Shown here: positions 1 through 64,000 of the stretch, one piece after another
Position numbering within the stretch: the stretch's first letter is position 1
How the letters are laid out: every line of letters starts with the position of its first letter
Program-made: the position numbers and the translations under genes
The notes under the pieces: model-generated
The model's database searches: none
What the model saw: the letters and a program-made list of their open reading frames with translations, nothing else
What the model was told of the DNA's origin: nothing
Source: Euphorbia lathyris
Taxonomy: Eukaryota; Streptophyta; Magnoliopsida; Malpighiales; Euphorbiaceae
Length of the DNA stretch: 64,000 bases
Direction of reading: 5' to 3'
NCBI RefSeq assembly: GCF_963576675.1
Contig: NC_088917.1
Location: forward strand, 17,760,001-17,824,000

Positions 1-196
1 AATTTATATTTATAATATATTAAATAATTACTAGCCTATTAATTAAAATAATAAAACAAAGCAAGAGTTACGGGAAGATGGAAAAACACAAAGCAAAGTA
101 AATCCAAAAGTCACAAATAAACTTCTATATAAAGCATGATAGATAGTATTCCACCATTATATTCATTGGTCACGATAGATAGTATTATATTTCTGA

Positions 197-1110
197 AGGT
201 AAATATTCGATTTTTTTCATATGTTGTAGTTATTTTGTTCTCAATTATGTTGTTGTTTTATTTTTATTAAACAATAGTTGTTATAGTTTCATCTTTCAGA
301 TTCATTTCTGTTGTTACCCAGGTTCTATACCTCTCGCTATCTTATCCATGTTTTCTTTTTTATTTGTCTTTTTTTTTTTCCAAACTGATAGCTTCAATTG
401 AAGAAATCCGACAGAAATAGAAGATGCATGAACAACTAAAACCGGAAAACACAAAAGTGTCAAAAATTACAAGAAATTCTTATGTTTCTCAAGGTAATTA
501 TTCGATTTTTTTTTCGTATGTTGTAGTTATTTTTGTTCTCAATTGTGTTGTTCTTTTTTTTTATTAAACAATAGTTGTTATAGTTTCATTTTTCAGAGAT
601 GAAATTCTATTTCTGTCGTTACCCAGGTTTCATACCTCTCGCTACCTTATCCATGTTTTCTTTTTTATTTGTCTTTTTTTTCAAAATGACTAAAATAAAG
701 ATTTTGTAAATTTGTATTCTTTTTTAGTATATGTTGCTAGGTATTATCGTTTCGATTGCTAACTCTTAACTAAAATTTAGATTTTCGGCTTTATATGAAC
801 TCAATTTTTGGCTTTCTCAATTGTGCTGTTGTTTTATTTTTATTAAACAATTGTTGTTATAGTTCCATCTTTCAGAGATGAAATTCCATTTCTGTCGTTA
901 TCCAGATTTCATACCTCTCGCTACCTTATCCATGTTTTCTTTTTTATTTATTTATTTTTCAAAATGACTAAAATAAAGATTTTATATATTTGCATTCTTT
1001 TTTAGTATATGTTCCTAGGTGTTATCGTTTTGATTGTTAACTCTAACTAAAATTTAGATTTTCGGCTTTTTATGAACTCAATTTTTAGTTTTAATTGAAG
1101 TTAGATTAAT
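197..1110 (+). repeat. Three diverged ~300 bp direct repeats inside the Helitron body
   Basis: A block beginning near a TTCTCAATT...TTGTTATAGTTTCATCTTTCAG stretch and continuing through TACCTCTCGCTA and TTATCCATGTTTTC occurs near 197-376, 489-800 and 808-1110. The second and third copies also share a downstream part with AAAATGACTAAAATAAAG. The copies are diverged but easily aligned. No coding sense was found. Confidence 0.7.
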
Positions 1111-2884
1111 TTTTCTAATTCGGAACATGTTGAAATCCACTCATTTTTTTAGTTTGAGTTTAGCTAATCGATATGGATTGTATTTTTTATTTTTATGCAT
1201 TTTGGTACAAATAGATATAAAGTTTCACACGATAGTTGTTCATTGAAGTTTGAGACATATTAAATAAAATATTAAACAGATATTAGAATATTATACTTAC
1301 AATGAAGTTTATTTCAATATAAATTATGTTATATTATTATTATTATTGTTATTATTATCAAGAAGTTATTTTTTCCCAATTTTCTAAACAAGGAGATTGT
1401 AAGCGTCTAATATGCTTGATAAGATGTTTATTCTTGAAGAATGTGGATTATGCTAGATACGAATTCAAAATCAAGGTAAATAAAAATAAAATTTTGATGC
1501 TCAAAATCCTAAAAATGTACATTAATTATGGATATTGAGATAATTGCTTTTGCAACATTGGCTTATATAATTTTTAACTATTATATTATGATTCGTACAA
1601 AATTGTTAGTATTTCAAGAGTTTTTAACAGATGAAAATGAAATATGATCATAGGACAAATTATTGAAAAATATTAATTAAGAAAATATTATTATTTGAAT
1701 CTCTTCAAATTCTCAAATGTTGAGCATAATGATTCTAATTAATATAATTAATTTCACATATTAATTATAAAACGTTTTTTTTTGTATTGAGTGGTTAAAA
1801 TTGCGATTTAATTCTATTTAACTAAAATTAATTTATGGACTTAATACTTCATTAAGAAAAAATAAAATGTTTAATTAATGGGCAAAAAATATTTTCACTC
1901 TCCTCTTTATAAGCTTATGTCTCGACATTCTCTCTTAATTATCTTTTTCGTCCCTTTATTTTTTTTTCAATTCTTTTGTTTGTTTTTCTTACTTACAAAA
2001 TTCAAGAATATATAATTATTAGAAAATATTAATGAAGTCAAATAAGTGATATCTGCGAGTATGGCTGATATTCTATATAGTGAAAGAATGAAAAACAAAT
2101 TGATCGAATGTCTTGATGAGATATTACGATATGAAAATAGAAGAAATCATCACCTTAAACTGATTCAATTAAATATATTGGGTTATTGTAGCAGAATGAA
2201 TAATTGAATTCGAATACTTGGTGACCATGAAATTCCATCAACCAAAATAATTATCATCAAGATGAATTTGTGACTAATTCTTACGAATTTTATTTTTATA
2301 TGTAACATATTGAATTGATAAAGTTTCTTCATATACAACATTAGAAAAGTATTGATTGTAATAGTTTATAGAATAATATATTGATGTTGCTTCCATTTTA
2401 ACATAGATTGTGTAATTCTTTTGTATCGTAGATATAATATTTAATTTTAATTGTAGTTTAATTCAATTTTTGTTTAACCTATATTGTAATTCTTTTGTAT
2501 CGTAAATATAATATTTAATTTTAATTATAGTTTAATTTAATTTTTGGTTTTTTTTTATTATATTCTAATATATTTCTTAATTAATCTGCTATTTTATTAT
2601 TATTGTTTCACAAAATATTTGGAATATGAAAATGTATTAAAATTCCTAAAAAGTACAAATCATTGAATTTTGTAAAAATAAATAAATCATTCTTCTTTAG
2701 TTAAAATTCTATAAAAAAAGTAGTCAATTATTTTTAAAATTAATTTAATTTGAATTATCATGAAAAAATATATATTAATTTCAAATATACATAATATAAA
2801 TTTTTTTCATAGCATGATATAAAATTATTTAAAAGTAAATATGTCAATTTATTTATTTATCTAAATTATATAAAAGTTTCATAC

Positions 2885-2912
2885 CCCGTGCATCGCACGG
2901 GTTTTCGGCTAG
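2885..2912 (+). terminator. Helitron 3' terminal hairpin and CTAG end
   Basis: The GC-rich inverted repeat CCCGTGC/GCACGGG has loop ATC. After it come TTTTCGG and then CTAG, with the host T next. In Helitrons this hairpin acts as the rolling-circle termination signal. Confidence 0.8.
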
Positions 2913-3319
2913 TTGTTAATAATTATTAAAACTAGATTAGATGGATGATGATGTGTATTACCTCCATTTCATATATGGTTAAAGTTAATAGTAATCAGGG
3001 AGGGCCAATTGTTCTAGGCTGTGGTATCTGGGTGGTCACAGTTCGCGGTTCATAAGGTAAAAAAATTAACCGAACCGAAATTATCGGTTTTTTAACGATT
3101 AAAACCGAAACCGGTCCATGCATATCTGTTAACCGTACAATGGTTAACCATTAATTTCGATTAACGGTTTCCAACCAATTCTCATTGTTAATAAAAAATC
3201 AACGGTTAACTATAATTTTTATCAAAACGTAAATTTTTAAATAATATTAAAATACAAATAATTTCTTTTTTTTTTTTTTTTTTTGGTAGAAAAGGAAAAG
3301 AAAAACGAATAACAACAAA

Positions 3320-4423
3320 CTACCCAGGAATTAGCCTAGGGAAGCTAACCCCAATCCTATCTTCTAAGAGAAGATGAGAGATGAAACTAGGGGAAACAGG
3401 AAGGGTAGTAACGCCTAATGTCCCTTCATGGCCCGCCGCCGCCAAGCGATCAGCAACACGATTCTGCTCTCTAAAAATGAGTCTGAACTCTACGAACTCA
3501 AAGGAGGAGCAAAGCCTTATAATAGCTTTGATGAGGTTGCGATTGTTAAGACCCATAGAATGATTCTCAGAAATCATTTTGATTGCTTCCAAATTATCAG
3601 ACTCCACAGAGAGCCTCTTAACACCCAGCCTTTTAGCAAGATTGATTCCAGTAAGAATAGCCCAGAGCTCCGCAGAAAAGGAAGAACCCAACCCTAAATT
3701 CTGGGAGAACCCAGAAAGCCAGACGCCCCCTACATCTCTAAGCACACCTCCAGCCGCAATCTTACCGTTACTGAGGCAGGAACCATCAGTATTCAGCTTC
3801 ACAACCCCCTCTCTTGACCTGCTCCATCCCACGAGATGGACATCACAACACTGAGAGGCTCTGGCAAGGGACTCTCCTTTGAAACTATCGATAATAGAGA
3901 AAAGTTTTTTCGAGAAGAAATCAGCTAAGTTTGTCATAAAAACAGTTTTATCTCCAAAAATCTCCTCGTTTCTCCATTTCCAAACTTGGTGACAGATAAT
4001 AGCAAAGAAAATGTCACCATGCTCCATGTATGGAAGCAACTTTCCTCTAACACCATCAGAGAACCAGTCGACCTCAGAATGTGCCATGAAGGAAGAGAAA
4101 ATATGGTGTGGGAGAATTTTCCTCCAAACCTCTTTACTATTAGAGCAATCTCTAAGAGCATGGCACAAAGTCTCAATATGGCCTCTGCATCTACTGCAAG
4201 CTCCAGAATCAGCCAAGTGCCTTCTGTGCCTATCCGAATTAGTAAGAAGCCTGTCCTTAACGCCCAGCCACAGGAAACTCCTAATACGGAAAGGAACTTT
4301 AAGGGTCCAAATCGACTTCCACACATCCGAGGGAGGATCAGATCTAAAGAGAGAGAAAGCTTCAAAGGCCGATTTGCAAGAATAAACTCCATTGTTAGTC
4401 AGCGCCCAACAGTGCCTATCCAA
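3320..4423 (-). pseudogene. LINE ORF2 C-terminus: zf-RVT and RNase H domains
   Basis: This 367-residue stretch is the last third of a plant L1 polymerase. An N-terminal zf-RVT region (about residues 15-100) contains SIWTLKVPFRIRSFLW and the CSRC...H...C zinc-type pattern. A C-terminal RNase H (about residues 205-335) keeps its four acidic positions: D in NTDGS, E in SAELWA, D in VESDN and D in NRVADRL. The endonuclease and reverse transcriptase are absent because the copy is 5'-truncated. The reading frame upstream (4433-4684) is the same protein after a break. The stretch is open but cannot transpose alone. Confidence 0.85.
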
Positions 4424-4432
4424 GTCTTCCTC

Positions 4433-4684
4433 TTAATTACTCACCTTCACTCCCCGCATTCTAAGGAGAGTCTCAAGGCTAAAGAAAGTATCAAACTTTG
4501 ACCAGATCCAGTCCCCTTCCGAGTCAACCACATCGGCAATCCTCCAGTTGCGTATATCACTAGGCGGGGGGGAAGAACACACCTCAATTAACGGTTTATC
4601 CCCAATCCAGTTATCAAACCAGAAACTAATGGACTTACCATTCCCCACCTCCAGGCCAACTCCCAAGCAGAACTCATCAAACAC
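4433..4684 (-). pseudogene. LINE ORF2 fragment just upstream of zf-RVT
   Basis: It encodes the spacer between reverse transcriptase and zf-RVT of L1-type proteins; the stretch GNGKSISFWFDNWIGD is characteristic. It is cut from the next ORF by a stop near 4433. It reads in the same direction as 3320-4423 and belongs to the same insertion. Confidence 0.75.
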
Positions 4685-5067
4685 AGCACTAAGTCCTTTC
4701 CAGAGGAAGGAACAATTAGCAACTCTCTCTTTCGGGCCCCCGAAGATTTATTTTATACGTAAATATTTATTTAAATTAAAGTATATAATTAATATTTATT
4801 TCAAATATACAATTAAATTAAAGTATATAATTAATATTTATTTTATACGTAATTACAAAGTAAATAAATATATATTAAATGGTTCGGTTACCCATTAACC
4901 GCGGTTTTTGTACACTCCAAACCGAAACTAAACCTATACTATTTTTAAACCCTATAGCAAAACCGCCGATTCAGTTAACCACATTTTCTGGTTCGGTTTA
5001 CCGGTTACCGGTTTGTCCGTTTTTCCCCATCCCTATCTCTCCCTATTTATATATTCTTTGTGCTTAG

Positions 5068-5960
5068 AGCCTGTTTTGTCTGCTGGCACAGACACATGCA
5101 GATGATTCTCTTACTAGGAACCAAGTTATCGGTAATGCCTCCGTGCTTTCTCACTTGTTGTTTGCAGATGATAGTATGCTTTTTTTGGGAGCTAGAAATA
5201 TTGAGGGGCAAGTTATTAAAGTAATTCTAGAGAAGTATGAAATTGATTCTGACCAAGCAATGAATGATAAGAAGTTGAGTATATTCTTCAGTTAGAAGGT
5301 TAAGGAAGAGGATAAGTCTTCTATTTCAAATATTTTGGGGATTCATTAGTAATTAGATGTAAATCGTTATTTGAGTCTTTCGTCAATGGTTGGTCGTAAT
5401 AAAAAAGTGATTTTTGGGTATCTTAAGAATCGTTTATGGCATAAATTATTTGGTTGGACGACAAGATGTTGTCTCAAGCTGGAAAGGAAGTTCTCTTGAA
5501 ATCGGTGGCCCAAACGATTCCTACATTTTGTATGAGTACATTTTTATTATCGGTTTCTCCTTGTGACGATCTTCATTATATGATGAACTAATTCTGGTGG
5601 GGTTCAAACCCTTCAGGTAAACAACGAATTCATTGAGCTTGTTGGGATCACTTATGTACTAGAAGGAGCATGACAGGCTCAAATTTAGACATCTTCGATC
5701 GTTTAATTTTGCTATGTTAGCCAAGCAAACATGAATCCTTGTTTCTAGACTGGATACTTCATTTTGTCGTATTCTCAGAGTTAAATATTTTTCAAGGAGA
5801 GATTTTTTTATCATCTCGGTTAGGTTCTAACCAGAGTTTGATCTGATGTAGTATCAGGAGTTCTAGGGACGTGCTTGTGCATGGTTTAAGGTGGTGAATT
5901 GGAAACGAATTGCAAGTGAATGTTTGTCATGATCCATGGTTGAATGACTCTGCCATATAT
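5068..5960 (+). pseudogene. Decayed LINE reverse transcriptase fragment
   Basis: The plus-strand translation contains LSHLLFADDSMLF with the FADD catalytic box at 5161-5172. LINE-like sequence continues downstream, interrupted by many stops. This is a second, older LINE unrelated in orientation to the one at 3266-4738. No end could be assigned. Confidence 0.7.
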
Positions 5961-5977
5961 AAGATTATATTTATAAG

Positions 5978-6720
5978 GGTAAATAATTATACACTAGTCA
6001 GTTCTTATGTTTTTAGAAATAATTATATAGTCCTTCAATTTTTGTGTTCATCAACTCTTTAGTCCTTATGTTTGAGTCAATGGCCAAATTATACCAAATA
6101 AATTTTAAAATACCAAAATTATCTTTTACTCTATGTTTTAATAATAAAACATCTATTTTTCCTATTTTATGTTTTTTTTCTTTTTTTTTTTCTACATAAT
6201 CTCTACAATATTGAGTAATTAATTTATTGAATTTTATATAATTGTAGAACTTTAATTTAGTAGCCTAAAATTTATTGACTAAAAAATGAATGAAAAATAT
6301 TTCAAAAATTATCAAAATAGGAGCAAAACTATATAAATTTTGCAAAAAGTAATCTTTATTTATCTCTAATAAATTTTATAAATGAAGAAAACAAATATGA
6401 TTTCAATTTTTTTTATTAATATTTAATGTTAGTTTAAAGATATTATATTAAAAAATAAAATACTAAGAGAAAAAAATACATTTTCAATGATTAGTATATA
6501 TAATTATATAAATTTTGGTGTATATATACTTTACAAACTTTATTAAAACTATTTAGATTAAATTTTGGTATTAAAAGATAAGTTTTTTTATATAAATAAC
6601 TAGGGGCAATTCGGACTTTCATCTGCAAAAACATATGGAAGGACTAAAGAGTTGATTAAAATAAAACTTAAGGATCTTATAATAATATGATGGACCTACT
6701 AGTATGTTAAGCAAAAACAT
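5978..6720. mobile_element. MITE-like element with ~75 bp diverged terminal inverted repeats
   Basis: TCAACTCTTTAGTCC at 6050-6064 is mirrored by GGACTAAAGAGTTGA at 6640-6654. The similarity continues outward to an ACTAGT-containing segment near each end. The interior is AT-rich with no ORF. The size and inverted ends suggest a Mutator-like MITE. The exact ends and target duplication were not resolved. Confidence 0.5.
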
Positions 6721-7010
6721 AAATTTTTTATAATTATATATTAGATATTATAGATATTATAAAATCAAATAAATATCTTTATTTATAAAAGATATTTTTT
6801 GTTATGATTTTATATTTAAATGGAATGAAATGATGTTAGATATTATATTAAGAAAAATTGAATTTTTCTCCCTCCCATTTATCGATATATGCCCGCCCCT
6901 TATATGGGGATTAAACCTTTGTTTGGGACTGATTTGGGAGATAAATAGGGAGATAAGGATAGTTAGGAAATAATTTCAAGGGAGGGGCTGTTTTTAACCG
7001 GGGTTAGGAA

Positions 7011-7165
7011 AATATAACCATTCCGGTGCACTAGGCGCCGGGATGGATACCACTGCGCAAGTCAAACTTGCACAGTGGACTACTATTTGGAATAGTAACC
7101 ATTCCGGCGCGTGTGGCACCGGAATGGTCACTATTCCACTGCGCAAAGCTAAATCAGCTTTGCCC
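7011..7165. repeat. Duplicated pair of GC-rich hairpins
   Basis: Two units, each with two hairpins, follow each other. Unit 1 has CCATTCCGGTGC/GCGCCGGGATGG and then CACTGCGCAAGT/ACTTGCACAGTG (about 7018-7079). Unit 2 has a 22-bp imperfect stem (7089-7110 with 7116-7137) and then GCAAAGCT/AGCTTTGC (7144-7165). The units share ACCATTCCGG and CCACTGCGCAA. They form a GC-rich island in AT-rich DNA. No coding sense was found. Confidence 0.65.
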
Positions 7166-8308
7166 ACAATAAATATTAAAAAAATTTATTATTTTATAAA
7201 AATAAATATAAAAAGAAATTAATTTATCATTTTATAAAAATAAAATAATATTATAATAATGTTATTGAATTTGTATTTTATAAAATTTAATTTTGCTTGA
7301 AAACGTTATGATTAAATTTGCACAATTTCATACGTTAGGGCTAAATCTGTACTTCACTTAAAACTTTACGGTTAAATTTTTAGTGTATTACTAACAAAAA
7401 AAATATTTAGTATATTAATAATAGAGTAAAATATTCTAGACATTTTTAAATAAATTGTGATTAATTTATACGTAACAGGTTTAGTTTTTTTAAACTGTCT
7501 AAAATATTTTACTATATTATTAATATAGTTACGAGAAAAATGTAATTGATTCAATTTATCGATAAACTAGTTTAGAAGGTCTGACGTGGCTAAATAACAG
7601 TGAAACAAAAATTTTTCAAATTTTCGGCAGCGTATGGTTAAAATTGATCTTCCTTGGAAACGTTAGTGCTAAATTTGCATAATTTCATACATTATGGCTA
7701 AATCTGCACTTCGCTTGAAACGTTACGGTTAAATATTTAGTGCATTAATAACACAGTAAAATATTTTAGACAATTTTAAAAAATTATGATTAATTTATAT
7801 ATAGCAGGTTTATTTTTTTGAAACTGTCTAAAATATTTTACTGTGTTATTAATACAGTTACAAAAAAATGTATGAAACTGTTTCAGTTTATCGACAAACT
7901 GGTTTAGAAGGTTCGATGTAGCTAAATAACAATTAAACAAATCTTTTTAAATTTTCGATAGTGTTTGGTCAAATTTGATCTTGCTTGAAAATGTCAATTA
8001 ATCACAATTTATTTGAAAATGTCTAAAATATTTTACTCTATTATTAATATACTAAATATTTTTTTTTGTTAGTAATACACTAAAAATTTAACCGTAAAGT
8101 TTTAAGTGAAGTACAGATTTAGCCCTAACGTATGAAATTGTGCAAATTTAATCATAACGTTTTCAAGCAAAATTAAATTTTATAAAATACAAATTCAATA
8201 ACATTATTATAATATAATTTTATTTTTATAAAATGATAAATTGATTTCTTTTTATATTTATTTTTATAAAATAATAATTTTTTTAATATTTATTGGGGGC
8301 AAAACTGA
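7155..8308. mobile_element. Foldback-type element with ~312 bp terminal inverted repeats
   Basis: The left arm (7155-7466) and right arm (7996-8308) are near-perfect reverse complements; for example ACGTTAGGGCTAAATCTGTA occurs in both, inverted. Inside, a ~370 bp segment is present twice in tandem (from about 7290 and about 7650). No ORF of interest is present. The long arms and internal repeats fit a foldback or MULE-derived nonautonomous element. Confidence 0.75.
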
Positions 8309-8317
8309 TAAATTAAT

Positions 8318-8321
<4 letters not shown>

Positions 8322-8371
<50 letters not shown>
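8322..8371. repeat. (TA)n microsatellite
   Basis: About 50 bases of uninterrupted alternating AT lie between the foldback element and the E1 3' LTR. A shorter AT run follows near 8421-8438. Confidence 0.95.
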
Positions 8372-8375
<4 letters not shown>

Positions 8376-8457
8376 ATGAATATGTAATATTGGATATTAT
8401 ATAGGATTATATTTATAATATTATATATATATATATATTTGGATAATTATTATATAA

Positions 8458-8462
8458 GAATG
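8458..8462. other. E1 target-site duplication, right partner at 38114-38118
   Basis: GAATG sits directly outside the 3' LTR. Its reverse complement CATTC directly precedes the E1 5' LTR at 38119. The two match only once the inversion 16614-39229 is undone. Confidence 0.85.
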
Positions 8463-9146
8463 TGTTTGGCTCTTTCGTGGGAAATTGCGAGCGTGCCAGA
8501 TAATTATAGTATTATCAAACTATGGAATGAAATTGAGTGCGCTTTCTAACTTCTAATTATCAAAACGATTGTATGGAATAAAAGAGACCGTAAAGTTCCA
8601 AAGATTCGATTATCAAAACGATACCGACCTTACAGAAACGATTGAACAACAAATAAAATAAAAAATGTACTGGAAAATGAATGAACTTTAGATCTGAAAA
8701 TTGAAACTAAGGGAACAAACAGAGAAATCTAAAGATGCTGAAGTCTAAGGATAATTTGCTAGAGTTTTTGCTTGGTTTGTTGAGTTGGTTGATTGGGCCT
8801 TGTTCATCGTGATTCCTTCATTTTATAGATGTTGGAGGTAACTTCCTGCTTCTTTCCACTAATCCACGTTCTCCACCACATTGAGTAACCGCTCCACTTT
8901 GACTTCCACGATGAAATTGACGATTTCTAACTTTCATGCATTCTAATTGGCTCACAAAAATACAAGTTAAAATATTAATTGGCCTTCTGATGTTCCTTTG
9001 ATTTACCTTAGGTTCCCTTTGAGGTTCATCCTAGAAAATAGTTTTCCCCCGGTATTCACTATTAGAAAATCTATTTAGATGTAAGTTAGGCTAATTAATA
9101 TCTTTAAAATGTACAAGTGCCAAAATATTTAATTATGGTGCAAACA
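8463..9146 (-). repeat. E1 3' LTR
   Basis: This 684 bp LTR begins TG and ends CA on the minus strand. It is near-identical to the 685 bp LTR at 38119-38803. It includes a TATAAA-type box in the segment around the CATCTATAAAATGAAGG stretch of its partner. The polypurine tract abuts it on the internal side. Confidence 0.95.
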
Positions 9147-9160
9147 ATTGCCCCCCACAA
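9147..9160 (-). other. E1 polypurine tract
   Basis: On the minus strand TTGTGGGGGGCAAT runs directly into the LTR start. It is the purine-rich primer for plus-strand synthesis and it fixes the LTR boundary at 9146. Confidence 0.85.
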
Positions 9161-10440
9161 ACATGGACGAAAATTTATGCTTGGTCCCTACCAAAAACCT
9201 GTTAGACTGCATAAACTTCGAAATGCATAAAATGAAATAAATAAATAAATGAATGAAACAGAAGAAGAAATTTAATTGAAATAAAAAGACTAAGTATTTA
9301 CTTGAATTAAAACTCTTTATTAAGCAACGGAATTAAAAAAAAAGAGAAGCTAAGAACCTAATATAAAAACTTTAAGAAATTTGGTTTGAATAAAAACACT
9401 AGATTTACTCTTTTGTTTTAACTAAACCTCTTAAGTTAATAAAAAGGGTTCATTTAACTTTTGCAATTGATACAGATGCCATATGTGGCACTTACCTTCT
9501 TTCCTGCTAACATAATTGGCCAAAACTCCTCCATCTTCTATTTCGAGTTCAACTTGGCATTACGTTCTCACCTGGATTTCGAGTTCAACTTGCCCAAAGC
9601 TCCTACTAAGCTCTAAAACTGCCACTTTTCCAGTATAATTGAATAGCATGGCGGGGGACTAAGGGAGAAAACATAATTTTGGCAGAGGCGATCTTCATCC
9701 TTGAGAGCTTTCACAGAGAACAAGGTGCCAACAAGTTGCTTGTGATTGCATCACTAATTCAAGTTGTCAATGAAGCTGTTGTGGATATCGATGCACTACC
9801 AATCCCTATTCTGACGAAAGATTTGCTGATGCCAAGGATTAGAGGCCGGATCAGTCAACTGATCGGTTTCCTTTAATCACAGTGTTACCAAGTTGTTCGT
9901 GTTGCACTACCAAGTATTGTTGATGAAGATTCCATCATTCAGTTCCATCATTCAGTCTACTTGCACGTTGGATTGGAGTATAAACAAACCTGTCAATGAG
10001 GTTGCTGTTGTGGACATTGGTGCACTACCAATCCCTGCCTCTGACGTTGGGCTTGCCGGTGCCAAAGGGGTAGAGGCTGAATCAATCAACTGACCGATGC
10101 TCGTGACTACATCACCAACTCAAGTTGTTAATGAAGCTGTTGTGGACATCGGTGCACTACCAATCCCTGCCTCTGACGATGGGTTTGCCGGTGCCAAAGA
10201 GTAGAAGCCGAATCAATCAATTCAATGGAGAAAATCAACATGATTCCATCAAGGGAAAGGTAAATTCTCCTCAGGGAGATTTCTTTGTTAGATAGACTTG
10301 ATAGACACTGCTTGATGAATAAATTGCGGCCTTGCGGCCTGCTATTATTTTATTACAAACAGAATAGCGGCTATAAGCCAGCTTTACAATTTTTAAATTG
10401 AAATTGCTTTGCATTACATCAAATACAGATTGCCTACATC
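9161..10440 (-). other. E1 3' untranslated region with tandem repeats
   Basis: Between integrase and the polypurine tract there is no credible gene. The part at 9747-10225 contains three diverged copies of a ~115 bp unit sharing GTTGTGGAYATYGRTGCACT and CCAATCCCT. They start near 9751, 9985 and 10107. Short open frames there are only by-products of the repeat. Such arrays in the 3' untranslated region are a known habit of Tat elements. Confidence 0.7.
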
Positions 10441-12264
10441 CTACGGCTGATGCTCCCTCAGTTCCCAAAGGGTGGGATAGAATTTCTTGAGGTACTTTCC
10501 ATTGATGAACCTCTTATGTGGCTCCCCTTGCAAGCTGGCTAACCAATAAGAGTTTCCTTTTAGAACTTGGAAGACTTTGAATGGTCCTTCCCAATTTGGA
10601 GACCATTTTCCATATGCTCTATCTTTACTTCCAACTGGTAAGATGAGTTTCCAAACCATGTCTCCTTCTTCAAAGGTCTTTTTCTTCACTCTCTTATTGT
10701 ATGCTTTGGTTACTTTCTTTTTCTGGGCGATCATTCGATCAAGTGCTTGCATTCTAGCTTCATCAGATTCTTCAAGTTCCATCATCATAGCTTTTGTGTA
10801 TTCTGCTGGAGTGAGTTCATTTTGTCTGGCTACTCTGAGGGACGACACTACTACCTCCATAGGAAGCACGACATCATCTCCATATGTTAATGAGAAAGGA
10901 CTGACGCCTGTGGCACTCCTTTTTGATGTTCTGTATGCCCATAAAGTTTCTGAAAGTAAGACGTGCCATTCCCTAGGGTTATCTTCGATCATCTTTTCAA
11001 GGATGTTGATGAGAACTTTGTTGGAGGCCTCAGCTTGACCATTAGCTTGTGGATAATGAGGAGTAGAGTGCAACAACTTAATTTCATAATCTTCCATGAA
11101 GTCCTTCATGTCATCTCCGGTGAACATAGTTCCTTGGTCTGTGGTAATTGACTGAGGGATCCCGTACCTGTGAATGATGTTCTCCTTGATGAACTTCACA
11201 ACATCTCTCTGGTCCACTTTCTTCATTGGTAAGGCCTCTACCCATTTTGTGAAGTAGTCTATTGCCACGATCATAAAGTTGTGCCCTTTTGATGATGCAG
11301 GATAAATTTTCCCTATCAAATCAATTGCCCATCCTCTGAAGGGCCACGGCTTGACGATTGCGTGCATCTCATCTGCAGGAACTCTTTGAATCTGGCCATA
11401 TCTTTGGCATTGGCGGCATCCTTTTGCATAAGACATACAATCCTTCAGCATAGATGGCCAGAAGTACCCATGTCTCCTGATGAGCCACTTCATCTTGATG
11501 CCTGCCTGGTGAGCTCCACATACTCCTTCGTGGACTTGTTTCATAACTTCCATACAGTTTGGAAATCCTAAGCATTTCAGCAAAAGTCCATCTATATTTT
11601 TGCAGTACAAGTCACCTTCCATCAATAAGAAGTTCAATGCTCTAATCTTGAGGGAATAAGGTACTCGTCTTCCTGGGTTCGACAAATACTCCTTGATGGG
11701 ACTCCTCCAGTCACTAGATAGATTGACATCTGTATTGAATGTCTCCACTTGAATTCCCCTCTCCATGATGGAAGGATGTCTGAGCTTCTTGATCATTCTC
11801 AACTTATGGGTGAGTTCTTCTGACATTTTCAAACCAGAGGCTATTTGAGCAAGCTCATTAGCCTCCCAGTTCATTTCTCTTGGAACATGAAGAAAGGAGA
11901 AGTCATTGAATTCCTGTAGTAGTTGAACATCAGCTATATAATATGGAGCCAAGCTGAGACTAGTGCATTTGTATTCTCCTGATAGTTGCCTCAGCACAAG
12001 TTGGGAATCCCCTTGGATCAAGACTTCATCTGCTCCTAACTCCCTCAAGATCTCCAGGCCAATGACCGCAGCTTCATATTCAGCCTGATTGTTCGTACAT
12101 TTGAAATCTAGGTTGAAAGACATTGTTGTTTTGGTTCCCATAGGGGATATAATAACTACTCCTGCTCCTGCGGATGTCTCGGTGCTAGATCCATCAAATT
12201 TCAAAATCCATCGGGATTTTTCAACACTGAAGATTGGTAGATCTTGATCTATTTCGTCCTTCAC
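10441..12264 (-). CDS. E1 pol C-terminal part: second RNase H plus integrase
   Basis: This 607-residue open stretch belongs to the E1 polyprotein. Residues ~17-140 form the extra, archaeal-type RNase H typical of Tat elements (FDGSS, NNQAEYEA, GDSQLVL, NWEANELA). Integrase follows: a zinc-binding region ending CRQCQ (about residue 285), then the D,D,E core with D in WAIDLIGKI, D in TTDQGTMF and E in NGQAEASNK. A C-terminal region with GPFKVFQVLKGNSYWL comes last. Its M is not a natural start: the frame continues upstream through the stop at 12304-12306. It is the best-preserved E1 part and could encode folded domains. Confidence 0.9.
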   Translation of the reverse strand: MKDEIDQDLPIFSVEKSRWILKFDGSSTETSAGAGVVIISPMGTKTTMSFNLDFKCTNNQAEYEAAVIGLEILRELGADEVLIQGDSQLVLRQLSGEYKCTSLSLAPYYIADVQLLQEFNDFSFLHVPREMNWEANELAQIASGLKMSEELTHKLRMIKKLRHPSIMERGIQVETFNTDVNLSSDWRSPIKEYLSNPGRRVPYSLKIRALNFLLMEGDLYCKNIDGLLLKCLGFPNCMEVMKQVHEGVCGAHQAGIKMKWLIRRHGYFWPSMLKDCMSYAKGCRQCQRYGQIQRVPADEMHAIVKPWPFRGWAIDLIGKIYPASSKGHNFMIVAIDYFTKWVEALPMKKVDQRDVVKFIKENIIHRYGIPQSITTDQGTMFTGDDMKDFMEDYEIKLLHSTPHYPQANGQAEASNKVLINILEKMIEDNPREWHVLLSETLWAYRTSKRSATGVSPFSLTYGDDVVLPMEVVVSSLRVARQNELTPAEYTKAMMMELEESDEARMQALDRMIAQKKKVTKAYNKRVKKKTFEEGDMVWKLILPVGSKDRAYGKWSPNWEGPFKVFQVLKGNSYWLASLQGEPHKRFINGKYLKKFYPTLWELREHQP

Positions 12265-12303
12265 ATCAAGACAAGGATGATCTGCAAGGAAATCTGCAAG
12301 TGC

Positions 12304-12732
12304 TTACCCCTTCACTGATTTTTGAGGATAGTACACCAGAGTAAACTCTGCCAAAGCCAGCGACCACTTTCCAATCCTCCCAGTTATGAGCGGCTTATTC
12401 AATATGTACTTGATCAAGTCAGTCTGAGATACCACCAACACCCTTGCCCCAATCATATAATGCCGCAGTTTGGTACAAGCAAAATACAATGTAAGACAGA
12501 GTTTCTCGATTGGTGAATATTTTACCTCAGTTGCATTCAAGAATCTACTCAGATAATATATTGCCTGCTCATATCCTTTGGAATTGTTTTGTGCTAACAA
12601 GCATCCAATGGAATCATGAGCGGCAGATAGATAAAGTTTCAGAGGTACACCTGCCTTGGCGGCATAAGTACAGGAGGTTTGCATAGATACTCTTTGATAC
12701 TCTGGAAGGCTTGCTGATGGTGTTCCTCCCAT
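12304..12732 (-). pseudogene. E1 reverse-transcriptase-linked RNase H
   Basis: It encodes the first RNase H that follows reverse transcriptase in Ty3/gypsy pol: LKLYLSAAHDSIGCLL, then AIYYLSRFLNATEVKYSPIE. The first ~30 residues are out of frame with the protein. The true frame enters from 12639-13379 by a frameshift near 12665. It ends at an in-frame TAA (12304-12306), in the same frame as the integrase ORF downstream, consistent with a C-to-T change. Confidence 0.85.
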
Positions 12733-13379
12733 TTAAATTCATCTTCCTTCTTTAACCGCAGCAAATCAGAAAATGTCTTAGACTTTCCAGCCAAGTTGGA
12801 GATGAACCTCCTGAGATAATTCACTTGCCCCAAGAACCGCTGAAGCTCCTTTTTTGTTTGAGGGGATTTGGACTCCATGATCGCCTTGGCTTTGTTCTGA
12901 TCTATCTCCACGCCTCTTTGGTGCACCAGGAACCCGAGGAAGTTTCCAGCTTTCACCCCAAAAGAACACTTGAGGGGATTAAGTTTCAGTTGATGCTCCC
13001 TCATCCTCTGAAAACCACATCTCAAGTGATCTATGTGCTCCATTTCTTTTTTGGACTTTATGACGATGTCATTAATGTAAACTTCAAGATTTTTTCCAAT
13101 CATATCATGGAAAATGGCATTCATGGCTCTTTGGTAGGTAGCACCTGCATTCTTCAAGCCAAAAGGCATGACCAGCCACTCAAATGTACCAATAGCACCT
13201 GGACATCGAAAGGCGGTCTTTGAAGTATCTTCTTCAGCAATGGCAATTTGATTATATCCTGCCACACAATCTAAAAAAGATAAAAGCTCATTGTTAGCTA
13301 CTGCATCCACCAACATGTCTGCCATGGGCATCACATACACATCCTTCGGAGTTGCTGTATTAAGGTCTCTGAAGTCCAC
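12639..13379 (-). pseudogene. E1 reverse transcriptase core
   Basis: This carries the palm and fingers of a gypsy reverse transcriptase: VDFRDLN region at the start, FLDCVAGYNQIAI, the PFGLKNAGATYQR block, and LGFLVHQRG. The catalytic box normally reads Y-x-D-D; here it reads YINDIVI (around 13064-13084), so the first catalytic Asp is Asn. That change alone should abolish polymerisation. The stop at 13386-13388 separates it in frame from its N-terminal part. It loses frame near 12665 before RNase H. Confidence 0.9.
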
Positions 13380-13385
13380 ACAAAC

Positions 13386-14120
13386 TCATAGCTTGCCATT
13401 CTTCTTTACCACCGGTACAACATTAGATAACCATTGAGCATACCTGATGGGCCTTATGAATCCAGCTTTCAGCAACTTTTCAATTTCTTCCTTCACCTTC
13501 AATTCTACCTCTTTGGACATTCTTCTGGGAGGTTGTTTATAAGGTTTGAATTCTGGCTTCATTGGCAGACGATGCTCCACCAACTTTCTACTGAGTCCAG
13601 GCATCTCATGATACTCCCATGCAAAGCAATCCTTGTACTCTTGCAACAATGCAATGAGTCTCTCTTTGATGTGTGGATCCAAAAGACTACTGATGTATGT
13701 ACATCTTAGGTTCTCAGAAGTTCCCAAGTTCACTTCCTCCAATGGATCTCTGGCCAATGATCTGTCATCCTCTAGTGGTGAAGGAGCTGGTTTCAATTCA
13801 TCTATCTGGATGACGTTTTCACTTTCTTCTTCCGGAGGCTCTTCTTCATAGATTACTTCAGCACCCAGAGCCTCCAGATCTTCTTCCTTCTGCAATTCCT
13901 CCAACACCTGCTGCACTTGGGCTTTTTGTATGGCAGCGGCAACTATTGCCATTTCTTTCTCATTATGCTTACTAATCATCGATTTCTTCGATGATCGGTT
14001 CTCCCAACGCTCCCCAAGCTTTGGATGGAACGATGGCTGATGGTTGGAGGATAGCTTTCCCTTTGTTTTGACATTGCTTCTTCCAGGTGATACTTTTGGG
14101 TCCTCCTCTCTTGCTTTCAC
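13386..14120 (-). pseudogene. E1 protease-RT linker and start of reverse transcriptase
   Basis: The C-terminal half has the Tat/gypsy entry to reverse transcriptase: FAWEYHEMPGLSRKLVEHRL, then GFIRPIRYAQWLSNVVPVVK. The N-terminal ~45 residues overlap the protease ORF in another frame and are not authentic; the frameshift lies near 13985. It ends at TGA 13386-13388, in frame with the next reverse transcriptase segment. Confidence 0.8.
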
Positions 14121-15369
14121 CTTTGAACTCTATTGGACCCACAGCTCCATCATAGTACCTTGCCTCCACGGAATCGGCTTGAGTTGTAAATGGTTTCCCA
14201 TCTGCCCAGACAACTTCTACTTCATTCCCTTTCCAAAAAAGCAAGAATTGATGGAGTGACGACGGTACACACCAATTGGCATGAATCCAGTCTCTCCCTA
14301 GCAAGATTTGATAGCTTGCTGTTGAATCAACAACGAAGAATGCTGCCATAGATGTGTTGCTTCCCACAGTAATATCTACTGGCAGAACTCCTAAGGTTTT
14401 GGTGGTTTCCCCTGTGAAAGCTGACACCATAACCTCTGTGGCAATTAGATCTTCTATTGACTTTCCCAAGGTCTTCATCATCCTAAATGGCATGATATTC
14501 ACTGCAGAGCCATTATCGATCAACACCTTTGATACTGGCTTGCCATTTAGATGTGCCTTGATGTAAAGAGGCCTGATGTGTTTGGTCATGCTATCTGCAG
14601 GTTTCTCAAAAAACACTCTTTTTGGTTCTCCTGGGCCACTCGATTGAATTGAGACTCCACTGGTGAATGAATCTCTTTTCTCAGGAATAGGTGAACTATT
14701 CTCCTCTTCAGCATGATGATCCCTTGAATTTCCTAGGAAATCGGCTGGCAATGTCACTGATGCTGTTGCACACCTGATAGGTATCACCATGTCACCTATT
14801 CGCACATTTTGAATGATTTCCTCTGGCTCCTCCTCTGAAACTATTGGTTCTGGCTCACCAGCTTTCACTTCTTCTTTTTCTGCCGGTTCCCCTACTTCCT
14901 CTTTCTCATCATGGTGTCTTTCAACAGCTGCCCTCTTACGTTGCATCCTTCTCTTCTGTGTTCTTGTAAGAGGTTGGGGGAACTTTTTATGGTGCACCAC
15001 GCGCCACTTACCAGAAGTTTCTGCTTGAGGCACCACAAAACGAGGTCTTCTCTGATTGGCAGTTGGGGAATACTTCTCTCGGTGAAATTCACTTCTTGGA
15101 GGTTTTTGATTCCTCTCAGTCTGAACTCTTCTTTCATAATGATTCCCTCCGATGCTCTTCACTTCTACTCGAATTTTTGATTTCTGCCCCCCTTGCTCAC
15201 TGGTGTTAGCTTGAACTTCCTCGGGACCTCTAAGATACTCCTTAGGGATCCAAGTATGGTAACTTCTGCCTTTCTCCTTCTTGGACTCTCTAAGTTTCAA
15301 ATGAAGGTCTCCCTTCTTCCTATTGAGGACATCTCGCATATCCACTGCCACCATGTTCATAGTCAACAC
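13972..15369 (-). pseudogene. E1 gag tail and aspartic protease
   Basis: This 465-residue frame continues gag in phase across a TAA at 15385-15387. About residues 265-360 form the retropepsin-like protease. The active-site region reads VLIDNGSAVNIMP, with Asn where D-T/S-G is usual; D-x-G-S/A variants are common in Tat proteases. A later ILLGRDWIH closes the fold. The N-terminal part is rich in Lys, Arg and Glu. It ends near the frameshift leading to reverse transcriptase. Confidence 0.85.
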
Positions 15370-15384
15370 CGGTGGAAAAGGATC

Positions 15385-15960
15385 TTAATCAACCAACATT
15401 GCTTCTTTCTTCTCTGGGAACTTAAGAATTCCCTTGTTGATTCTTTCCTGAACTGCATTCTTGAAGCCCCAACAACTGTTGGTTGCATGATTCCAGGAAT
15501 CATGATACTTGCAATATGTCTTCCCTTTGGTTTCTTCTTTTGTTGGCATTTTATGACCTGCAGGCAAAGTAATAAACTTCTCCTTTAAGAGAAAGTCAAA
15601 GAGAGCATCACTCTTGGACACATCAAAACTGAATTGCGGAGGTTTATCATTGAAAGATTTCTTTACTACATCATGTCCTCCGGTGGACTGGAGTAAGGGG
15701 CAAACATGAGTCCCTGTACTTTTAAGATCTGCCACTACAACTTCATGGTATATTTCTTGACAGTAAGTTCCCATGGCACTCTTCTTTCTGTGACTCTCTT
15801 CCCTCAATAGATCTTCGTACTCTGTCACCTTGGCAGCTAACTCATAAAAGTCTCTGAACTCCATCCCTTGGAACTTCTTCCTCAGCTCAATGTCAAGTCC
15901 CCTTTGGGCCATCTTCACGTATTCTACCTCTGGGAGATAGACATTGCATCTGTTCCTCAT
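15385..15960 (-). pseudogene. E1 gag, C-terminal half
   Basis: The frame is continuous with 15970-16613 apart from a TGA at 15970-15972 and is followed by a TAA at 15385-15387. It contains the end of the retrotransposon gag domain and a knuckle-like C-x2-H-x5-H-x4-C pattern in YCKYHDSWNHATNSCW, as in Tat gags. Confidence 0.85.
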
Positions 15961-15969
15961 CTTCTTGAA

Positions 15970-16613
15970 TCAAGAAATGAACTGGTCTGCTCTTTCACCT
16001 CCCTTTTGAGTAAGCCTAGAAAGTTCTGTAACACATACTTCTGGCTCTGCCCGGAAGAATTGAGTGTGAAATTGCCTCTCCATATCTTGCCAACCATGGA
16101 TAGAGTTCCTAGGGAGAGTAGCATACCAAGTGAAGGCTGGTCCCGTCAGAGAATTTGGGAAAAGCCTCAACTTGAGATGGTTGAAGTTAGGGTAGTTGGC
16201 AAGTTCTCCACATTGGATCGTGAACCTTGCTACGTGCTCCAAAGTTGACAAGCCATCTTCCCTAGAAAATAGGGAGAAGTCAGGTACTCTGTATCCCCTT
16301 GGGTAAGGATTCTCCATGTCAATCGCATGAGGGTAAGGCTTGTGGAACTCAGGGCGGCCAACTTCACGGAGGCCGGGCCCATACAGCTCTTGGACAACTT
16401 CTCTCATTGCTTCCATATTGAATGCTGGAACTTGTTGAGGCATGCCATTCTGATGGTGACCGTAAGGCATATGAAGAAATCCAGTGTTCTTTCCATTGCC
16501 TCTATAGTTGCCCCCCATGTCCCTAGTGATATGGTGGCCTCCTGCCTCCTCATGATACGAAGCTACGTGGGAGGTAGGATTAGTGTTTCCAAAATATTGA
16601 GAAACAGGTGACT
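15970..16613 (-). pseudogene. E1 gag, central part, cut at the inversion breakpoint
   Basis: It encodes the capsid-like gag domain: DGLSTLEHVARFTIQCGEL, then LRLFPNSLTGPAFTWY and WQDMERQFHTQFF. An open frame appears to start at 16674, but its first ~20 codons are antisense E2 LTR. True gag sequence begins at 16613. Its N-terminal part is at 38836-39229 in the opposite orientation, and the reading phase of the two sides agrees. A TGA at 15970-15972 ends this segment. Confidence 0.9.
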
Positions 16614-17653
16614 CGTTCGTTCGGGTGGATAAAGATGTCCTTTCACAACGGATACGATCCTTCACAACGGACACGACACTTCAATCACGACTCTTCAACA
16701 TCTATAAATAAAGAGTTGATTTGAGAGTTGAAATGGATAATGAGATATGTAGAAGAAAGAGATTAGTATAGAATTTATGCAGAAATTCCGAGTCAAGTGA
16801 TTCAGAATTTAGATTTCATTTCTGTTCAAAACAATATGATGTACACACATTGTTTATTCAATAATAACAAATTCAGTAACGTTTAGACATTGTTCCAATT
16901 AAGTTTTCATTTTGGTAGTAGACAGACCCCGTCTCTATTACGAAGATTCAACGAGAAGATTGAGTAGAAGATCCTCCCCTGAGCCTGACAAACTCTAACG
17001 AAACCCAAGGAAAGGATTGACAACCCGTTCACTTGCAAGTCGTCAAATGTTTCCATGCTCCATGTTCTCTGTAAACTTGTATCAATTTATATTTCATCTA
17101 ATAAAGTCTGTTCTATTCGATAAATTTTTATGCAGCACTTTGGTAAAGGATCCGAAGTGGATTGATGCTGGTGTTTTCATTAAAACGTAGTTTAATTCAA
17201 AATCTTTACAAGGAAACTTTGTTGAACACTTAGACAAATTATTATCTCGGTAGAGTTTTAATTTGATTAAGGGCAAGTATCCCGGATAAGGGTATTGTCA
17301 TGTTCAAAGCCTAAAAATTAGAGGTTCCGTCATAATTTATACAAAGTTTAAAGTTGTTTTCTTTGCTTAATGAAACGAATACATTTGTTTACTTTTCTAA
17401 AAAGTACTAAGCGTTCCTGTCTTGCAAATTCATTCTTAAATCAGAATATTTTCTAACATTTTCATACTCTAATCTAATTCTTATTCTAACAGATTCAAAA
17501 CCAAAACCGATTTAACGATTTTCCTTACTATAAATCTTATAAGTAAATTTAACCGATTCAAAATAAGTTTTTGTTAAAAAAAACGTTCCCTGTGGGATCG
17601 ATATCTTTTATTACTACAAGCGTATACCGTGCACTTGCAGAAATCGCTCAACA
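16614..17653 (+). repeat. E2 5' LTR, 3' part only
   Basis: It matches 28794-29795 closely, ending in CA just before the primer site. It contains TATAAATA near 16702. Relative to the 3' LTR it has a ~60 bp extra segment near 17505-17560 and lacks 12-15 bp near 17330. Its missing 5' part is at 39230-39658; 10 bp (28784-28793 in the intact LTR) are absent from both pieces. Confidence 0.95.
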
Positions 17654-17659
17654 AGTTTT

Positions 17660-17677
17660 TGGCGCCGTTGCCGGGGA
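17660..17677 (+). other. E2 primer-binding site
   Basis: TGGCGCCGTTGCCGGGGA lies 6 bases after the LTR. It matches the complement of the 3' end of plant tRNA-Asp, the usual primer of Athila-type elements. The same site occurs in E3 on the minus strand. Confidence 0.85.
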
Positions 17678-17826
17678 ACGCCAAAATTTTTGACAAAAAT
17701 TTAGATTTTGTGTATTTTATTTCGAATCTAGGTTTATTCATACTTATTCAAACTTTTATATTTTATTTATTTTTAGTTACTAACATATTTATTTTTCAAA
17801 TTCTGTTTTGTAGGTAGTTTCGGTTC

Positions 17827-20800
17827 GTGCGAAATTTCAGGTTCATGCGCAGTTCTCAAAGTTCAGGCACGTCACCAGATCCTATTGACCCAAAAATTGA
17901 AAGAACTCTTAAAAAGAACAAGAAAGAAAAGAAAAACAAAAACAAAACTCCAATAAAAACTAGAATTACCGAGCCAGAAGTTATGACCACACTTATGGAT
18001 TACGTTAGGCCAGGAGTGGCCGGTGTAACGAACAGTATAGTTAGACCCCAAATTAATGCAAATCAATTTGAGATTAAGCCAGCTTTGCTTAATATGTTAC
18101 AAAATAACGTAACATTTTACGGGTTACCTAACGAAAATCCTAACACCCATTTGACAAATTTCTTAGAAATTTGTGACACTTTTAAAATACCAAATGTGAC
18201 TGCAGAAGCAATTAATCTTCGCCTTTTTCCTTTTACTTTGAAGGATCGAGCCAAAGAATGGTTGACTTCTATGCCAGCCGCAACATTTGAGACTTGGGAG
18301 CAATTAGCCCAAGCATTTTTATCAAAAAAATTTCCTTTAGCAAAAACCGCAAGAGTCATTAAAGAGTTAACATCTTTTTCTCAAAATGATAATGAAACTC
18401 TTTATGAGGCTTGGGAACGTTTTAAAGAACTTCAACGTTTATGCCCGCACCACCAATTGCCCGCTGAACTTTTAATGCAAACATTTTATAATGGGCTAAA
18501 TCCTACAACTAGAGGTTCATTGGACGCTATGTCTGGAGGGTTATTCATGAAGAAAACATATGCCCAAGTAAGAGAACTTTTGGAGGAAATGGCAATTAAC
18601 AGCAGTATGTGGCCCGCGGAACGTGGACACGTACCAATAGCGAAACCATTATCCTCAACTACGTCATCAGTTAAAGGTATAGTGAATCTTGATCCAGTTG
18701 CGATGTTGCAAGCCCAGTTTTCTGCCTTATCGCACAAAATTGATAGGTTTATGGCACCGTGTGATCCTAATGGTAAGCCAATCCAAACGGATGTGGATTA
18801 TGAAGGTATGAGCGAAATTGAACAGGTAAACTTTGTCCAAGGGCAAAACCAACCTAATAACCCTTACTCCAATACATATAATCCTGGATGGAGAAATCAT
18901 CCTAACTTTAACTGGAGAGATAATAATAATAATGCTAATGCTAATCAAAATCGTACCACTAATTATCAAAATCAATCAAGAGATACGATTAGCACTTTAT
19001 CTTCTAAAATCGACAAATTTATTAATGCTATGAGCGGAAAAATAAGTAATCACGACGATGGTTTTAAACGGATCGAAAATAAATTCGATCAGCTTATTAA
19101 AAACCAATCATCTAGCATCCATAATTTGGAGGTTCAAATCGGACAACTCGCTAAATCAATTCCATCCCGCAAGGAGGGAAGTCTTCCAAGCCATACGGAA
19201 GAAAATCCGAAAGAGCATGTTAAGGCTATCACTCTTCGTTCAGGGAAAAATTACTTAGGTCTGGAAATGCCCGGAAATTCGACTTTACCTAGAACTGATT
19301 TACCAAAGTCCAAAGAAGATATATTAAATCAAAAAGATGCACCAATTGACTCTAGTACAAAACCTTTTGTACCCAAACCACCTTTTCCACACAAAGTCCG
19401 TAATAAGGACTATGACAAACAACTTTTAACATTTTTAGACAAACTTAAAAATTTGCATATTAATTTGACGTTTATGGATGCGATTACGCAAATTCCCAAT
19501 TATGGTAAATTCCTCAAAGATTTAATTTCAAAGAAAATCAGTTGGGAAGGAATTTCATCCATTTCACTAACTGAAGATTGCAGTTCAATTGTGTCCAGTA
19601 ATTTGCCCACAAAACTCAAAGATCCCGGATGTTTTACCATTCCGTGTAAATTGGGAGATATTGAATTTCCCAGTTGTCTCTGTGATTTAGGAGCAAGCAT
19701 TAACTTGATGCCATTATCTATTTTTAATAAGTTAGGCTTAGAAGAAGATATCAAATGTACCAATATGGTTTTGCAATTAGCGGATCAAACCACTAAAAGA
19801 CCATACGGTATAATTGAGGATGTTTTAGTTAAAGTTGACAAATTTATTTTTCCTACCGATTTCGTTATTTTAGATTTTGCTTATGACATTAATTGTCCGC
19901 TAATCTTTGGTAGACCGTTCATGAACACGGGACGTGCTCTAGTTGATGTGTCGGAAGGGAAAGTAGTTTTACGAATAGGAGATGATAAGATTGAGTTTGA
20001 TATGAACCAAGCGATGAAATATCCTATGGAAGATTTCGCTTGTATGAAACTTGATTTGATTGAAGAATGTGTCAATGACATTGTTCAAAAAGAAGAAATA
20101 ATAGAACCTATAATGAGTGAGGAACTAGAAGATAAGGACCCAGAACCTTTGATTCGAGAAGATGGACCGGTTCCGCCTTTGATTATAGTTCCACCTAAAT
20201 TAGAACTTAAAGAATTACCAAGTCATTTGAGGTACGCTTTCTTAGGCGAAGGCGATTCTCTACCTATAATTATCTCTAACAAGTTAACACAGGTTCAAGA
20301 AGAGAAATTGAAAGGAGTTGTTAGAAATAGGATAGGAAGTATGGGTTGGCAAATTTCAGACTTAAAAGGTATTAATCCGAGTATTGTAATGTATAGAATT
20401 CACTTAGAAGAAGATAAGCCACCTAAAGCGGATAGACAAAGACGCCTAAATCCGAATATGAAGGAAGTAGTCAAAAATGAGATTACTAAACTTCTGGACA
20501 ATGGAATCATCTACCCTATTTCGGATAGTGAATGGGTTAGTCCAATCCATTGTGTACCAAAAAAGGGAGGCATAACAGTTGTAAGGAATGAAGAAGGCGA
20601 ATTAATACCTACACGAACCACCACTGGTTGGAGGGTTTGTATAGACTATAGGAACCTAAATAAAGCAACTAGGAAAGATCATTTTCCTCTACCTTTCATT
20701 GATCAAATGATCGAAAGGATAGCTGGTCATGCTTTCTACTGTTTTCTAGACGGTTACTCCGGATTCTTTCAAATATATATTTACCCGGATGACCAAGATA

Positions 20801-21642
20801 AAACGACCTTCACATGTCCTTACGGAACATTTGCATATAGGAGAATGCCCTTTGGTCTATGTAACGCACCTGCAACATTTCAACGTTGTATAACTGCGAT
20901 TTTTAATGATTTCATTGAAGATATCATGGAAGTTTTTATGGATGATTTTTCAGTTTATGGAGATTCTTTTGATTCGTGCCTAAAAAACTTGGATAAAATT
21001 TTGTCTAGGTGTGAAGAAACAAATTTGGTATTAAACTGGGAAAAATGTCATTTTATGGTTGACGAAGGAATTGTTTTAGGTCACAAAATATCTGAAAAAG
21101 GATTAGAAGTGGATAGAGCAAAAACTTCAGTAATAGAAAAATTACCCCCTCCAACTACTGTTAAGGGAGTAAGATCATTTTTAGGACATGCCGGTTTTTA
21201 CAGAAGATTTATCAAGAATTTTTCTGTAATTTCCAAACCACTCACTAATCTACTCATGAAAGATTCAACCTTTGATTTAAATGAAGATTGCGTTAAAGCT
21301 TTCGAAACATTGAAAACAGCTTTAGTCAGTGCACCTATTATTGCTAAACCCGATTGGGATTTACCCTTTGAAATTATGTGTGATGCAAGTGATTTAGCTG
21401 TCGGATGTGTTTTAGGTCAAAGGAAGGATAAGAAACTTCATGTCATTTATTATGCAAGTCACACACTGTCCGGTGCACAATTAAACTACACCACAACTGA
21501 GAAAGAAATGTTAGCTGTAGTTTTTGCATGTGATAAGTTTAGGTCATACTTGTTAGGTTCGAAAGTTATTATTTATAGTGATCATGCAGCATTAAGATGT
21601 CTATTTGCTAAAAAGGATGCAAAACCACGTCTCATTAGATGA
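17827..21642 (+). CDS. E2 gag-protease-reverse transcriptase-RNase H polyprotein
   Basis: The open frame is 1271 residues. The gag domain (about residues 95-260) has NTHLTNFLEICDTFKIPNVT and LYEAWERFKELQRLCPHH. A basic and Asn-rich linker follows. The protease active site is CDLGASINLMP (D at residue ~620). Reverse transcriptase (about 900-1130) has an intact FMDDFSV box (Asp 1039-1040). RNase H (about 1180 on) has CDAS, TEKEM and SDHAA. It ends at a TGA (21640-21642) inside RNase H, in phase with 21649-21945, so this is a nonsense change consistent with G-to-A. The M at 17845 is an alternative start. Confidence 0.92.
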   Translation: MRNFRFMRSSQSSGTSPDPIDPKIERTLKKNKKEKKNKNKTPIKTRITEPEVMTTLMDYVRPGVAGVTNSIVRPQINANQFEIKPALLNMLQNNVTFYGLPNENPNTHLTNFLEICDTFKIPNVTAEAINLRLFPFTLKDRAKEWLTSMPAATFETWEQLAQAFLSKKFPLAKTARVIKELTSFSQNDNETLYEAWERFKELQRLCPHHQLPAELLMQTFYNGLNPTTRGSLDAMSGGLFMKKTYAQVRELLEEMAINSSMWPAERGHVPIAKPLSSTTSSVKGIVNLDPVAMLQAQFSALSHKIDRFMAPCDPNGKPIQTDVDYEGMSEIEQVNFVQGQNQPNNPYSNTYNPGWRNHPNFNWRDNNNNANANQNRTTNYQNQSRDTISTLSSKIDKFINAMSGKISNHDDGFKRIENKFDQLIKNQSSSIHNLEVQIGQLAKSIPSRKEGSLPSHTEENPKEHVKAITLRSGKNYLGLEMPGNSTLPRTDLPKSKEDILNQKDAPIDSSTKPFVPKPPFPHKVRNKDYDKQLLTFLDKLKNLHINLTFMDAITQIPNYGKFLKDLISKKISWEGISSISLTEDCSSIVSSNLPTKLKDPGCFTIPCKLGDIEFPSCLCDLGASINLMPLSIFNKLGLEEDIKCTNMVLQLADQTTKRPYGIIEDVLVKVDKFIFPTDFVILDFAYDINCPLIFGRPFMNTGRALVDVSEGKVVLRIGDDKIEFDMNQAMKYPMEDFACMKLDLIEECVNDIVQKEEIIEPIMSEELEDKDPEPLIREDGPVPPLIIVPPKLELKELPSHLRYAFLGEGDSLPIIISNKLTQVQEEKLKGVVRNRIGSMGWQISDLKGINPSIVMYRIHLEEDKPPKADRQRRLNPNMKEVVKNEITKLLDNGIIYPISDSEWVSPIHCVPKKGGITVVRNEEGELIPTRTTTGWRVCIDYRNLNKATRKDHFPLPFIDQMIERIAGHAFYCFLDGYSGFFQIYIYPDDQDKTTFTCPYGTFAYRRMPFGLCNAPATFQRCITAIFNDFIEDIMEVFMDDFSVYGDSFDSCLKNLDKILSRCEETNLVLNWEKCHFMVDEGIVLGHKISEKGLEVDRAKTSVIEKLPPPTTVKGVRSFLGHAGFYRRFIKNFSVISKPLTNLLMKDSTFDLNEDCVKAFETLKTALVSAPIIAKPDWDLPFEIMCDASDLAVGCVLGQRKDKKLHVIYYASHTLSGAQLNYTTTEKEMLAVVFACDKFRSYLLGSKVIIYSDHAALRCLFAKKDAKPRLIR

Positions 21643-21648
21643 GTTTTA

Positions 21649-21945
21649 TTGTTACAAGAATTTGATATAGAAATAAAAGACAAAAAGGGAGTAGAAAACC
21701 TTGTCGCCGATCATCTATCGAGACTTGAAGATGAAAATGGTCCTATAGGTGAAACTAACGGTATACGAGATGATTTCCCTGATGAACATCTCTATCAAAT
21801 GAAAAGTGTCATGTCACCATGGTATGCGGATATTGCAAATTATCTTGCAGCCAATATTGCTCCGGAAGGATTAACTTTCCAACAAAAGAAGAAATTTTTC
21901 TTTGACATTAAACAGTATTTTTGGGAAGATCCTTTTTTTGTTTAA
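21649..21945 (+). pseudogene. E2 RNase H end and linker to integrase
   Basis: The frame is the same as 17827-21642 across the stop. EFDIEIKDKKGVENLVADHL is the conserved end of gypsy RNase H. A run of seven T (21933-21939) then shifts the frame by one base. Confidence 0.85.
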
Positions 21946-22588
21946 GACTTGTGGTGACAGGATAATTAGGGGATGCGTTAGTGAAAATGAATATGAATCC
22001 ATAATGTCGGAATGCCATTCTAGCTCTTATGGAGGACATAATGGAGTTAGCAAGACAGTAGCTAGAATATTTGAATGTGGTTTCTTTTGGCCTACGATGT
22101 TTAAAGACGTCCGTTCATTTATTACTCGTTGTGATAAGTGCCAAAGAACAGGAAATCTAGGAAGGAAAGATGAGATGCCCCTCACAACCATATTAGAAGT
22201 TGAAGTCTTCGATATGTGGGGAATAGATTTCATGGGACCTTTTCCCCCTTTTTTTGGTAAAACTTACATATTAGTTGCCGTTGATTATGTTTCAAAGTGG
22301 GTTGAAGCAATTGCAACCCCGACGAACGATTCTAAAGTAGTCATTAATTTTCTTGATGATATATTTTGTAGATTTGGTTGTCCTAGAGTCATCATTAGTG
22401 ATGGCGGTACCCATTTTATAAACAGAAGTTTTGAAACGCTTATGAAAAAATATAGAGTACGCCACCGCGTGTCTACGCCATACCATCCTCAGTCAAATGG
22501 TCAGGCGGAGATATCAAATAGAGAACTCAAATGGATTTTAGAAAAAAAACAGTTTCATCTTCAAGAAAAGATTGGTCTCGTAAACTAA
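21902..22588 (+). pseudogene. E2 integrase, zinc finger and catalytic core
   Basis: True sequence starts at about 21940 after the T-run frameshift. The zinc-binding part ends CDKCQRTG. The catalytic core has D in [11 protein letters not shown] in IISDGGTHF and E in [11 protein letters not shown]. The frame is lost at a run of eight A (22542-22549), where a second shift returns to the original pol frame. Confidence 0.9.
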
Positions 22589-23103
22589 ATGATGCGTTAT
22601 GGGCATACCGTACTGCATTCAAAACACCAATAGGAATGACTCCATACCGCTTAGTGTATGGGAAGGCATGTCATCTGCCAGTCGAACTAGAACATAAAGC
22701 CTATTGGGCTATTAGGGAACTTAACTTTGATTTACGACAAGCAGGTAAAATATGTTTGCTCGATTTAAATGAGTTAGATGAGTTACGCCATCTATCTTAC
22801 GAAAATGCAAAGATTTATAAAGAAAAAATTAAAAAATGGCACGATGCCAAAATTAAAGTCAAACACTTTAATGTTGGGGATAAAGTGTTGTTATTTAATT
22901 CACGACTTCATTTATTTCCAGGAAAACTTAAGTCCAGATGGATAGGACCGTATTTAGTCGTCAAAACATTCGATTATAGTTCTTTAGAACTGGAAGGTCC
23001 TAACGGGGTTCGTTTCAAAGTTAATGGTAATCGATGTAAAATCTATTATGAAAATATTTCACAAATAGGAATTGAGTTCGTAACAAGATTATCTGACGTA
23101 TAA
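22531..23103 (+). pseudogene. E2 integrase C-terminal part
   Basis: True sequence begins at about 22550. [20 protein letters not shown] is the standard segment after the catalytic Glu, followed by [20 protein letters not shown] and a C-terminal GPYLVVKTF region. It is in phase with the gag-pol frame. TAA closes pol at 23101-23103. Confidence 0.9.
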
Positions 23104-23772
23104 ATCATTTCGTTTATTTAGTTTTTTTGTTCATTTTATTTTATTTTATTTTATTTTTATTTTATTTTATTTTTTCTTCAAAATGCCATTTTTATGATTA
23201 GATGACTTAATGTTATGATTTACATGCATAAAATATGTTTACTTTATGATTTTAGATTTGATTTTAGGAAATTAGACCAAAATTGAAGTTTCAGGCAATT
23301 CTCTGCCGAGAATTTGGAATTCTCAGCTGAGAATCCTCTTTTTCAGAGTTGTCCAAATAGGTTAGGTTTTTTTTTCTGAACTTACCGAGAATAATTAATT
23401 CTCTACCGTCAATCAGAAAATGGGTTACGACGCCTGATTTCTGCAAGGAAATCAGCGTGTCGCGACCGAGAATTTGGAATTCTCGGTCGCGACACGCGTT
23501 ATTCCTGCACTATTAGGCCTGATTCATCTTCAACCTGCAGACAAACCCTTTCATAAACGAAAACTTAAGTTTCTTCAATTCCGAAGGGTGTAATTTTATA
23601 TCTTTTCGCATCAAAACAACACCTCGTTTCGTCCTACGATCTTATAAATTCATCCATAAGGATCTTGGTTCTGTTACAGATCTTTTTCATCTTTGTCAGA
23701 TCAAATTTCTGATTTTCTTCAAACACCATTTTTCACTAAGTAACAGAAACCTTGTTTCTTTATTTCTACACA
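23104..23772 (+). other. E2 spacer with first paired-hairpin module
   Basis: This is noncoding. It starts with a TTTTA-rich run (23130-23175), then the hairpin module at 23296-23497, and ends in a pyrimidine-rich leader before the first extra ORF. No promoter or splice site could be assigned with confidence. Confidence 0.6.
23455..23497. repeat. 20-bp perfect GC-rich hairpin in E2
   Basis: The left arm 23455-23474 and right arm 23478-23497 are exact reverse complements with loop TGG. The core GAGAATTTGGAATTCTC also occurs at 23308-23324. Related hairpins are at 25366-25408, 28618-28658 and, inverted, in 39230-39658. Confidence 0.9.
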
Positions 23773-24720
23773 ATGCCTACTAAACACAAAACCTCTAACC
23801 ACAATACTGTTTCAAACACCAAACGCCCAGACTTATCCAAACGGTATGGGGCGCCTTTTCCTATCTTCAATCACGACGAAGGTAGGCGTTACTGGAGGCT
23901 CTGTTACAAATTCTTCACTGGAATATTATATATGGATGGCTTTCTGAACACTCAACTTGGCATTAGCGATGACATGAGTCGCTATTTGGAACGTTTAGAG
24001 TGGACAAAATTCGCCAAAATGCGATTTCCAATCATTGGCGATTGGATTCTCGAATTCTTTTGTACCGTTCGTTTTGTCAATAAACGACGGGTACGTCTCA
24101 GTTTTCGTCGAGATGGCGAAATCTTCACTTTCGGCTATCCCGAGTTGCATGCTTGGTTTGGTTTTTCTCTGAAGGATACCATCAAATGTCATCCTGGAAA
24201 AGACATGACGTCCACGGATATTTGGAGAATGCTTACCGGTTTTTGGCGTTTCAATCCTAGACTCGCCTATAATCATTCCTTTCACTCCAATTCCATGCTG
24301 TATTTGCACAAATTTTTGTGTCACAGTTTATTCGGTCGCACATTTAGTAGTGTGGTTCGTGACACAAATCTTTATGTTCTTGGAGATATATTCCAGGGAA
24401 ATGCAGTGGATTCTTCAAAGATTCTGATGGAGGGTCTTGTCGCCGCTTCTCGATCCAAGGATAAAAAGATTGGGTTCGGCAATATAATCTGTGGAATAAT
24501 TCTAGGTACCAAGGGTACCATTGATGTTCCTTGGAGTGATGATGAATTCTTCCTGACGATAGACTATGAGTTTTTAGAGTTCGAAGGACTCGTAAAACGT
24601 GTCTTTCGTGCAGGCCCATATTTTCTTTCTGCACCGGAACGTCAAGCTTTCGTGCAGTTAAAAATCGACCATTATAGGGCCACCGAAATCCCGCTTGATA
24701 GGGATGAATATGTAGAGTAG
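23773..24720 (+). CDS. E2 extra ORF A (Athila ORF-1-like, envelope position)
   Basis: The protein is 315 residues from MPTKHK; the frame is also open 21 bases upstream. It lies where Athila elements carry an additional protein of unknown function, sometimes called envelope-like because of its position. Visible blocks are WTKFAKMRFPIIGDWILEFF, LSFRRDGEIFTFGYPELH and LYLHKFLCHSLFGR. No signal peptide or convincing membrane span is visible, which argues against a real envelope. It is homologous along most of its length to ORF B (25736-26944). Start 23773 was chosen because ORF B begins with a similar MP-TK motif. Confidence 0.75.
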   Translation: MPTKHKTSNHNTVSNTKRPDLSKRYGAPFPIFNHDEGRRYWRLCYKFFTGILYMDGFLNTQLGISDDMSRYLERLEWTKFAKMRFPIIGDWILEFFCTVRFVNKRRVRLSFRRDGEIFTFGYPELHAWFGFSLKDTIKCHPGKDMTSTDIWRMLTGFWRFNPRLAYNHSFHSNSMLYLHKFLCHSLFGRTFSSVVRDTNLYVLGDIFQGNAVDSSKILMEGLVAASRSKDKKIGFGNIICGIILGTKGTIDVPWSDDEFFLTIDYEFLEFEGLVKRVFRAGPYFLSAPERQAFVQLKIDHYRATEIPLDRDEYVE

Positions 24721-25735
24721 TTTAGGTTTTTCATTTTAATTTGTATATATTTTTCTTATTTTTGTTGTAATTTATGTGTTTGTTTTTAATTTTGTACATA
24801 TATGATTCAATTAATAAATTCACTTTGTTCATATATTTCATCTTTGTTCATTTATTTTCTAATAATTGCAAATATTGGTTAAATGACAATAATTAAATGT
24901 TTAGATTAGTCTAAAAAGATTTCTTATTTTAAACACATAATCCAGTTTCACAAACTTAATTCATTAAGTTTAATACATTAGGATTTTTCAATTCATTCGA
25001 TTGATTACTTTCATGTATTCAATATATATTTATATGCACTTAATATGCACTTAATATGGTTCTTTTAACTTGTATGCATAAATGAGCATTTAAGTTTCAT
25101 TAATTCTATATTTATCACCATTTAATTCCAATTAATAAAGTTAAACTTTTGGTTTTCCTTGCAATTAATGACATTTATTTTTAGTTTTTGAGTACAGGGA
25201 CAGTTTTTATTAAGTTCAGGACCCAATTCCTCAAAAAAATTGCACAAACCAAGTCATTGGGCACCATTATAGCCATTTTTGACCAATTCTCTACCGAAAA
25301 TTAATAATTCTCGGTATGAGCAGCAAAAACGGACCGAATTCAGAGAGAAAAATTCTCTGAAATTCGCGTGCCGCGACCGCAGCTTTGCCATTCGCGGTCG
25401 CAACACGCGATTTATAGGCCCTTTTGATTCCGATTTTTGACACAATTTTTGCCTATTCCTATTCCTATTCTATCTCTACATCTACATAATACCCCCTATA
25501 TGAACCTACCTCTTACACAAACCTCACATCACCTCTCTTTTTACCCAATCCCTTACTCCAAACTCTTCCCCATAAAACAACTTTCACTCTTCCCAATTTA
25601 TTCATTCCCATTTCTATACTCTTTTCAAATCAAACACCTACCATTCCATCCCCCACACTCATCTTCAAGCTTTGCTCTTTCTCTCAATTCATTTTTTTTC
25701 TTCTTCTTCTTCCCAAACCCTAAAACACCCTTAAA
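24721..25735 (+). other. E2 spacer with second paired-hairpin module
   Basis: AT-rich noncoding sequence, then hairpins at 25292-25316 (TACCGA.../...TCGGTA), 25339-25361 (TTCAGAGA/TCTCTGAA) and 25366-25408 (GCGTGCCGCGACCGC with GCGGTCGCAACACGC). A C/T-rich leader follows before ORF B. The arrangement repeats that before ORF A. Confidence 0.65.
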
Positions 25736-26944
25736 ATGCCTTGAACCAAGCGTGTTGGTCACAAGCCCATTGTAACGGAAGCTAATCGCCTTCGGGTTCA
25801 ATGCGGGGCTTATTTCGATATCGAAACGGAGGAGGAAGCCGCTCGTTTCAAACATTTTTCACAAGCCGATCGCCAATTTGTGGACATGCAGTTCCATTCA
25901 GTAAGAGCATTGAATTTCTCCACTAGAATTGATGCTTTTATTGAGGCTTTGGGTTGGCAAGAATTCGTTAATATGCGTTTTTCCCGTATTAATGAATATG
26001 TGGTGGAGTTTTTGGTCACTTTGACAATGAACAAGAAGAAAACTTCAATATCTTTTAGGAATGAGGGTACCACTTACACCATTGATTATGAAGCAATGGG
26101 AAATATGTTTGGTTTCCCTACTTCTGATTTTTATGATAAGCCTAAGGATTTTGGTAATGATGCTATTTGGCAAACTCTTTCGGACCAAGACTATTTTAAT
26201 TCGAAAAACACCTCAAGCAAGTTGATTAAGGACAATTGTGTGTTCTTCTTTCATAAATATTTGAGTTTTTCCTTGTTTGGGCGTGCTGAGAGTTCAAAGA
26301 TTCAGGTTCGGGATTTGTTTGTTTTGGATAGTTTGTTTAAAGGCTTGCGGATTGATAGCATTGGTATTCTGTTTGAAAATTTGTTACGTGCTTCGAGGGC
26401 TACTACCATTCAAATCCCTCTCTATAATTTTATCACCGCTATTGTGTTGGGAGCACGGGGTGAATTGGCGGATTTTGACATGTCCACCTACCAAGGGTAT
26501 GTTCCAATTTTGGACATCTCGACACTTGAGCGGGCTCACTTGTTGCTTACTTCGGTTCCTCCCGTTTTTATATCATATGCTTCCCGTATTGCCCATCTTC
26601 GTGGCACTATGGGTGGTGGCGCTTCGAGTTCTCAATTTGTAGGTACCGACGAAGGAGGCGAGGCGGAAGGCGAGGAGGATGAACCACAAGCTCAACCACA
26701 ACCCCAAGCACCTCAAGAGGATGATCCGGTGGATTTGCGGAGGATTTTGAACCAAATCAATTCCAACAATCGTCAAATGAACTTAAGAATTGATGATTTG
26801 GTAGAAAACAACATGGTGATGCATGACAACCTCAACCTTTTGAGGCGTGAGCATAGGTCTACTCGGCATCGGATGCTTTCCTTCTTCCGTTGCCGAAATG
26901 TGGAGACTTCACCTACACCTCCGGATTCCCCACCTCATGCATAG
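25736..26944 (+). pseudogene. E2 extra ORF B, paralogue of ORF A, stop at codon 3
   Basis: ATG at 25736 is followed by TGA at 25742-25744; the same frame then runs open to 26944. The intact part (about 400 codons) aligns with ORF A: EFVNMRFSRINEYVVEFLV, TSISFRNEGTTYTIDYEAM, FFFHKYLSFSLFGR. Its C-terminus differs, with an acidic Pro/Gln-rich stretch and a heptad-like segment (LRRILNQINSNN...) suggesting a coiled coil. Translation could restart at the M at 25880. The function is unknown; it looks like a tandem duplicate of ORF A. Confidence 0.75.
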
Positions 26945-28354
26945 GTTGTTTTCTTTATTTTTATTTTTATCTTGTTAAAATTTGGTACAATATTTATTTT
27001 TAATATGTTTGGTACACTTTTCAATTTTTACTTTTTGTTGAATGCTTTTAATTTGCTAATATTCTATCTTTATTTCGTATGCTTTCTTTCGTGCTTATTT
27101 TTCATGATCACTCGATTTTTGCACCAATGAGGACATGGTCCAATTTAAGTGTGGGAGGAGATATACATATATCATTTTTAGCACATATAACAAATGCAAC
27201 GAATAATTTTTATTTCAAATGCAACATATATTGCAACACATTTTATTTTTACACTATTTTTATAAACTTGTCATTTTTCATATATTTATAAATTAATCAT
27301 AAGATAGTATGATTATTTTTTTAGGTTATCGTTATCGTTAGAAAAAATATTTCTATACGGGTAATATTTTTCAAATTTTTCACAAATCTCCGATACGATT
27401 CTAAGTAAAATTGTCTCGAGTGAATGTATTTTAGTTAAATAAAATTCTTTATTTTTAATCTCTATTTTATATCATGCAATTCATGATACAATAAATCTTA
27501 TTTTAAATTTTCAATTAGGTTTATAGGCATTAAATTGAACTAGCAATTTTTCGCTCGGTTTGATTTCGTCTTACATTAACACCAATTGAAGTTTTTAAGG
27601 AAACTTTAGCCATAATACATGTTGAATTTTAAGTCAATATAGGATGAATGTGCTATCTTTCTTTTTCCCAATTTACAATTTATATTTCATATTAATCAAT
27701 CAATTAGTTGAATTCTTAACTTTTGGCCACAATTGAGACCAACCTTATCACAATCGAGGTATGAAAGGGAAGAAAATTAAGTACCGTTTACTTGTGGCCA
27801 CGATTACGACCACCCTTATCACAATCGAGGTATGGAAGGAACGTTAAAACAAAAAAATAAGTGTGTTTAAGTTTAAAGTAACGATTGCGTCCACCCATGG
27901 CATAGTCGGTACCTCTTAAGCGAACATTAAGCAATAACATACGTATAAAAGTTACGAACAAGACCACCCTTATCTCGGGCGTAACTAAGCAAATAAATTA
28001 ATCCTAAGTACTTATTTAAATATACAATATATCTCATATATTAGTTTAGGTTTAGGAAAGTAAATTTTGTGCTTTGAAATGCCTTGAGACAAAAGACTCA
28101 ATAACATGCGTGCTTATATCGTCCCGAATGCTTCAATTCAAAATTGAAAATACAAGACGAATGATATATCGTATTTATACTAAGTTAGTTTGATGTTTTG
28201 CGTATAAATTTGCCATGCGAAGTAAGTCTTTTTGGCTTAACTAATTCAAAAGGTAATACAGAGATATATGTTTTATTTTCAATAACGAGGTTAGTTAAAG
28301 AATAAATTCAGTGAAATTTTGCTCGGGACTAGCAAAAGATTAAGTGTGGAGATT
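26945..28354 (+). other. E2 3' untranslated region
   Basis: No gene is evident. It contains four degenerate ~75 bp repeats (27720-27990) sharing GACCACCCTTATC and AATCGAGGTATG words. A polypurine-like AAGTGTGGGAGGAGA lies at 27146-27160. The real polypurine tract, AAGTGTGGAGATT, lies just before the 3' LTR (28342-28354). Confidence 0.65.
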
Positions 28355-29795
28355 TGTTAAGCCCAAAATATACCTAAAATATCATCAATAATTACATCAA
28401 TATTGCTATGAATTTATGCTGTTTATATCTGTTTAGAATACTTTTACTCTCGAATATGTTTCTTTCATTCAAGGTACATAAATATTTGGTAACATCCAAA
28501 TAGGAGTGAAAAAGGATCAAAAATAGAAGAAAAACCCTACAAAAGGAGTCGAAGACGACAAAATTAATAACGCCAAATCGAGGACGAGAACGAAAGCCAA
28601 AGACGCGGAAAAGTTCCGTGCCGCGACTGCGGCCCCCCCAATTCTCGGTCGCGACACGCTCCCTTCAGCTTCTCCTTCCCTTCGTTCGAAGACCAAATTG
28701 ATGCTCCCCCATTCTCGGCCGAGAATTAAATATTCTCGGTAAGAGCAGAAATCTGTAGAAGCCAAATTGCACACTTTCGTTTTGGACGAAACGCGTTCGT
28801 TCGGGTGGATAAAGACGTCCTTTCACAACGGATACGATCCTTCACAATGGACACGACACTTCAATCACGACTCTTCAACATCTATAAATAAAGAGGTGAT
28901 TTGAGAGTTGAAATGGATAATGAGATATGTAGAAGAAAGAGATTAGTATAGAATTTATGCAGAAATTCCGAGTCAAGTGATTCAGAATTTAGATTTCATT
29001 TCTGTTCAAAACAATATGATGTACACACATTGTTTATTCAATAATAACAAATTCAGTAACGTTTAGACATTGTTCCAATTTAGTTTTCATTTTGGTAGTA
29101 GACAGACCCCGTCTCTATTACGAAGATTCAACGAGAAGATTGAGTAGAGGATCCGCCCCTGAGCCTGACAAACTCTAACGAAACCCAAGGAAAGGATTGA
29201 CAACCCGTTCACTTGCAAGTCGTCGAATGTTTCCATGCTCCATGTTCTCTGTAAACTTGTATCAATTTATATTTCATCTAATAAAGTCCGTTCTATTCGA
29301 TAAATTTTTATGCAGCACTTTGGTAAAGGATCCGAAGTGGATTGATGCTGGTGTTTTCATTAAAACGTAGTTTAATTCAAAATCTTTACAAGGAAACTTT
29401 GTTGAACACTTAGACAAATTATTATCTCGGTAGAGTTTTAATTTGATTAAAGGCAAGTATCCCGGATAAGGGTATTTTCATGTTCAAAGCCTAAAAATTA
29501 GAGGTTCCGTCATTTATTCATCGTCATAATTTATACAAAGTTTAAAGTTGTTTTCTTTGCTTAATGAAACGAATACATTTGTTTACTTTTCTAAAAAGTA
29601 CTAAGCGTTCCTGTCTTGCAAATTCATTCTTAAATCAGAATATTTTCTAACATTTTCATACTCTAATCTAATTCTTATTCTAACAGATTCAAAACCGATT
29701 CAAAATAAGTTTTTGTTAAAAAAAACGTTCCCTGTGGGATCGATATCTTTTATTACTACAAGCGTATACCGTGCACTTGCGGAAATCGCTCAACA
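28355..29795 (+). repeat. E2 3' LTR, complete
   Basis: It is 1441 bp, starts TGTTAAGCCC after the polypurine tract and ends CAACA. TATAAATA is near 28884. The U3 part (28355-28783) equals 39658-39230 inverted. It holds the third hairpin module: CGTGCCGCGACTG with CGGTCGCGACACG (28618-28658), a perfect 16-bp palindrome at 28711-28726, and CCGAGAAT/ATTCTCGG (28719-28739). GGTAT target duplication follows at 29796-29800. Confidence 0.95.
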
Positions 29796-30518
29796 GGTAT
29801 GATTGTCCCTTTATAGTTGCAATCTGAGGATCAAATCATTTGAATTTGATTTGTCCGTTGAATCCAAAACGGCTCTTTTGGGAGACAAGGCTCTGGTCAG
29901 CTTCAGGCTTGCAGGCCAATCCTGTCGTCTGATTTCCTCAGGTACCAGGCTTGTCCTTTTCTTGCAGTTTTGTCTTTTTGTACAGGTTTCGTCTTTTAGC
30001 TAACGGACGTTTGACCCATGCGTCTCGAAATCATTTCTGTGCGTAATTCCGAGGTTCCTATTATTGGTTTAGACAGTTGTCGGACTTGTCTTTTAGCTAA
30101 CGGATCATTGGTGCTGTCCTGAAGATCACTCGACATGACTTTGTTATTCGTTGTCTTTTGATTGTTGCCAATTCAGATACTGAGTTCTCTTTTACTCAAC
30201 TTCCATGGTCAGCTTCGTTCTGCAAGACATAGTTCTTAAGAAGTCTTTTCTTCTTTTGATACTGAGTTCCGTTCCACTCAGCTTCATTGATTGACTTGAT
30301 CTTTAAGCTTCTGTTTCTGAAGATGACTTAACTTCTCTTACGCTGAGTTCCACTCTACTCAGCTTGTGCTGTGATCTTATGCTGACTTCGTCCTATCTTA
30401 CTTTTTATTTCTATTTGTATTTATATTTATACTCAACATTGAACAAACACATTAGTACAATTAAATCAAAGCACTTAAATTTAATTGTCTCTTAATCATG
30501 GATTATTTTGTCAAATCA
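29796..30518 (-). repeat. Ty1/copia-type LTR, 5' part
   Basis: Read on the minus strand this starts near TGATTTGACAAAATAATCC and runs to the E2 insertion site. It continues at 39664-40411 once the inversion is undone, giving about 1.47 kb ending ACGGGACCAACA. E2 had therefore inserted in this LTR. No matching second LTR, primer site or target duplication was found, so it is a solo or truncated LTR. The start is approximate. Confidence 0.65.
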
Positions 30519-31450
30519 AAATCTCGTGGAAGGGTGTTTCAACAGAGAGCACCCGATTGGTGAAGATTCTGGTTGATTTTGTTTTTATGGATTGTAGAAA
30601 TGGGCGATATATGTCTCCAACTGATCATGATTGTCTGACTTTTATGGATCCTATGAAGCCACAAAGTGTTGTGTTTAGGGCGTTTTATCAGCAGGGAATA
30701 ATAAAAAATATAACTCCTAACCATGAGCACCAAGTTACTCATGTGGGAAAAGCATGTCTTTACCACTATTAGAACGGTCACAATACTTACAAGTGTAAAG
30801 AATGGAGAGACATGTACAAACGATTGATGGATGGTGATGTAATTCCATATCCTAATCGGACCATTAGGACAGTGTGATTTATTATTTCCTTGTCATGTGT
30901 TCCGCTTAGAGCGGTTGTGTAGCTTTAAGTGTAAGCTTTCTTTTGCAAAGAATGACATATATTTGCTACCTTTGTCTGGTTTTGTTAAATTTGCGTTGAG
31001 CATATTTTGACTCTATGTGGTTGATTTCAATACGGTAGGGCTAGCTCTCAGAGCCTATGGGGATTGACCACCATTCCCTTAGAGGGAACATAATTTTTCC
31101 TTGTATAACTTTTGCAAAATTATTTAAGGGCTTAGAGGTCTTTGAAAATAAAAGTTTATTTTTAACCAGGAAAATGTGTTATAGCACATTCCATGGGTAA
31201 TGAGGCTGGAGCGTTTGTGCACACTTCGTAAGTTGCTTAGTTGGTTGGCTCTTAGAGCTTATAGGGGTTGACTGCCATGTCTTCCTATAGATGATAGTGT
31301 TGCCTTACGTAAATTTTATGAAATTAAGTGAGGGATTTATGATTTAGAGATGAGATTGAATCGAAAAAAGTGTGTTGGAGCGCTTGCTATTGATAGTAAC
31401 GATGGAGCCTTTTAACATTCCACGAGTTATTAAGTGTCTCACAAGACAAG
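30519..31450 (+). pseudogene. Decayed gag-like fragment and degenerate repeat
   Basis: 30520-30880 translates, with one stop, to a gag-like tail with C-x2-H...GHNTYKC spacing (around 30750-30800). From 30890 the sequence has stops in all frames. Segments near 31036 and 31242 are diverged copies of about 40 bp (GCTCT-AGAGC-TAT-GGG-TTGAC). The relation to gag is inferred from spacing only. Confidence 0.4.
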
Positions 31451-31454
31451 TATG

Positions 31455-32210
31455 CTATTTATAGGCTTTATTGTGGGGATATGTTATAACCATATAAGGA
31501 CCTTTCCAGGTTTGACAGAGCTTGCCTTTCCCCAGTGAGGACTGTGATATTGTGGTATCTCATAGTACTAAATCACCCATTTTGAAACTGCATTATTAGA
31601 GCCTGTGGTTGTGATATCGAGCTACTTGTTGCTTGTAGGTGGTGATTTTTAGGAGTGAGTTGATTCGCTCTTCCTCCAGATGATCGTTTGTATCGGTGAG
31701 AGCTTCCTTATTTGAAACTAGTTTATATGTTTGTATCCTATGAGATTAGAGGGTGACTTTAGCGAGGGCCATGGACTATGCCCTATATATGAGGAATAAA
31801 TGGGTCTTATTAGTGGCCGTATAGGGTGATTCGATATGACTAGAGTACAGAGGGTAGATGATCCACCCACGAGAGGCCCCGATCATATAACTTTGCCTTG
31901 AGGCCACTGAGGATGGTGCGATTGGTAACCTCCATTCTTCCATTTCTCTACGGATGGGATATAGATGTGAAACGACACTTTATTTCCCATTAGTTACAGA
32001 ACTTTTCAAACATGGAGAAATCGAGCTACCTACCATTGTTCGTTATAAATGAGTGAGGGACCCCAATCGGTTGAGAATGTTCTTTTGGAGGAATGAGATG
32101 GTGTTCTCCGTTGTTATCTTCGTAAGGGTTCTAGCTTTGCCCACTTGGTAAAGTGATCAATGGATATTAGCATGAAACGTCTTTATCCTGATGCGGTGGG
32201 CAAGGTTGTA
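31455..32210 (-). pseudogene. Decayed Tat-lineage integrase
   Basis: The minus-strand translation, broken by stops and shifts, keeps FTKWAKLEPL, GRMEVTNRTIL, LPSVLWSYRIT and a late TWKGPYMVI. This order (core, post-Glu segment, C-terminal domain) is that of Tat-type integrases. No open frame survives. With the inversion undone it points toward the LTR at 50637-50962 and may belong to that element. Confidence 0.7.
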
Positions 32211-32479
32211 AAAAACATTAGGCGATAGTCGGGTGGACATGCCTTCGAGGATTAATCGGGGATTAATTAGTCCAATATGGTGTGTTTCAGCTTAATTTTA
32301 GTTTAGTGGAGTTTCAGCCATTTCATTTAAGGTCTTTGAAGAGTAATTCAGCTTAAATCGGCCTTTTGTATTTTATTATCATGATCTAATTAGATGACTT
32401 TAAATACATATGTTCTTAATTATCACGTCCGTGTCTAAATTTCTAAAATTTATATTTTGATATTAGTATATATTATAAT

Positions 32480-33184
32480 TATTGGGTGTGTGAAGTTAAT
32501 TTGGTGCTATTGGAAAAGTTTAGAGTTAATTCGATGGTTTTATGTGTAAATTAAAAGTTTAGAATAATTTTTAAAAGATTATAGAAAGATGGAGGATTAA
32601 ACGTGATATTTGCCAAAAAAAATTCTCAAATGTTCCAGAGTATTTCGTTGATGATCATCAACATCTATTTGATTTCTTTTTCTTTTTCTTTTTCTTTTTC
32701 ATATTTATCATCAGTTTTCTCTAAACCGTTTCTCCACCGTTTCTTTGATTTACGGAGATTCGACCGTCCGAATCACTCGAAATTGGAACCATAGCATCCT
32801 TAAGTATAGATCTAAGTCCTAATCGAAGAGTTTTTGAGTTTCGGAAGCGTTTGGAGGGAAAATGTCTTAGACAGGATTTAGAGGAGAATTGAACGGGTAT
32901 ATTTTCTTCAATTAATAGCCAAAGTAAGTAACTATCAACTATATCTTGAGTTTTATGTATATTGATATATATATATAATCAAAGAAGTTTCAGAAAGTGA
33001 TATTTTAAGGTTATGCAGGAATTTTGTAAATTGGGGTTTTTCACAATTCTGCTTTTTATTGTAAAATTATGGTTCAAATGAAGCTATTGACTATGCTTCT
33101 ATGTGATTTTCAGAGTTTACTTGATTATGTTGATTTAAGGCTTAATTTGGTTGATTTACATATATACATATATGTTTTTGGTTT

Positions 33185-33232
<48 letters not shown>

Positions 33233-34199
33233 AACAAAATGAATTTGATGATTTCTTACGAATTGTTTTTGGGTTGAGAAATCTGTTGCGGTTATTGTTG
33301 TTATTATTTTGGGTTGAAGTCCAAATATGATTTTTATGATACAAAAGAGCTAATTGAAGCCAAATGATTTATGATTGTGAAATAGTTTGAAATTTGATTG
33401 TGAAAGGAAATTTGAGCATGTTATGATTTTATGATCTTATGATTTTATATCCATCGAGAGTTATCCGGATCAGTGGTTTTATATTTGAAGACCATGTTCA
33501 GTGAGGGACATGGCCTGTGTACACAGTCTGAAAGACCTATTGGGTATGGCAAAGAAGTGTCGGGTAAGACCATATGGGATAGGCAATGTTAAGAGACGTC
33601 TCGACTATATATGTGGTTATGGATTGATACTTAAGGGGAGAAACTCGAGGATGGATACAATGTTTTAAGTTCATTTGGATTATGTTTTCGGTTATGATTG
33701 ATTTTGATATAAGGTTTTACGTTTGATTAAATACGAGTTGGTTTGATAAAACACTTATTTGATTACAATATTTTATAAGGTTTTGAACTCAAGAATGGAT
33801 ACAAGATTATATATTTTTATGGTTTTGGTTTACTACTTTGACTATATTATGAACTTACGTTTTGAGTATATTTTATAAGGTTTGGATTAAATCCCTTTAT
33901 AAATGTATATATGTAGCTATGTTAAATAAATTCGGTTTTTATAGCTGATAGTTTCTTACTGAGATTTTTGTCTCATGTTTTTAAATGTTTTAATGTTTTT
34001 AGGTGAGAAAGTACAGGATATAGAGAAGGTTACCGACCGATTAGGAGAGGTTTGGAAGTTGGTTGCTTATTGTTAGAATTATGGTTAGAACTTTGGTATT
34101 TCAATTGTAATGGATAAATTGGAGACTCCTAAGTATTGATTATGATCTTTTTATTTCACGCCCGATGCCGATTGAGGTCGTTTAGGGTCGGGTGCGACA
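32480..34199 (+). repeat. Solo LTR, chromovirus (Tekay/Del-like) type
   Basis: The sequence has features of long chromovirus LTRs: an AATTTGGTGCTATTGG segment near the start, CTTACTGAGATTTTTGTCTCA near 33955, and the end GGGTCGGGTGCGACA at 34185-34199. No primer site follows, so it is probably a solo LTR. The start is uncertain (32280-32490). The interior has CTTTTT repeats (32665-32698) and a (TA)n tract (33188-33231). Confidence 0.5.
33188..33231. repeat. (TA)n microsatellite
   Basis: About 44 bases of alternating TA inside the LTR-like sequence. It explains the Ile/Tyr-rich translated frame on the minus strand. Confidence 0.95.
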
Positions 34200-34885
34200 T
34201 TAATGAGCCAGGTACATCCAATGTACATGGGCCATTTCATTTAATTAACCTACAGTTAAGAAATTTTAATCCATCTAAAACTTATAAACATACAGTATTA
34301 CACTTTTCTCTGTAAGTTTCTAAAACAAGAGAACTGAGCACTCCATCCTTTGAGTCTCATGTGTGTGATTAGTTTATATGTTTCTTAGATGATTTAGCCA
34401 AAATAAGTTAGGTTTTAAAATATTCAGTTAATATAAAATGATCTATATCTTTTATTATAAGTTGGATTATGTAAAGTGCAAAACATTCATTCATTAGTAC
34501 CATAATATGAAGGATGTCTCCATGACATATAAATAGGGTGCCCTAATCCAAAATAAGATCACCCAAAACACTTTGGCTAGAGGACATAAAAACAATCCAA
34601 AAAATCATCCAAGAACATGAAATCAGCAAATCCCTTCTAGAGAGAGTACATCCAATGTTAGTGTTCCAGGCACTAGGCCCATCATGCTCTGTTGTTGTGC
34701 TCGACATCTACTTCTTGGTCCATGCACATTTATACCCAAATGTCAGTACCAAAAATAGTATCCAATATTATGATGTAAGAAATAGAATAACAAGTTTTAT
34801 AATGAAGATACTCGAGTCAGAGGTCGGGCCTTCGTTCCTCTTTTGCTCTTCTAAAAGGACAGGACAATCTCATTTCCAATACCCC
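34200..34885. other. AT-rich sequence, nothing recognised
   Basis: A TATAAATAGGG motif (34527-34537) and a short leader-like segment suggest an old LTR end, since the copia gag remnant lies beside it. No partner copy is present in the window. No gene is seen. Confidence 0.4.
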
Positions 34886-35670
34886 ATCTTATATTAATGA
34901 AAACAACCATTTGCCTCCCTAGACTTCAGCATGGGCTTTGAAGGAGCTTTGATGATCTTCACATTGGGCTGAAAGCCCTTATTTCCCTTCTTGGGATACA
35001 CATTAGCCTTCTCATTTCTCTTTCCTTGGGGAGCATTCCCTCTCTACACCAGTATTATCAGGGTTGACTTTTTGATCAACTGTTCAATTGTCTTGAGCAT
35101 CCCATGGAGATAAGCAACAATCTTATCCATCCTTGCATGTTATAGTTCATGTTTAATTAATCAAAAGAATCTGGTAAGGACCCAAGAATGAGATCAATAG
35201 TTAATTCCCTTGAGATAGGTGACTCAAGCTTCTCAAAGCTATCAATATACCCTTTCATATTGAGCACGTGGACACTAACAGGAGTGTCCAGTGCCATCTT
35301 ATAGGAATTAAGAGCCTTGGTCATCAACAACCGTTCTTGACGGGCCAGCTCCTGAAATATCTCTTTAACATTTCCCATGATCACGTAAACCTCTTGGTAT
35401 ATGAACTACTTCTGTAGTTCGGGAACTATTATGGCCAGCATCAAGCATGTCATATCTATGGAATCTTTCATATACATCTCATATGTATCCACAACGGCTT
35501 AGGTCTAATTTCTAGCCAGTGCATTAGGAATGGCCCGGTTCAGAACATATTCCTTGCACTTTTATACAAGGAATACCCTAAGATTGCGAGCTCAATCAAG
35601 GAAATTCTGACCATTTAACTTGTCATTCTCAATGACATATCGTATGGAGAAAGAATTTGTGTTGTCATTC
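34886..35670 (-). pseudogene. Decayed Ty1/copia gag
   Basis: The minus strand reads LNGQNFLD near 35610, then CLMLAIIVPELQK, an open stretch at 35157-35384 with LNMKGYIDSFEKLESP and IDLILGSLPDSF, and a basic tail (KKGNKGFQPNVKI) just before REANGCFH, the edge of the zinc knuckle. These are the standard blocks of copia gag (UBN2 type) in order. Several stops and gaps show it is dead. Pol was not found. Confidence 0.8.
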
Positions 35671-36758
35671 AATCTATATAGAAAAATAAAGTTGATTAAT
35701 TGTGAGATATTTTATTTCTCCCACTAAAATGAATTAATATCCATCATGTTGTTGCATGAATTTATTAGTGGGTCAAGATCCTTATTTGGCCCCGACTTAG
35801 TCAAACTAGGTTTGTACACCTAAGTCTTACTTATTTAGGTAGGATAACTTTCAATTATATCATTGTGAAACTCTCAGTTTGGAGGGGTTAATTTGGCTCT
35901 TCTCGTCCTATGCTTATGGTCAGGGTCTTCCTAGGATCCATGTTAAGTCAAACCACCAAACTGATGTTAAGCCATATCCAATATCCTTAATCATTGCCTC
36001 ACAAAGACAATTCAATGTACCCGGCTTTGACACGACCCATATTTAAATGATTGATGCCTTGACAAGGTTCGTTTGTGGAAAGCATTTTTTTACTTACTAT
36101 TTAGGGGGCATTTGTTTTGGGAGTTTCAGGAAAGGGTAATGGAAATAGGAGGTTTCATTCCTTTTATTGGTGTTTGTTTTATTAATTCAATTATTCTTTT
36201 CACTCTTCTTCAGTTTTAAGTTTACCCCTAACTCCTCTAATCTAATTACCCTAACCTCCTAAGCTTTTCTATTCTCTTTCCCCTCTCTTACTAACTTGAA
36301 AATTTACCCTACTTGTAAACTTCTACTTTAATCTTTATTTTATTTTTAAATTTTTATATTAATCCATATATTTATTTATTTATACTTCTTTTATCCTTTG
36401 GCTAATTTCACTTTTGATATTTTCATTTATATATTTTTTATTTTTTCTTAAAAAATATTTTAAACTAAATTTTATTTTTTATTTTTTATTTTGATCATTA
36501 TATTTATTTATTTATAGTTTTTAATTTCTGGACTAATTTCACTTTTAATCCTTATATTTATTTATTTTACTTTTTTACCCTAAAAAATAATTTTGACCAA
36601 ATTTTTTTCATATTATTAAGTTTTAGTATTTATATTTAATTATTTTAAAATGATTATTTTCTTTTTAAAATAGAATGTTTATGCATTCTGATTAATTTTA
36701 TTTCGGTTTCCTATGTTTCATCGTCTTTGATATTCATGGTTGAAGTAATTGATTTCAA
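35671..36758. other. AT-rich sequence without a recognised gene
   Basis: 35671-36060 may be leader sequence of the copia remnant. From 36100 an AGGGGGCATTTGTTTTGGG segment looks like a transposon end but has no partner that I could match. 36180-36700 is T-rich simple sequence. Confidence 0.4.
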
Positions 36759-36767
36759 TTCTTATAT

Positions 36768-37737
36768 GGGCTAATTACTAATCTAGCCCATTTGAAGGGG
36801 TCTATTAACATATTTGACCCACTTTACTTCCATCTCACCAAATTAGACACTTTCATCCACTTTGAATAAGAATACCCTTATTTCAATTCACCTTCTTCCT
36901 TAGACTCTCAACGTCTTCTTCGCCATCCCAAACCGACAAAAGCGATAATACCGCCAAGTCTAGAGAGAGAAAATACGGTGGTTTATAAAGAGAGAAAGAA
37001 GAGATTATGTTTGTAGAGAGAGAAAAGACAGTGGTTTATAGAAAGAGAAAGAAGAGAAAATGGTATCGTTTCATTTTCCTCCATTTTTATCGCATTTGTG
37101 ACGAAATTTATCGCATTTTATCAAAAATGTGAGAAGAGTTGTCGCATTTATGATGAAATTTGTCGCATCTGTGAAAAAATTGCTCATGTCGCATTTGCAA
37201 TGAAATGATATAAATTTCGTCATAAATGCGACAAAATTGCTCCTATCGTAGCTGCGACAGCGCAGATGCGACAACTGTTGTCGCATTTGTGACGAAATGC
37301 GACAAATTTCATCACAAATGCAACAAAAATGGAGGAAATTGAAACGATACCATTTTCTTCCACATAATTCTTCTTCTTCACCGCTAAAAAATCAAAACCG
37401 TGTCTAAATCCTCCATATAATCAACCACTGAAACAATCGAAAAATCAAGAAATTTATCAGCAGCAGCCATATCTGGTTTATTTTCCGGCGAAGAAGCCGA
37501 GTAATAATCCTTTAGACTCCTTCAGTTGAAGAAGAAGAAGAAGAATAATAATGGAACTAGGGGTATATTTGTCCAAAAAAGATGAAAGTGTCTAATTTGA
37601 TGAGATGGAAGCAAAGTGTGGAACTAGAGGTATATTTGTCCAAAAAGGATGAAAATGTCTAATTTGATGAGATGGAAGCAATGTGAGTCAAATATGTTAA
37701 TAGGCCCCTTCAGTTTGTCTAGATTTGTAATTTACCC
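36768..37737. mobile_element. Mutator-like MITE, 970 bp, with an internal long hairpin
   Basis: Terminal inverted repeats of ~100 bp start GGGCTAATTAC on the left and, inverted, GGGTAAATTAC on the right. The flanks TTCTTATAT (36759-36767) and TTCTTATTA (37738-37746) agree at 7 of 9 bases, as for a 9-bp Mutator-type target duplication. Near the right end a ~67 bp segment is duplicated (about 37552 and 37621). A 300-bp hairpin sits at 37056-37357. Confidence 0.65.
37056..37357. repeat. Long imperfect hairpin built of GTCGCATTTGTGACGAAAT motifs
   Basis: The left arm 37056-37108 pairs with 37305-37357; both carry AATGGTATCGTTTCA and CCTCCATTTTT on opposite strands. Between them the motif TCGCATTTGTGACGAAAT and its inverse recur at least five times. 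Transcripts across it would fold into a long stem. Short open frames here are by-products. Confidence 0.7.
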
Positions 37738-37788
37738 TTCTTATTATATTTACATGCGATTAATTTATTATACAGACACTTGAATGTA

Positions 37789-37939
37789 GGTAAAGGCTAT
37801 GCTTACTTTGTTTTTGAGAAAGTAAGCCTTACTTTGTGTGTTTTCACCATTGGAATTAATTTTATACTCCATCATCCAATGGTGAAAACACACCAAGTAA
37901 TGGTACTTTGTAAAAAACAAAGTAACCATAGAAGGCACC
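37789..37939. mobile_element. 151-bp MITE with 10-bp target duplication
   Basis: CTTGAATGTA flanks it exactly on both sides (37779-37788 and 37940-37949). Ends are GGTAAAGGCTATGCTTACTTTG and, inverted, GGTGCCTTCTATGGTTACTTTG. The interior continues as an inverted repeat (TTTTCACCATTGGA/TCCAATGGTGAAAA). The duplication length suggests the Mutator superfamily. Confidence 0.8.
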
Positions 37940-38113
37940 CTTGAATGTATAGAAATTATTGTTAAACATACAACTATGATTTATTAGCTCATTTGAACCA
38001 AATAGCTACAAAGGGAATCAGATGTATATCATTCTCTTTATGGAACTGAAACAAACAGATAAGGGAATTCAGGGTCATTACATTTCTTTCTTCTTATTTT
38101 CGTTTCTTGATTA

Positions 38114-38118
38114 CATTC
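38114..38118. other. E1 target-site duplication, left partner at 8458-8462
   Basis: CATTC directly precedes the 5' LTR. It is the reverse complement of the GAATG beyond the 3' LTR. Confidence 0.85.
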
Positions 38119-38803
38119 TGTTTGCACCATAATTAAATATTTTGGCACTTGTACATTTTAAAGATATTAATTAGCCTAACTTACATCTAAATAGATTTTC
38201 TAATAGTGAATACCGGGGGAAAACTATTTTCTAGGATGAACCTCAAGGGGAACCTAAGGTAAATCAAATGAACATCAGAAGGCCAATTAATATTTTAACG
38301 TGTATTTTTGTGAGCCAATTAGAATGCAGGAAAGTTAGAAATCGTCAATTTCATCGTAGAAGTCAAAGTGGAGCGGTTACTCAATGTGGTGGAGAACGTG
38401 GATTAGTGGAAAGAAGCAGGAAGTTACCTCCAACATCTATAAAATGAAGGAATCACGATGAACAAGGCCCAATCAACCAACTCAACAAACCCAAGCAAAA
38501 ACTCTAGCAAATTATCCTTAGACTTCAGCATCTTTAGATTTCTCAGTTTGTTCCCTTAGTTTCAATTTTCAGATCTAAAGTTCATTCATTTCCCAGTACA
38601 TTTTTTATTTTATTTGTTGTTCAATCATTTTTGTAAGGTCGGTATCGTTTTGATAATCGAATCTTTGGAACTTTACGGTCTCTTTTATTCCATACAATCG
38701 TTTTGATAATTAGAAGTTAGAAAGCGCACTCAATTTCATTCCATAGTTTGATAATACTATAATTATCTGGCACGCCCGCAATTTTCCATGAAAGAGCCAA
38801 ACA
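38119..38803 (+). repeat. E1 5' LTR
   Basis: 685 bp, from TGTTTGCACC to GAGCCAAACA, near-identical to the inverse of 8463-9146. TATAAAATG near 38443 is a plausible promoter box. The few differences between copies suggest insertion long after the surrounding decayed elements. Confidence 0.95.
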
Positions 38804-38808
38804 AAAAT

Positions 38809-38826
38809 TGGCACGCCCAGTGGGAC
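38809..38826 (+). other. E1 primer-binding site
   Basis: TGGCACGCCCAGTGGGAC begins five bases after the LTR. This primer site is frequent in Tat-type elements of eudicots. I do not assign the tRNA. Confidence 0.7.
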
Positions 38827-38835
38827 TCAATCACA

Positions 38836-39229
38836 ATGCCGCCGAAGAAAAGTGATAAGAGCAACAAAGATCCCGTAGTTGCAAGTTATGAAGAAGAGGA
38901 GGTCATGACAATAGGCAATGTTCCACATATGGTGGGACGAATCGAAGGGGAAAAGGTTGCTAGCCCTAGAGGAGAACCATGGATCTCTACAGAGATCCAA
39001 AATTCACCATTCTTGGAGAGGCGTTTCAGTTCCATCGAGAAGAATATGGAAGCTCTGCGGAGTGACATAGATTTGAAGATGGATAAAATACTTCAGAAGC
39101 TGTCAGAACTAGGGGTAATCAAGAATGGAGAAAACCATGGTCCTCAAGGTTCCCCAGATTCCAATGGGGGACGTGGGTCGTTCGACGCTGAGAAGTATCA
39201 AATTCCACCCTTGAGGGACGACGTTGTCG
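38836..39229 (+). pseudogene. E1 gag N-terminus
   Basis: About 131 codons from the first ATG after the primer site (MPPKKSDKSNKD). It is hydrophilic and charged, with a heptad-like stretch (SIEKNMEALRSDIDLKMDKI) suggesting a short coiled coil. The open frame continues to 39339, but residues after 39229 are antisense E2 LTR. The remainder of gag is at 16613 and down. Confidence 0.85.
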
Positions 39230-39658
39230 AAAACGAAAGTGTGCAATTTGGCTTCTACAGATTTCTGCTCTTACCGAGAATATTTAATTCTCGGCCGAGA
39301 ATGGGGAGCATCAATTTGGTCTTCCAACGAAGGGAATGAGAAGCTGAAGGGAGCGTGTCGCGACCGAGAATTGGGGGGGCCGCGGTCGCGGCACGGAACT
39401 TTTCCGCGTCTTTGGCTTTCGTTCTCATCCTCGATTTGGCGTTATTAATTTTCGTCGTCTTCGACTCCTTTTGTAGGGGTTTTCTTCTATTTTTGATCCC
39501 TTTTCATTCCTATTTGGATGTTACCAAATATTTATGTACCTTGAATGAAAGAAACATATTCGAGAGTAAAAGTATTCCAAACAGATATAAACAGCATAAA
39601 TTCATAACAATATTGATGTAATTATTGATGATATTTTAGGTATATTTTGGGCTTAACA
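39230..39658 (-). repeat. E2 5' LTR, first ~430 bp (inverted)
   Basis: It is the reverse complement of 28355-28783 with few differences, including the hairpin module. It ends at the LTR terminus (ACA at 39656-39658). ATACC (39659-39663), the inverse of GGTAT, follows. It is separated from the rest of its LTR (16614-17653) by the inversion. Confidence 0.95.
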
Positions 39659-39663
39659 ATACC

Positions 39664-40411
39664 TCTTGGATTACAGCTGAATTCCAGAAAATACAAGAGA
39701 GAAAAATACAAGCAAAAAGCACTTCAAAACAAAAAGAGATCTTACACCAACTTTCTATCCTTGTGTAAAAGCTAGAGTGATTTTTGTAATCATCTAAAGT
39801 GTTCTTCATTCGAAAAGAACAATTTGTATCAATTGTAAATTGAGAGTGTTGTGTTGAGTGTTTGGTCGTAAATACTCAGTGGTAGAGAAATCTAAGTGTT
39901 CGGTTATAGCACTTAGTAGGAGTTGAGTAGACGAATAGAGGAAGGTACTCTTGCATATTCAACTGCCTTGTAAACGGTTTGTGTTCTACCTTTAAAGAGC
40001 TCAGTATTGGATTTAAAAAGCCCGGAGGGATTCTGGGGACTGGACGTAGGCGGAGAGGCCGAACCAGGATAAGTCGTACTGAGTAATTTCTAACTCTCTC
40101 TCAATATATATATATATATATCTGTATGTGTTGCTTGTCATATTTACTCAGCATATATAAAATTGCTTAAACTGACATTGAGTAAATAAGAGTGATGAGT
40201 TGGAAGCTGACCACAACAGTGTCAATTCCCAACTCATACGTAAAATAGTTTTAGTCAACATCTGACTAAAGCTGTCTTACACTATAATCGGCCGTGCTGA
40301 CCAAAGCTGAGTTGACTAACTCAAGAAAATATATTAAGTCAGCTTAATCAAATTAAGAAAAAGTTACAGTAGTTCCTAACCCCCCTTGGAACTAATCACA
40401 CGGGACCAACA
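39664..40411 (+). repeat. Ty1/copia-type LTR, 3' part
   Basis: It continues the LTR of 29796-30518 across the E2 target site. CCCGGAGGGATTCTGGGGAC lies near 40021, and it ends AACTAATCACACGGGACCAACA. A TA repeat is at 40106-40122. No primer site follows at 40412. Confidence 0.65.
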
Positions 40412-41553
40412 CTCTCACCACTCAACAACTTCCTCACCCATATATGATGCGGTTGTGTCAGATCACCCACTCTCTACCTAAACAACTCAAGACCTCATTG
40501 GATTACACTGCAAGATCCAGACTCCCTCATATTTATTGACAAACAACTAATGACTCCCTCTAAGAACTAGTATGTGATCCCATAAAAGAAACGAGACTCT
40601 GAGGAACCCTAACCACATGGTTCCTGGGACCACTAGCCAGCCTAGTACCATAGTTTGGTTTCCCCACACCAAAGCAACTTTTGACGACTCATTTACACCT
40701 TTGGAAGACATATTCTCAACACAAGTTTCCTTTAGAAAACAGATGAAACTGATACTAACAACTGAAATAACTACATTAGAGAACCAGTCCTCTTTGATAA
40801 CTAAAGGCAGCAAAGTTGCATATCATAAATCACATTAGAGAAGATGCACTAAATACCATAATAGCAGAGAGATGTCAAAACATGAATCACTATCCTAGAT
40901 TTGGGTAAAGATTTTGTGTAGTAAAGGAAAGGTACAAAAGTGGTCAAATCAAATCATAGTAAGCTCAAGCAAAAAGGAACAAAGAAGAAAGAAATCATGC
41001 ACAAAAGAAACAACACAATGTTTACACAAGAACCTTTTCATTTAACCGGTTGAAGTATTTCTTACAAAAATTTGGACCTCATTGGGACACCGATCCATAA
41101 GTGTACATTCAGAAAGTAGAACACCTAAGGGGAAATCCTAAGGCAATGCCTTAGAAAACACTAAAACTGATTCCATGCTATTGTAATCATAGGGTTCAAG
41201 TCAAGAACTTAACTCTTGGGAATCGAGAAGCCAGCCCCACGAGCCGCCTGCAACATTATTGCATGATCAACCAACACCAAGTTTTTTTCACATTTTTCGA
41301 TGAATGCTTTCACCGATTCAGCTTATTTCTTAACAACTTCATAGGTTACCTTTAGGGCATCTCTTTCCCCTTTAAAGATCATCACATTCACTATCCACAA
41401 TGTTAGCCTGCTTTAGCGCATCATGAAGAGCTCGCTCAAAAGATGCCTTATTCGAATCCTTTTCACTCTGAAGAGCGGATTGAACTTGCTCTAGCTTGAT
41501 CATAGTTTCCTTCTTAATAACTGCCCAAATAATCAAACCTTTCTTTCGGTACA
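40412..41553 (-). pseudogene. Unrecognised decayed coding-like region, left of E3
   Basis: The minus-strand frames are short. 41372-41608 (true part above 41554 excluded) reads as Lys/Glu/Gln-rich helix (LEQVQSALQSEKDS...ALHDALKQAN), likely coiled coil. A further piece near 41230-41370 reads VDHAIMLQAARGAGFSIPKS. It is interrupted by E3 and continues at 47736. Family not recognised. An antisense ORF of an old Tat element is one possibility, given the LTR at 50637. Confidence 0.35.
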
Positions 41554-43192
41554 TGATGCGGTTTCTGCGAAACCTCACTAAGGGATAAGTGTACCCCGTC
41601 GTTATCAAGTAATAAATTTCTGGTTTAAGTCCAGGTTATCGTCCACAGGATTTATTTCTGCAAGTATCAAGCTACTCGGTCTCGGATGTTATCTAGGCTT
41701 AGGGGGTTTTGAGTTTGGTTTGTTTAATTAATCTACTCCTAGGTTGAATTATGCTAATCCTAGCTAAGTTATCTAATTCTTAACTAAGTTATCTAATCCT
41801 AGCTAAGTTATTCTACGCCTAACTAAGTTACTCTACCCCTAATTGATCTTTCATTAATGAAACTATTCGAAGGAACATGGTATGAACGATAATAATCAAG
41901 ATAGATTATCAAGTCTATTGAATAAAAACCTAATCTGAGTCACTTGTATTCAAGGCGATTAACCCTACTTACCCTCCTGAGGTTCCTAGCGCGTGATTCC
42001 CTAAGGCCGAAACTAGGTCTAAGGCTCAGTAAATTGGCACTTAATCAACTAAGAGGTTGTCAATCTCCTAGGCTCTGACTAGGTCAGATTCAGCTCGCAA
42101 TATGTGCCTACTAGATTTTGAGGCTTTTGAATGAGTTAAACCAATTGAATAAAGCGTAAGACAGAGATTAGACAAATAATCATAGAACAAAACAAGAGCT
42201 AAATTGTTATTAAAGGCGAAGATAATTGTCACAAGATACAATAAGTCAAGTTCGGCAACTGTATCAAAGAGTACAAACATGGAAAGATAAAAGGAGATAG
42301 AAAAATCCCTTTCAGGGAACCTGTTTACTCTGCAGCCGGCGACTTGATCTTAAGGACGGACCTTGGTAATTCCTCGGTAGAAAGCTTTGAAGGAGCTTCA
42401 ATGGAGGTTGAGGAAGATGGAGAAGATGAAGAGGAATTACAAGGGGAAAGCTAAAATAATTTACAAAAACGAAAGATGTCTAATTTACATTGGAAAAACC
42501 CTATTTATAGACGCGGCTCGGCCCTCTTTTTGACCTATTTTCATGTCCCCATTGATGTAGGAAGTCGTGGGGTCCATCGTGGCTTCGTGGGGGCGGAATT
42601 GGTCTTTTTGACCAATTCTCGCAGGTCTGCTCGCCGAGCAGGGCGAGCTGCTCGGCGAGCAGGGCTACTCGCGACGAGCAGCGCCCTGCTCGGCGAGCAG
42701 GCCTCTGGTGGCCTGCTCGGCGAGTAGGCACAGTGCCTGGGCAGTGCCTGGGCAGTGCCTGGGCTGCTCGCCGAGCAGCGCGCCGATGCTCAATTCGCCG
42801 AGCGACTACCGGGGGTCCCCGAGACTCGATTTTTGCCTGAAATTGATCATGTTTTAACCTGCACACGCACATAAACTCCAAACAACATTAGTCCAAGGGC
42901 TAAATTGACCCGCCAATCGCTTATTTGAGCAAACGCTTCGTTTGGTGCGACTTTTGACGGATCAATTAGCTTCAAAAGATGACGGAATTATAATATGCAT
43001 GCCATTTTGGCCGTATTTGCCTAAATTGATAATAAAACGAGCCTAAACAACGAAAAGTAAATAAAACGTTTCCAATTTCTAACTAACTCACACAAAAGCA
43101 TTTAAATGCGAGAATTGCTCGCTTATTAACTAAATAACGCTAAAACCCGTCCTAAAACCGTACCTAAAGATAGGGGCTTTTGACCCCTATCA
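41554..43192 (-). repeat. E3 3' LTR
   Basis: 1639 bp from TGATGCGG to CCTATCA. On the minus strand a TATAAATAGGG box lies near 42500. The cluster at 42625-42790 holds several CTGCTCGGCGAGCAG-type palindromes and three CAGTGCCTGGG units. Purine-rich AAGTGTGAGGAGG (minus strand, 43193-43207) is the polypurine tract. Confidence 0.95.
42625..42790. repeat. GC-rich palindrome cluster in E3 3' LTR
   Basis: Repeated GCTCGSCGAGC cores (each self-complementary) and CAGTGCCTGGG direct repeats lie in otherwise AT-rich DNA. Ala/Arg-rich open frames on both strands here are artefacts of the repeat. Confidence 0.85.
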
Positions 43193-44881
43193 AACCTCCT
43201 CACACTTAAAACTTTACTTGTCCCCAAGTAAACTAAAAAAAACTAAACCCGCAATCACAAGCAAGCTAGAAAACCTCCCGGTTTGACTAGGTGCTTGACA
43301 CAATTTCGAGCATCTGTAATTACATGCATTCGGAAATACAAAGTAGAGACACGATATCCAAAAGCCGCATTTCAATTATCATAGGTCATAGTTTTAATCA
43401 AAAGGACACATGTTCAATTAAACGAGCTTGAGGGGATCGCTAAGTAAAACACCTCACCATAGGTAGTTCACTCATTTCACACAATTTTGGTGGCTAAAGT
43501 GTTTACTCTCGGCTTATGTTCTTGCTTAGGATTACGTTGATTTTGCACGTTCATCCGCGTTCCTCTACTATGCTATATGATTCCGATGATATCAAAAACA
43601 GCCTCTAATCGGGGTTGTAATGTGGTTAGAGGGTTAAAGGTACAACAAGGGTTAATAGTTCTAGTGCTACAAAAACTAAGTTTAAATGACTTTAGCAAAT
43701 ATGAAGTGACTGAGCTTTTTATTCATCCCTTATTATTTTCTTTTTGGGATGTTTTCTTGAGACGTTTTTGATTTTTTTTTTAAGAACTGGGGAATGAAGT
43801 TCTTCCCTTTTGTTCGTCTCTTTTCTTTTCTTTTTTTTCTTTTTCTGTTTTTCTCTTTTTTTTTTTTTGATTTTTGGGATAGTGATGCTCATTCACTTCT
43901 TAGCCTTTTGGCTTGCTACTGTAATGCCATAAACAAAGATAAAGCGCTAGAAAACAAAGGCTCTAATTGAGCTTTGCAAAATAGATTGGGTTAAATAGCA
44001 AACCAAGTTGTGGTTTGCAAAAACAGGTTAGAACGAAAGAAAAATCTATAAACTACAAAAATGTAGGCTCAAAGGGGCTTCCTAGAGTGGATGAAAAAGA
44101 AAAAATAAGGTAAAGAAAAGGGTTAATGCTAATGAGGCTGATTCATCGTTTATCATCTCAAATCATTGCATGTAGGTTCAACACAGTATTAGGTGCAAAA
44201 TCTGTAATCTTCCACAAGTCAAAGCATTCACACAAAAATGCCAAGAAAAAGAGTTTTTTGATGTTCGCTTTTAGGCTCAAATTCAACTCACAATTCTTTG
44301 GGTTTCAATTTTGTGTTCACTAGTTTTCCCCAAACTCAAGTTTAATGTCACATGCCTTCAATTCTTAAGTTATCTACCTAAGTAATGATTTTAGCATTTC
44401 TTCAAAAGTAGGGTCTAAATGCAAACTTTAGCTCATGCTTTTACAGATACAAGAGTTGTGTCCTACACCTAAACTAGTTGTCATGCAATCTTAGATTCCG
44501 TTCTCAGCCCTCAAGGACAAATAACGAAGTTTAGATTCGAAGGAGGTTCACGGTTTTAGGTCCTAAACATGCAAAACCTAAATAAAACCCGGAAAACGTA
44601 AAACTAAACTAGACACGACGCAATAAAAATTTAAAAATTATAGAATTTTTGTAAGTTTGTCTACCCCTCCTCCTCACACTAAAAATATGCAATAAGTTCC
44701 AACATTGCATCACAAACCATAAAGTACAAGTGCAAAAAGTTAGGGTGGAGAAGAAAACTTACGGATTTTATCGCAATCGCCAAAAGCTTGACGATTTGCG
44801 GTGGCAAATTTTTTTTTTTATTATTATTTATTTATTTATTTCAGCTTCGTTCGGGAAAAAAAATCCCGAACCGTTGCTTAT

Positions 44882-45080
44882 CTCGGCCGAGCAGCGGGCT
44901 GGGCGGCAGCGCCCAGCGGCGGGCTGGGCGCAGTGCCCAGCGGCGTGCTGGGCGCAGTGCCCAGCGGCGGGCTGGGCGCCAGCGCCCAGCGGCGGGCTGG
45001 GCGCAGTGCCCAGCGGCGTGCTGGGCGCCAGCGCCCAGCTCGCGGCGAGCAGGGCATTGCTCGGCGAGCTGGGCCTCCTG
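44882..45080. repeat. GC-rich tandem repeat (GGCGGGCTGGGCGCAGTGCCCA unit)
   Basis: At least six diverged ~32-36 bp units combine CAGCGGCGGGCTGGGCGC with AGYGCCCAGC. Each unit is partly palindromic. It ends in GCTCGGCGAGCTGGGC, related to the LTR palindromes. Several overlapping Ala/Arg-rich frames come from it and are not genes. Confidence 0.85.
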
Positions 45081-45368
45081 GGGCCTTTTTTTTTTTAAAT
45101 TTTCTTTTAAACCTGAAAACTTAAAAATAAAAAATAAAAATAAAATAAAATAAAATAAAATAAAACTAAACAACTAAAAAAAATATTTATTTATTTATTT
45201 TTTTTAAACGAACACTTTTAAAAAAAACGTAAAAGAAAACTAAAAAGACTAAACTAAAAGATCAATGTATAATCTAAATAAAACAAACCTGAAAAGTTTT
45301 ATTAAAACTTGGGTTGCCTCCCAAGAAGCGCTACGTTATAGTCGGTGAGCTCGACATAGAATTCCCGC

Positions 45369-45803
45369 CTAGGTGTATGCTTCTACTCGGGTTAGGAATT
45401 CAAATTCCTGAATAAATAATCCGTACCTGCAAAACGGATTATCAGTTTCAAAGATTTTTATTGAAAACAAATGATCAACTTTAAATAAATTATGAAAACG
45501 TTTAGTTTGCTCCCTTTTTGATTCTCTAGGTAGATCAAAGAGAATGAAAGTTTCTGGACTTGGAGCAAAACTGAACTCTTCTATCTTTGGATTCTTCTCT
45601 AGAGGCTCAATTTCAACTGATTCCTCAATTAATATTGAAACTTTTGGTTTCTCATAATTAGGGATCAGTTCTTCATTGTTAATGGGAGGAGATATTACCT
45701 TATCAACCTGACCTACCAAATTGGGTTCTTTATTTGATTCGTCCGCGGTTGAATCAACTAGGATCCCTTTTTGTATGCATAAATTTTTAATTGAGGCATA
45801 CAA
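45369..45803 (-). CDS. Hypothetical 144-residue ORF in E3
   Basis: It is acidic and hydrophilic (EESVEIEPLEKNPKIEEF) and lies just downstream of the E3 primer site, where gag would begin. The C-terminus is KIFETDNPFCRYGLFIQEFEF. No gag motif is recognised. It may be a remnant or replacement of gag, or a chance frame. No function is proposed. Confidence 0.35.
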   Translation of the reverse strand: MYASIKNLCIQKGILVDSTADESNKEPNLVGQVDKVISPPINNEELIPNYEKPKVSILIEESVEIEPLEKNPKIEEFSFAPSPETFILFDLPRESKREQTKRFHNLFKVDHLFSIKIFETDNPFCRYGLFIQEFEFLTRVEAYT

Positions 45804-46040
45804 ATCGTCAGTTTAATCTTCGTGAGTAGATAGAAAGTTAAGCAAATGCGTAATAGACTCCTTATTTCCATTGTTTCTAGCCATTTTCTCAAAAAAGAAG
45901 AATCATTAGAAATAACAATAAAAATTAAAAACAAATATTCACAAAAAGAAAAGTATAAACGATTATAAACAAAGGATAATAACAAGGAATGCCTAAACTA
46001 ACAAATCAACCTTTGGTTCGATATTGCAGAAGAAATAAAT

Positions 46041-46058
46041 CCCCGGCAACGGCGCCAA
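46041..46058 (-). other. E3 primer-binding site
   Basis: On the minus strand TTGGCGCCGTTGCCGGGG lies a few bases inside the 5' LTR. It equals the E2 site and sets the direction of E3. Confidence 0.85.
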
Positions 46059-46063
46059 AAACT

Positions 46064-47730
46064 TGATGCGGTTTCTGCGAAACCTCACTAAGGGATAAGT
46101 GTACCCCGTCGTTATCAAGTAATAAATTTCTGGTTTAAGTCCAGGTTATCGTCCACAGGATTTATTTCTGCAAGTATCAAGCTACTCGGTCTCGGATGTT
46201 ATCTAGGCTTAGGGGGTTTTGAGTTTGGTTTGTTTAATTAATCTACTCCTAGGTTGAATTATGCTAATCCTAGCTAAGTTATCTAATTCTTAACTAAGTT
46301 ATCTAATCCTAGCTAAGTTATTCTACGCCTAACTAAGTTACTCTACCCCTAATTGCTCTTTCATTAATGAAACTATTCGAAGGAACATGGTATGAACGAT
46401 AATAATCAAGATAGATTATCAAGTCTATTGAATAAAAACCTAATCTGAGTCACTTGTATTCAAGGCGATTAACCCTACTTACCCTCTCGAGGTTCCTAGC
46501 GCGTGATTCCCTAAGGCCGAAACTAGGTCTAAGGCTCAGTAAATTGGCGCTTAATCAACTAAGAGGTTGTCAATCTCCTAGGCTCTGACTAGGTCAGATT
46601 CAGCTCGCAATATGTGCCTACTAGATTTTGGGGCTTTTGAATGAGTTAAACCAATTGAATAAAGCGTAAGACAGAGATTAGACAAATAATCATAGAACAA
46701 AACAAGAGCTAAATTGTTATTAAAGGCGAAGATAATTGTCACAAGATACAATAAGTCAAGTTCGGCAACTGTATCAAAGAGTACAAACATGGAAAGATAA
46801 AAGGAGATAGAAAAATCCCTTTCAGGGAACCTGTTTACTCTGCAGCCGGCGACTTGATCTTAAGGACGGACCTTGGTAATTCCTCGGTAGAAAGCTTTGA
46901 AGGAGCTTCAATGGAGGTTGAGGAAGATGGAGAAGATGAAGAGGAATTACAAGGGGAAAGCTAAAATAATTTACAAAAACGAAAGATGTCTAATTTACAT
47001 TGGAAAAACCCTATTTATAGACGCGGCTCGGCCCTCTTTTTGACCTATTTTCGTGTCCCCATTGATGTAGGAAGTCGTGGGGTCCATCGTGGCTTCGTGG
47101 GGGCGGAATTGGTCTTTTTGACCAATTCCTGCAGGTCTGCTCGGCGAGCAGGGCGAGCTGCTCGGCGAGCAGGGCTACTCGCGACGAGCAGCGCACTGCT
47201 CGGCGAGCAGGCACAGCCTGCTCGGCGAGCAGGCACAGTGCCTGGGCAGTACCTGGGCAGTTCCTGGGCAGTGCCTGGGCGGTGCCTGGGCTGCTCACCG
47301 AGCAGCGCCCGGGCTGCGCGCCGATGCTCAATTCGCCGAGCGACTACCGGGGGTCCCCGAGACTCGATTTTTGCCTGAAATTGATCATGTTTTAACCTAC
47401 ACACGCACATAAACTCCAAACAACATTAGTCCAAGGGCTAAATTGACCCGCCAATCGCTTATTTGAGCAAACGCTTCGTTTGGTGCGACTTTTGACGGAT
47501 CAATTAGCTTCAAAAGATAACATAATTATAATATGCATGCCATTTTGGCCGTATTTGCCTAAATTGATCATAAAACGAGCCTAAGCAACGAAAAGTAAAT
47601 AAAACGTTTCCAATTTCTAACTAACTCACACAAAAGCATTTAAATGCGAGAATTGCTCGCTTATTAACTAAATAACGCTAAAACCCGTCCTAAAACCGTA
47701 CCCAAAGATAGGGGCTTTTGACCCCTATCA
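46064..47730 (-). repeat. E3 5' LTR
   Basis: 1667 bp, TGATGCGG to CCTATCA. It differs from the other LTR mainly in the palindrome cluster (47135-47335), which has one more CTGCTCGGCGAGCAG unit and about five CAGTGCCTGGG-type units instead of three. Confidence 0.95.
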
Positions 47731-47735
47731 GTACA

Positions 47736-50636
47736 CATGCTTAGCAATGACAGTTTGCAAACATTTTTCCTCCGCCTCCAAGCCTTCAGCTCTCTCCGTT
47801 CACTCTGCAAGTTTATTTCATAGCATCTTTTCAGATGCCTTTAGGAGATCAACTTTCGACGTTTGCTCTTCAGGAAGTTGATGTAACCTCTCCACCTACC
47901 TTTCTCGCTTAACTAAAGATGTTCAACATCACTCTAATCCCCCTCTTCCCAATGATACCTTAAATACACCTGGTTGCTGTACACAAAAACTTGAAAAACT
48001 TTCAACATTGGTTTACACTTTGACTAAAACAAATACACACTAAAACTGGCGGAGGGATAAGAACTTACCACCCCATGCGAAGCCATCTCCCACTTCAGGT
48101 AACCCCCAACAGACAACTATTCATGCCTCCTCTGCTCACTAGGAATGGAAACTAGAGATGCCAGTTGATGGGCCAGTAAGGAGTTTGTCATATTCGCGCC
48201 ATTGCCCATCTGACCGACAAACTGAAGGAATAACAAGAGCTTCTCCTCCATGTCTGCTGTGAAGGCAACATTCGGAGGTGTCGAGCACCAGGTGGAATTG
48301 GCAGAACTTGAAGTAATTGGCCTCTCAAAATACCCTTCACCACCTATCTCTTCCACCTCATCCATTCGTTGCTTTTTATTGGCCACCTTTTTTTTTACTT
48401 CAGTTTCTGCAAGGATAGCAATATCCATTTTCTTTGCACAACCTAGGGTTTTAATTTCTCCCAAGGCCTCCTCATCCTTTGAGACTAAATTCACTGGCTC
48501 CTTGGACTGCCTTGTTTTACGATTCACAATCCATTTTGTTCTCTTGCTAGATCTTAGGACCACTTCCTTTATAATCTCATTGTTCGCCTCATGAATGAGG
48601 CACTCCCTAGCTTCCTGCCCAATCTTCTACTCCAGTGAACCTTCTGCCACCCTATTTTCCCTGGTAGAAGTCGAAACTCCAACAACGTATTGGGCCGCCA
48701 GTTCTCTTTCGAGAATGGGTCAAAAATAGGAAGACCAGTTGGTATCTCCATAAAAGCTTGGCCCAACAGCACCAAATCATAGCTAAACACTACGCCGTCA
48801 AAGTCTAAGGAGTAGTCCTTGGAACTCATCATCGCTGTAGAAAGACCATACAAAAATAGAAGTTAGTACATCATTAACGTTCTTAAAATACTTTATATAC
48901 TTAAGCGGGGAAGGCCTACTTTTAGGAAGCTCGTCGTAGCGGGCGGTGATCACCATAATGGACTCCAGATCCGCTAAATCTCCATCAATAAAGTTCCTCA
49001 CTTCCATCCAATTCTTCAAAATCTCCTCCCTCCATCCCTCTAAGTGGAACGACCACCATTGATTCCAGATCGAGCAACCAACAATCATGAAGTTCTCAAT
49101 AAGGATCAACACATCATTCTTTTTGGCACTAAAGGAATCCCCTAAATCATTCACCATCATTGACCTCTCCGTCAACCAAGTTCTAAGATCGGTCGCCGGA
49201 TTGTTCCAATCCAATAGGAGTGGAAATTCCAAATCAGTAAGTGAGACCTTAAAAAATGGTGTCTCCACTCTTATAGCTTGTCCAAAAGTCTCCAATAATG
49301 TTAAACTTAGGATGGGCAAAAGTCATATGTTGTGACTTATCTCTTTGGGCGGCTTAAATAATCTGTGGAACACTAGGCCAGTTGCTCTCAACCAGCTTCA
49401 CGACAAAGAGAATAGAACCCCATCATCCTCCACCCATTGTAATGGATCTGACCCATGCATATATTGAGCTCCCACAAAACTTCAACGAAGAAATCCAACA
49501 GCGGCAGACACATCCTAACTTTGAAATGCTCCTCACAAATAATCATCTCGTTTTCCTCACAACATTGTTTGCCCGTCATCTAGACCTAGAGTGGACAACT
49601 TGTACGACCTCCCAATATGGAACATCATGGAGATTGTCTCTAGATCCTTTCGAATAATGATGCTCCATACATCCTCCACCCTATTAGACTCCGACGTTTT
49701 CCGTCTATCTACCATATCAAACATGGACTTGTCAGATCCGGCCACCCCATGCCCCCGAGGTCACATCTTCCTCCTTATATCCTGGTATGAGCTCAATAAG
49801 GGCTATCCATATTTTATTTCCTTGTTAGAGACAATCACCTTGATTTTAACCTTATTTTGTCGCACACCGAGTGACGGTTATGGCAGGAAAGGCTTCCCCT
49901 TCACCATAGGTGGTTACCTCACTCGCGGTGTCACCTCTACATTCTTTTTTATTTTTCTTTCCACCGGACATTCACCCTCCATCCCTACTTCCTTCCCTTT
50001 TCTCTATCTCAATTGCCCAGTATCAACGAAGGTCAAATCTTTTAAAACAACGCCCAACATACCCACTTGCTTCACTAGAATGTTTAGCAACCGACGCAAC
50101 CACACTACCCAAAAGTAGGCCCAAAATGAAACCAAATTTTGTTGAGAGCATGGCCTAAGAAGCACTGACCTTGCTCTATTTGTGGCAACACTCCCTAAAA
50201 GCAGTAGTACTCGGGCCCAACACCTTCACCATGACCAACAACTTGATATGGATAAGCAACTCTCTCATTCTTAACTCCAAAATAAAGTTCTAATCAGGCA
50301 AAATTTGTTGAATGAGGATTTTTTGCCCTTTTATACATAAAGGCATGAATATGAAGAGTAACAATCATTATCGCTACTTACCATAACTAATCCCACGTGC
50401 CCATCCGACACAACCGTCTTTTCCTGTTCATTAAATGACACATGCCCTCTACAACACACACTTCATTATCAAATAGCCATTAATGATAGTGTCACAGAGA
50501 ACATGTGGCACTTTTATTTGTTAGTCTCACAATGATGGGACACTACATTTCAACAAAATCATCCAATACACCCCGCTCTTCCTTTACTACCTCACATTAA
50601 ATGGTTCAGACCTGGGGGAGGGGGGGGGGGACTAAT
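47736..50636 (-). pseudogene. Unrecognised decayed minus-strand coding region, right of E3
   Basis: The longest frames are 48117-48563 (148 residues, basic then MEEKLLLFLQFVGQMGNG...) and 48798-49319 (173 residues, with LTDLEFPLLLDWNNPATDLR and IWNQWWSFHLEGWREEILK). They point toward the coiled-coil piece at 41372 beyond E3, so one broken gene is plausible: N-terminal domain, basic linker, C-terminal coiled coil. I do not recognise the family. It lies antisense to, and just before, the polypurine tract and LTR at 50611-50962. That is where some Tat elements carry antisense ORFs. Confidence 0.4.
50611..50636 (+). other. Polypurine tract of an old gypsy element
   Basis: CCTGGGGGAG followed by ten G and ACTAAT directly precedes the LTR start at 50637. 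Confidence 0.7.
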
Positions 50637-50962
50637 TGATAAGGGGTATGGGCCCATATACTAACTAATACCAAGAATCATATCCCCGAGCCCATCCAAG
50701 GGGCAAGCTCAACAGAGGTCAGACCCACTTAGTCGAATAGACAATGGCATGTTAGTCATTGAACCCTTCATCCAACTCTTATAAATAGGGGGACTTCATT
50801 AATGGTAATAGACCTCTAATTCTCTCTCTAACTTATATTAGTTATTGTCTCTATGATAACTTTTCTATACTAACTTGATCATTAGAGTGTTCACGTGGAC
50901 CGATCCCGGCGCAAGAGAACGATGAAAGAATAACAACTGTAAATCTCATAACCCATTTATCA
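50637..50962 (+). repeat. 3' LTR of an old Tat-type element
   Basis: It runs TGATAAGGGG to CATTTATCA (326 bp), with TTATAAATAGGGGG at 50782 as promoter box and a GATCCCGGCGCAAG segment near the end. The purine tract upstream shows plus orientation. The matching 5' LTR is not in the window. Confidence 0.65.
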
Positions 50963-51929
50963 TGTAAAAAACAATAGAGAGATTGAAAATGTTCTTGTGT
51001 ATACTAATGATTAGCTATAAGTATTATCAATGTTGTCATAACCAAACCAGATATAAAACTAGAATTATAATTGGGTCATGGGTCATTTGGTTCAACCAAA
51101 TGACTCAAATTAATCAGACCGAATAATGTAATAAATAAATAAAAATATATACTAATTATAAATTATTTTTTATAGATTATATATACATATATAATATAAA
51201 AGCTATAAAATGCTACAAGAGGTAAAATGATAAACTAGAAAAGGTAAAAAAAAAAACTAATAAATTTACACCTATAATTAAGCTATTGACTATAACCATG
51301 GACTATTGATCGTACTTAAATCTATTAGGTATACTATTTACACTTATTCACATATGCCTATTCACATTATAATGGTAAAAAGTTGAAAGCCACATCCACC
51401 ACTAACGGTTATTTGTGCATTAATTTCCTAATTTCCTAATCGTTTTCTTCGGTTTCTTTCTATTTCTTTTTGGTGGACCTACATCATTTAATAATAATAA
51501 TAATACTCTCAAGTATCACATTTGACTAAATTTTATTATTTCATATTAATTATGTGGTTTAATTTTTAAGACAAATTTTTTTCATATTTTACCCTTATTA
51601 CGCAGTTTGACACTAATTACCCTTAGTCTATTTTCTATATATTTAATGCAAATCAAACGTTACCTTTGATATATTCAATTCGGTCAAATGTGACAATTAT
51701 TATTGAGGAGTTATAAGAAAAATAAAGAAATAAAAAAATAAAAAAATAATAATAATAAAATGTCCAACCAAAAATTAGGTGGAAAATAGATGGGGTGCAA
51801 TGCGCACAGCTCCCGGTTCCTCTGGTTGGTATTTAACTTAAAATCCACGTTTAATTTCATAATCCTAAAATTCACTAATATTTCTGTGTGTCTACAATTC
51901 ATCTTCCTATTTTTCAAGTAATAATAGAA
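50963..51929. other. AT-rich intergenic sequence upstream of the host gene
   Basis: No gene is seen. It probably holds the promoter of the Agenet/ENT gene, but no single TATA box stands out. Short TAA and AAT runs are near 51490 and 51725-51760. Confidence 0.5.
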
Positions 51930-52280
51930 AAACTAAGAACAAGCCCAATTCTCGATCTTTCCAAGATCAATTCCTCAAGGTCTGTTCAATTTCCCTAACA
52001 TTTTTATTCTTTTTTCTTTGTAAGATTACTGTTTTCTTTTTTCTGCGGTTAATTAATAATAGTTCATACTTGTTTGCTTCATGATTTTCAAATTATCTGT
52101 TTGGTACTCTTAATGATTTCATGGAAACTTAGTAATAGCGGATTTTCAAAGTTTTTCTGCAATGTGAATTCATCCATTGGAAGTTTTTATTGTTCGTTAG
52201 TCTTAATTGAGTTAATTTCTTTGTGTCTGCAGGTTTTTTTTCTCTGCAAATTTTTGTTTAATTTGGACATAGCTAGCATC
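51930..52280 (+). other. 5' leader of the Agenet/ENT gene with an intron
   Basis: A leader exon appears to end at 51979 (CTCAAG|GTCTGT). An acceptor TGTCTGCAG at 52224-52232 begins the next exon, 48 bases before the ATG. The T-rich intron of ~250 bp fits a leader intron, common in housekeeping plant genes. The transcription start is not determined. Confidence 0.55.
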
Positions 52281-53921
52281 ATGAGATTCAAGAAAGGAAC
52301 TAAAGTGGAGGTATTGAGCAGAAAGGATGGGTCCTTCGGTGTATGGCGGAGTGCCGAGATTCTTTCCGGCGACCAGCACAGTTTCAGTGTTATGTATGAT
52401 CATCCGCCGAACCATAATAATGAGGATCGTGTCGCGAAAGTCTCAAGCAACGCGATTAGACCTTGTCCTCCTCCTATGTTTGATTTATCCCATTGTTGGA
52501 CTCCAGGTGATCTGGTGGAGGTGTTTCAAGATTTTTCTTGGAAGACAGCGGCAATTTTGAAGGTTTTTGGCTCAGATTACTATATGGTTAAGTTAATTGG
52601 ATGTTCAAGGGAACTCCGATTGCGCAAAGTTCACATTAGGGTGCGTCGATTGTGGCAGGATGGTGAATGGATTGCGATTGGACAGGTGAGTTCGTTTTTG
52701 TTTCATCCATGTTCATTTTTTGTGTATTACTTTCATATATTGTGCTTGTTTCGGATGATCTAACATGGATGATGATGCGCCATTTAACTGATAGGGTGAG
52801 ATTTATATTTCTGATAGATTTGTTAGTATCTGATAATTACAAATAGAGGGGTTAGCTAAATTCAATCCAAGAACATGAACTTATTAAAAAACATTATGCA
52901 AGTATATGGGCTAAAATCTGGTGCTTGCTGCGGAAACCCCAATTGGTACCAATTAAAGTTGACTTAAGTGGAAAAAGTCTCAAGTTTGATTTCTACTATA
53001 CATAATGTATCTTAATTGGGAGAGACACATCCTAAAGTGTGTGTGATCGACTTGAATCAATCAATTGACTGATGATTGTATTTTGTGCTTGTTTCTATGC
53101 TTGTGTACTCATTACAATTATTCACTGCAATGCAATGGAATGTTTGAGGTTGTTGCCTAATCTTTTGCTTTTGTGCTGGCTATCATTTTCAGGGATCTCG
53201 AAACCTAGAAGATTCAAAGAAGAATAAACTTATACATTCGAGTTGTTATACGAAGATAACTACTCCAACGCTTCATGCTCAAGCAGCAGAAAATTGTCTC
53301 ACAGTTGAGAACAACACTGGTTTACAGCATTCTTGTGCCATGACAGATAGAACACTAAAGAGGGCATCGCCATTTCTGTCATCCAATGGAAAGGCCTCAA
53401 AAATTAGAGTAATGGAGAAAAAGGGTGATCGCCGAGAAGTGATGTCAAGGTGCTCAGCTTCATTCCTGAAAAAGGTAGATGCTGTTGTTTGTCCACAGGA
53501 ATGCTTTGGTGAAATCTACATGCGTGAGTCTTCTTTTCATGCAAGAAGCTTGGAACGTAATGAATCTGATACTGATGGATGCTCTGTTGCTAGCTGTAGT
53601 GTTATTAGTAATAACCCAGTTTGTAGTCCTCCTTTAGTTGGTAATGAAGATAGTGATGATGCTGAATCCTTCCTTGTGCGTCGAGATGAGGAGGGAAAAC
53701 GTTACCCCTCCGTGGAAGTTAATCTAGCTGTAAGAATCCATAGTTTAGAGTTGCATGCTTACCGTTGCACTCTGGAGGCATTATATGCTTCTGGGCCCTT
53801 AAATTGGGAACAAGAAGTAATGTTGACCAATCTTCGTATGTCACTTAATATTTCGAATGATGAACATTTGTTGGAGCTTAGGAACTTAATTTCTTTTGGA
53901 TCAAGCATTTGTATTAGGTAG
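52281..53921 (+). CDS. Agenet (plant Tudor-like) and ENT domain protein
   Basis: Two coding exons, 52281-52685 and 53193-53921, join in phase 0 (donor CAG|GTGAGT, acceptor TTTTCAG|GG) to give 377 residues. Residues 1-~135 hold tandem Agenet modules: FKKGTKVEVLSRKDGSFGVW, then WTPGDLVEVFQDFSWKTAAI and KVHIRVRRLWQDGEW. The last ~70 residues fit an ENT (EMSY N-terminal) domain: IHSLELHAYRCTLEALYASG and LNWEQEVMLTNLRMSL. The middle is charged and Ser-rich. Such proteins are thought to read histone marks or bind RNA in the nucleus. ATG 52281 begins the conserved domain, although the frame is open further 5'. It is the only intact host gene in the window. Confidence 0.9.
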
Positions 53922-54130
53922 CAGCTAATTAGAGTCCTTGATTTGTGCATTCTTTTGAGGTATTTTTCTTGTTCAAAGAGGCTCAATCATTTCTCCCGAC
54001 TTCTTATCGATGTAAGAACCCAAGATGAATATTGATACATTTTTCAGCTTATTGCTTCTGTTCAATTTGCTTTGGTTATTCCAATAATTTGTATTTCGAA
54101 AATTACGTGAGAATTCTTGTATAGTGTACT
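53922..54130 (+). other. 3' untranslated region of the Agenet/ENT gene
   Basis: T-rich sequence after the stop at 53919-53921, with AATAATTTG near 54083. The end is a guess. Confidence 0.4.
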
Positions 54131-54771
54131 TTTTTTTGGCTAACTATTGTGTTACGTGTGAGGGAGAGGCAGTTGGACCGTAGGTCAATTAGTCCAACCA
54201 TTAACACAGGTCTGAGAAAGCTTCAATAAGGAGTGTTGAATGAAATATACAATGGTTGTTCTTCCCAGATCCCAGATTATTATAGGGGACAGGGACACCT
54301 AGGCATAGGTTCTCTGTCACCCCGGGCCAGTGAACAAGCACTTGGCTTAATTGATCTATCCTAGTCCATCAGGGACTAGGAGGCGGGCATTCTGGCCTTG
54401 GGAAAGAGAGGCGGGATGTCTCCATAGGGAAGAAGCCCTATGGGCATTATGGGGCTGTCGAGCCTATAATGTGCTTTCCTTCGAGGGTCGAGGTTTAATA
54501 CACAGGGAATCTTCCCTATGGCACCACGCGGGAAATTTGACGTAGTTCAAGTTTGTTCCCGTGACATTAAGCGCCCCCCTCCACCCAAATGCCAAGTCTG
54601 TTCTACCATCATATGGTTCATTGCAAATTTGTGCGAGAATAATCTGGTATCTAGAACTGCAGTCTCTCTGCTATCTGTTAAGCTTGCATGAATATGTGAT
54701 TGATGAAATTGGCATATATGAGAGGTTTATAAAACAATAATTATTCTACTAGTTACAAGCATGAAAAAAAA
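54131..54771. other. Intergenic sequence, possible old short repeat
   Basis: 54160-54560 is more GC-rich than its surroundings and contains a short inverted pair (GGGAAGAAGCCC.../...GGGAATCTTCCC). It may be a SINE or MITE remnant. No poly(A) end or target duplication was found and no gene is seen. Confidence 0.3.
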
Positions 54772-55478
54772 GAGCTTAATACGTTAGGGTCTTACTGTAC
54801 GTGGTCAAATGATCCGATTAGCCCCTGAATTTCAGAGATCTCTTATCCAAATCTCCACTTTCCTCTATCACATAGGACTTAGGGGGGTTAATCATGTCAC
54901 TTTGAACAAGTTCAGGAGGCTAATCGGATTACTTGGCCTTGGCCAAGTATAAGGCCCCTGATTTATTAACCCAACAAAAAAGGAAATTGTTTGAGCATGT
55001 CCAGTAATGGTTAAACTGATATTTCATACAGATGTTTGAGACCTGTGTTCCCTGTTCTGAAAACCTTGTTTCATAAACCTGTATCTTGTTTCCTCTTCTT
55101 TCTATGTTCATTGGTTGAAATTTGTGTAGTTTGAAAGTCTTCATGAATATTCTGTTGTGGAGAATACTATTGATAAATCCCTTGCGTTTTCCAGGGTCAC
55201 AGTTGTGTTGGAGGCTGAATGAATTGCTTCCAAAGATTCCCCTGGCAAAATCGGAGACTCTTTGTACTCTCCAAACAACACGATTGACCTCTTCAACTTT
55301 GGAGATGTCTCATTAGCCTCCTGAACTAAATCACGTGATTAGCCTTCGATAAGTTGAAGTGCTTGTTATTTTAAGCAACTTCAAGGGGTCAATAAATCAT
55401 CTTTCAAGTTTAGGGGCTAATGAGACATCTCAAAAGTTAAGGGGGTCAATCTTTGACCAAGTACGGGTATATTAAGCC
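54772..55478. mobile_element. MITE-like element with GAGCTTAATA/TATTAAGCC ends
   Basis: The left end (GAGCTTAATACG...TACGTGGTCAAATGAT) and the inverted right end (GGCTTAATATACCCGTACTTGGTCAAAGAT) match over ~60 bp. AGGAGGCTAAT and TTAGCCCCT words recur inside on both strands. No ORF is present. This resembles common Mutator-type plant MITEs. No clean target duplication was found. Confidence 0.5.
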
Positions 55479-56387
55479 AAAGTGAAAAGAAATGGCAGCC
55501 AAGTACAGGTCATTTGAGTAACGTATGCAATTCGTAGTTTCTATCTCTTCTGTGAGCTGTCCATTTCTGTTGCTTGATAATTTATTCACTGCAAATGTAA
55601 TTTGGTTCCCAAATTGTTCAACAGATGCAGTGCTTTGACACTGAAATGCATGTAGCAAGAGTTGTTGTATGTGCAGGCGGAGGGCGAAAATAAAACACTC
55701 GGTGATCAATGGATGAAAATGTGTAAAGATTACAACTTTTTTGGGGGGACTGAGCATTGATGTCGGAATTCCGTCACTAATGAAAATTTTACGTTTAGTG
55801 AAGAAAATTTTATATTTAGCACCGAAATTTTGGCCGGAATTGTCATTTTTTTGTTTCTCTACGTCAGAGGGTCAATGGAGTCCTTTCGTGATCCCTTTAA
55901 ATCTACCCGTGGTTTTATATATAAACTAATAGATGCTTAACGTGTCGGACGTTACAAACTTACAGTTTGGAAGAAATATGGATTTGCTTGCCATCCTAGT
56001 CACCGGGAAAGGAAGATCTAATGAACGTTGAGGGACAGAGACACGAGGTTTGGGGGGCGTAGCCCCCCCACCTCGCTGCCGCCATCAGAACCACTCTATA
56101 ATAGGTGTTTTCGGCTCGCTCTGTCTTCGACATATTAAGATTGTGATGGTTAATTAGTTCATTGAATTTGTATTTAAATATAAAATCCAACTTGATTAAT
56201 ACATCATAGTGTATAAATTTCTATAAGTTCACTCACAATGATTCAATTTTATTTTCGTAGTTCAAATGTAGCTCAATTTTTGAGAAGTATTATAGTGGTA
56301 CGAATTCTGGATCAAGGAGATGATAGCATGTATATATATGCAAAAAAAATTGAGCAAATTTGATGTAGCTTCTTTTTTTTAACATAC
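55479..56387. other. Intergenic sequence without a recognised gene
   Basis: It includes the hairpin GGGGGGCGTAGCCCCCC (56051-56067) and an AAATTTT-rich palindromic stretch near 55780-55850. Nothing coding could be supported. Confidence 0.5.
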
Positions 56388-56392
56388 GATGT

Positions 56393-57132
56393 TGATAACA
56401 ACCCAAATTATTCTTGAATAAGGAATAAGGGAAAATTAATAGAAATAATGACAAACCATTATTCCTTCTAAAAGAGATATTTATACATGATTAATGTGGA
56501 ATTAATGATAATTAATGCAGGGGAGAATATGCAAATAATGAGGAAAAGGAAGGAGTTTCTAACATTATGCCATACCACGTGGACCATGGCGAGATACGCC
56601 ATAATGAGATACGCCCGATGAGAGCGAGTAGCGGAGACCCGCCATAGCTCTCAAGGAGAGCGTACATACGCCTTGACGGATCAAAGAATACGAAAAGGGA
56701 TATTCACCTTGAGAACGCCGCAAGAAGATCCGGATGGCGGATCTCCACGGTTCAGCTCAGTGAGATCCGCTGGCGAACCTATGAGGCGAATCTCCTCTTT
56801 CACCTGATTTATCACAGTAACGGCTAACCACCGACTCGGCCATAAAGACCATTAATGAGCTATCAATTAGCTAACCGCCAGGTTAAAGATAACCTGTAAC
56901 CGCCATTAATGGAGCATTAATGGAGACCTTCTAGTTGCTGAAGGTTACGACTTCCTAGCTATATATAGCCAACATCCCTAGGCTATCAAGGTACACTTTT
57001 ACTTACCCTTTGTCAATTCAGTTTGCTCTCTTGTTCTTCCTTACTGACTTTGGCATCGGAGCTTCCCCCCGTCGAACCCAACGACGCCCCCACAGGGACG
57101 GAAGACAATCGGAAATTCTCCACTAGTTATCA
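56393..57132 (+). repeat. E4 left LTR
   Basis: 740 bp, TGATAAC...GTTATCA, so its own two ends are also inverted copies of each other. TATATATAG near 56961 may be the promoter box. ATTGGTGCGGT, a primer-site-like sequence, begins at 57133. Confidence 0.95.
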
Positions 57133-58414
57133 ATTGGTGCGGTTAAGGTGGATCTCTAACAAACAGAAGATCACAAAATCTTGATTGTATAGAGTTTCAC
57201 AAAAAACAAAACAATGGAGTCAGTGGAATAGAAATCACAATCTCAAACTTTGGCTCAATCAGTACAACAAATCTATCCAAATATACAGTTCTCCATATAT
57301 TGGTAGGAAAGAGTTTTCTACATTGAATCTGGAATTTTATGATGAAAAAGATAAGTTTCCTCCCCTTTCTTATTCCATTTTTAATTTAAAAAAATTGAGA
57401 TCCCTCACTCTTATAAAGTGCTATGAATATTATTACATGTTATTATGATAAATCTAATAAACTGTGAAAGATGAAGTCATGGACACAAATCTTTCATTAA
57501 ATCTTGCATGCTTACTATATCCTCATATTTTTATGCATGACAAGTATAATATGATATTATCATTGAATTAGTACAAACGCATGTATAAGACCCGTAATCT
57601 TGGGATTTACAAAAGAAAAAAAGTCATCCATTCAATGTGATTTTGTCATTTGATATTAAAATATTATAAAAGGGCTCATGTAATTACAAATGATTTAGAT
57701 CTGGTCGGTCTTTTGGATGAACATGCATATAACTATTAGAAGAAATTACAAAAAAAATCATATTTGGTTTTTCCTTGTACAATTCACCATCTATATATGG
57801 CTTTTCTCCCATATAGTACTTTTAATATCAAAAATTCATATTTTTGAATATTGTTTTGTCAAACAGTTATTTCATTCCATTTTTTACAAGGATGTGTCTA
57901 TTCATATAAAAACTGTTTATTTGACATTGTTAGAATTTCTGTTACCAACACAAGAGACTTGAAAATATTGAGTCTATTTGTAATTATCCTGTAATTGTCC
58001 CTAACTATTAAGGCCGTTATGGGCTGATGAATTACCAAATTGGATAAACAAAACTTTCATATCCTGAGCTAACTACAAAATAGTGCAAGTGTCGGTTTCG
58101 GATCAGAACATTAATTTATGCAAAATTCTTAGGATATACATGAGAATTCCTTAAAGATTGGAGGATTGTATGTGAAGGCAGGTGAGAGCGGATTTTGAGT
58201 AATTTTCCTTACACTCCAAATTGGAGGAGAATCATGGTACATGTATTTTTCTTCCAAAATTACCCTTTCTCTTTTATTTTATTCGTACAAATGAAATGAT
58301 ATAAGAGTAATTTTATATGTAACTATATTATTAAATCATCACTTACCTTTCTTTAATTACACCTCATTCAAATGAGGCTTTAATGATCTCTGAATGCCAT
58401 TAATGTATGGATGC
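57133..58414 (+). repeat. E4 left leader arm with F-box/LRR-like fragment
   Basis: AT-rich, and repeated inverted at 60966-62246. The frame 57185-57448 includes EFSTLNLEFYDEKDKFPPLS followed by YSIFNLKKLRSLTLIKC. This resembles the leucine-rich segment of plant F-box/FBD/LRR proteins. It lacks an F-box and ends at a stop. The frame 57717-57962 is hydrophobic and not recognised. The arm end holds a small palindrome (CCTCATTCAAATGAGG). Confidence 0.6.
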
Positions 58415-59280
58415 ACAATATTAATTGCAACTAAATAGCAACTATGTAAGATATCTTGCCCAATATAGAATGTCATAACTTTTATGACGTTTAAAATAAA
58501 TATGCTATCTTGGATATTAATGCGCATTGAAATACAAAAGGATATTATTCTTAAACCATTCTCATTATGGTTATTTATTAAGAATTCATTATGATATTCA
58601 TGTGCAGTAGCAATCTTTATAGTTATGACCGTTATACGTGATATTATTATTAAAACAAGCACGATTAAAATTCTATTATGAATTTGTTTGACATATAATA
58701 TTTACTCGGTTTTATCCTTTGACTAAGTTCATTCTAGAGTCAGGGACCGACGAGAAGGAATTATTAAGTTGATTCCAAGATGAACTAAAAATTCCATAAA
58801 GAGAATTGCATCATACATGATATTTGCCAACAAGGCCAATGCAAACATTCTTTTGCTATGAAGTATGTTCCATGGATCAAGCCATTGATCCCCAAGGTAA
58901 GTGAACATAGCTTTTATGCCTTACCACAATCTTTTAATAATGGACAGAGTATGCCCCACTTCTGGAGTTCTTTCAGTGCTAACCCACAGGTACAAGGGAG
59001 TTGCTAATACTACAACCAGTGCAAACACTGATATGAAAAATAAAGCTCAATCCAAAGAAGTGTATATGCAGAGCCACTTCAGAAAAATTCATTGACTATG
59101 TCATTGGCCAAAAAGGTGAAAAGAGCGCCTAAATAAAAGCCATGCGAGGAAAAAGGTGAAAAGAGCGCCTAAATGAAAGCCCCACTATAGGTGAGAAAGA
59201 TCCAGAGGTTGAACGGGCGGATCATCGTACTAGAAAGATTGTCAACAAGCATATCAAGGTATAAAACAATTCCTAGCAGA
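58415..59280 (+). other. E4 core, left part
   Basis: 58415-58740 is AT-rich without a gene. 59105-59195 contains a duplicated ~35 bp unit (GAAAAAGGTGAAAAGAGCGCC twice, near 59114 and 59149). A weak gypsy-like character is possible but not supported by a clear motif. Confidence 0.4.
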
Positions 59281-59289
59281 ACCACCCTT

Positions 59290-59520
59290 GATGAGCAGAC
59301 CAATCTGAAGGGGAGACCTGCATTTGTATCAATCTGTCATGGATAAAGCTATATGCACCGTGGTTATTCAAGAAGAAGAAGGTCAGCAGTTCTCCATCTA
59401 TTATGTTAGCAAAATGTTGAAGGATGCGGAGACAAGATATCAGAAGCTAGATAAAATGGCTCCCACGGTTGTGACAACATCCATCCGCGTTAAACCATAT
59501 CTCCAAACATAACCTCAACA
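59290..59520 (+). pseudogene. E4 core: Tat RNase H fragment
   Basis: The frame at 59324-59512 reads MDKAICTVVIQEEEGQQFS, YYVSKMLKDAETRYQKLDKM and TSIRVKPYLQT, the RNase H that follows Tat reverse transcriptase. It lies 5' of gag and protease pieces on the same strand, the reverse of normal order. Confidence 0.75.
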
Positions 59521-60290
59521 TGATCGAGATCAAGATCAAGAACCGGCTTCACCATCATGATTCAACATTGAACACACAAATGATGAAATTGAAAGGCGAG
59601 TGTGTGCCGCTCTACATAGACAAGAGAACAATGCAGAAAGGTACGCCATCAAGTTAACATGAATTCGCCATTCACAGCACGGATCCTGGGGTACGAAGCG
59701 GACAGAATGTTTAAAGCTTCCAACTTGCCACAATATAAAAGAAAAGATTCAATATAAGCGGGACATTACATATCCCGAACCCAAAGGAGGGGAGCATGTA
59801 ACCATTTGAAGAAACGCCAAAGCGTACTACAGGTTGGCCACCATATTGGTTGACCACCACACTGAAGCTTGCTGGGAGCTGGCAAACTAGATAGCTTTGT
59901 CCAGAATAACAAATAACAAGACGACAAGCAGAAGACAGATCCCAAAAGTAAATCCAAAAGTGTCATTAATGTCATAGCAGATGGACCAGTGTATCAGCCA
60001 CCCGTGGAAAAAGCAAAAATATCAGCTCTGGATAAAACATCCCTCCATTGCTCCTTTTGCAGAAACAGGTCCAGTAATCTCTCCACATGCAGATGCATTG
60101 GTAGTAACAATGGCGATTCAAGGATGGGAGATAAAATAAAGTGAGTAAAGACACGGTCAGTTCTCGCAATGTCATCACCAAAGGTGCATTCGCCAAACTA
60201 AAGGTTGATCCGATCCAAATAGCAACAACCATTGTTGACATCATTGGAGTGACGGGTCACACTATCCAGACCAAGGGCCAGAGGTTGCAG
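59521..60290 (+). pseudogene. E4 core: Tat gag C-terminus and protease remnants
   Basis: In shifting frames, a gag-knuckle-like AKAYYRLATI...HHTEACWELAN lies near 59817-59890, ISPHADALVVTMAIQGW near 60074-60130, and a protease tail AFAKLKVDPIQI...GVTGHTIQTKGQ near 60188-60280. The order gag then protease is normal for Tat on the plus strand. Many stops are present. Confidence 0.65.
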
Positions 60291-60429
60291 CCCTAATTTC
60301 CATCCGTCGTCTGACAATGTACATTCCCACCAACAAATGAGGAGTAATGATTAGCGGGAACCAAAAGGTGGCTAAAGAGACTTATACTCGGCGTCACTAT
60401 CAATCAGCCCACAATCCAAAGAGGACGAA

Positions 60430-60700
60430 GGTGAGAAATATTAACTTGTCACTACAGCTTTGGGCGACACAGAAACGCTCCTTATTGCTGATGGAAAGCG
60501 GGTGCAGATCGTCAAAAGATTAAAACTTGAGATCCAAGAGGATGTTAAAAAAGTTCTCATTGAATCTGAAAGCATATTTACATAGGAGAATGAGATCCCC
60601 ACAGGAGTAAGCCCAGATGTGATTACTCATAAGTTAAACATCATTGAGGATGCGGTTCTAGTTGCTCAGAAAAGACGGAACCAAGGGCCTAAAAATCAGT
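60430..60700 (+). pseudogene. E4 core: Tat protease-RT junction remnant
   Basis: Reads LGDTETLLIADGKRVQIVKR, then ENEIPTGVSPDVITHKLNI, the conserved approach to reverse transcriptase in Tat elements. One stop is inside, and the sequence departs from coding after 60690. Confidence 0.7.
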
Positions 60701-60965
60701 ATTTTTACATATTCTTATATGTGCATTAAACTGTTATAGTATCCTACATTTTATAATTTATTCTTTCTCGTCATACTTCTTATATTCATTTGCCTAGCTT
60801 TTAGTGTTGAGTTACGCCCAGTGGCTGGCGAATGAAAAGTTCCACAGGCGGATCAATTACCTCAAAGATAGGACAATTGATCCCATCATGGGCGGATCCC
60901 CTTTCCACGTTCACCGCACCAATTGATAACTAGTGGAGAATTTCCGATTGTCTTCCGTCCCTGTG
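60701..60965 (-). other. E4 core, right part: primer site and 42-bp LTR end
   Basis: On the minus strand the last 42 bp of the E4 LTR (60965-60924) are followed by a primer site ATTGGTGCGGTGAACGTGG and a leader. The rest of this LTR is missing; the right arm starts at 60966 in its place. It is a third, partial LTR in the unit. Confidence 0.7.
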
Positions 60966-62246
60966 GCATCCATACATTAATGGCATTCAGAGATCATTAA
61001 AGCCTCATTTGAATGAGGTGTAATTAAAGAAAGGTAAGTGATGATTTAATAATATAGTTACATATAAAATTACTCTTATATCATTTCATTTGTACGAATA
61101 AAATAAAAGAGAAAGGGTAATTTTGGAAGAAAAATACATGTACCATGATTCTCCTCCAATTTGGAGTGTAAGGAAAATTACTCAAAATCCGCTCTCACCT
61201 ACCTTCACATACAATCCTCCAATCTTTAAAGAATTCTCATGTATATCCTAAGAATTTTGCATAAATTAATGTTCTGATCCGAAACCGACACTTGCACTAT
61301 TTTGTAGTTAGCTCAGGACATGAAAGTTTGTTTATCTAATTTGGTAATTCATCAGCCCATAACGGCCTTAATAGTTAGGGACAATTACAGGATAATTACA
61401 AATAGACTCAATATTTTCAAGTCTCTTGTGTTGGTAACAGAAATTCTAACAATGTCAAATAAACAGTTTTTATATGAATAGACACATCCTTGTAAAAAAT
61501 GGAATGAAATAACTGTTTGACAAAACAATATTCAAAAATATGAATTTTTGATATTAAAAGTACTATATGGGAGAAAAGCCATATATAGATGGTGAATTGT
61601 ACAAGGAAAAACCAAATATGATTTTTTTTGTAATTTCTTCTAATAGTTATATGCATGTTCATCCAAAAGACCGACCAGATCTAAATCATTTGTAATTACA
61701 TGAGCCCTTTTATAATATTTTAATATCAAATGACAAAATCACATTGAATGGATGACTTTTTTTCTTTTGTAAATCCCAAGATTACGGGTCTTATACATGC
61801 GTTTGTACTAATTCAATGATAATATCATATTATACTTGTCATGCATAAAAATATGAGGATATAGTAAGCATGCAAGATTTAATGAAAGATTTGTGTCCAT
61901 GACTTCATCTTTCACAGTTTATTAGATTTATCATAATAACATGTAATAATATTCATAGCACTTTATAAGAGTGAGGGATCTCAATTTTTTTAAATTAAAA
62001 ATGGAATAAGAAAGGGGAGGAAACTTATCTTTTTCATCATAAAATTCCAGATTCAATGTAGAAAACTCTTTCCTACCAATATATGGAGAACTGTATATTT
62101 GGATAGATTTGTTGTACTGATTGAGCCAAAGTTTGAGATTGTGATTTCTATTCCACTGACTCCATTGTTTTGTTTTTTGTGAAACTCTATACAATCAAGA
62201 TTTTGTGATCTTCTGTTTGTTAGAGATCCACCTTCACCGCACCAAT
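60966..62246 (-). repeat. E4 right leader arm (inverted copy)
   Basis: Reverse complement of 57133-58414 with few differences. It carries the same F-box/LRR-like frame (61931-62194) and the same hydrophobic frame (61417-61662), both identical in translation to the left copies. Confidence 0.9.
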
Positions 62247-62986
62247 TGATAACTAGTGGAGAATTTCCGATTGTCTTCCGTCCCTGTGGGGGCGTCGTTG
62301 GGTTCGACGGGGGGAAGCTCCGATGCCAAAGTCAGTAAGGAAGAACAAGAGAGTAAACTGAATTGACAAAGGGTAAGTAAAAGTGTACCTTGATAGCCTA
62401 GGGATGTAGGCTATATATAGCTAGAAAGTCGTAACCTTCAGCAACTAGAAGGTCTCCATTAATGCTCCATTAATGGCGGTTACAGGTTATCTTTAACCTG
62501 GCGGTTAGCTAATTGATAGCTCATTAATGGTCTTTATGGCCGAGTCGGTGGTTAGTCGTTACTGTGATAAATCAGGTGAAAGAGGAGATTCGCCTCATAG
62601 GTTCGCCAGCGGATCTCACTGAGCTGAACCGTGGAGATCCGCCATCCGGTTCTCCTTGCGGCGTTCTCAAGGTGAATATCCCTTTTCGTATTCTTTGATC
62701 CGTCAAGGCGTATGTACGCTCTCCTTGAGAGCTATGGTGGGTCTCCGCTACTCGCTCTCATCGGGCGTATCTCATTATGGCGTATCTCGCCATGGTCCAC
62801 GTGGTATGGCATAATGTTAAAAACTCCTTCCTTTTCCTCATTATTTGCATATTCTCCCCTGCATTAATTATCATTAATTCCACATTAATCATGTATAAAT
62901 ATCTCTTTTAGAAGGAATAATGGTTTGCCATTATTTCTATTAATTTTCCCTTATTCCTTATTCAAGAATAATTTGGATTGTTATCA
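62247..62986 (-). repeat. E4 right LTR (inverted)
   Basis: 740 bp, near-identical to the left LTR but in opposite orientation. The primer-site-like sequence lies on its inner side (62229-62246). Confidence 0.95.
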
Positions 62987-62991
62987 GATGT

Positions 62992-64000
62992 GTAAAATTG
63001 ATCCAGCGGAGCAATCCTGTATTCACGTGAATGTATTATTGCTATTGGAGTAATTTTCAATGCTTTGATGATTAGCAACTTGGATTCAACTAATCGTATG
63101 TCCTGAGATGCACAGATAAACTAAATTCCGTTAACCAATAAATTTTAAATAATAAGTAATTAAAATTAAGATAAGATAAATTTATAGTATAATAGTGATG
63201 AAAATAAATTATTATAAAATTAAATTTTAATTCCATACATTTTTCACTTCATACGGTTCATATTGAAAGATGAACAATTTAAAAAAATGACACCAAATGA
63301 AAATCAATATTATTGGTAGAATGAGAAAAACTTACTTCATCAACTTTCTCTTTTTCAGATGAATAATGTTATTAACTATTATTACCACAAATCTAATAAA
63401 TTATATACATACTGTATAAAAATAACTATAGCTTTAAGAAACACAATCTACAATATATCTAACTAATTGAACTACAAACCTATAGTACATCAATTTACTT
63501 AAATGTTAAAAAAAAATTAAGGCTACAATATATCACTACTCTTTTCATTTCATTTCATTTTATAAGCAAGTGATTCTTTTTTTTTTTAAAGAAAAAAAAA
63601 ACTAACCCGTTTCTAATAAATAATTGAAATTAATATATTAATGAAACTTGATCTTTTATCATCATAGTATATAACCGATTGTAATAATCACTGGCCACCA
63701 GCACAACTACACATATGAATTAGCTATAAAATCTGGTATTAATGTACAAAATAGTAATATATATCATTTCATTTGGCTAGCTCAAGATCATATATAGAAA
63801 GCCAAAATGGAGCAGGAAAACACTAAAGTAGAAAGTAAAGATACCGAGATGAGTTGCCAACCTCTTGGAAGGAAATATATTACTTAAGGTTTTTTTTTTT
63901 TCAAGAATTTGGAGTTTTAAAATAAAGAAGACACTGAAATGCAAGAGCCTAGATATAAGTATAATTAATATAAAACCTATTATTAGCCCAAACTATCAGC
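62992..64000. other. AT-rich sequence without a recognised gene
   Basis: No ORF, repeat pair or RNA gene could be supported. A 26-codon frame starting at ATG 63808 is too short to call. Confidence 0.5.

Follow-up and report, generated by a model that had tools for sequence, protein, structure and literature searches.

An inverted-LTR insertion in Euphorbia lathyris probably made by template switching during plus-strand synthesis

Introduction

Elements of the DIRS type have inverted LTR-like ends, move by means of a tyrosine recombinase and are not known to duplicate their target. Inverted mobile-element sequence is also known from maize Mu killer, a long inverted duplication derived from a DNA transposon, whose hairpin RNA silences its family. 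The insertion described here, from Euphorbia lathyris (contig NC_088917.1), shares inverted ends with DIRS-type elements but, unlike them, has a 5-bp target duplication and a tRNA-type primer site. It shares kilobase-long inverted arms with Mu killer but derives from an LTR retrotransposon, and is known here from sequence alone.

In Ty3, plus-strand synthesis runs into the tRNA and dead-end strong-stop DNA accumulates, as PMC5371799 describes. The Ty3/Ty1 plus-strand strong-stop DNA treated there ends in a copied 3′ portion of the tRNA and is transferred by its 3′ end, as we propose for the Euphorbia element; in contrast to the transfer described there, the 3′ end here apparently primed on a plus-sense strand, so that the copy turned round, and the product was integrated. 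Among the papers retrieved, judged by title and start of the abstract, none described inverted LTRs inserted between copies of a duplicated target. The phrase 'inverted LTRs' occurs twice in the available part of one Dictyostelium paper, and the available part of PMC3187697 contains no word starting with 'inver'.

Results

Sequence comparison within the window (the whole 64-kb stretch analysed) identified 56393-62986 as a single insertion with GATGT on both flanks (Table 1); the probability that five flanking letters agree at a given position is 1/1024. A sequence-only reading had proposed two 740-bp LTRs facing each other, with primer site and leader inward, GATGT around the whole and LTR starts at both outer ends, and our coordinates agree on each point. 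The termini TGATAAC...GTTATCA were read at both LTRs, and inward of each stands AT followed by the primer site (57133-57152 and 62227-62246). These termini are consistent with either LTR tip being usable by integrase. The centre is asymmetric, with a third piece (43 nt of U5, AT and the 18-nt primer site, all reversed) at 60904-60966, beside the right arm only. The sequence-only reading did not include this piece.

Table 1. Features of the inverted-LTR insertion, in window positions
Feature	Position	Strand	Basis or remark
Target-site duplication GATGT, left	56388-56392		Sequence comparison
Left LTR, 740 bp, TGATAAC...GTTATCA	56393-57132	+	Ends match direct-LTR relatives
Primer-binding site TGGTGCGGTTAAGGTGGA	57135-57152	+	15/18 against commonest tRNA-Phe-like 3′ end
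Left-arm leader	57153-58414	+	Collinear with direct-LTR relatives
Ordinary family interior, normal order	58415-60903	+	RNase H piece 59309-59509; gag-, protease- and RT-like pieces
TCCAC at junction J1	60904-60908	+	Overlap of interior (relatives TCCAC or TCCAT) and complement of primer-site end GTGGA
Inner primer site, reversed, TGGTGCGGTGAACGTGGA	60904-60921	-	18/18 (CCA added) to tRNA-Phe-like 3′ end
Inner U5 remnant, 43 nt	60924-60966	-	Identical to LTR end
Right-arm leader	60966-62226	-	Junction J2 with U5 remnant at 60966, 1-nt overlap
Right-arm primer-binding site TGGTGCGGTGAAGGTGGA	62227-62244	-	16/18 against commonest tRNA-Phe-like 3′ end
Right LTR, 740 bp, inverted	62247-62986	-	Sequence comparison
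Target-site duplication GATGT, right	62987-62991		Sequence comparison

The host genome (1.02 Gb) holds 1027 places with the primer site and leader of this family, and most readable relatives are ordinary direct-LTR elements; 16 LTR matches were unpaired in the genome search. The direct-LTR copies (for example L009-L016 and L023-L025) have the same LTR, primer site, leader, interior and terminal TGATAAC...GTTATCA as the window element. Perfect 5-bp target duplications flank 10 of the 11 checked, which were chosen for having both LTRs inside one fetched stretch, and the duplication of the window element is likewise 5 bp. These copies have direct LTRs and, within a 3′ region of 1.1-1.7 kb, a polypurine-like tract; the LTRs of the window element are inverted, and of that 3′ region it shows no more than two weak matches, 64 and 52 nt long. 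The element belongs with a probably Ty3-like, non-autonomous LTR retrotransposon family of this genome by its LTR, primer site, leader and interior, by a 5-bp target duplication at the LTR ends, and by a primer site that can pair with the 3′ terminus of a host tRNA (as judged on tRNA-like 3′ ends), but departs from it in having neither direct LTRs nor a polypurine tract before a 3′ LTR. Positions 56393-60903 form the ordinary 5′ part of a direct-LTR element, collinear with the relatives apart from indels.

The arms reach 58414 and 60966, and they differ in 16 of 2022 aligned columns, 15 times by substitution and once by a gap; 10 of these columns lie among the 740 of the LTR and 6 among the remaining 1282. 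An inverted repeat of 2 kb at 99.2% identity is not due to chance. The two arms have in common 12 letters found in no other aligned row, and 11 of the 16 differences are private to one arm, which together indicate a single lineage that mutated later. For five differences both letters occur among relatives, and judging from these the arms might conceivably have had two parents. The divergence between the arms is similar to that between the LTRs of ordinary copies; of the earlier proposal that the arms are recent or are kept alike, the second half is therefore not needed.

At the J1 site, 15 distinct relatives read either TCCACAAAG (eight) or like TCCATAAAG (seven). None resembles the window, which reads TCCACGTTCACCGCACCA, the complement of the whole 18-nt primer site, followed by U5 sequence of 43 nt. 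No base of the reversed primer site is missing up to the 18th, which is also where homology with the arms stops. The overlap is 4-5 nt at J1 and 1 nt at J2; the former may be only 4 nt, since seven of the 15 relatives, including L009, the closest sampled, have TCCAT rather than TCCAC. In four relatives 0.6-0.7% of all positions are TCCA sites, so the match at J1 is weak when taken alone. In genome-wide searches J1 (exact) and J2 (with up to three mismatches) were each found once, in the window. The sequence-only reading had suggested looking for other copies of the inverted architecture, a lone copy meaning a single aberrant event, and by that standard the single-copy junctions indicate such an event.

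The inner primer site equals a tRNA-Phe-like 3′ end, GTTCGATCCACGTTCACCGCA plus CCA, found at 16 of the 71 listed genome places, which were compared at the 3′ end. The commonest tRNA-Phe-like 3′ form, with which the sites of the arms are compared in Table 1, occurs at 18 places. None of the 71 listed tRNA-like places matches the primer site of either arm exactly, the form in the arms being at least two mismatches away and outside the scope of that search. Recurrent primer-site forms were considered as proof of inheritance from an element and set aside, since for three of the main forms, which number four, the genome also contains a tRNA-like counterpart. The primer-site pattern gave 0 matches in microbial genome and viral collections.

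The sole interior piece above the Pfam cut-off is the broken RNase H piece, with which a protein search returned one 68-aa protein. Gag-, protease- and RT-like pieces, at about 59585-60726, were identified by eye only, and the RNase H remnant, the only one of these to pass Pfam, stands before the gag-like ones. An 87-aa open stretch in the leader (57185-57445), LRR-like by eye, was tried as a captured host gene and rejected: Pfam returned no match with an E-value of 1 or lower, and a protein search gave no candidate. A DIRS-like identity was likewise rejected, as the GATGT duplication is present and Pfam found no tyrosine recombinase in the seven element pieces scanned.

Discussion

We propose that the insertion derives from a single cDNA of a non-autonomous plant LTR retrotransposon, which became palindrome-like when plus-strand synthesis switched template twice and was then integrated; we put the probability of this at roughly three in four. 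Followed along the bottom strand from its right end, a plus-sense strand comprising LTR, primer site and leader would have switched at leader base 58414/60966 to a minus strand, at the 5′ end that is linked to the tRNA, and would there have copied the terminal 43 nt of U5 together with 18 nt of tRNA, as happens in plus-strand strong-stop DNA. The resulting 3′ end, GTGGA, would normally anneal to the primer-site complement of a minus strand. Instead, it would have paired with TCCA(C) in a plus-sense strand (60904-60908), which would have been copied back as far as the U3 end, by way of the interior, the leader, the primer site and the LTR. This template was presumably DNA, because RNA would lack U3. 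Second-strand synthesis would leave LTR starts (TGATAAC) at both ends of a molecule that integrase could insert, duplicating GATGT. Such a turn would be expected if plus-strand strong-stop DNA primed by its 3′ end on a 4-5-nt complement in a plus-sense strand. The earlier preference for one integration of an aberrant, strand-switched product over two insertions gains from the normal order in the relatives and from the whole 18-nt primer site standing at a turn on a 4-5-nt complement.

If this is true, a second-strand-transfer error can be read to within a few bases, with normal relatives for comparison and in a product whose integration left a proper target duplication. A testable rule would follow, that the turns of inverted-LTR insertions lie at complements of the primer-site end. 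The case would also suggest that integration can use two U3 ends where the LTR tips form inverted repeats, and that a single step is enough to create a long-hairpin locus from a mobile element.

An ordinary direct-LTR insertion flanked by GATGT could instead have been remodelled later by replication-based template switching, turning at TCCA(C), copying the 5′ arm in reverse and rejoining the original right end through the 7-bp GTTATCA. Overlaps as short as those at J1 and J2 are usual for such repair, and GTTATCA at both LTR ends permits rejoining at the LTR edge. However, three switches would be needed, of which one would have to coincide with a complete 18-nt primer site and another exactly with the LTR terminus, and the tRNA-like form of the inner primer site, present in neither arm, would be left unexplained; we consider this unlikely, though the best of the alternatives. 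Much less probable is a history of two insertions, independent or nested, with recombination or deletion afterwards. The family is common, and among the 100 of its 1027 places listed two pairs of primer sites face each other (C1:29874663/29883674 and C1:87849037/87851071), but one target duplication surrounds the whole, the 12 letters are common to these arms only, and crossing over between inverted LTRs should leave the orientation of the outermost LTRs unchanged.

Propagation of a palindromic retroelement as such is very improbable. The broken interior and young arms suggest a family mobilised by the enzymes of others, but that broken interior is common to the direct-LTR copies, the element lacks the 3′ region that bears the polypurine-like tract, and several copies with the same junctions would be expected where one was found, a result that applies to these junctions. 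Fold-back chimeric reads yield inverted copies, but an assembly artefact of that kind scarcely merits belief given 16 arm differences, 11 of them private to one arm, element ends that fall at the ends of LTRs and next to a target duplication, and an asymmetric centre.

Returning to template switching in plus-strand synthesis, mispriming of a tRNA-copied 3′ end on short complements of the primer-site end might be a recurrent route to inverted-LTR elements, within a subfamily (as in the window) and between co-packaged subfamilies (as on contig 3). Turns would then be predicted by TCCA(C) sites, and such loci could be sources of long-hairpin silencing RNA; this generalization is tentative, and we hold it to be somewhat short of probable. 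At C3:3016482, where LTRs of two subfamilies stand without a target duplication, a similar turn lies on a 7-nt complement.

Facing LTRs within one target duplication

The sequence-only reading had described 740-bp LTRs in inverted orientation, with primer sites and leaders pointing inward and GATGT outside; a repeat finder and alignment bore out its coordinates and main statements (Table). The arms align over 2022 columns with 15 substitutions and one gap, and both finished ends of the palindrome carry TGATAACAA, with a mismatch at base 10. The centre is asymmetric: 60904-60966 consists of a reversed primer site and 43 nt from the end of U5, which match the LTR terminus without a difference.

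Features of the palindrome, its relatives and the contig-3 locus
Feature	Position or stretches	Strand	Remark
Inverted arms	56393-58414; 60966-62986		repeat finder and direct alignment
LTR	outermost 740 bp of each arm		TGATAAC...GTTATCA
Primer site and leader	inward of each LTR		AT, then 18-nt primer site, then leader
Target duplication	56388-56392; 62987-62991		GATGT; encloses entire element
Relatives with TCCAC at the turn	L010, L011, L014, L022, L023, L024, L025, L027		
Relatives with TCCAT at the turn	L009, L012, L013, L015, L016, L018, L019		
Interrupted element	L017/L018		
Element with 5′ LTR cut	L019		
Single LTR visible in each	L020, L021		
Direct LTRs spread over two stretches	L022/L029; L026/L027		
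802-bp LTR, contig 3	C3:3015687-3016488	+	with own primer site

Indels aside, 56393-60903 is collinear with the first 4.5 kb of the direct copies. In the window (58415-60903), as in relatives such as L009, L011 and L013, an RNase H remnant lies upstream of gag/protease/RT-like remnants; because the stretch with this odd order is also present in direct copies, the order predates the palindrome. It is unlike gag-pol, and this non-autonomous family has amplified in broken form.

The two arms are 99.2% identical over their full length, and their LTR portions 98.65%; in 12 direct copies, LTR5 and LTR3 were 98.65-99.6% identical (one measured over 221 bp only). The divergence gives 0.31-0.57 million years at plant substitution rates. 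Differences were about three times as frequent in the LTR as in the remaining arm (10/740 versus 6/1282; p = 0.038). Ten substitutions and the gap, of 16 arm differences, are private to one arm. At the other five (56451, 56559, 56725, 58061 and 58150) both letters occur in relatives, so the arms could still derive from two slightly different parents. Twelve letters occur in both arms but in no other row; 11 of them were judged against 12-28 rows with a letter, and one is an inserted base.

Elsewhere in the window, 41551-43192 and 46061-47730 form a 1.67-kb direct repeat (96% identity), perhaps the LTRs of another element. A plant snoRNA and Agenet and ENT domains identify the host as a plant.

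Direct-LTR relatives

We scanned 1.02 Gb in 33 contigs, in which the window occupies C8:17760001-17824000, for the LTR. Forty matches were scored, a lower bound given 2468 candidates: 22 form 11 same-strand pairs spaced 5 to 16 kb apart, two belong to the inverted pair of the window, and the other 16 are lone within the list. No second inverted pair of the window's LTR was seen in the 24 stretches fetched for reading (17, then 7 further), which covered 6 of the 16 lone matches. Direct elements run LTR, primer site, leader, interior, 3′ region (1.1-1.7 kb), LTR. A perfect 5-bp target duplication flanks 10 of the 11 with both LTRs inside one fetched stretch; the remaining one, L011, has lost its 5′ tip. 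Comparison found no match in L028 and L030-L032. In some members a tandem repeat has expanded in the 3′ region (L027, 4032-4961; L036, 1830-2415), its unit holding AATGAAGCCTCGTCTTCATC.

The primer-site/leader pattern occurs at 1027 places genome-wide (up to 2 mismatches; control 0). Among the 100 listed are two facing pairs, C1:29874663(+)/29883674(-) and C1:87849037(+)/87851071(-), with spacings of 9.0 and 2.0 kb; these may be insertions nested in one another or additional inverted elements.

The turn falls on a primer-site-end complement

At 60903/60904 (J1), 15 distinct relatives (L003 being the same element as L009) read TCCAC (8) or TCCAT (7), followed by AAAG or AAAA. In contrast, the window continues from 60904 with TCCACGTTCACCGCACCA, AT and TGATAAC. 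The 3′ region of L009 is missing from the window apart from two weak matches (64 and 52 nt) within 60837-60906, and the polypurine-like tract is missing with it. The overlap at J1 is 5 nt if the parent read TCCAC, or 4 nt if TCCAT, as in L009, the closest sampled relative; the switch point is thus resolvable only to within these bases. Four direct elements contain TCCAC 9, 8, 9 and 12 times and TCCA 37, 39, 48 and 48 times, so that a random turn would fall there with a chance near 0.0015 (TCCAC) or 0.006-0.007 (TCCA). At the second join (J2, 60966), leader ...GGATGC meets CACAGGG of U5 with a 1-nt overlap.

A search for J1 with up to 3 mismatches returned seven places, the window being the only exact one. 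L035, L037, L038 and L039 resemble LTR ends from related families that carry leaders of their own; L034 is in normal orientation, and L036 is a second turn, on contig 3. Multiple copies of the inverted architecture, according to the sequence-only reading, would mean a self-propagating structure; exact J1 occurs once in the genome, as does J2 at up to 3 mismatches, and there is therefore no sign that this palindromic form propagates. The palindrome is an uncommon, unusually legible accident within an ordinary family.

On contig 3, an LTR and its primer site abut the family's 3′ region and interior, reversed (3016502-3019125). A nested element starts at C3:3019126, with copia-like reading frames (by eye) and LTRs 99.7% alike across 1272 bp; beyond it follow reversed interior, leader, primer site and LTR, up to C3:3033970. 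The junction, single-copy in the genome (up to 3 mismatches), lies on TCCACGA, which is complementary to the primer-site end over 7 nt. Direct copies L012 and L014 also have this word, but L009 reads TTCACGA. Against a similar turn here, the opposed LTRs belong to two subfamilies, with 200 bp at 87% in common plus stretches of up to 25 bp, and the flanks differ (AAAAT versus GTTTT), with no target duplication at the locus. The locus may have arisen either from a cDNA to which two co-packaged subfamilies contributed or through deletion of DNA between a pair of elements. Together, the two loci suggest a possible rule, that turns fall at primer-site-end complements, and this is the chief point of interest.

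A proposed turned-back copy and its primer site

On the bottom strand, the plus-sense strand would finish with U5 and the 18 nt of the primer site, like plus-strand strong-stop DNA. From the GTGGA end, synthesis would go on by copying another plus-sense strand from TCCA(C) onward. This template was probably plus-sense DNA, because the copied strand contained U3. For Ty3, a review (PMC5371799) describes plus-strand synthesis running on into the tRNA, a build-up of dead-end strong-stop DNA, and a primer site not inherited from the tRNA.

Among 71 genomic places within one mismatch of our tRNA-Phe query, all compared over the 3′ end, 16 end in ...CCACGTTCACCGCA and two in ...CCACGATCACCGCA. The query, GTTCGATCCACGCTCACCGCA, a tRNA-Phe 3′ end, has 18 exact places (control 0). 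Once CCA is added, the form found at 16 places agrees with the inner primer site (60904-60921) at 18/18 positions, and the two-place form agrees with the primer site of the contig-3 locus. No listed place matches the arm primer sites, ...CCACCTTCACCGCA and ...CCACCTTAACCGCA, though both lie outside the 1-mismatch search range. A tRNA-like inner site, with arm sites of other form, fits an end freshly copied from tRNA. For the reading as a misprimed cDNA, this match counts in favour and the shortness of the J1 overlap (4-5 nt) against, so that its likelihood is left about the same. At positions 12-13, family primer sites (100 listed places of 1027) show four recurrent forms; three coincide with tRNA-Phe-like 3′ ends in the genome (18, 16 and 2 places), and the fourth is that of the window's arms.
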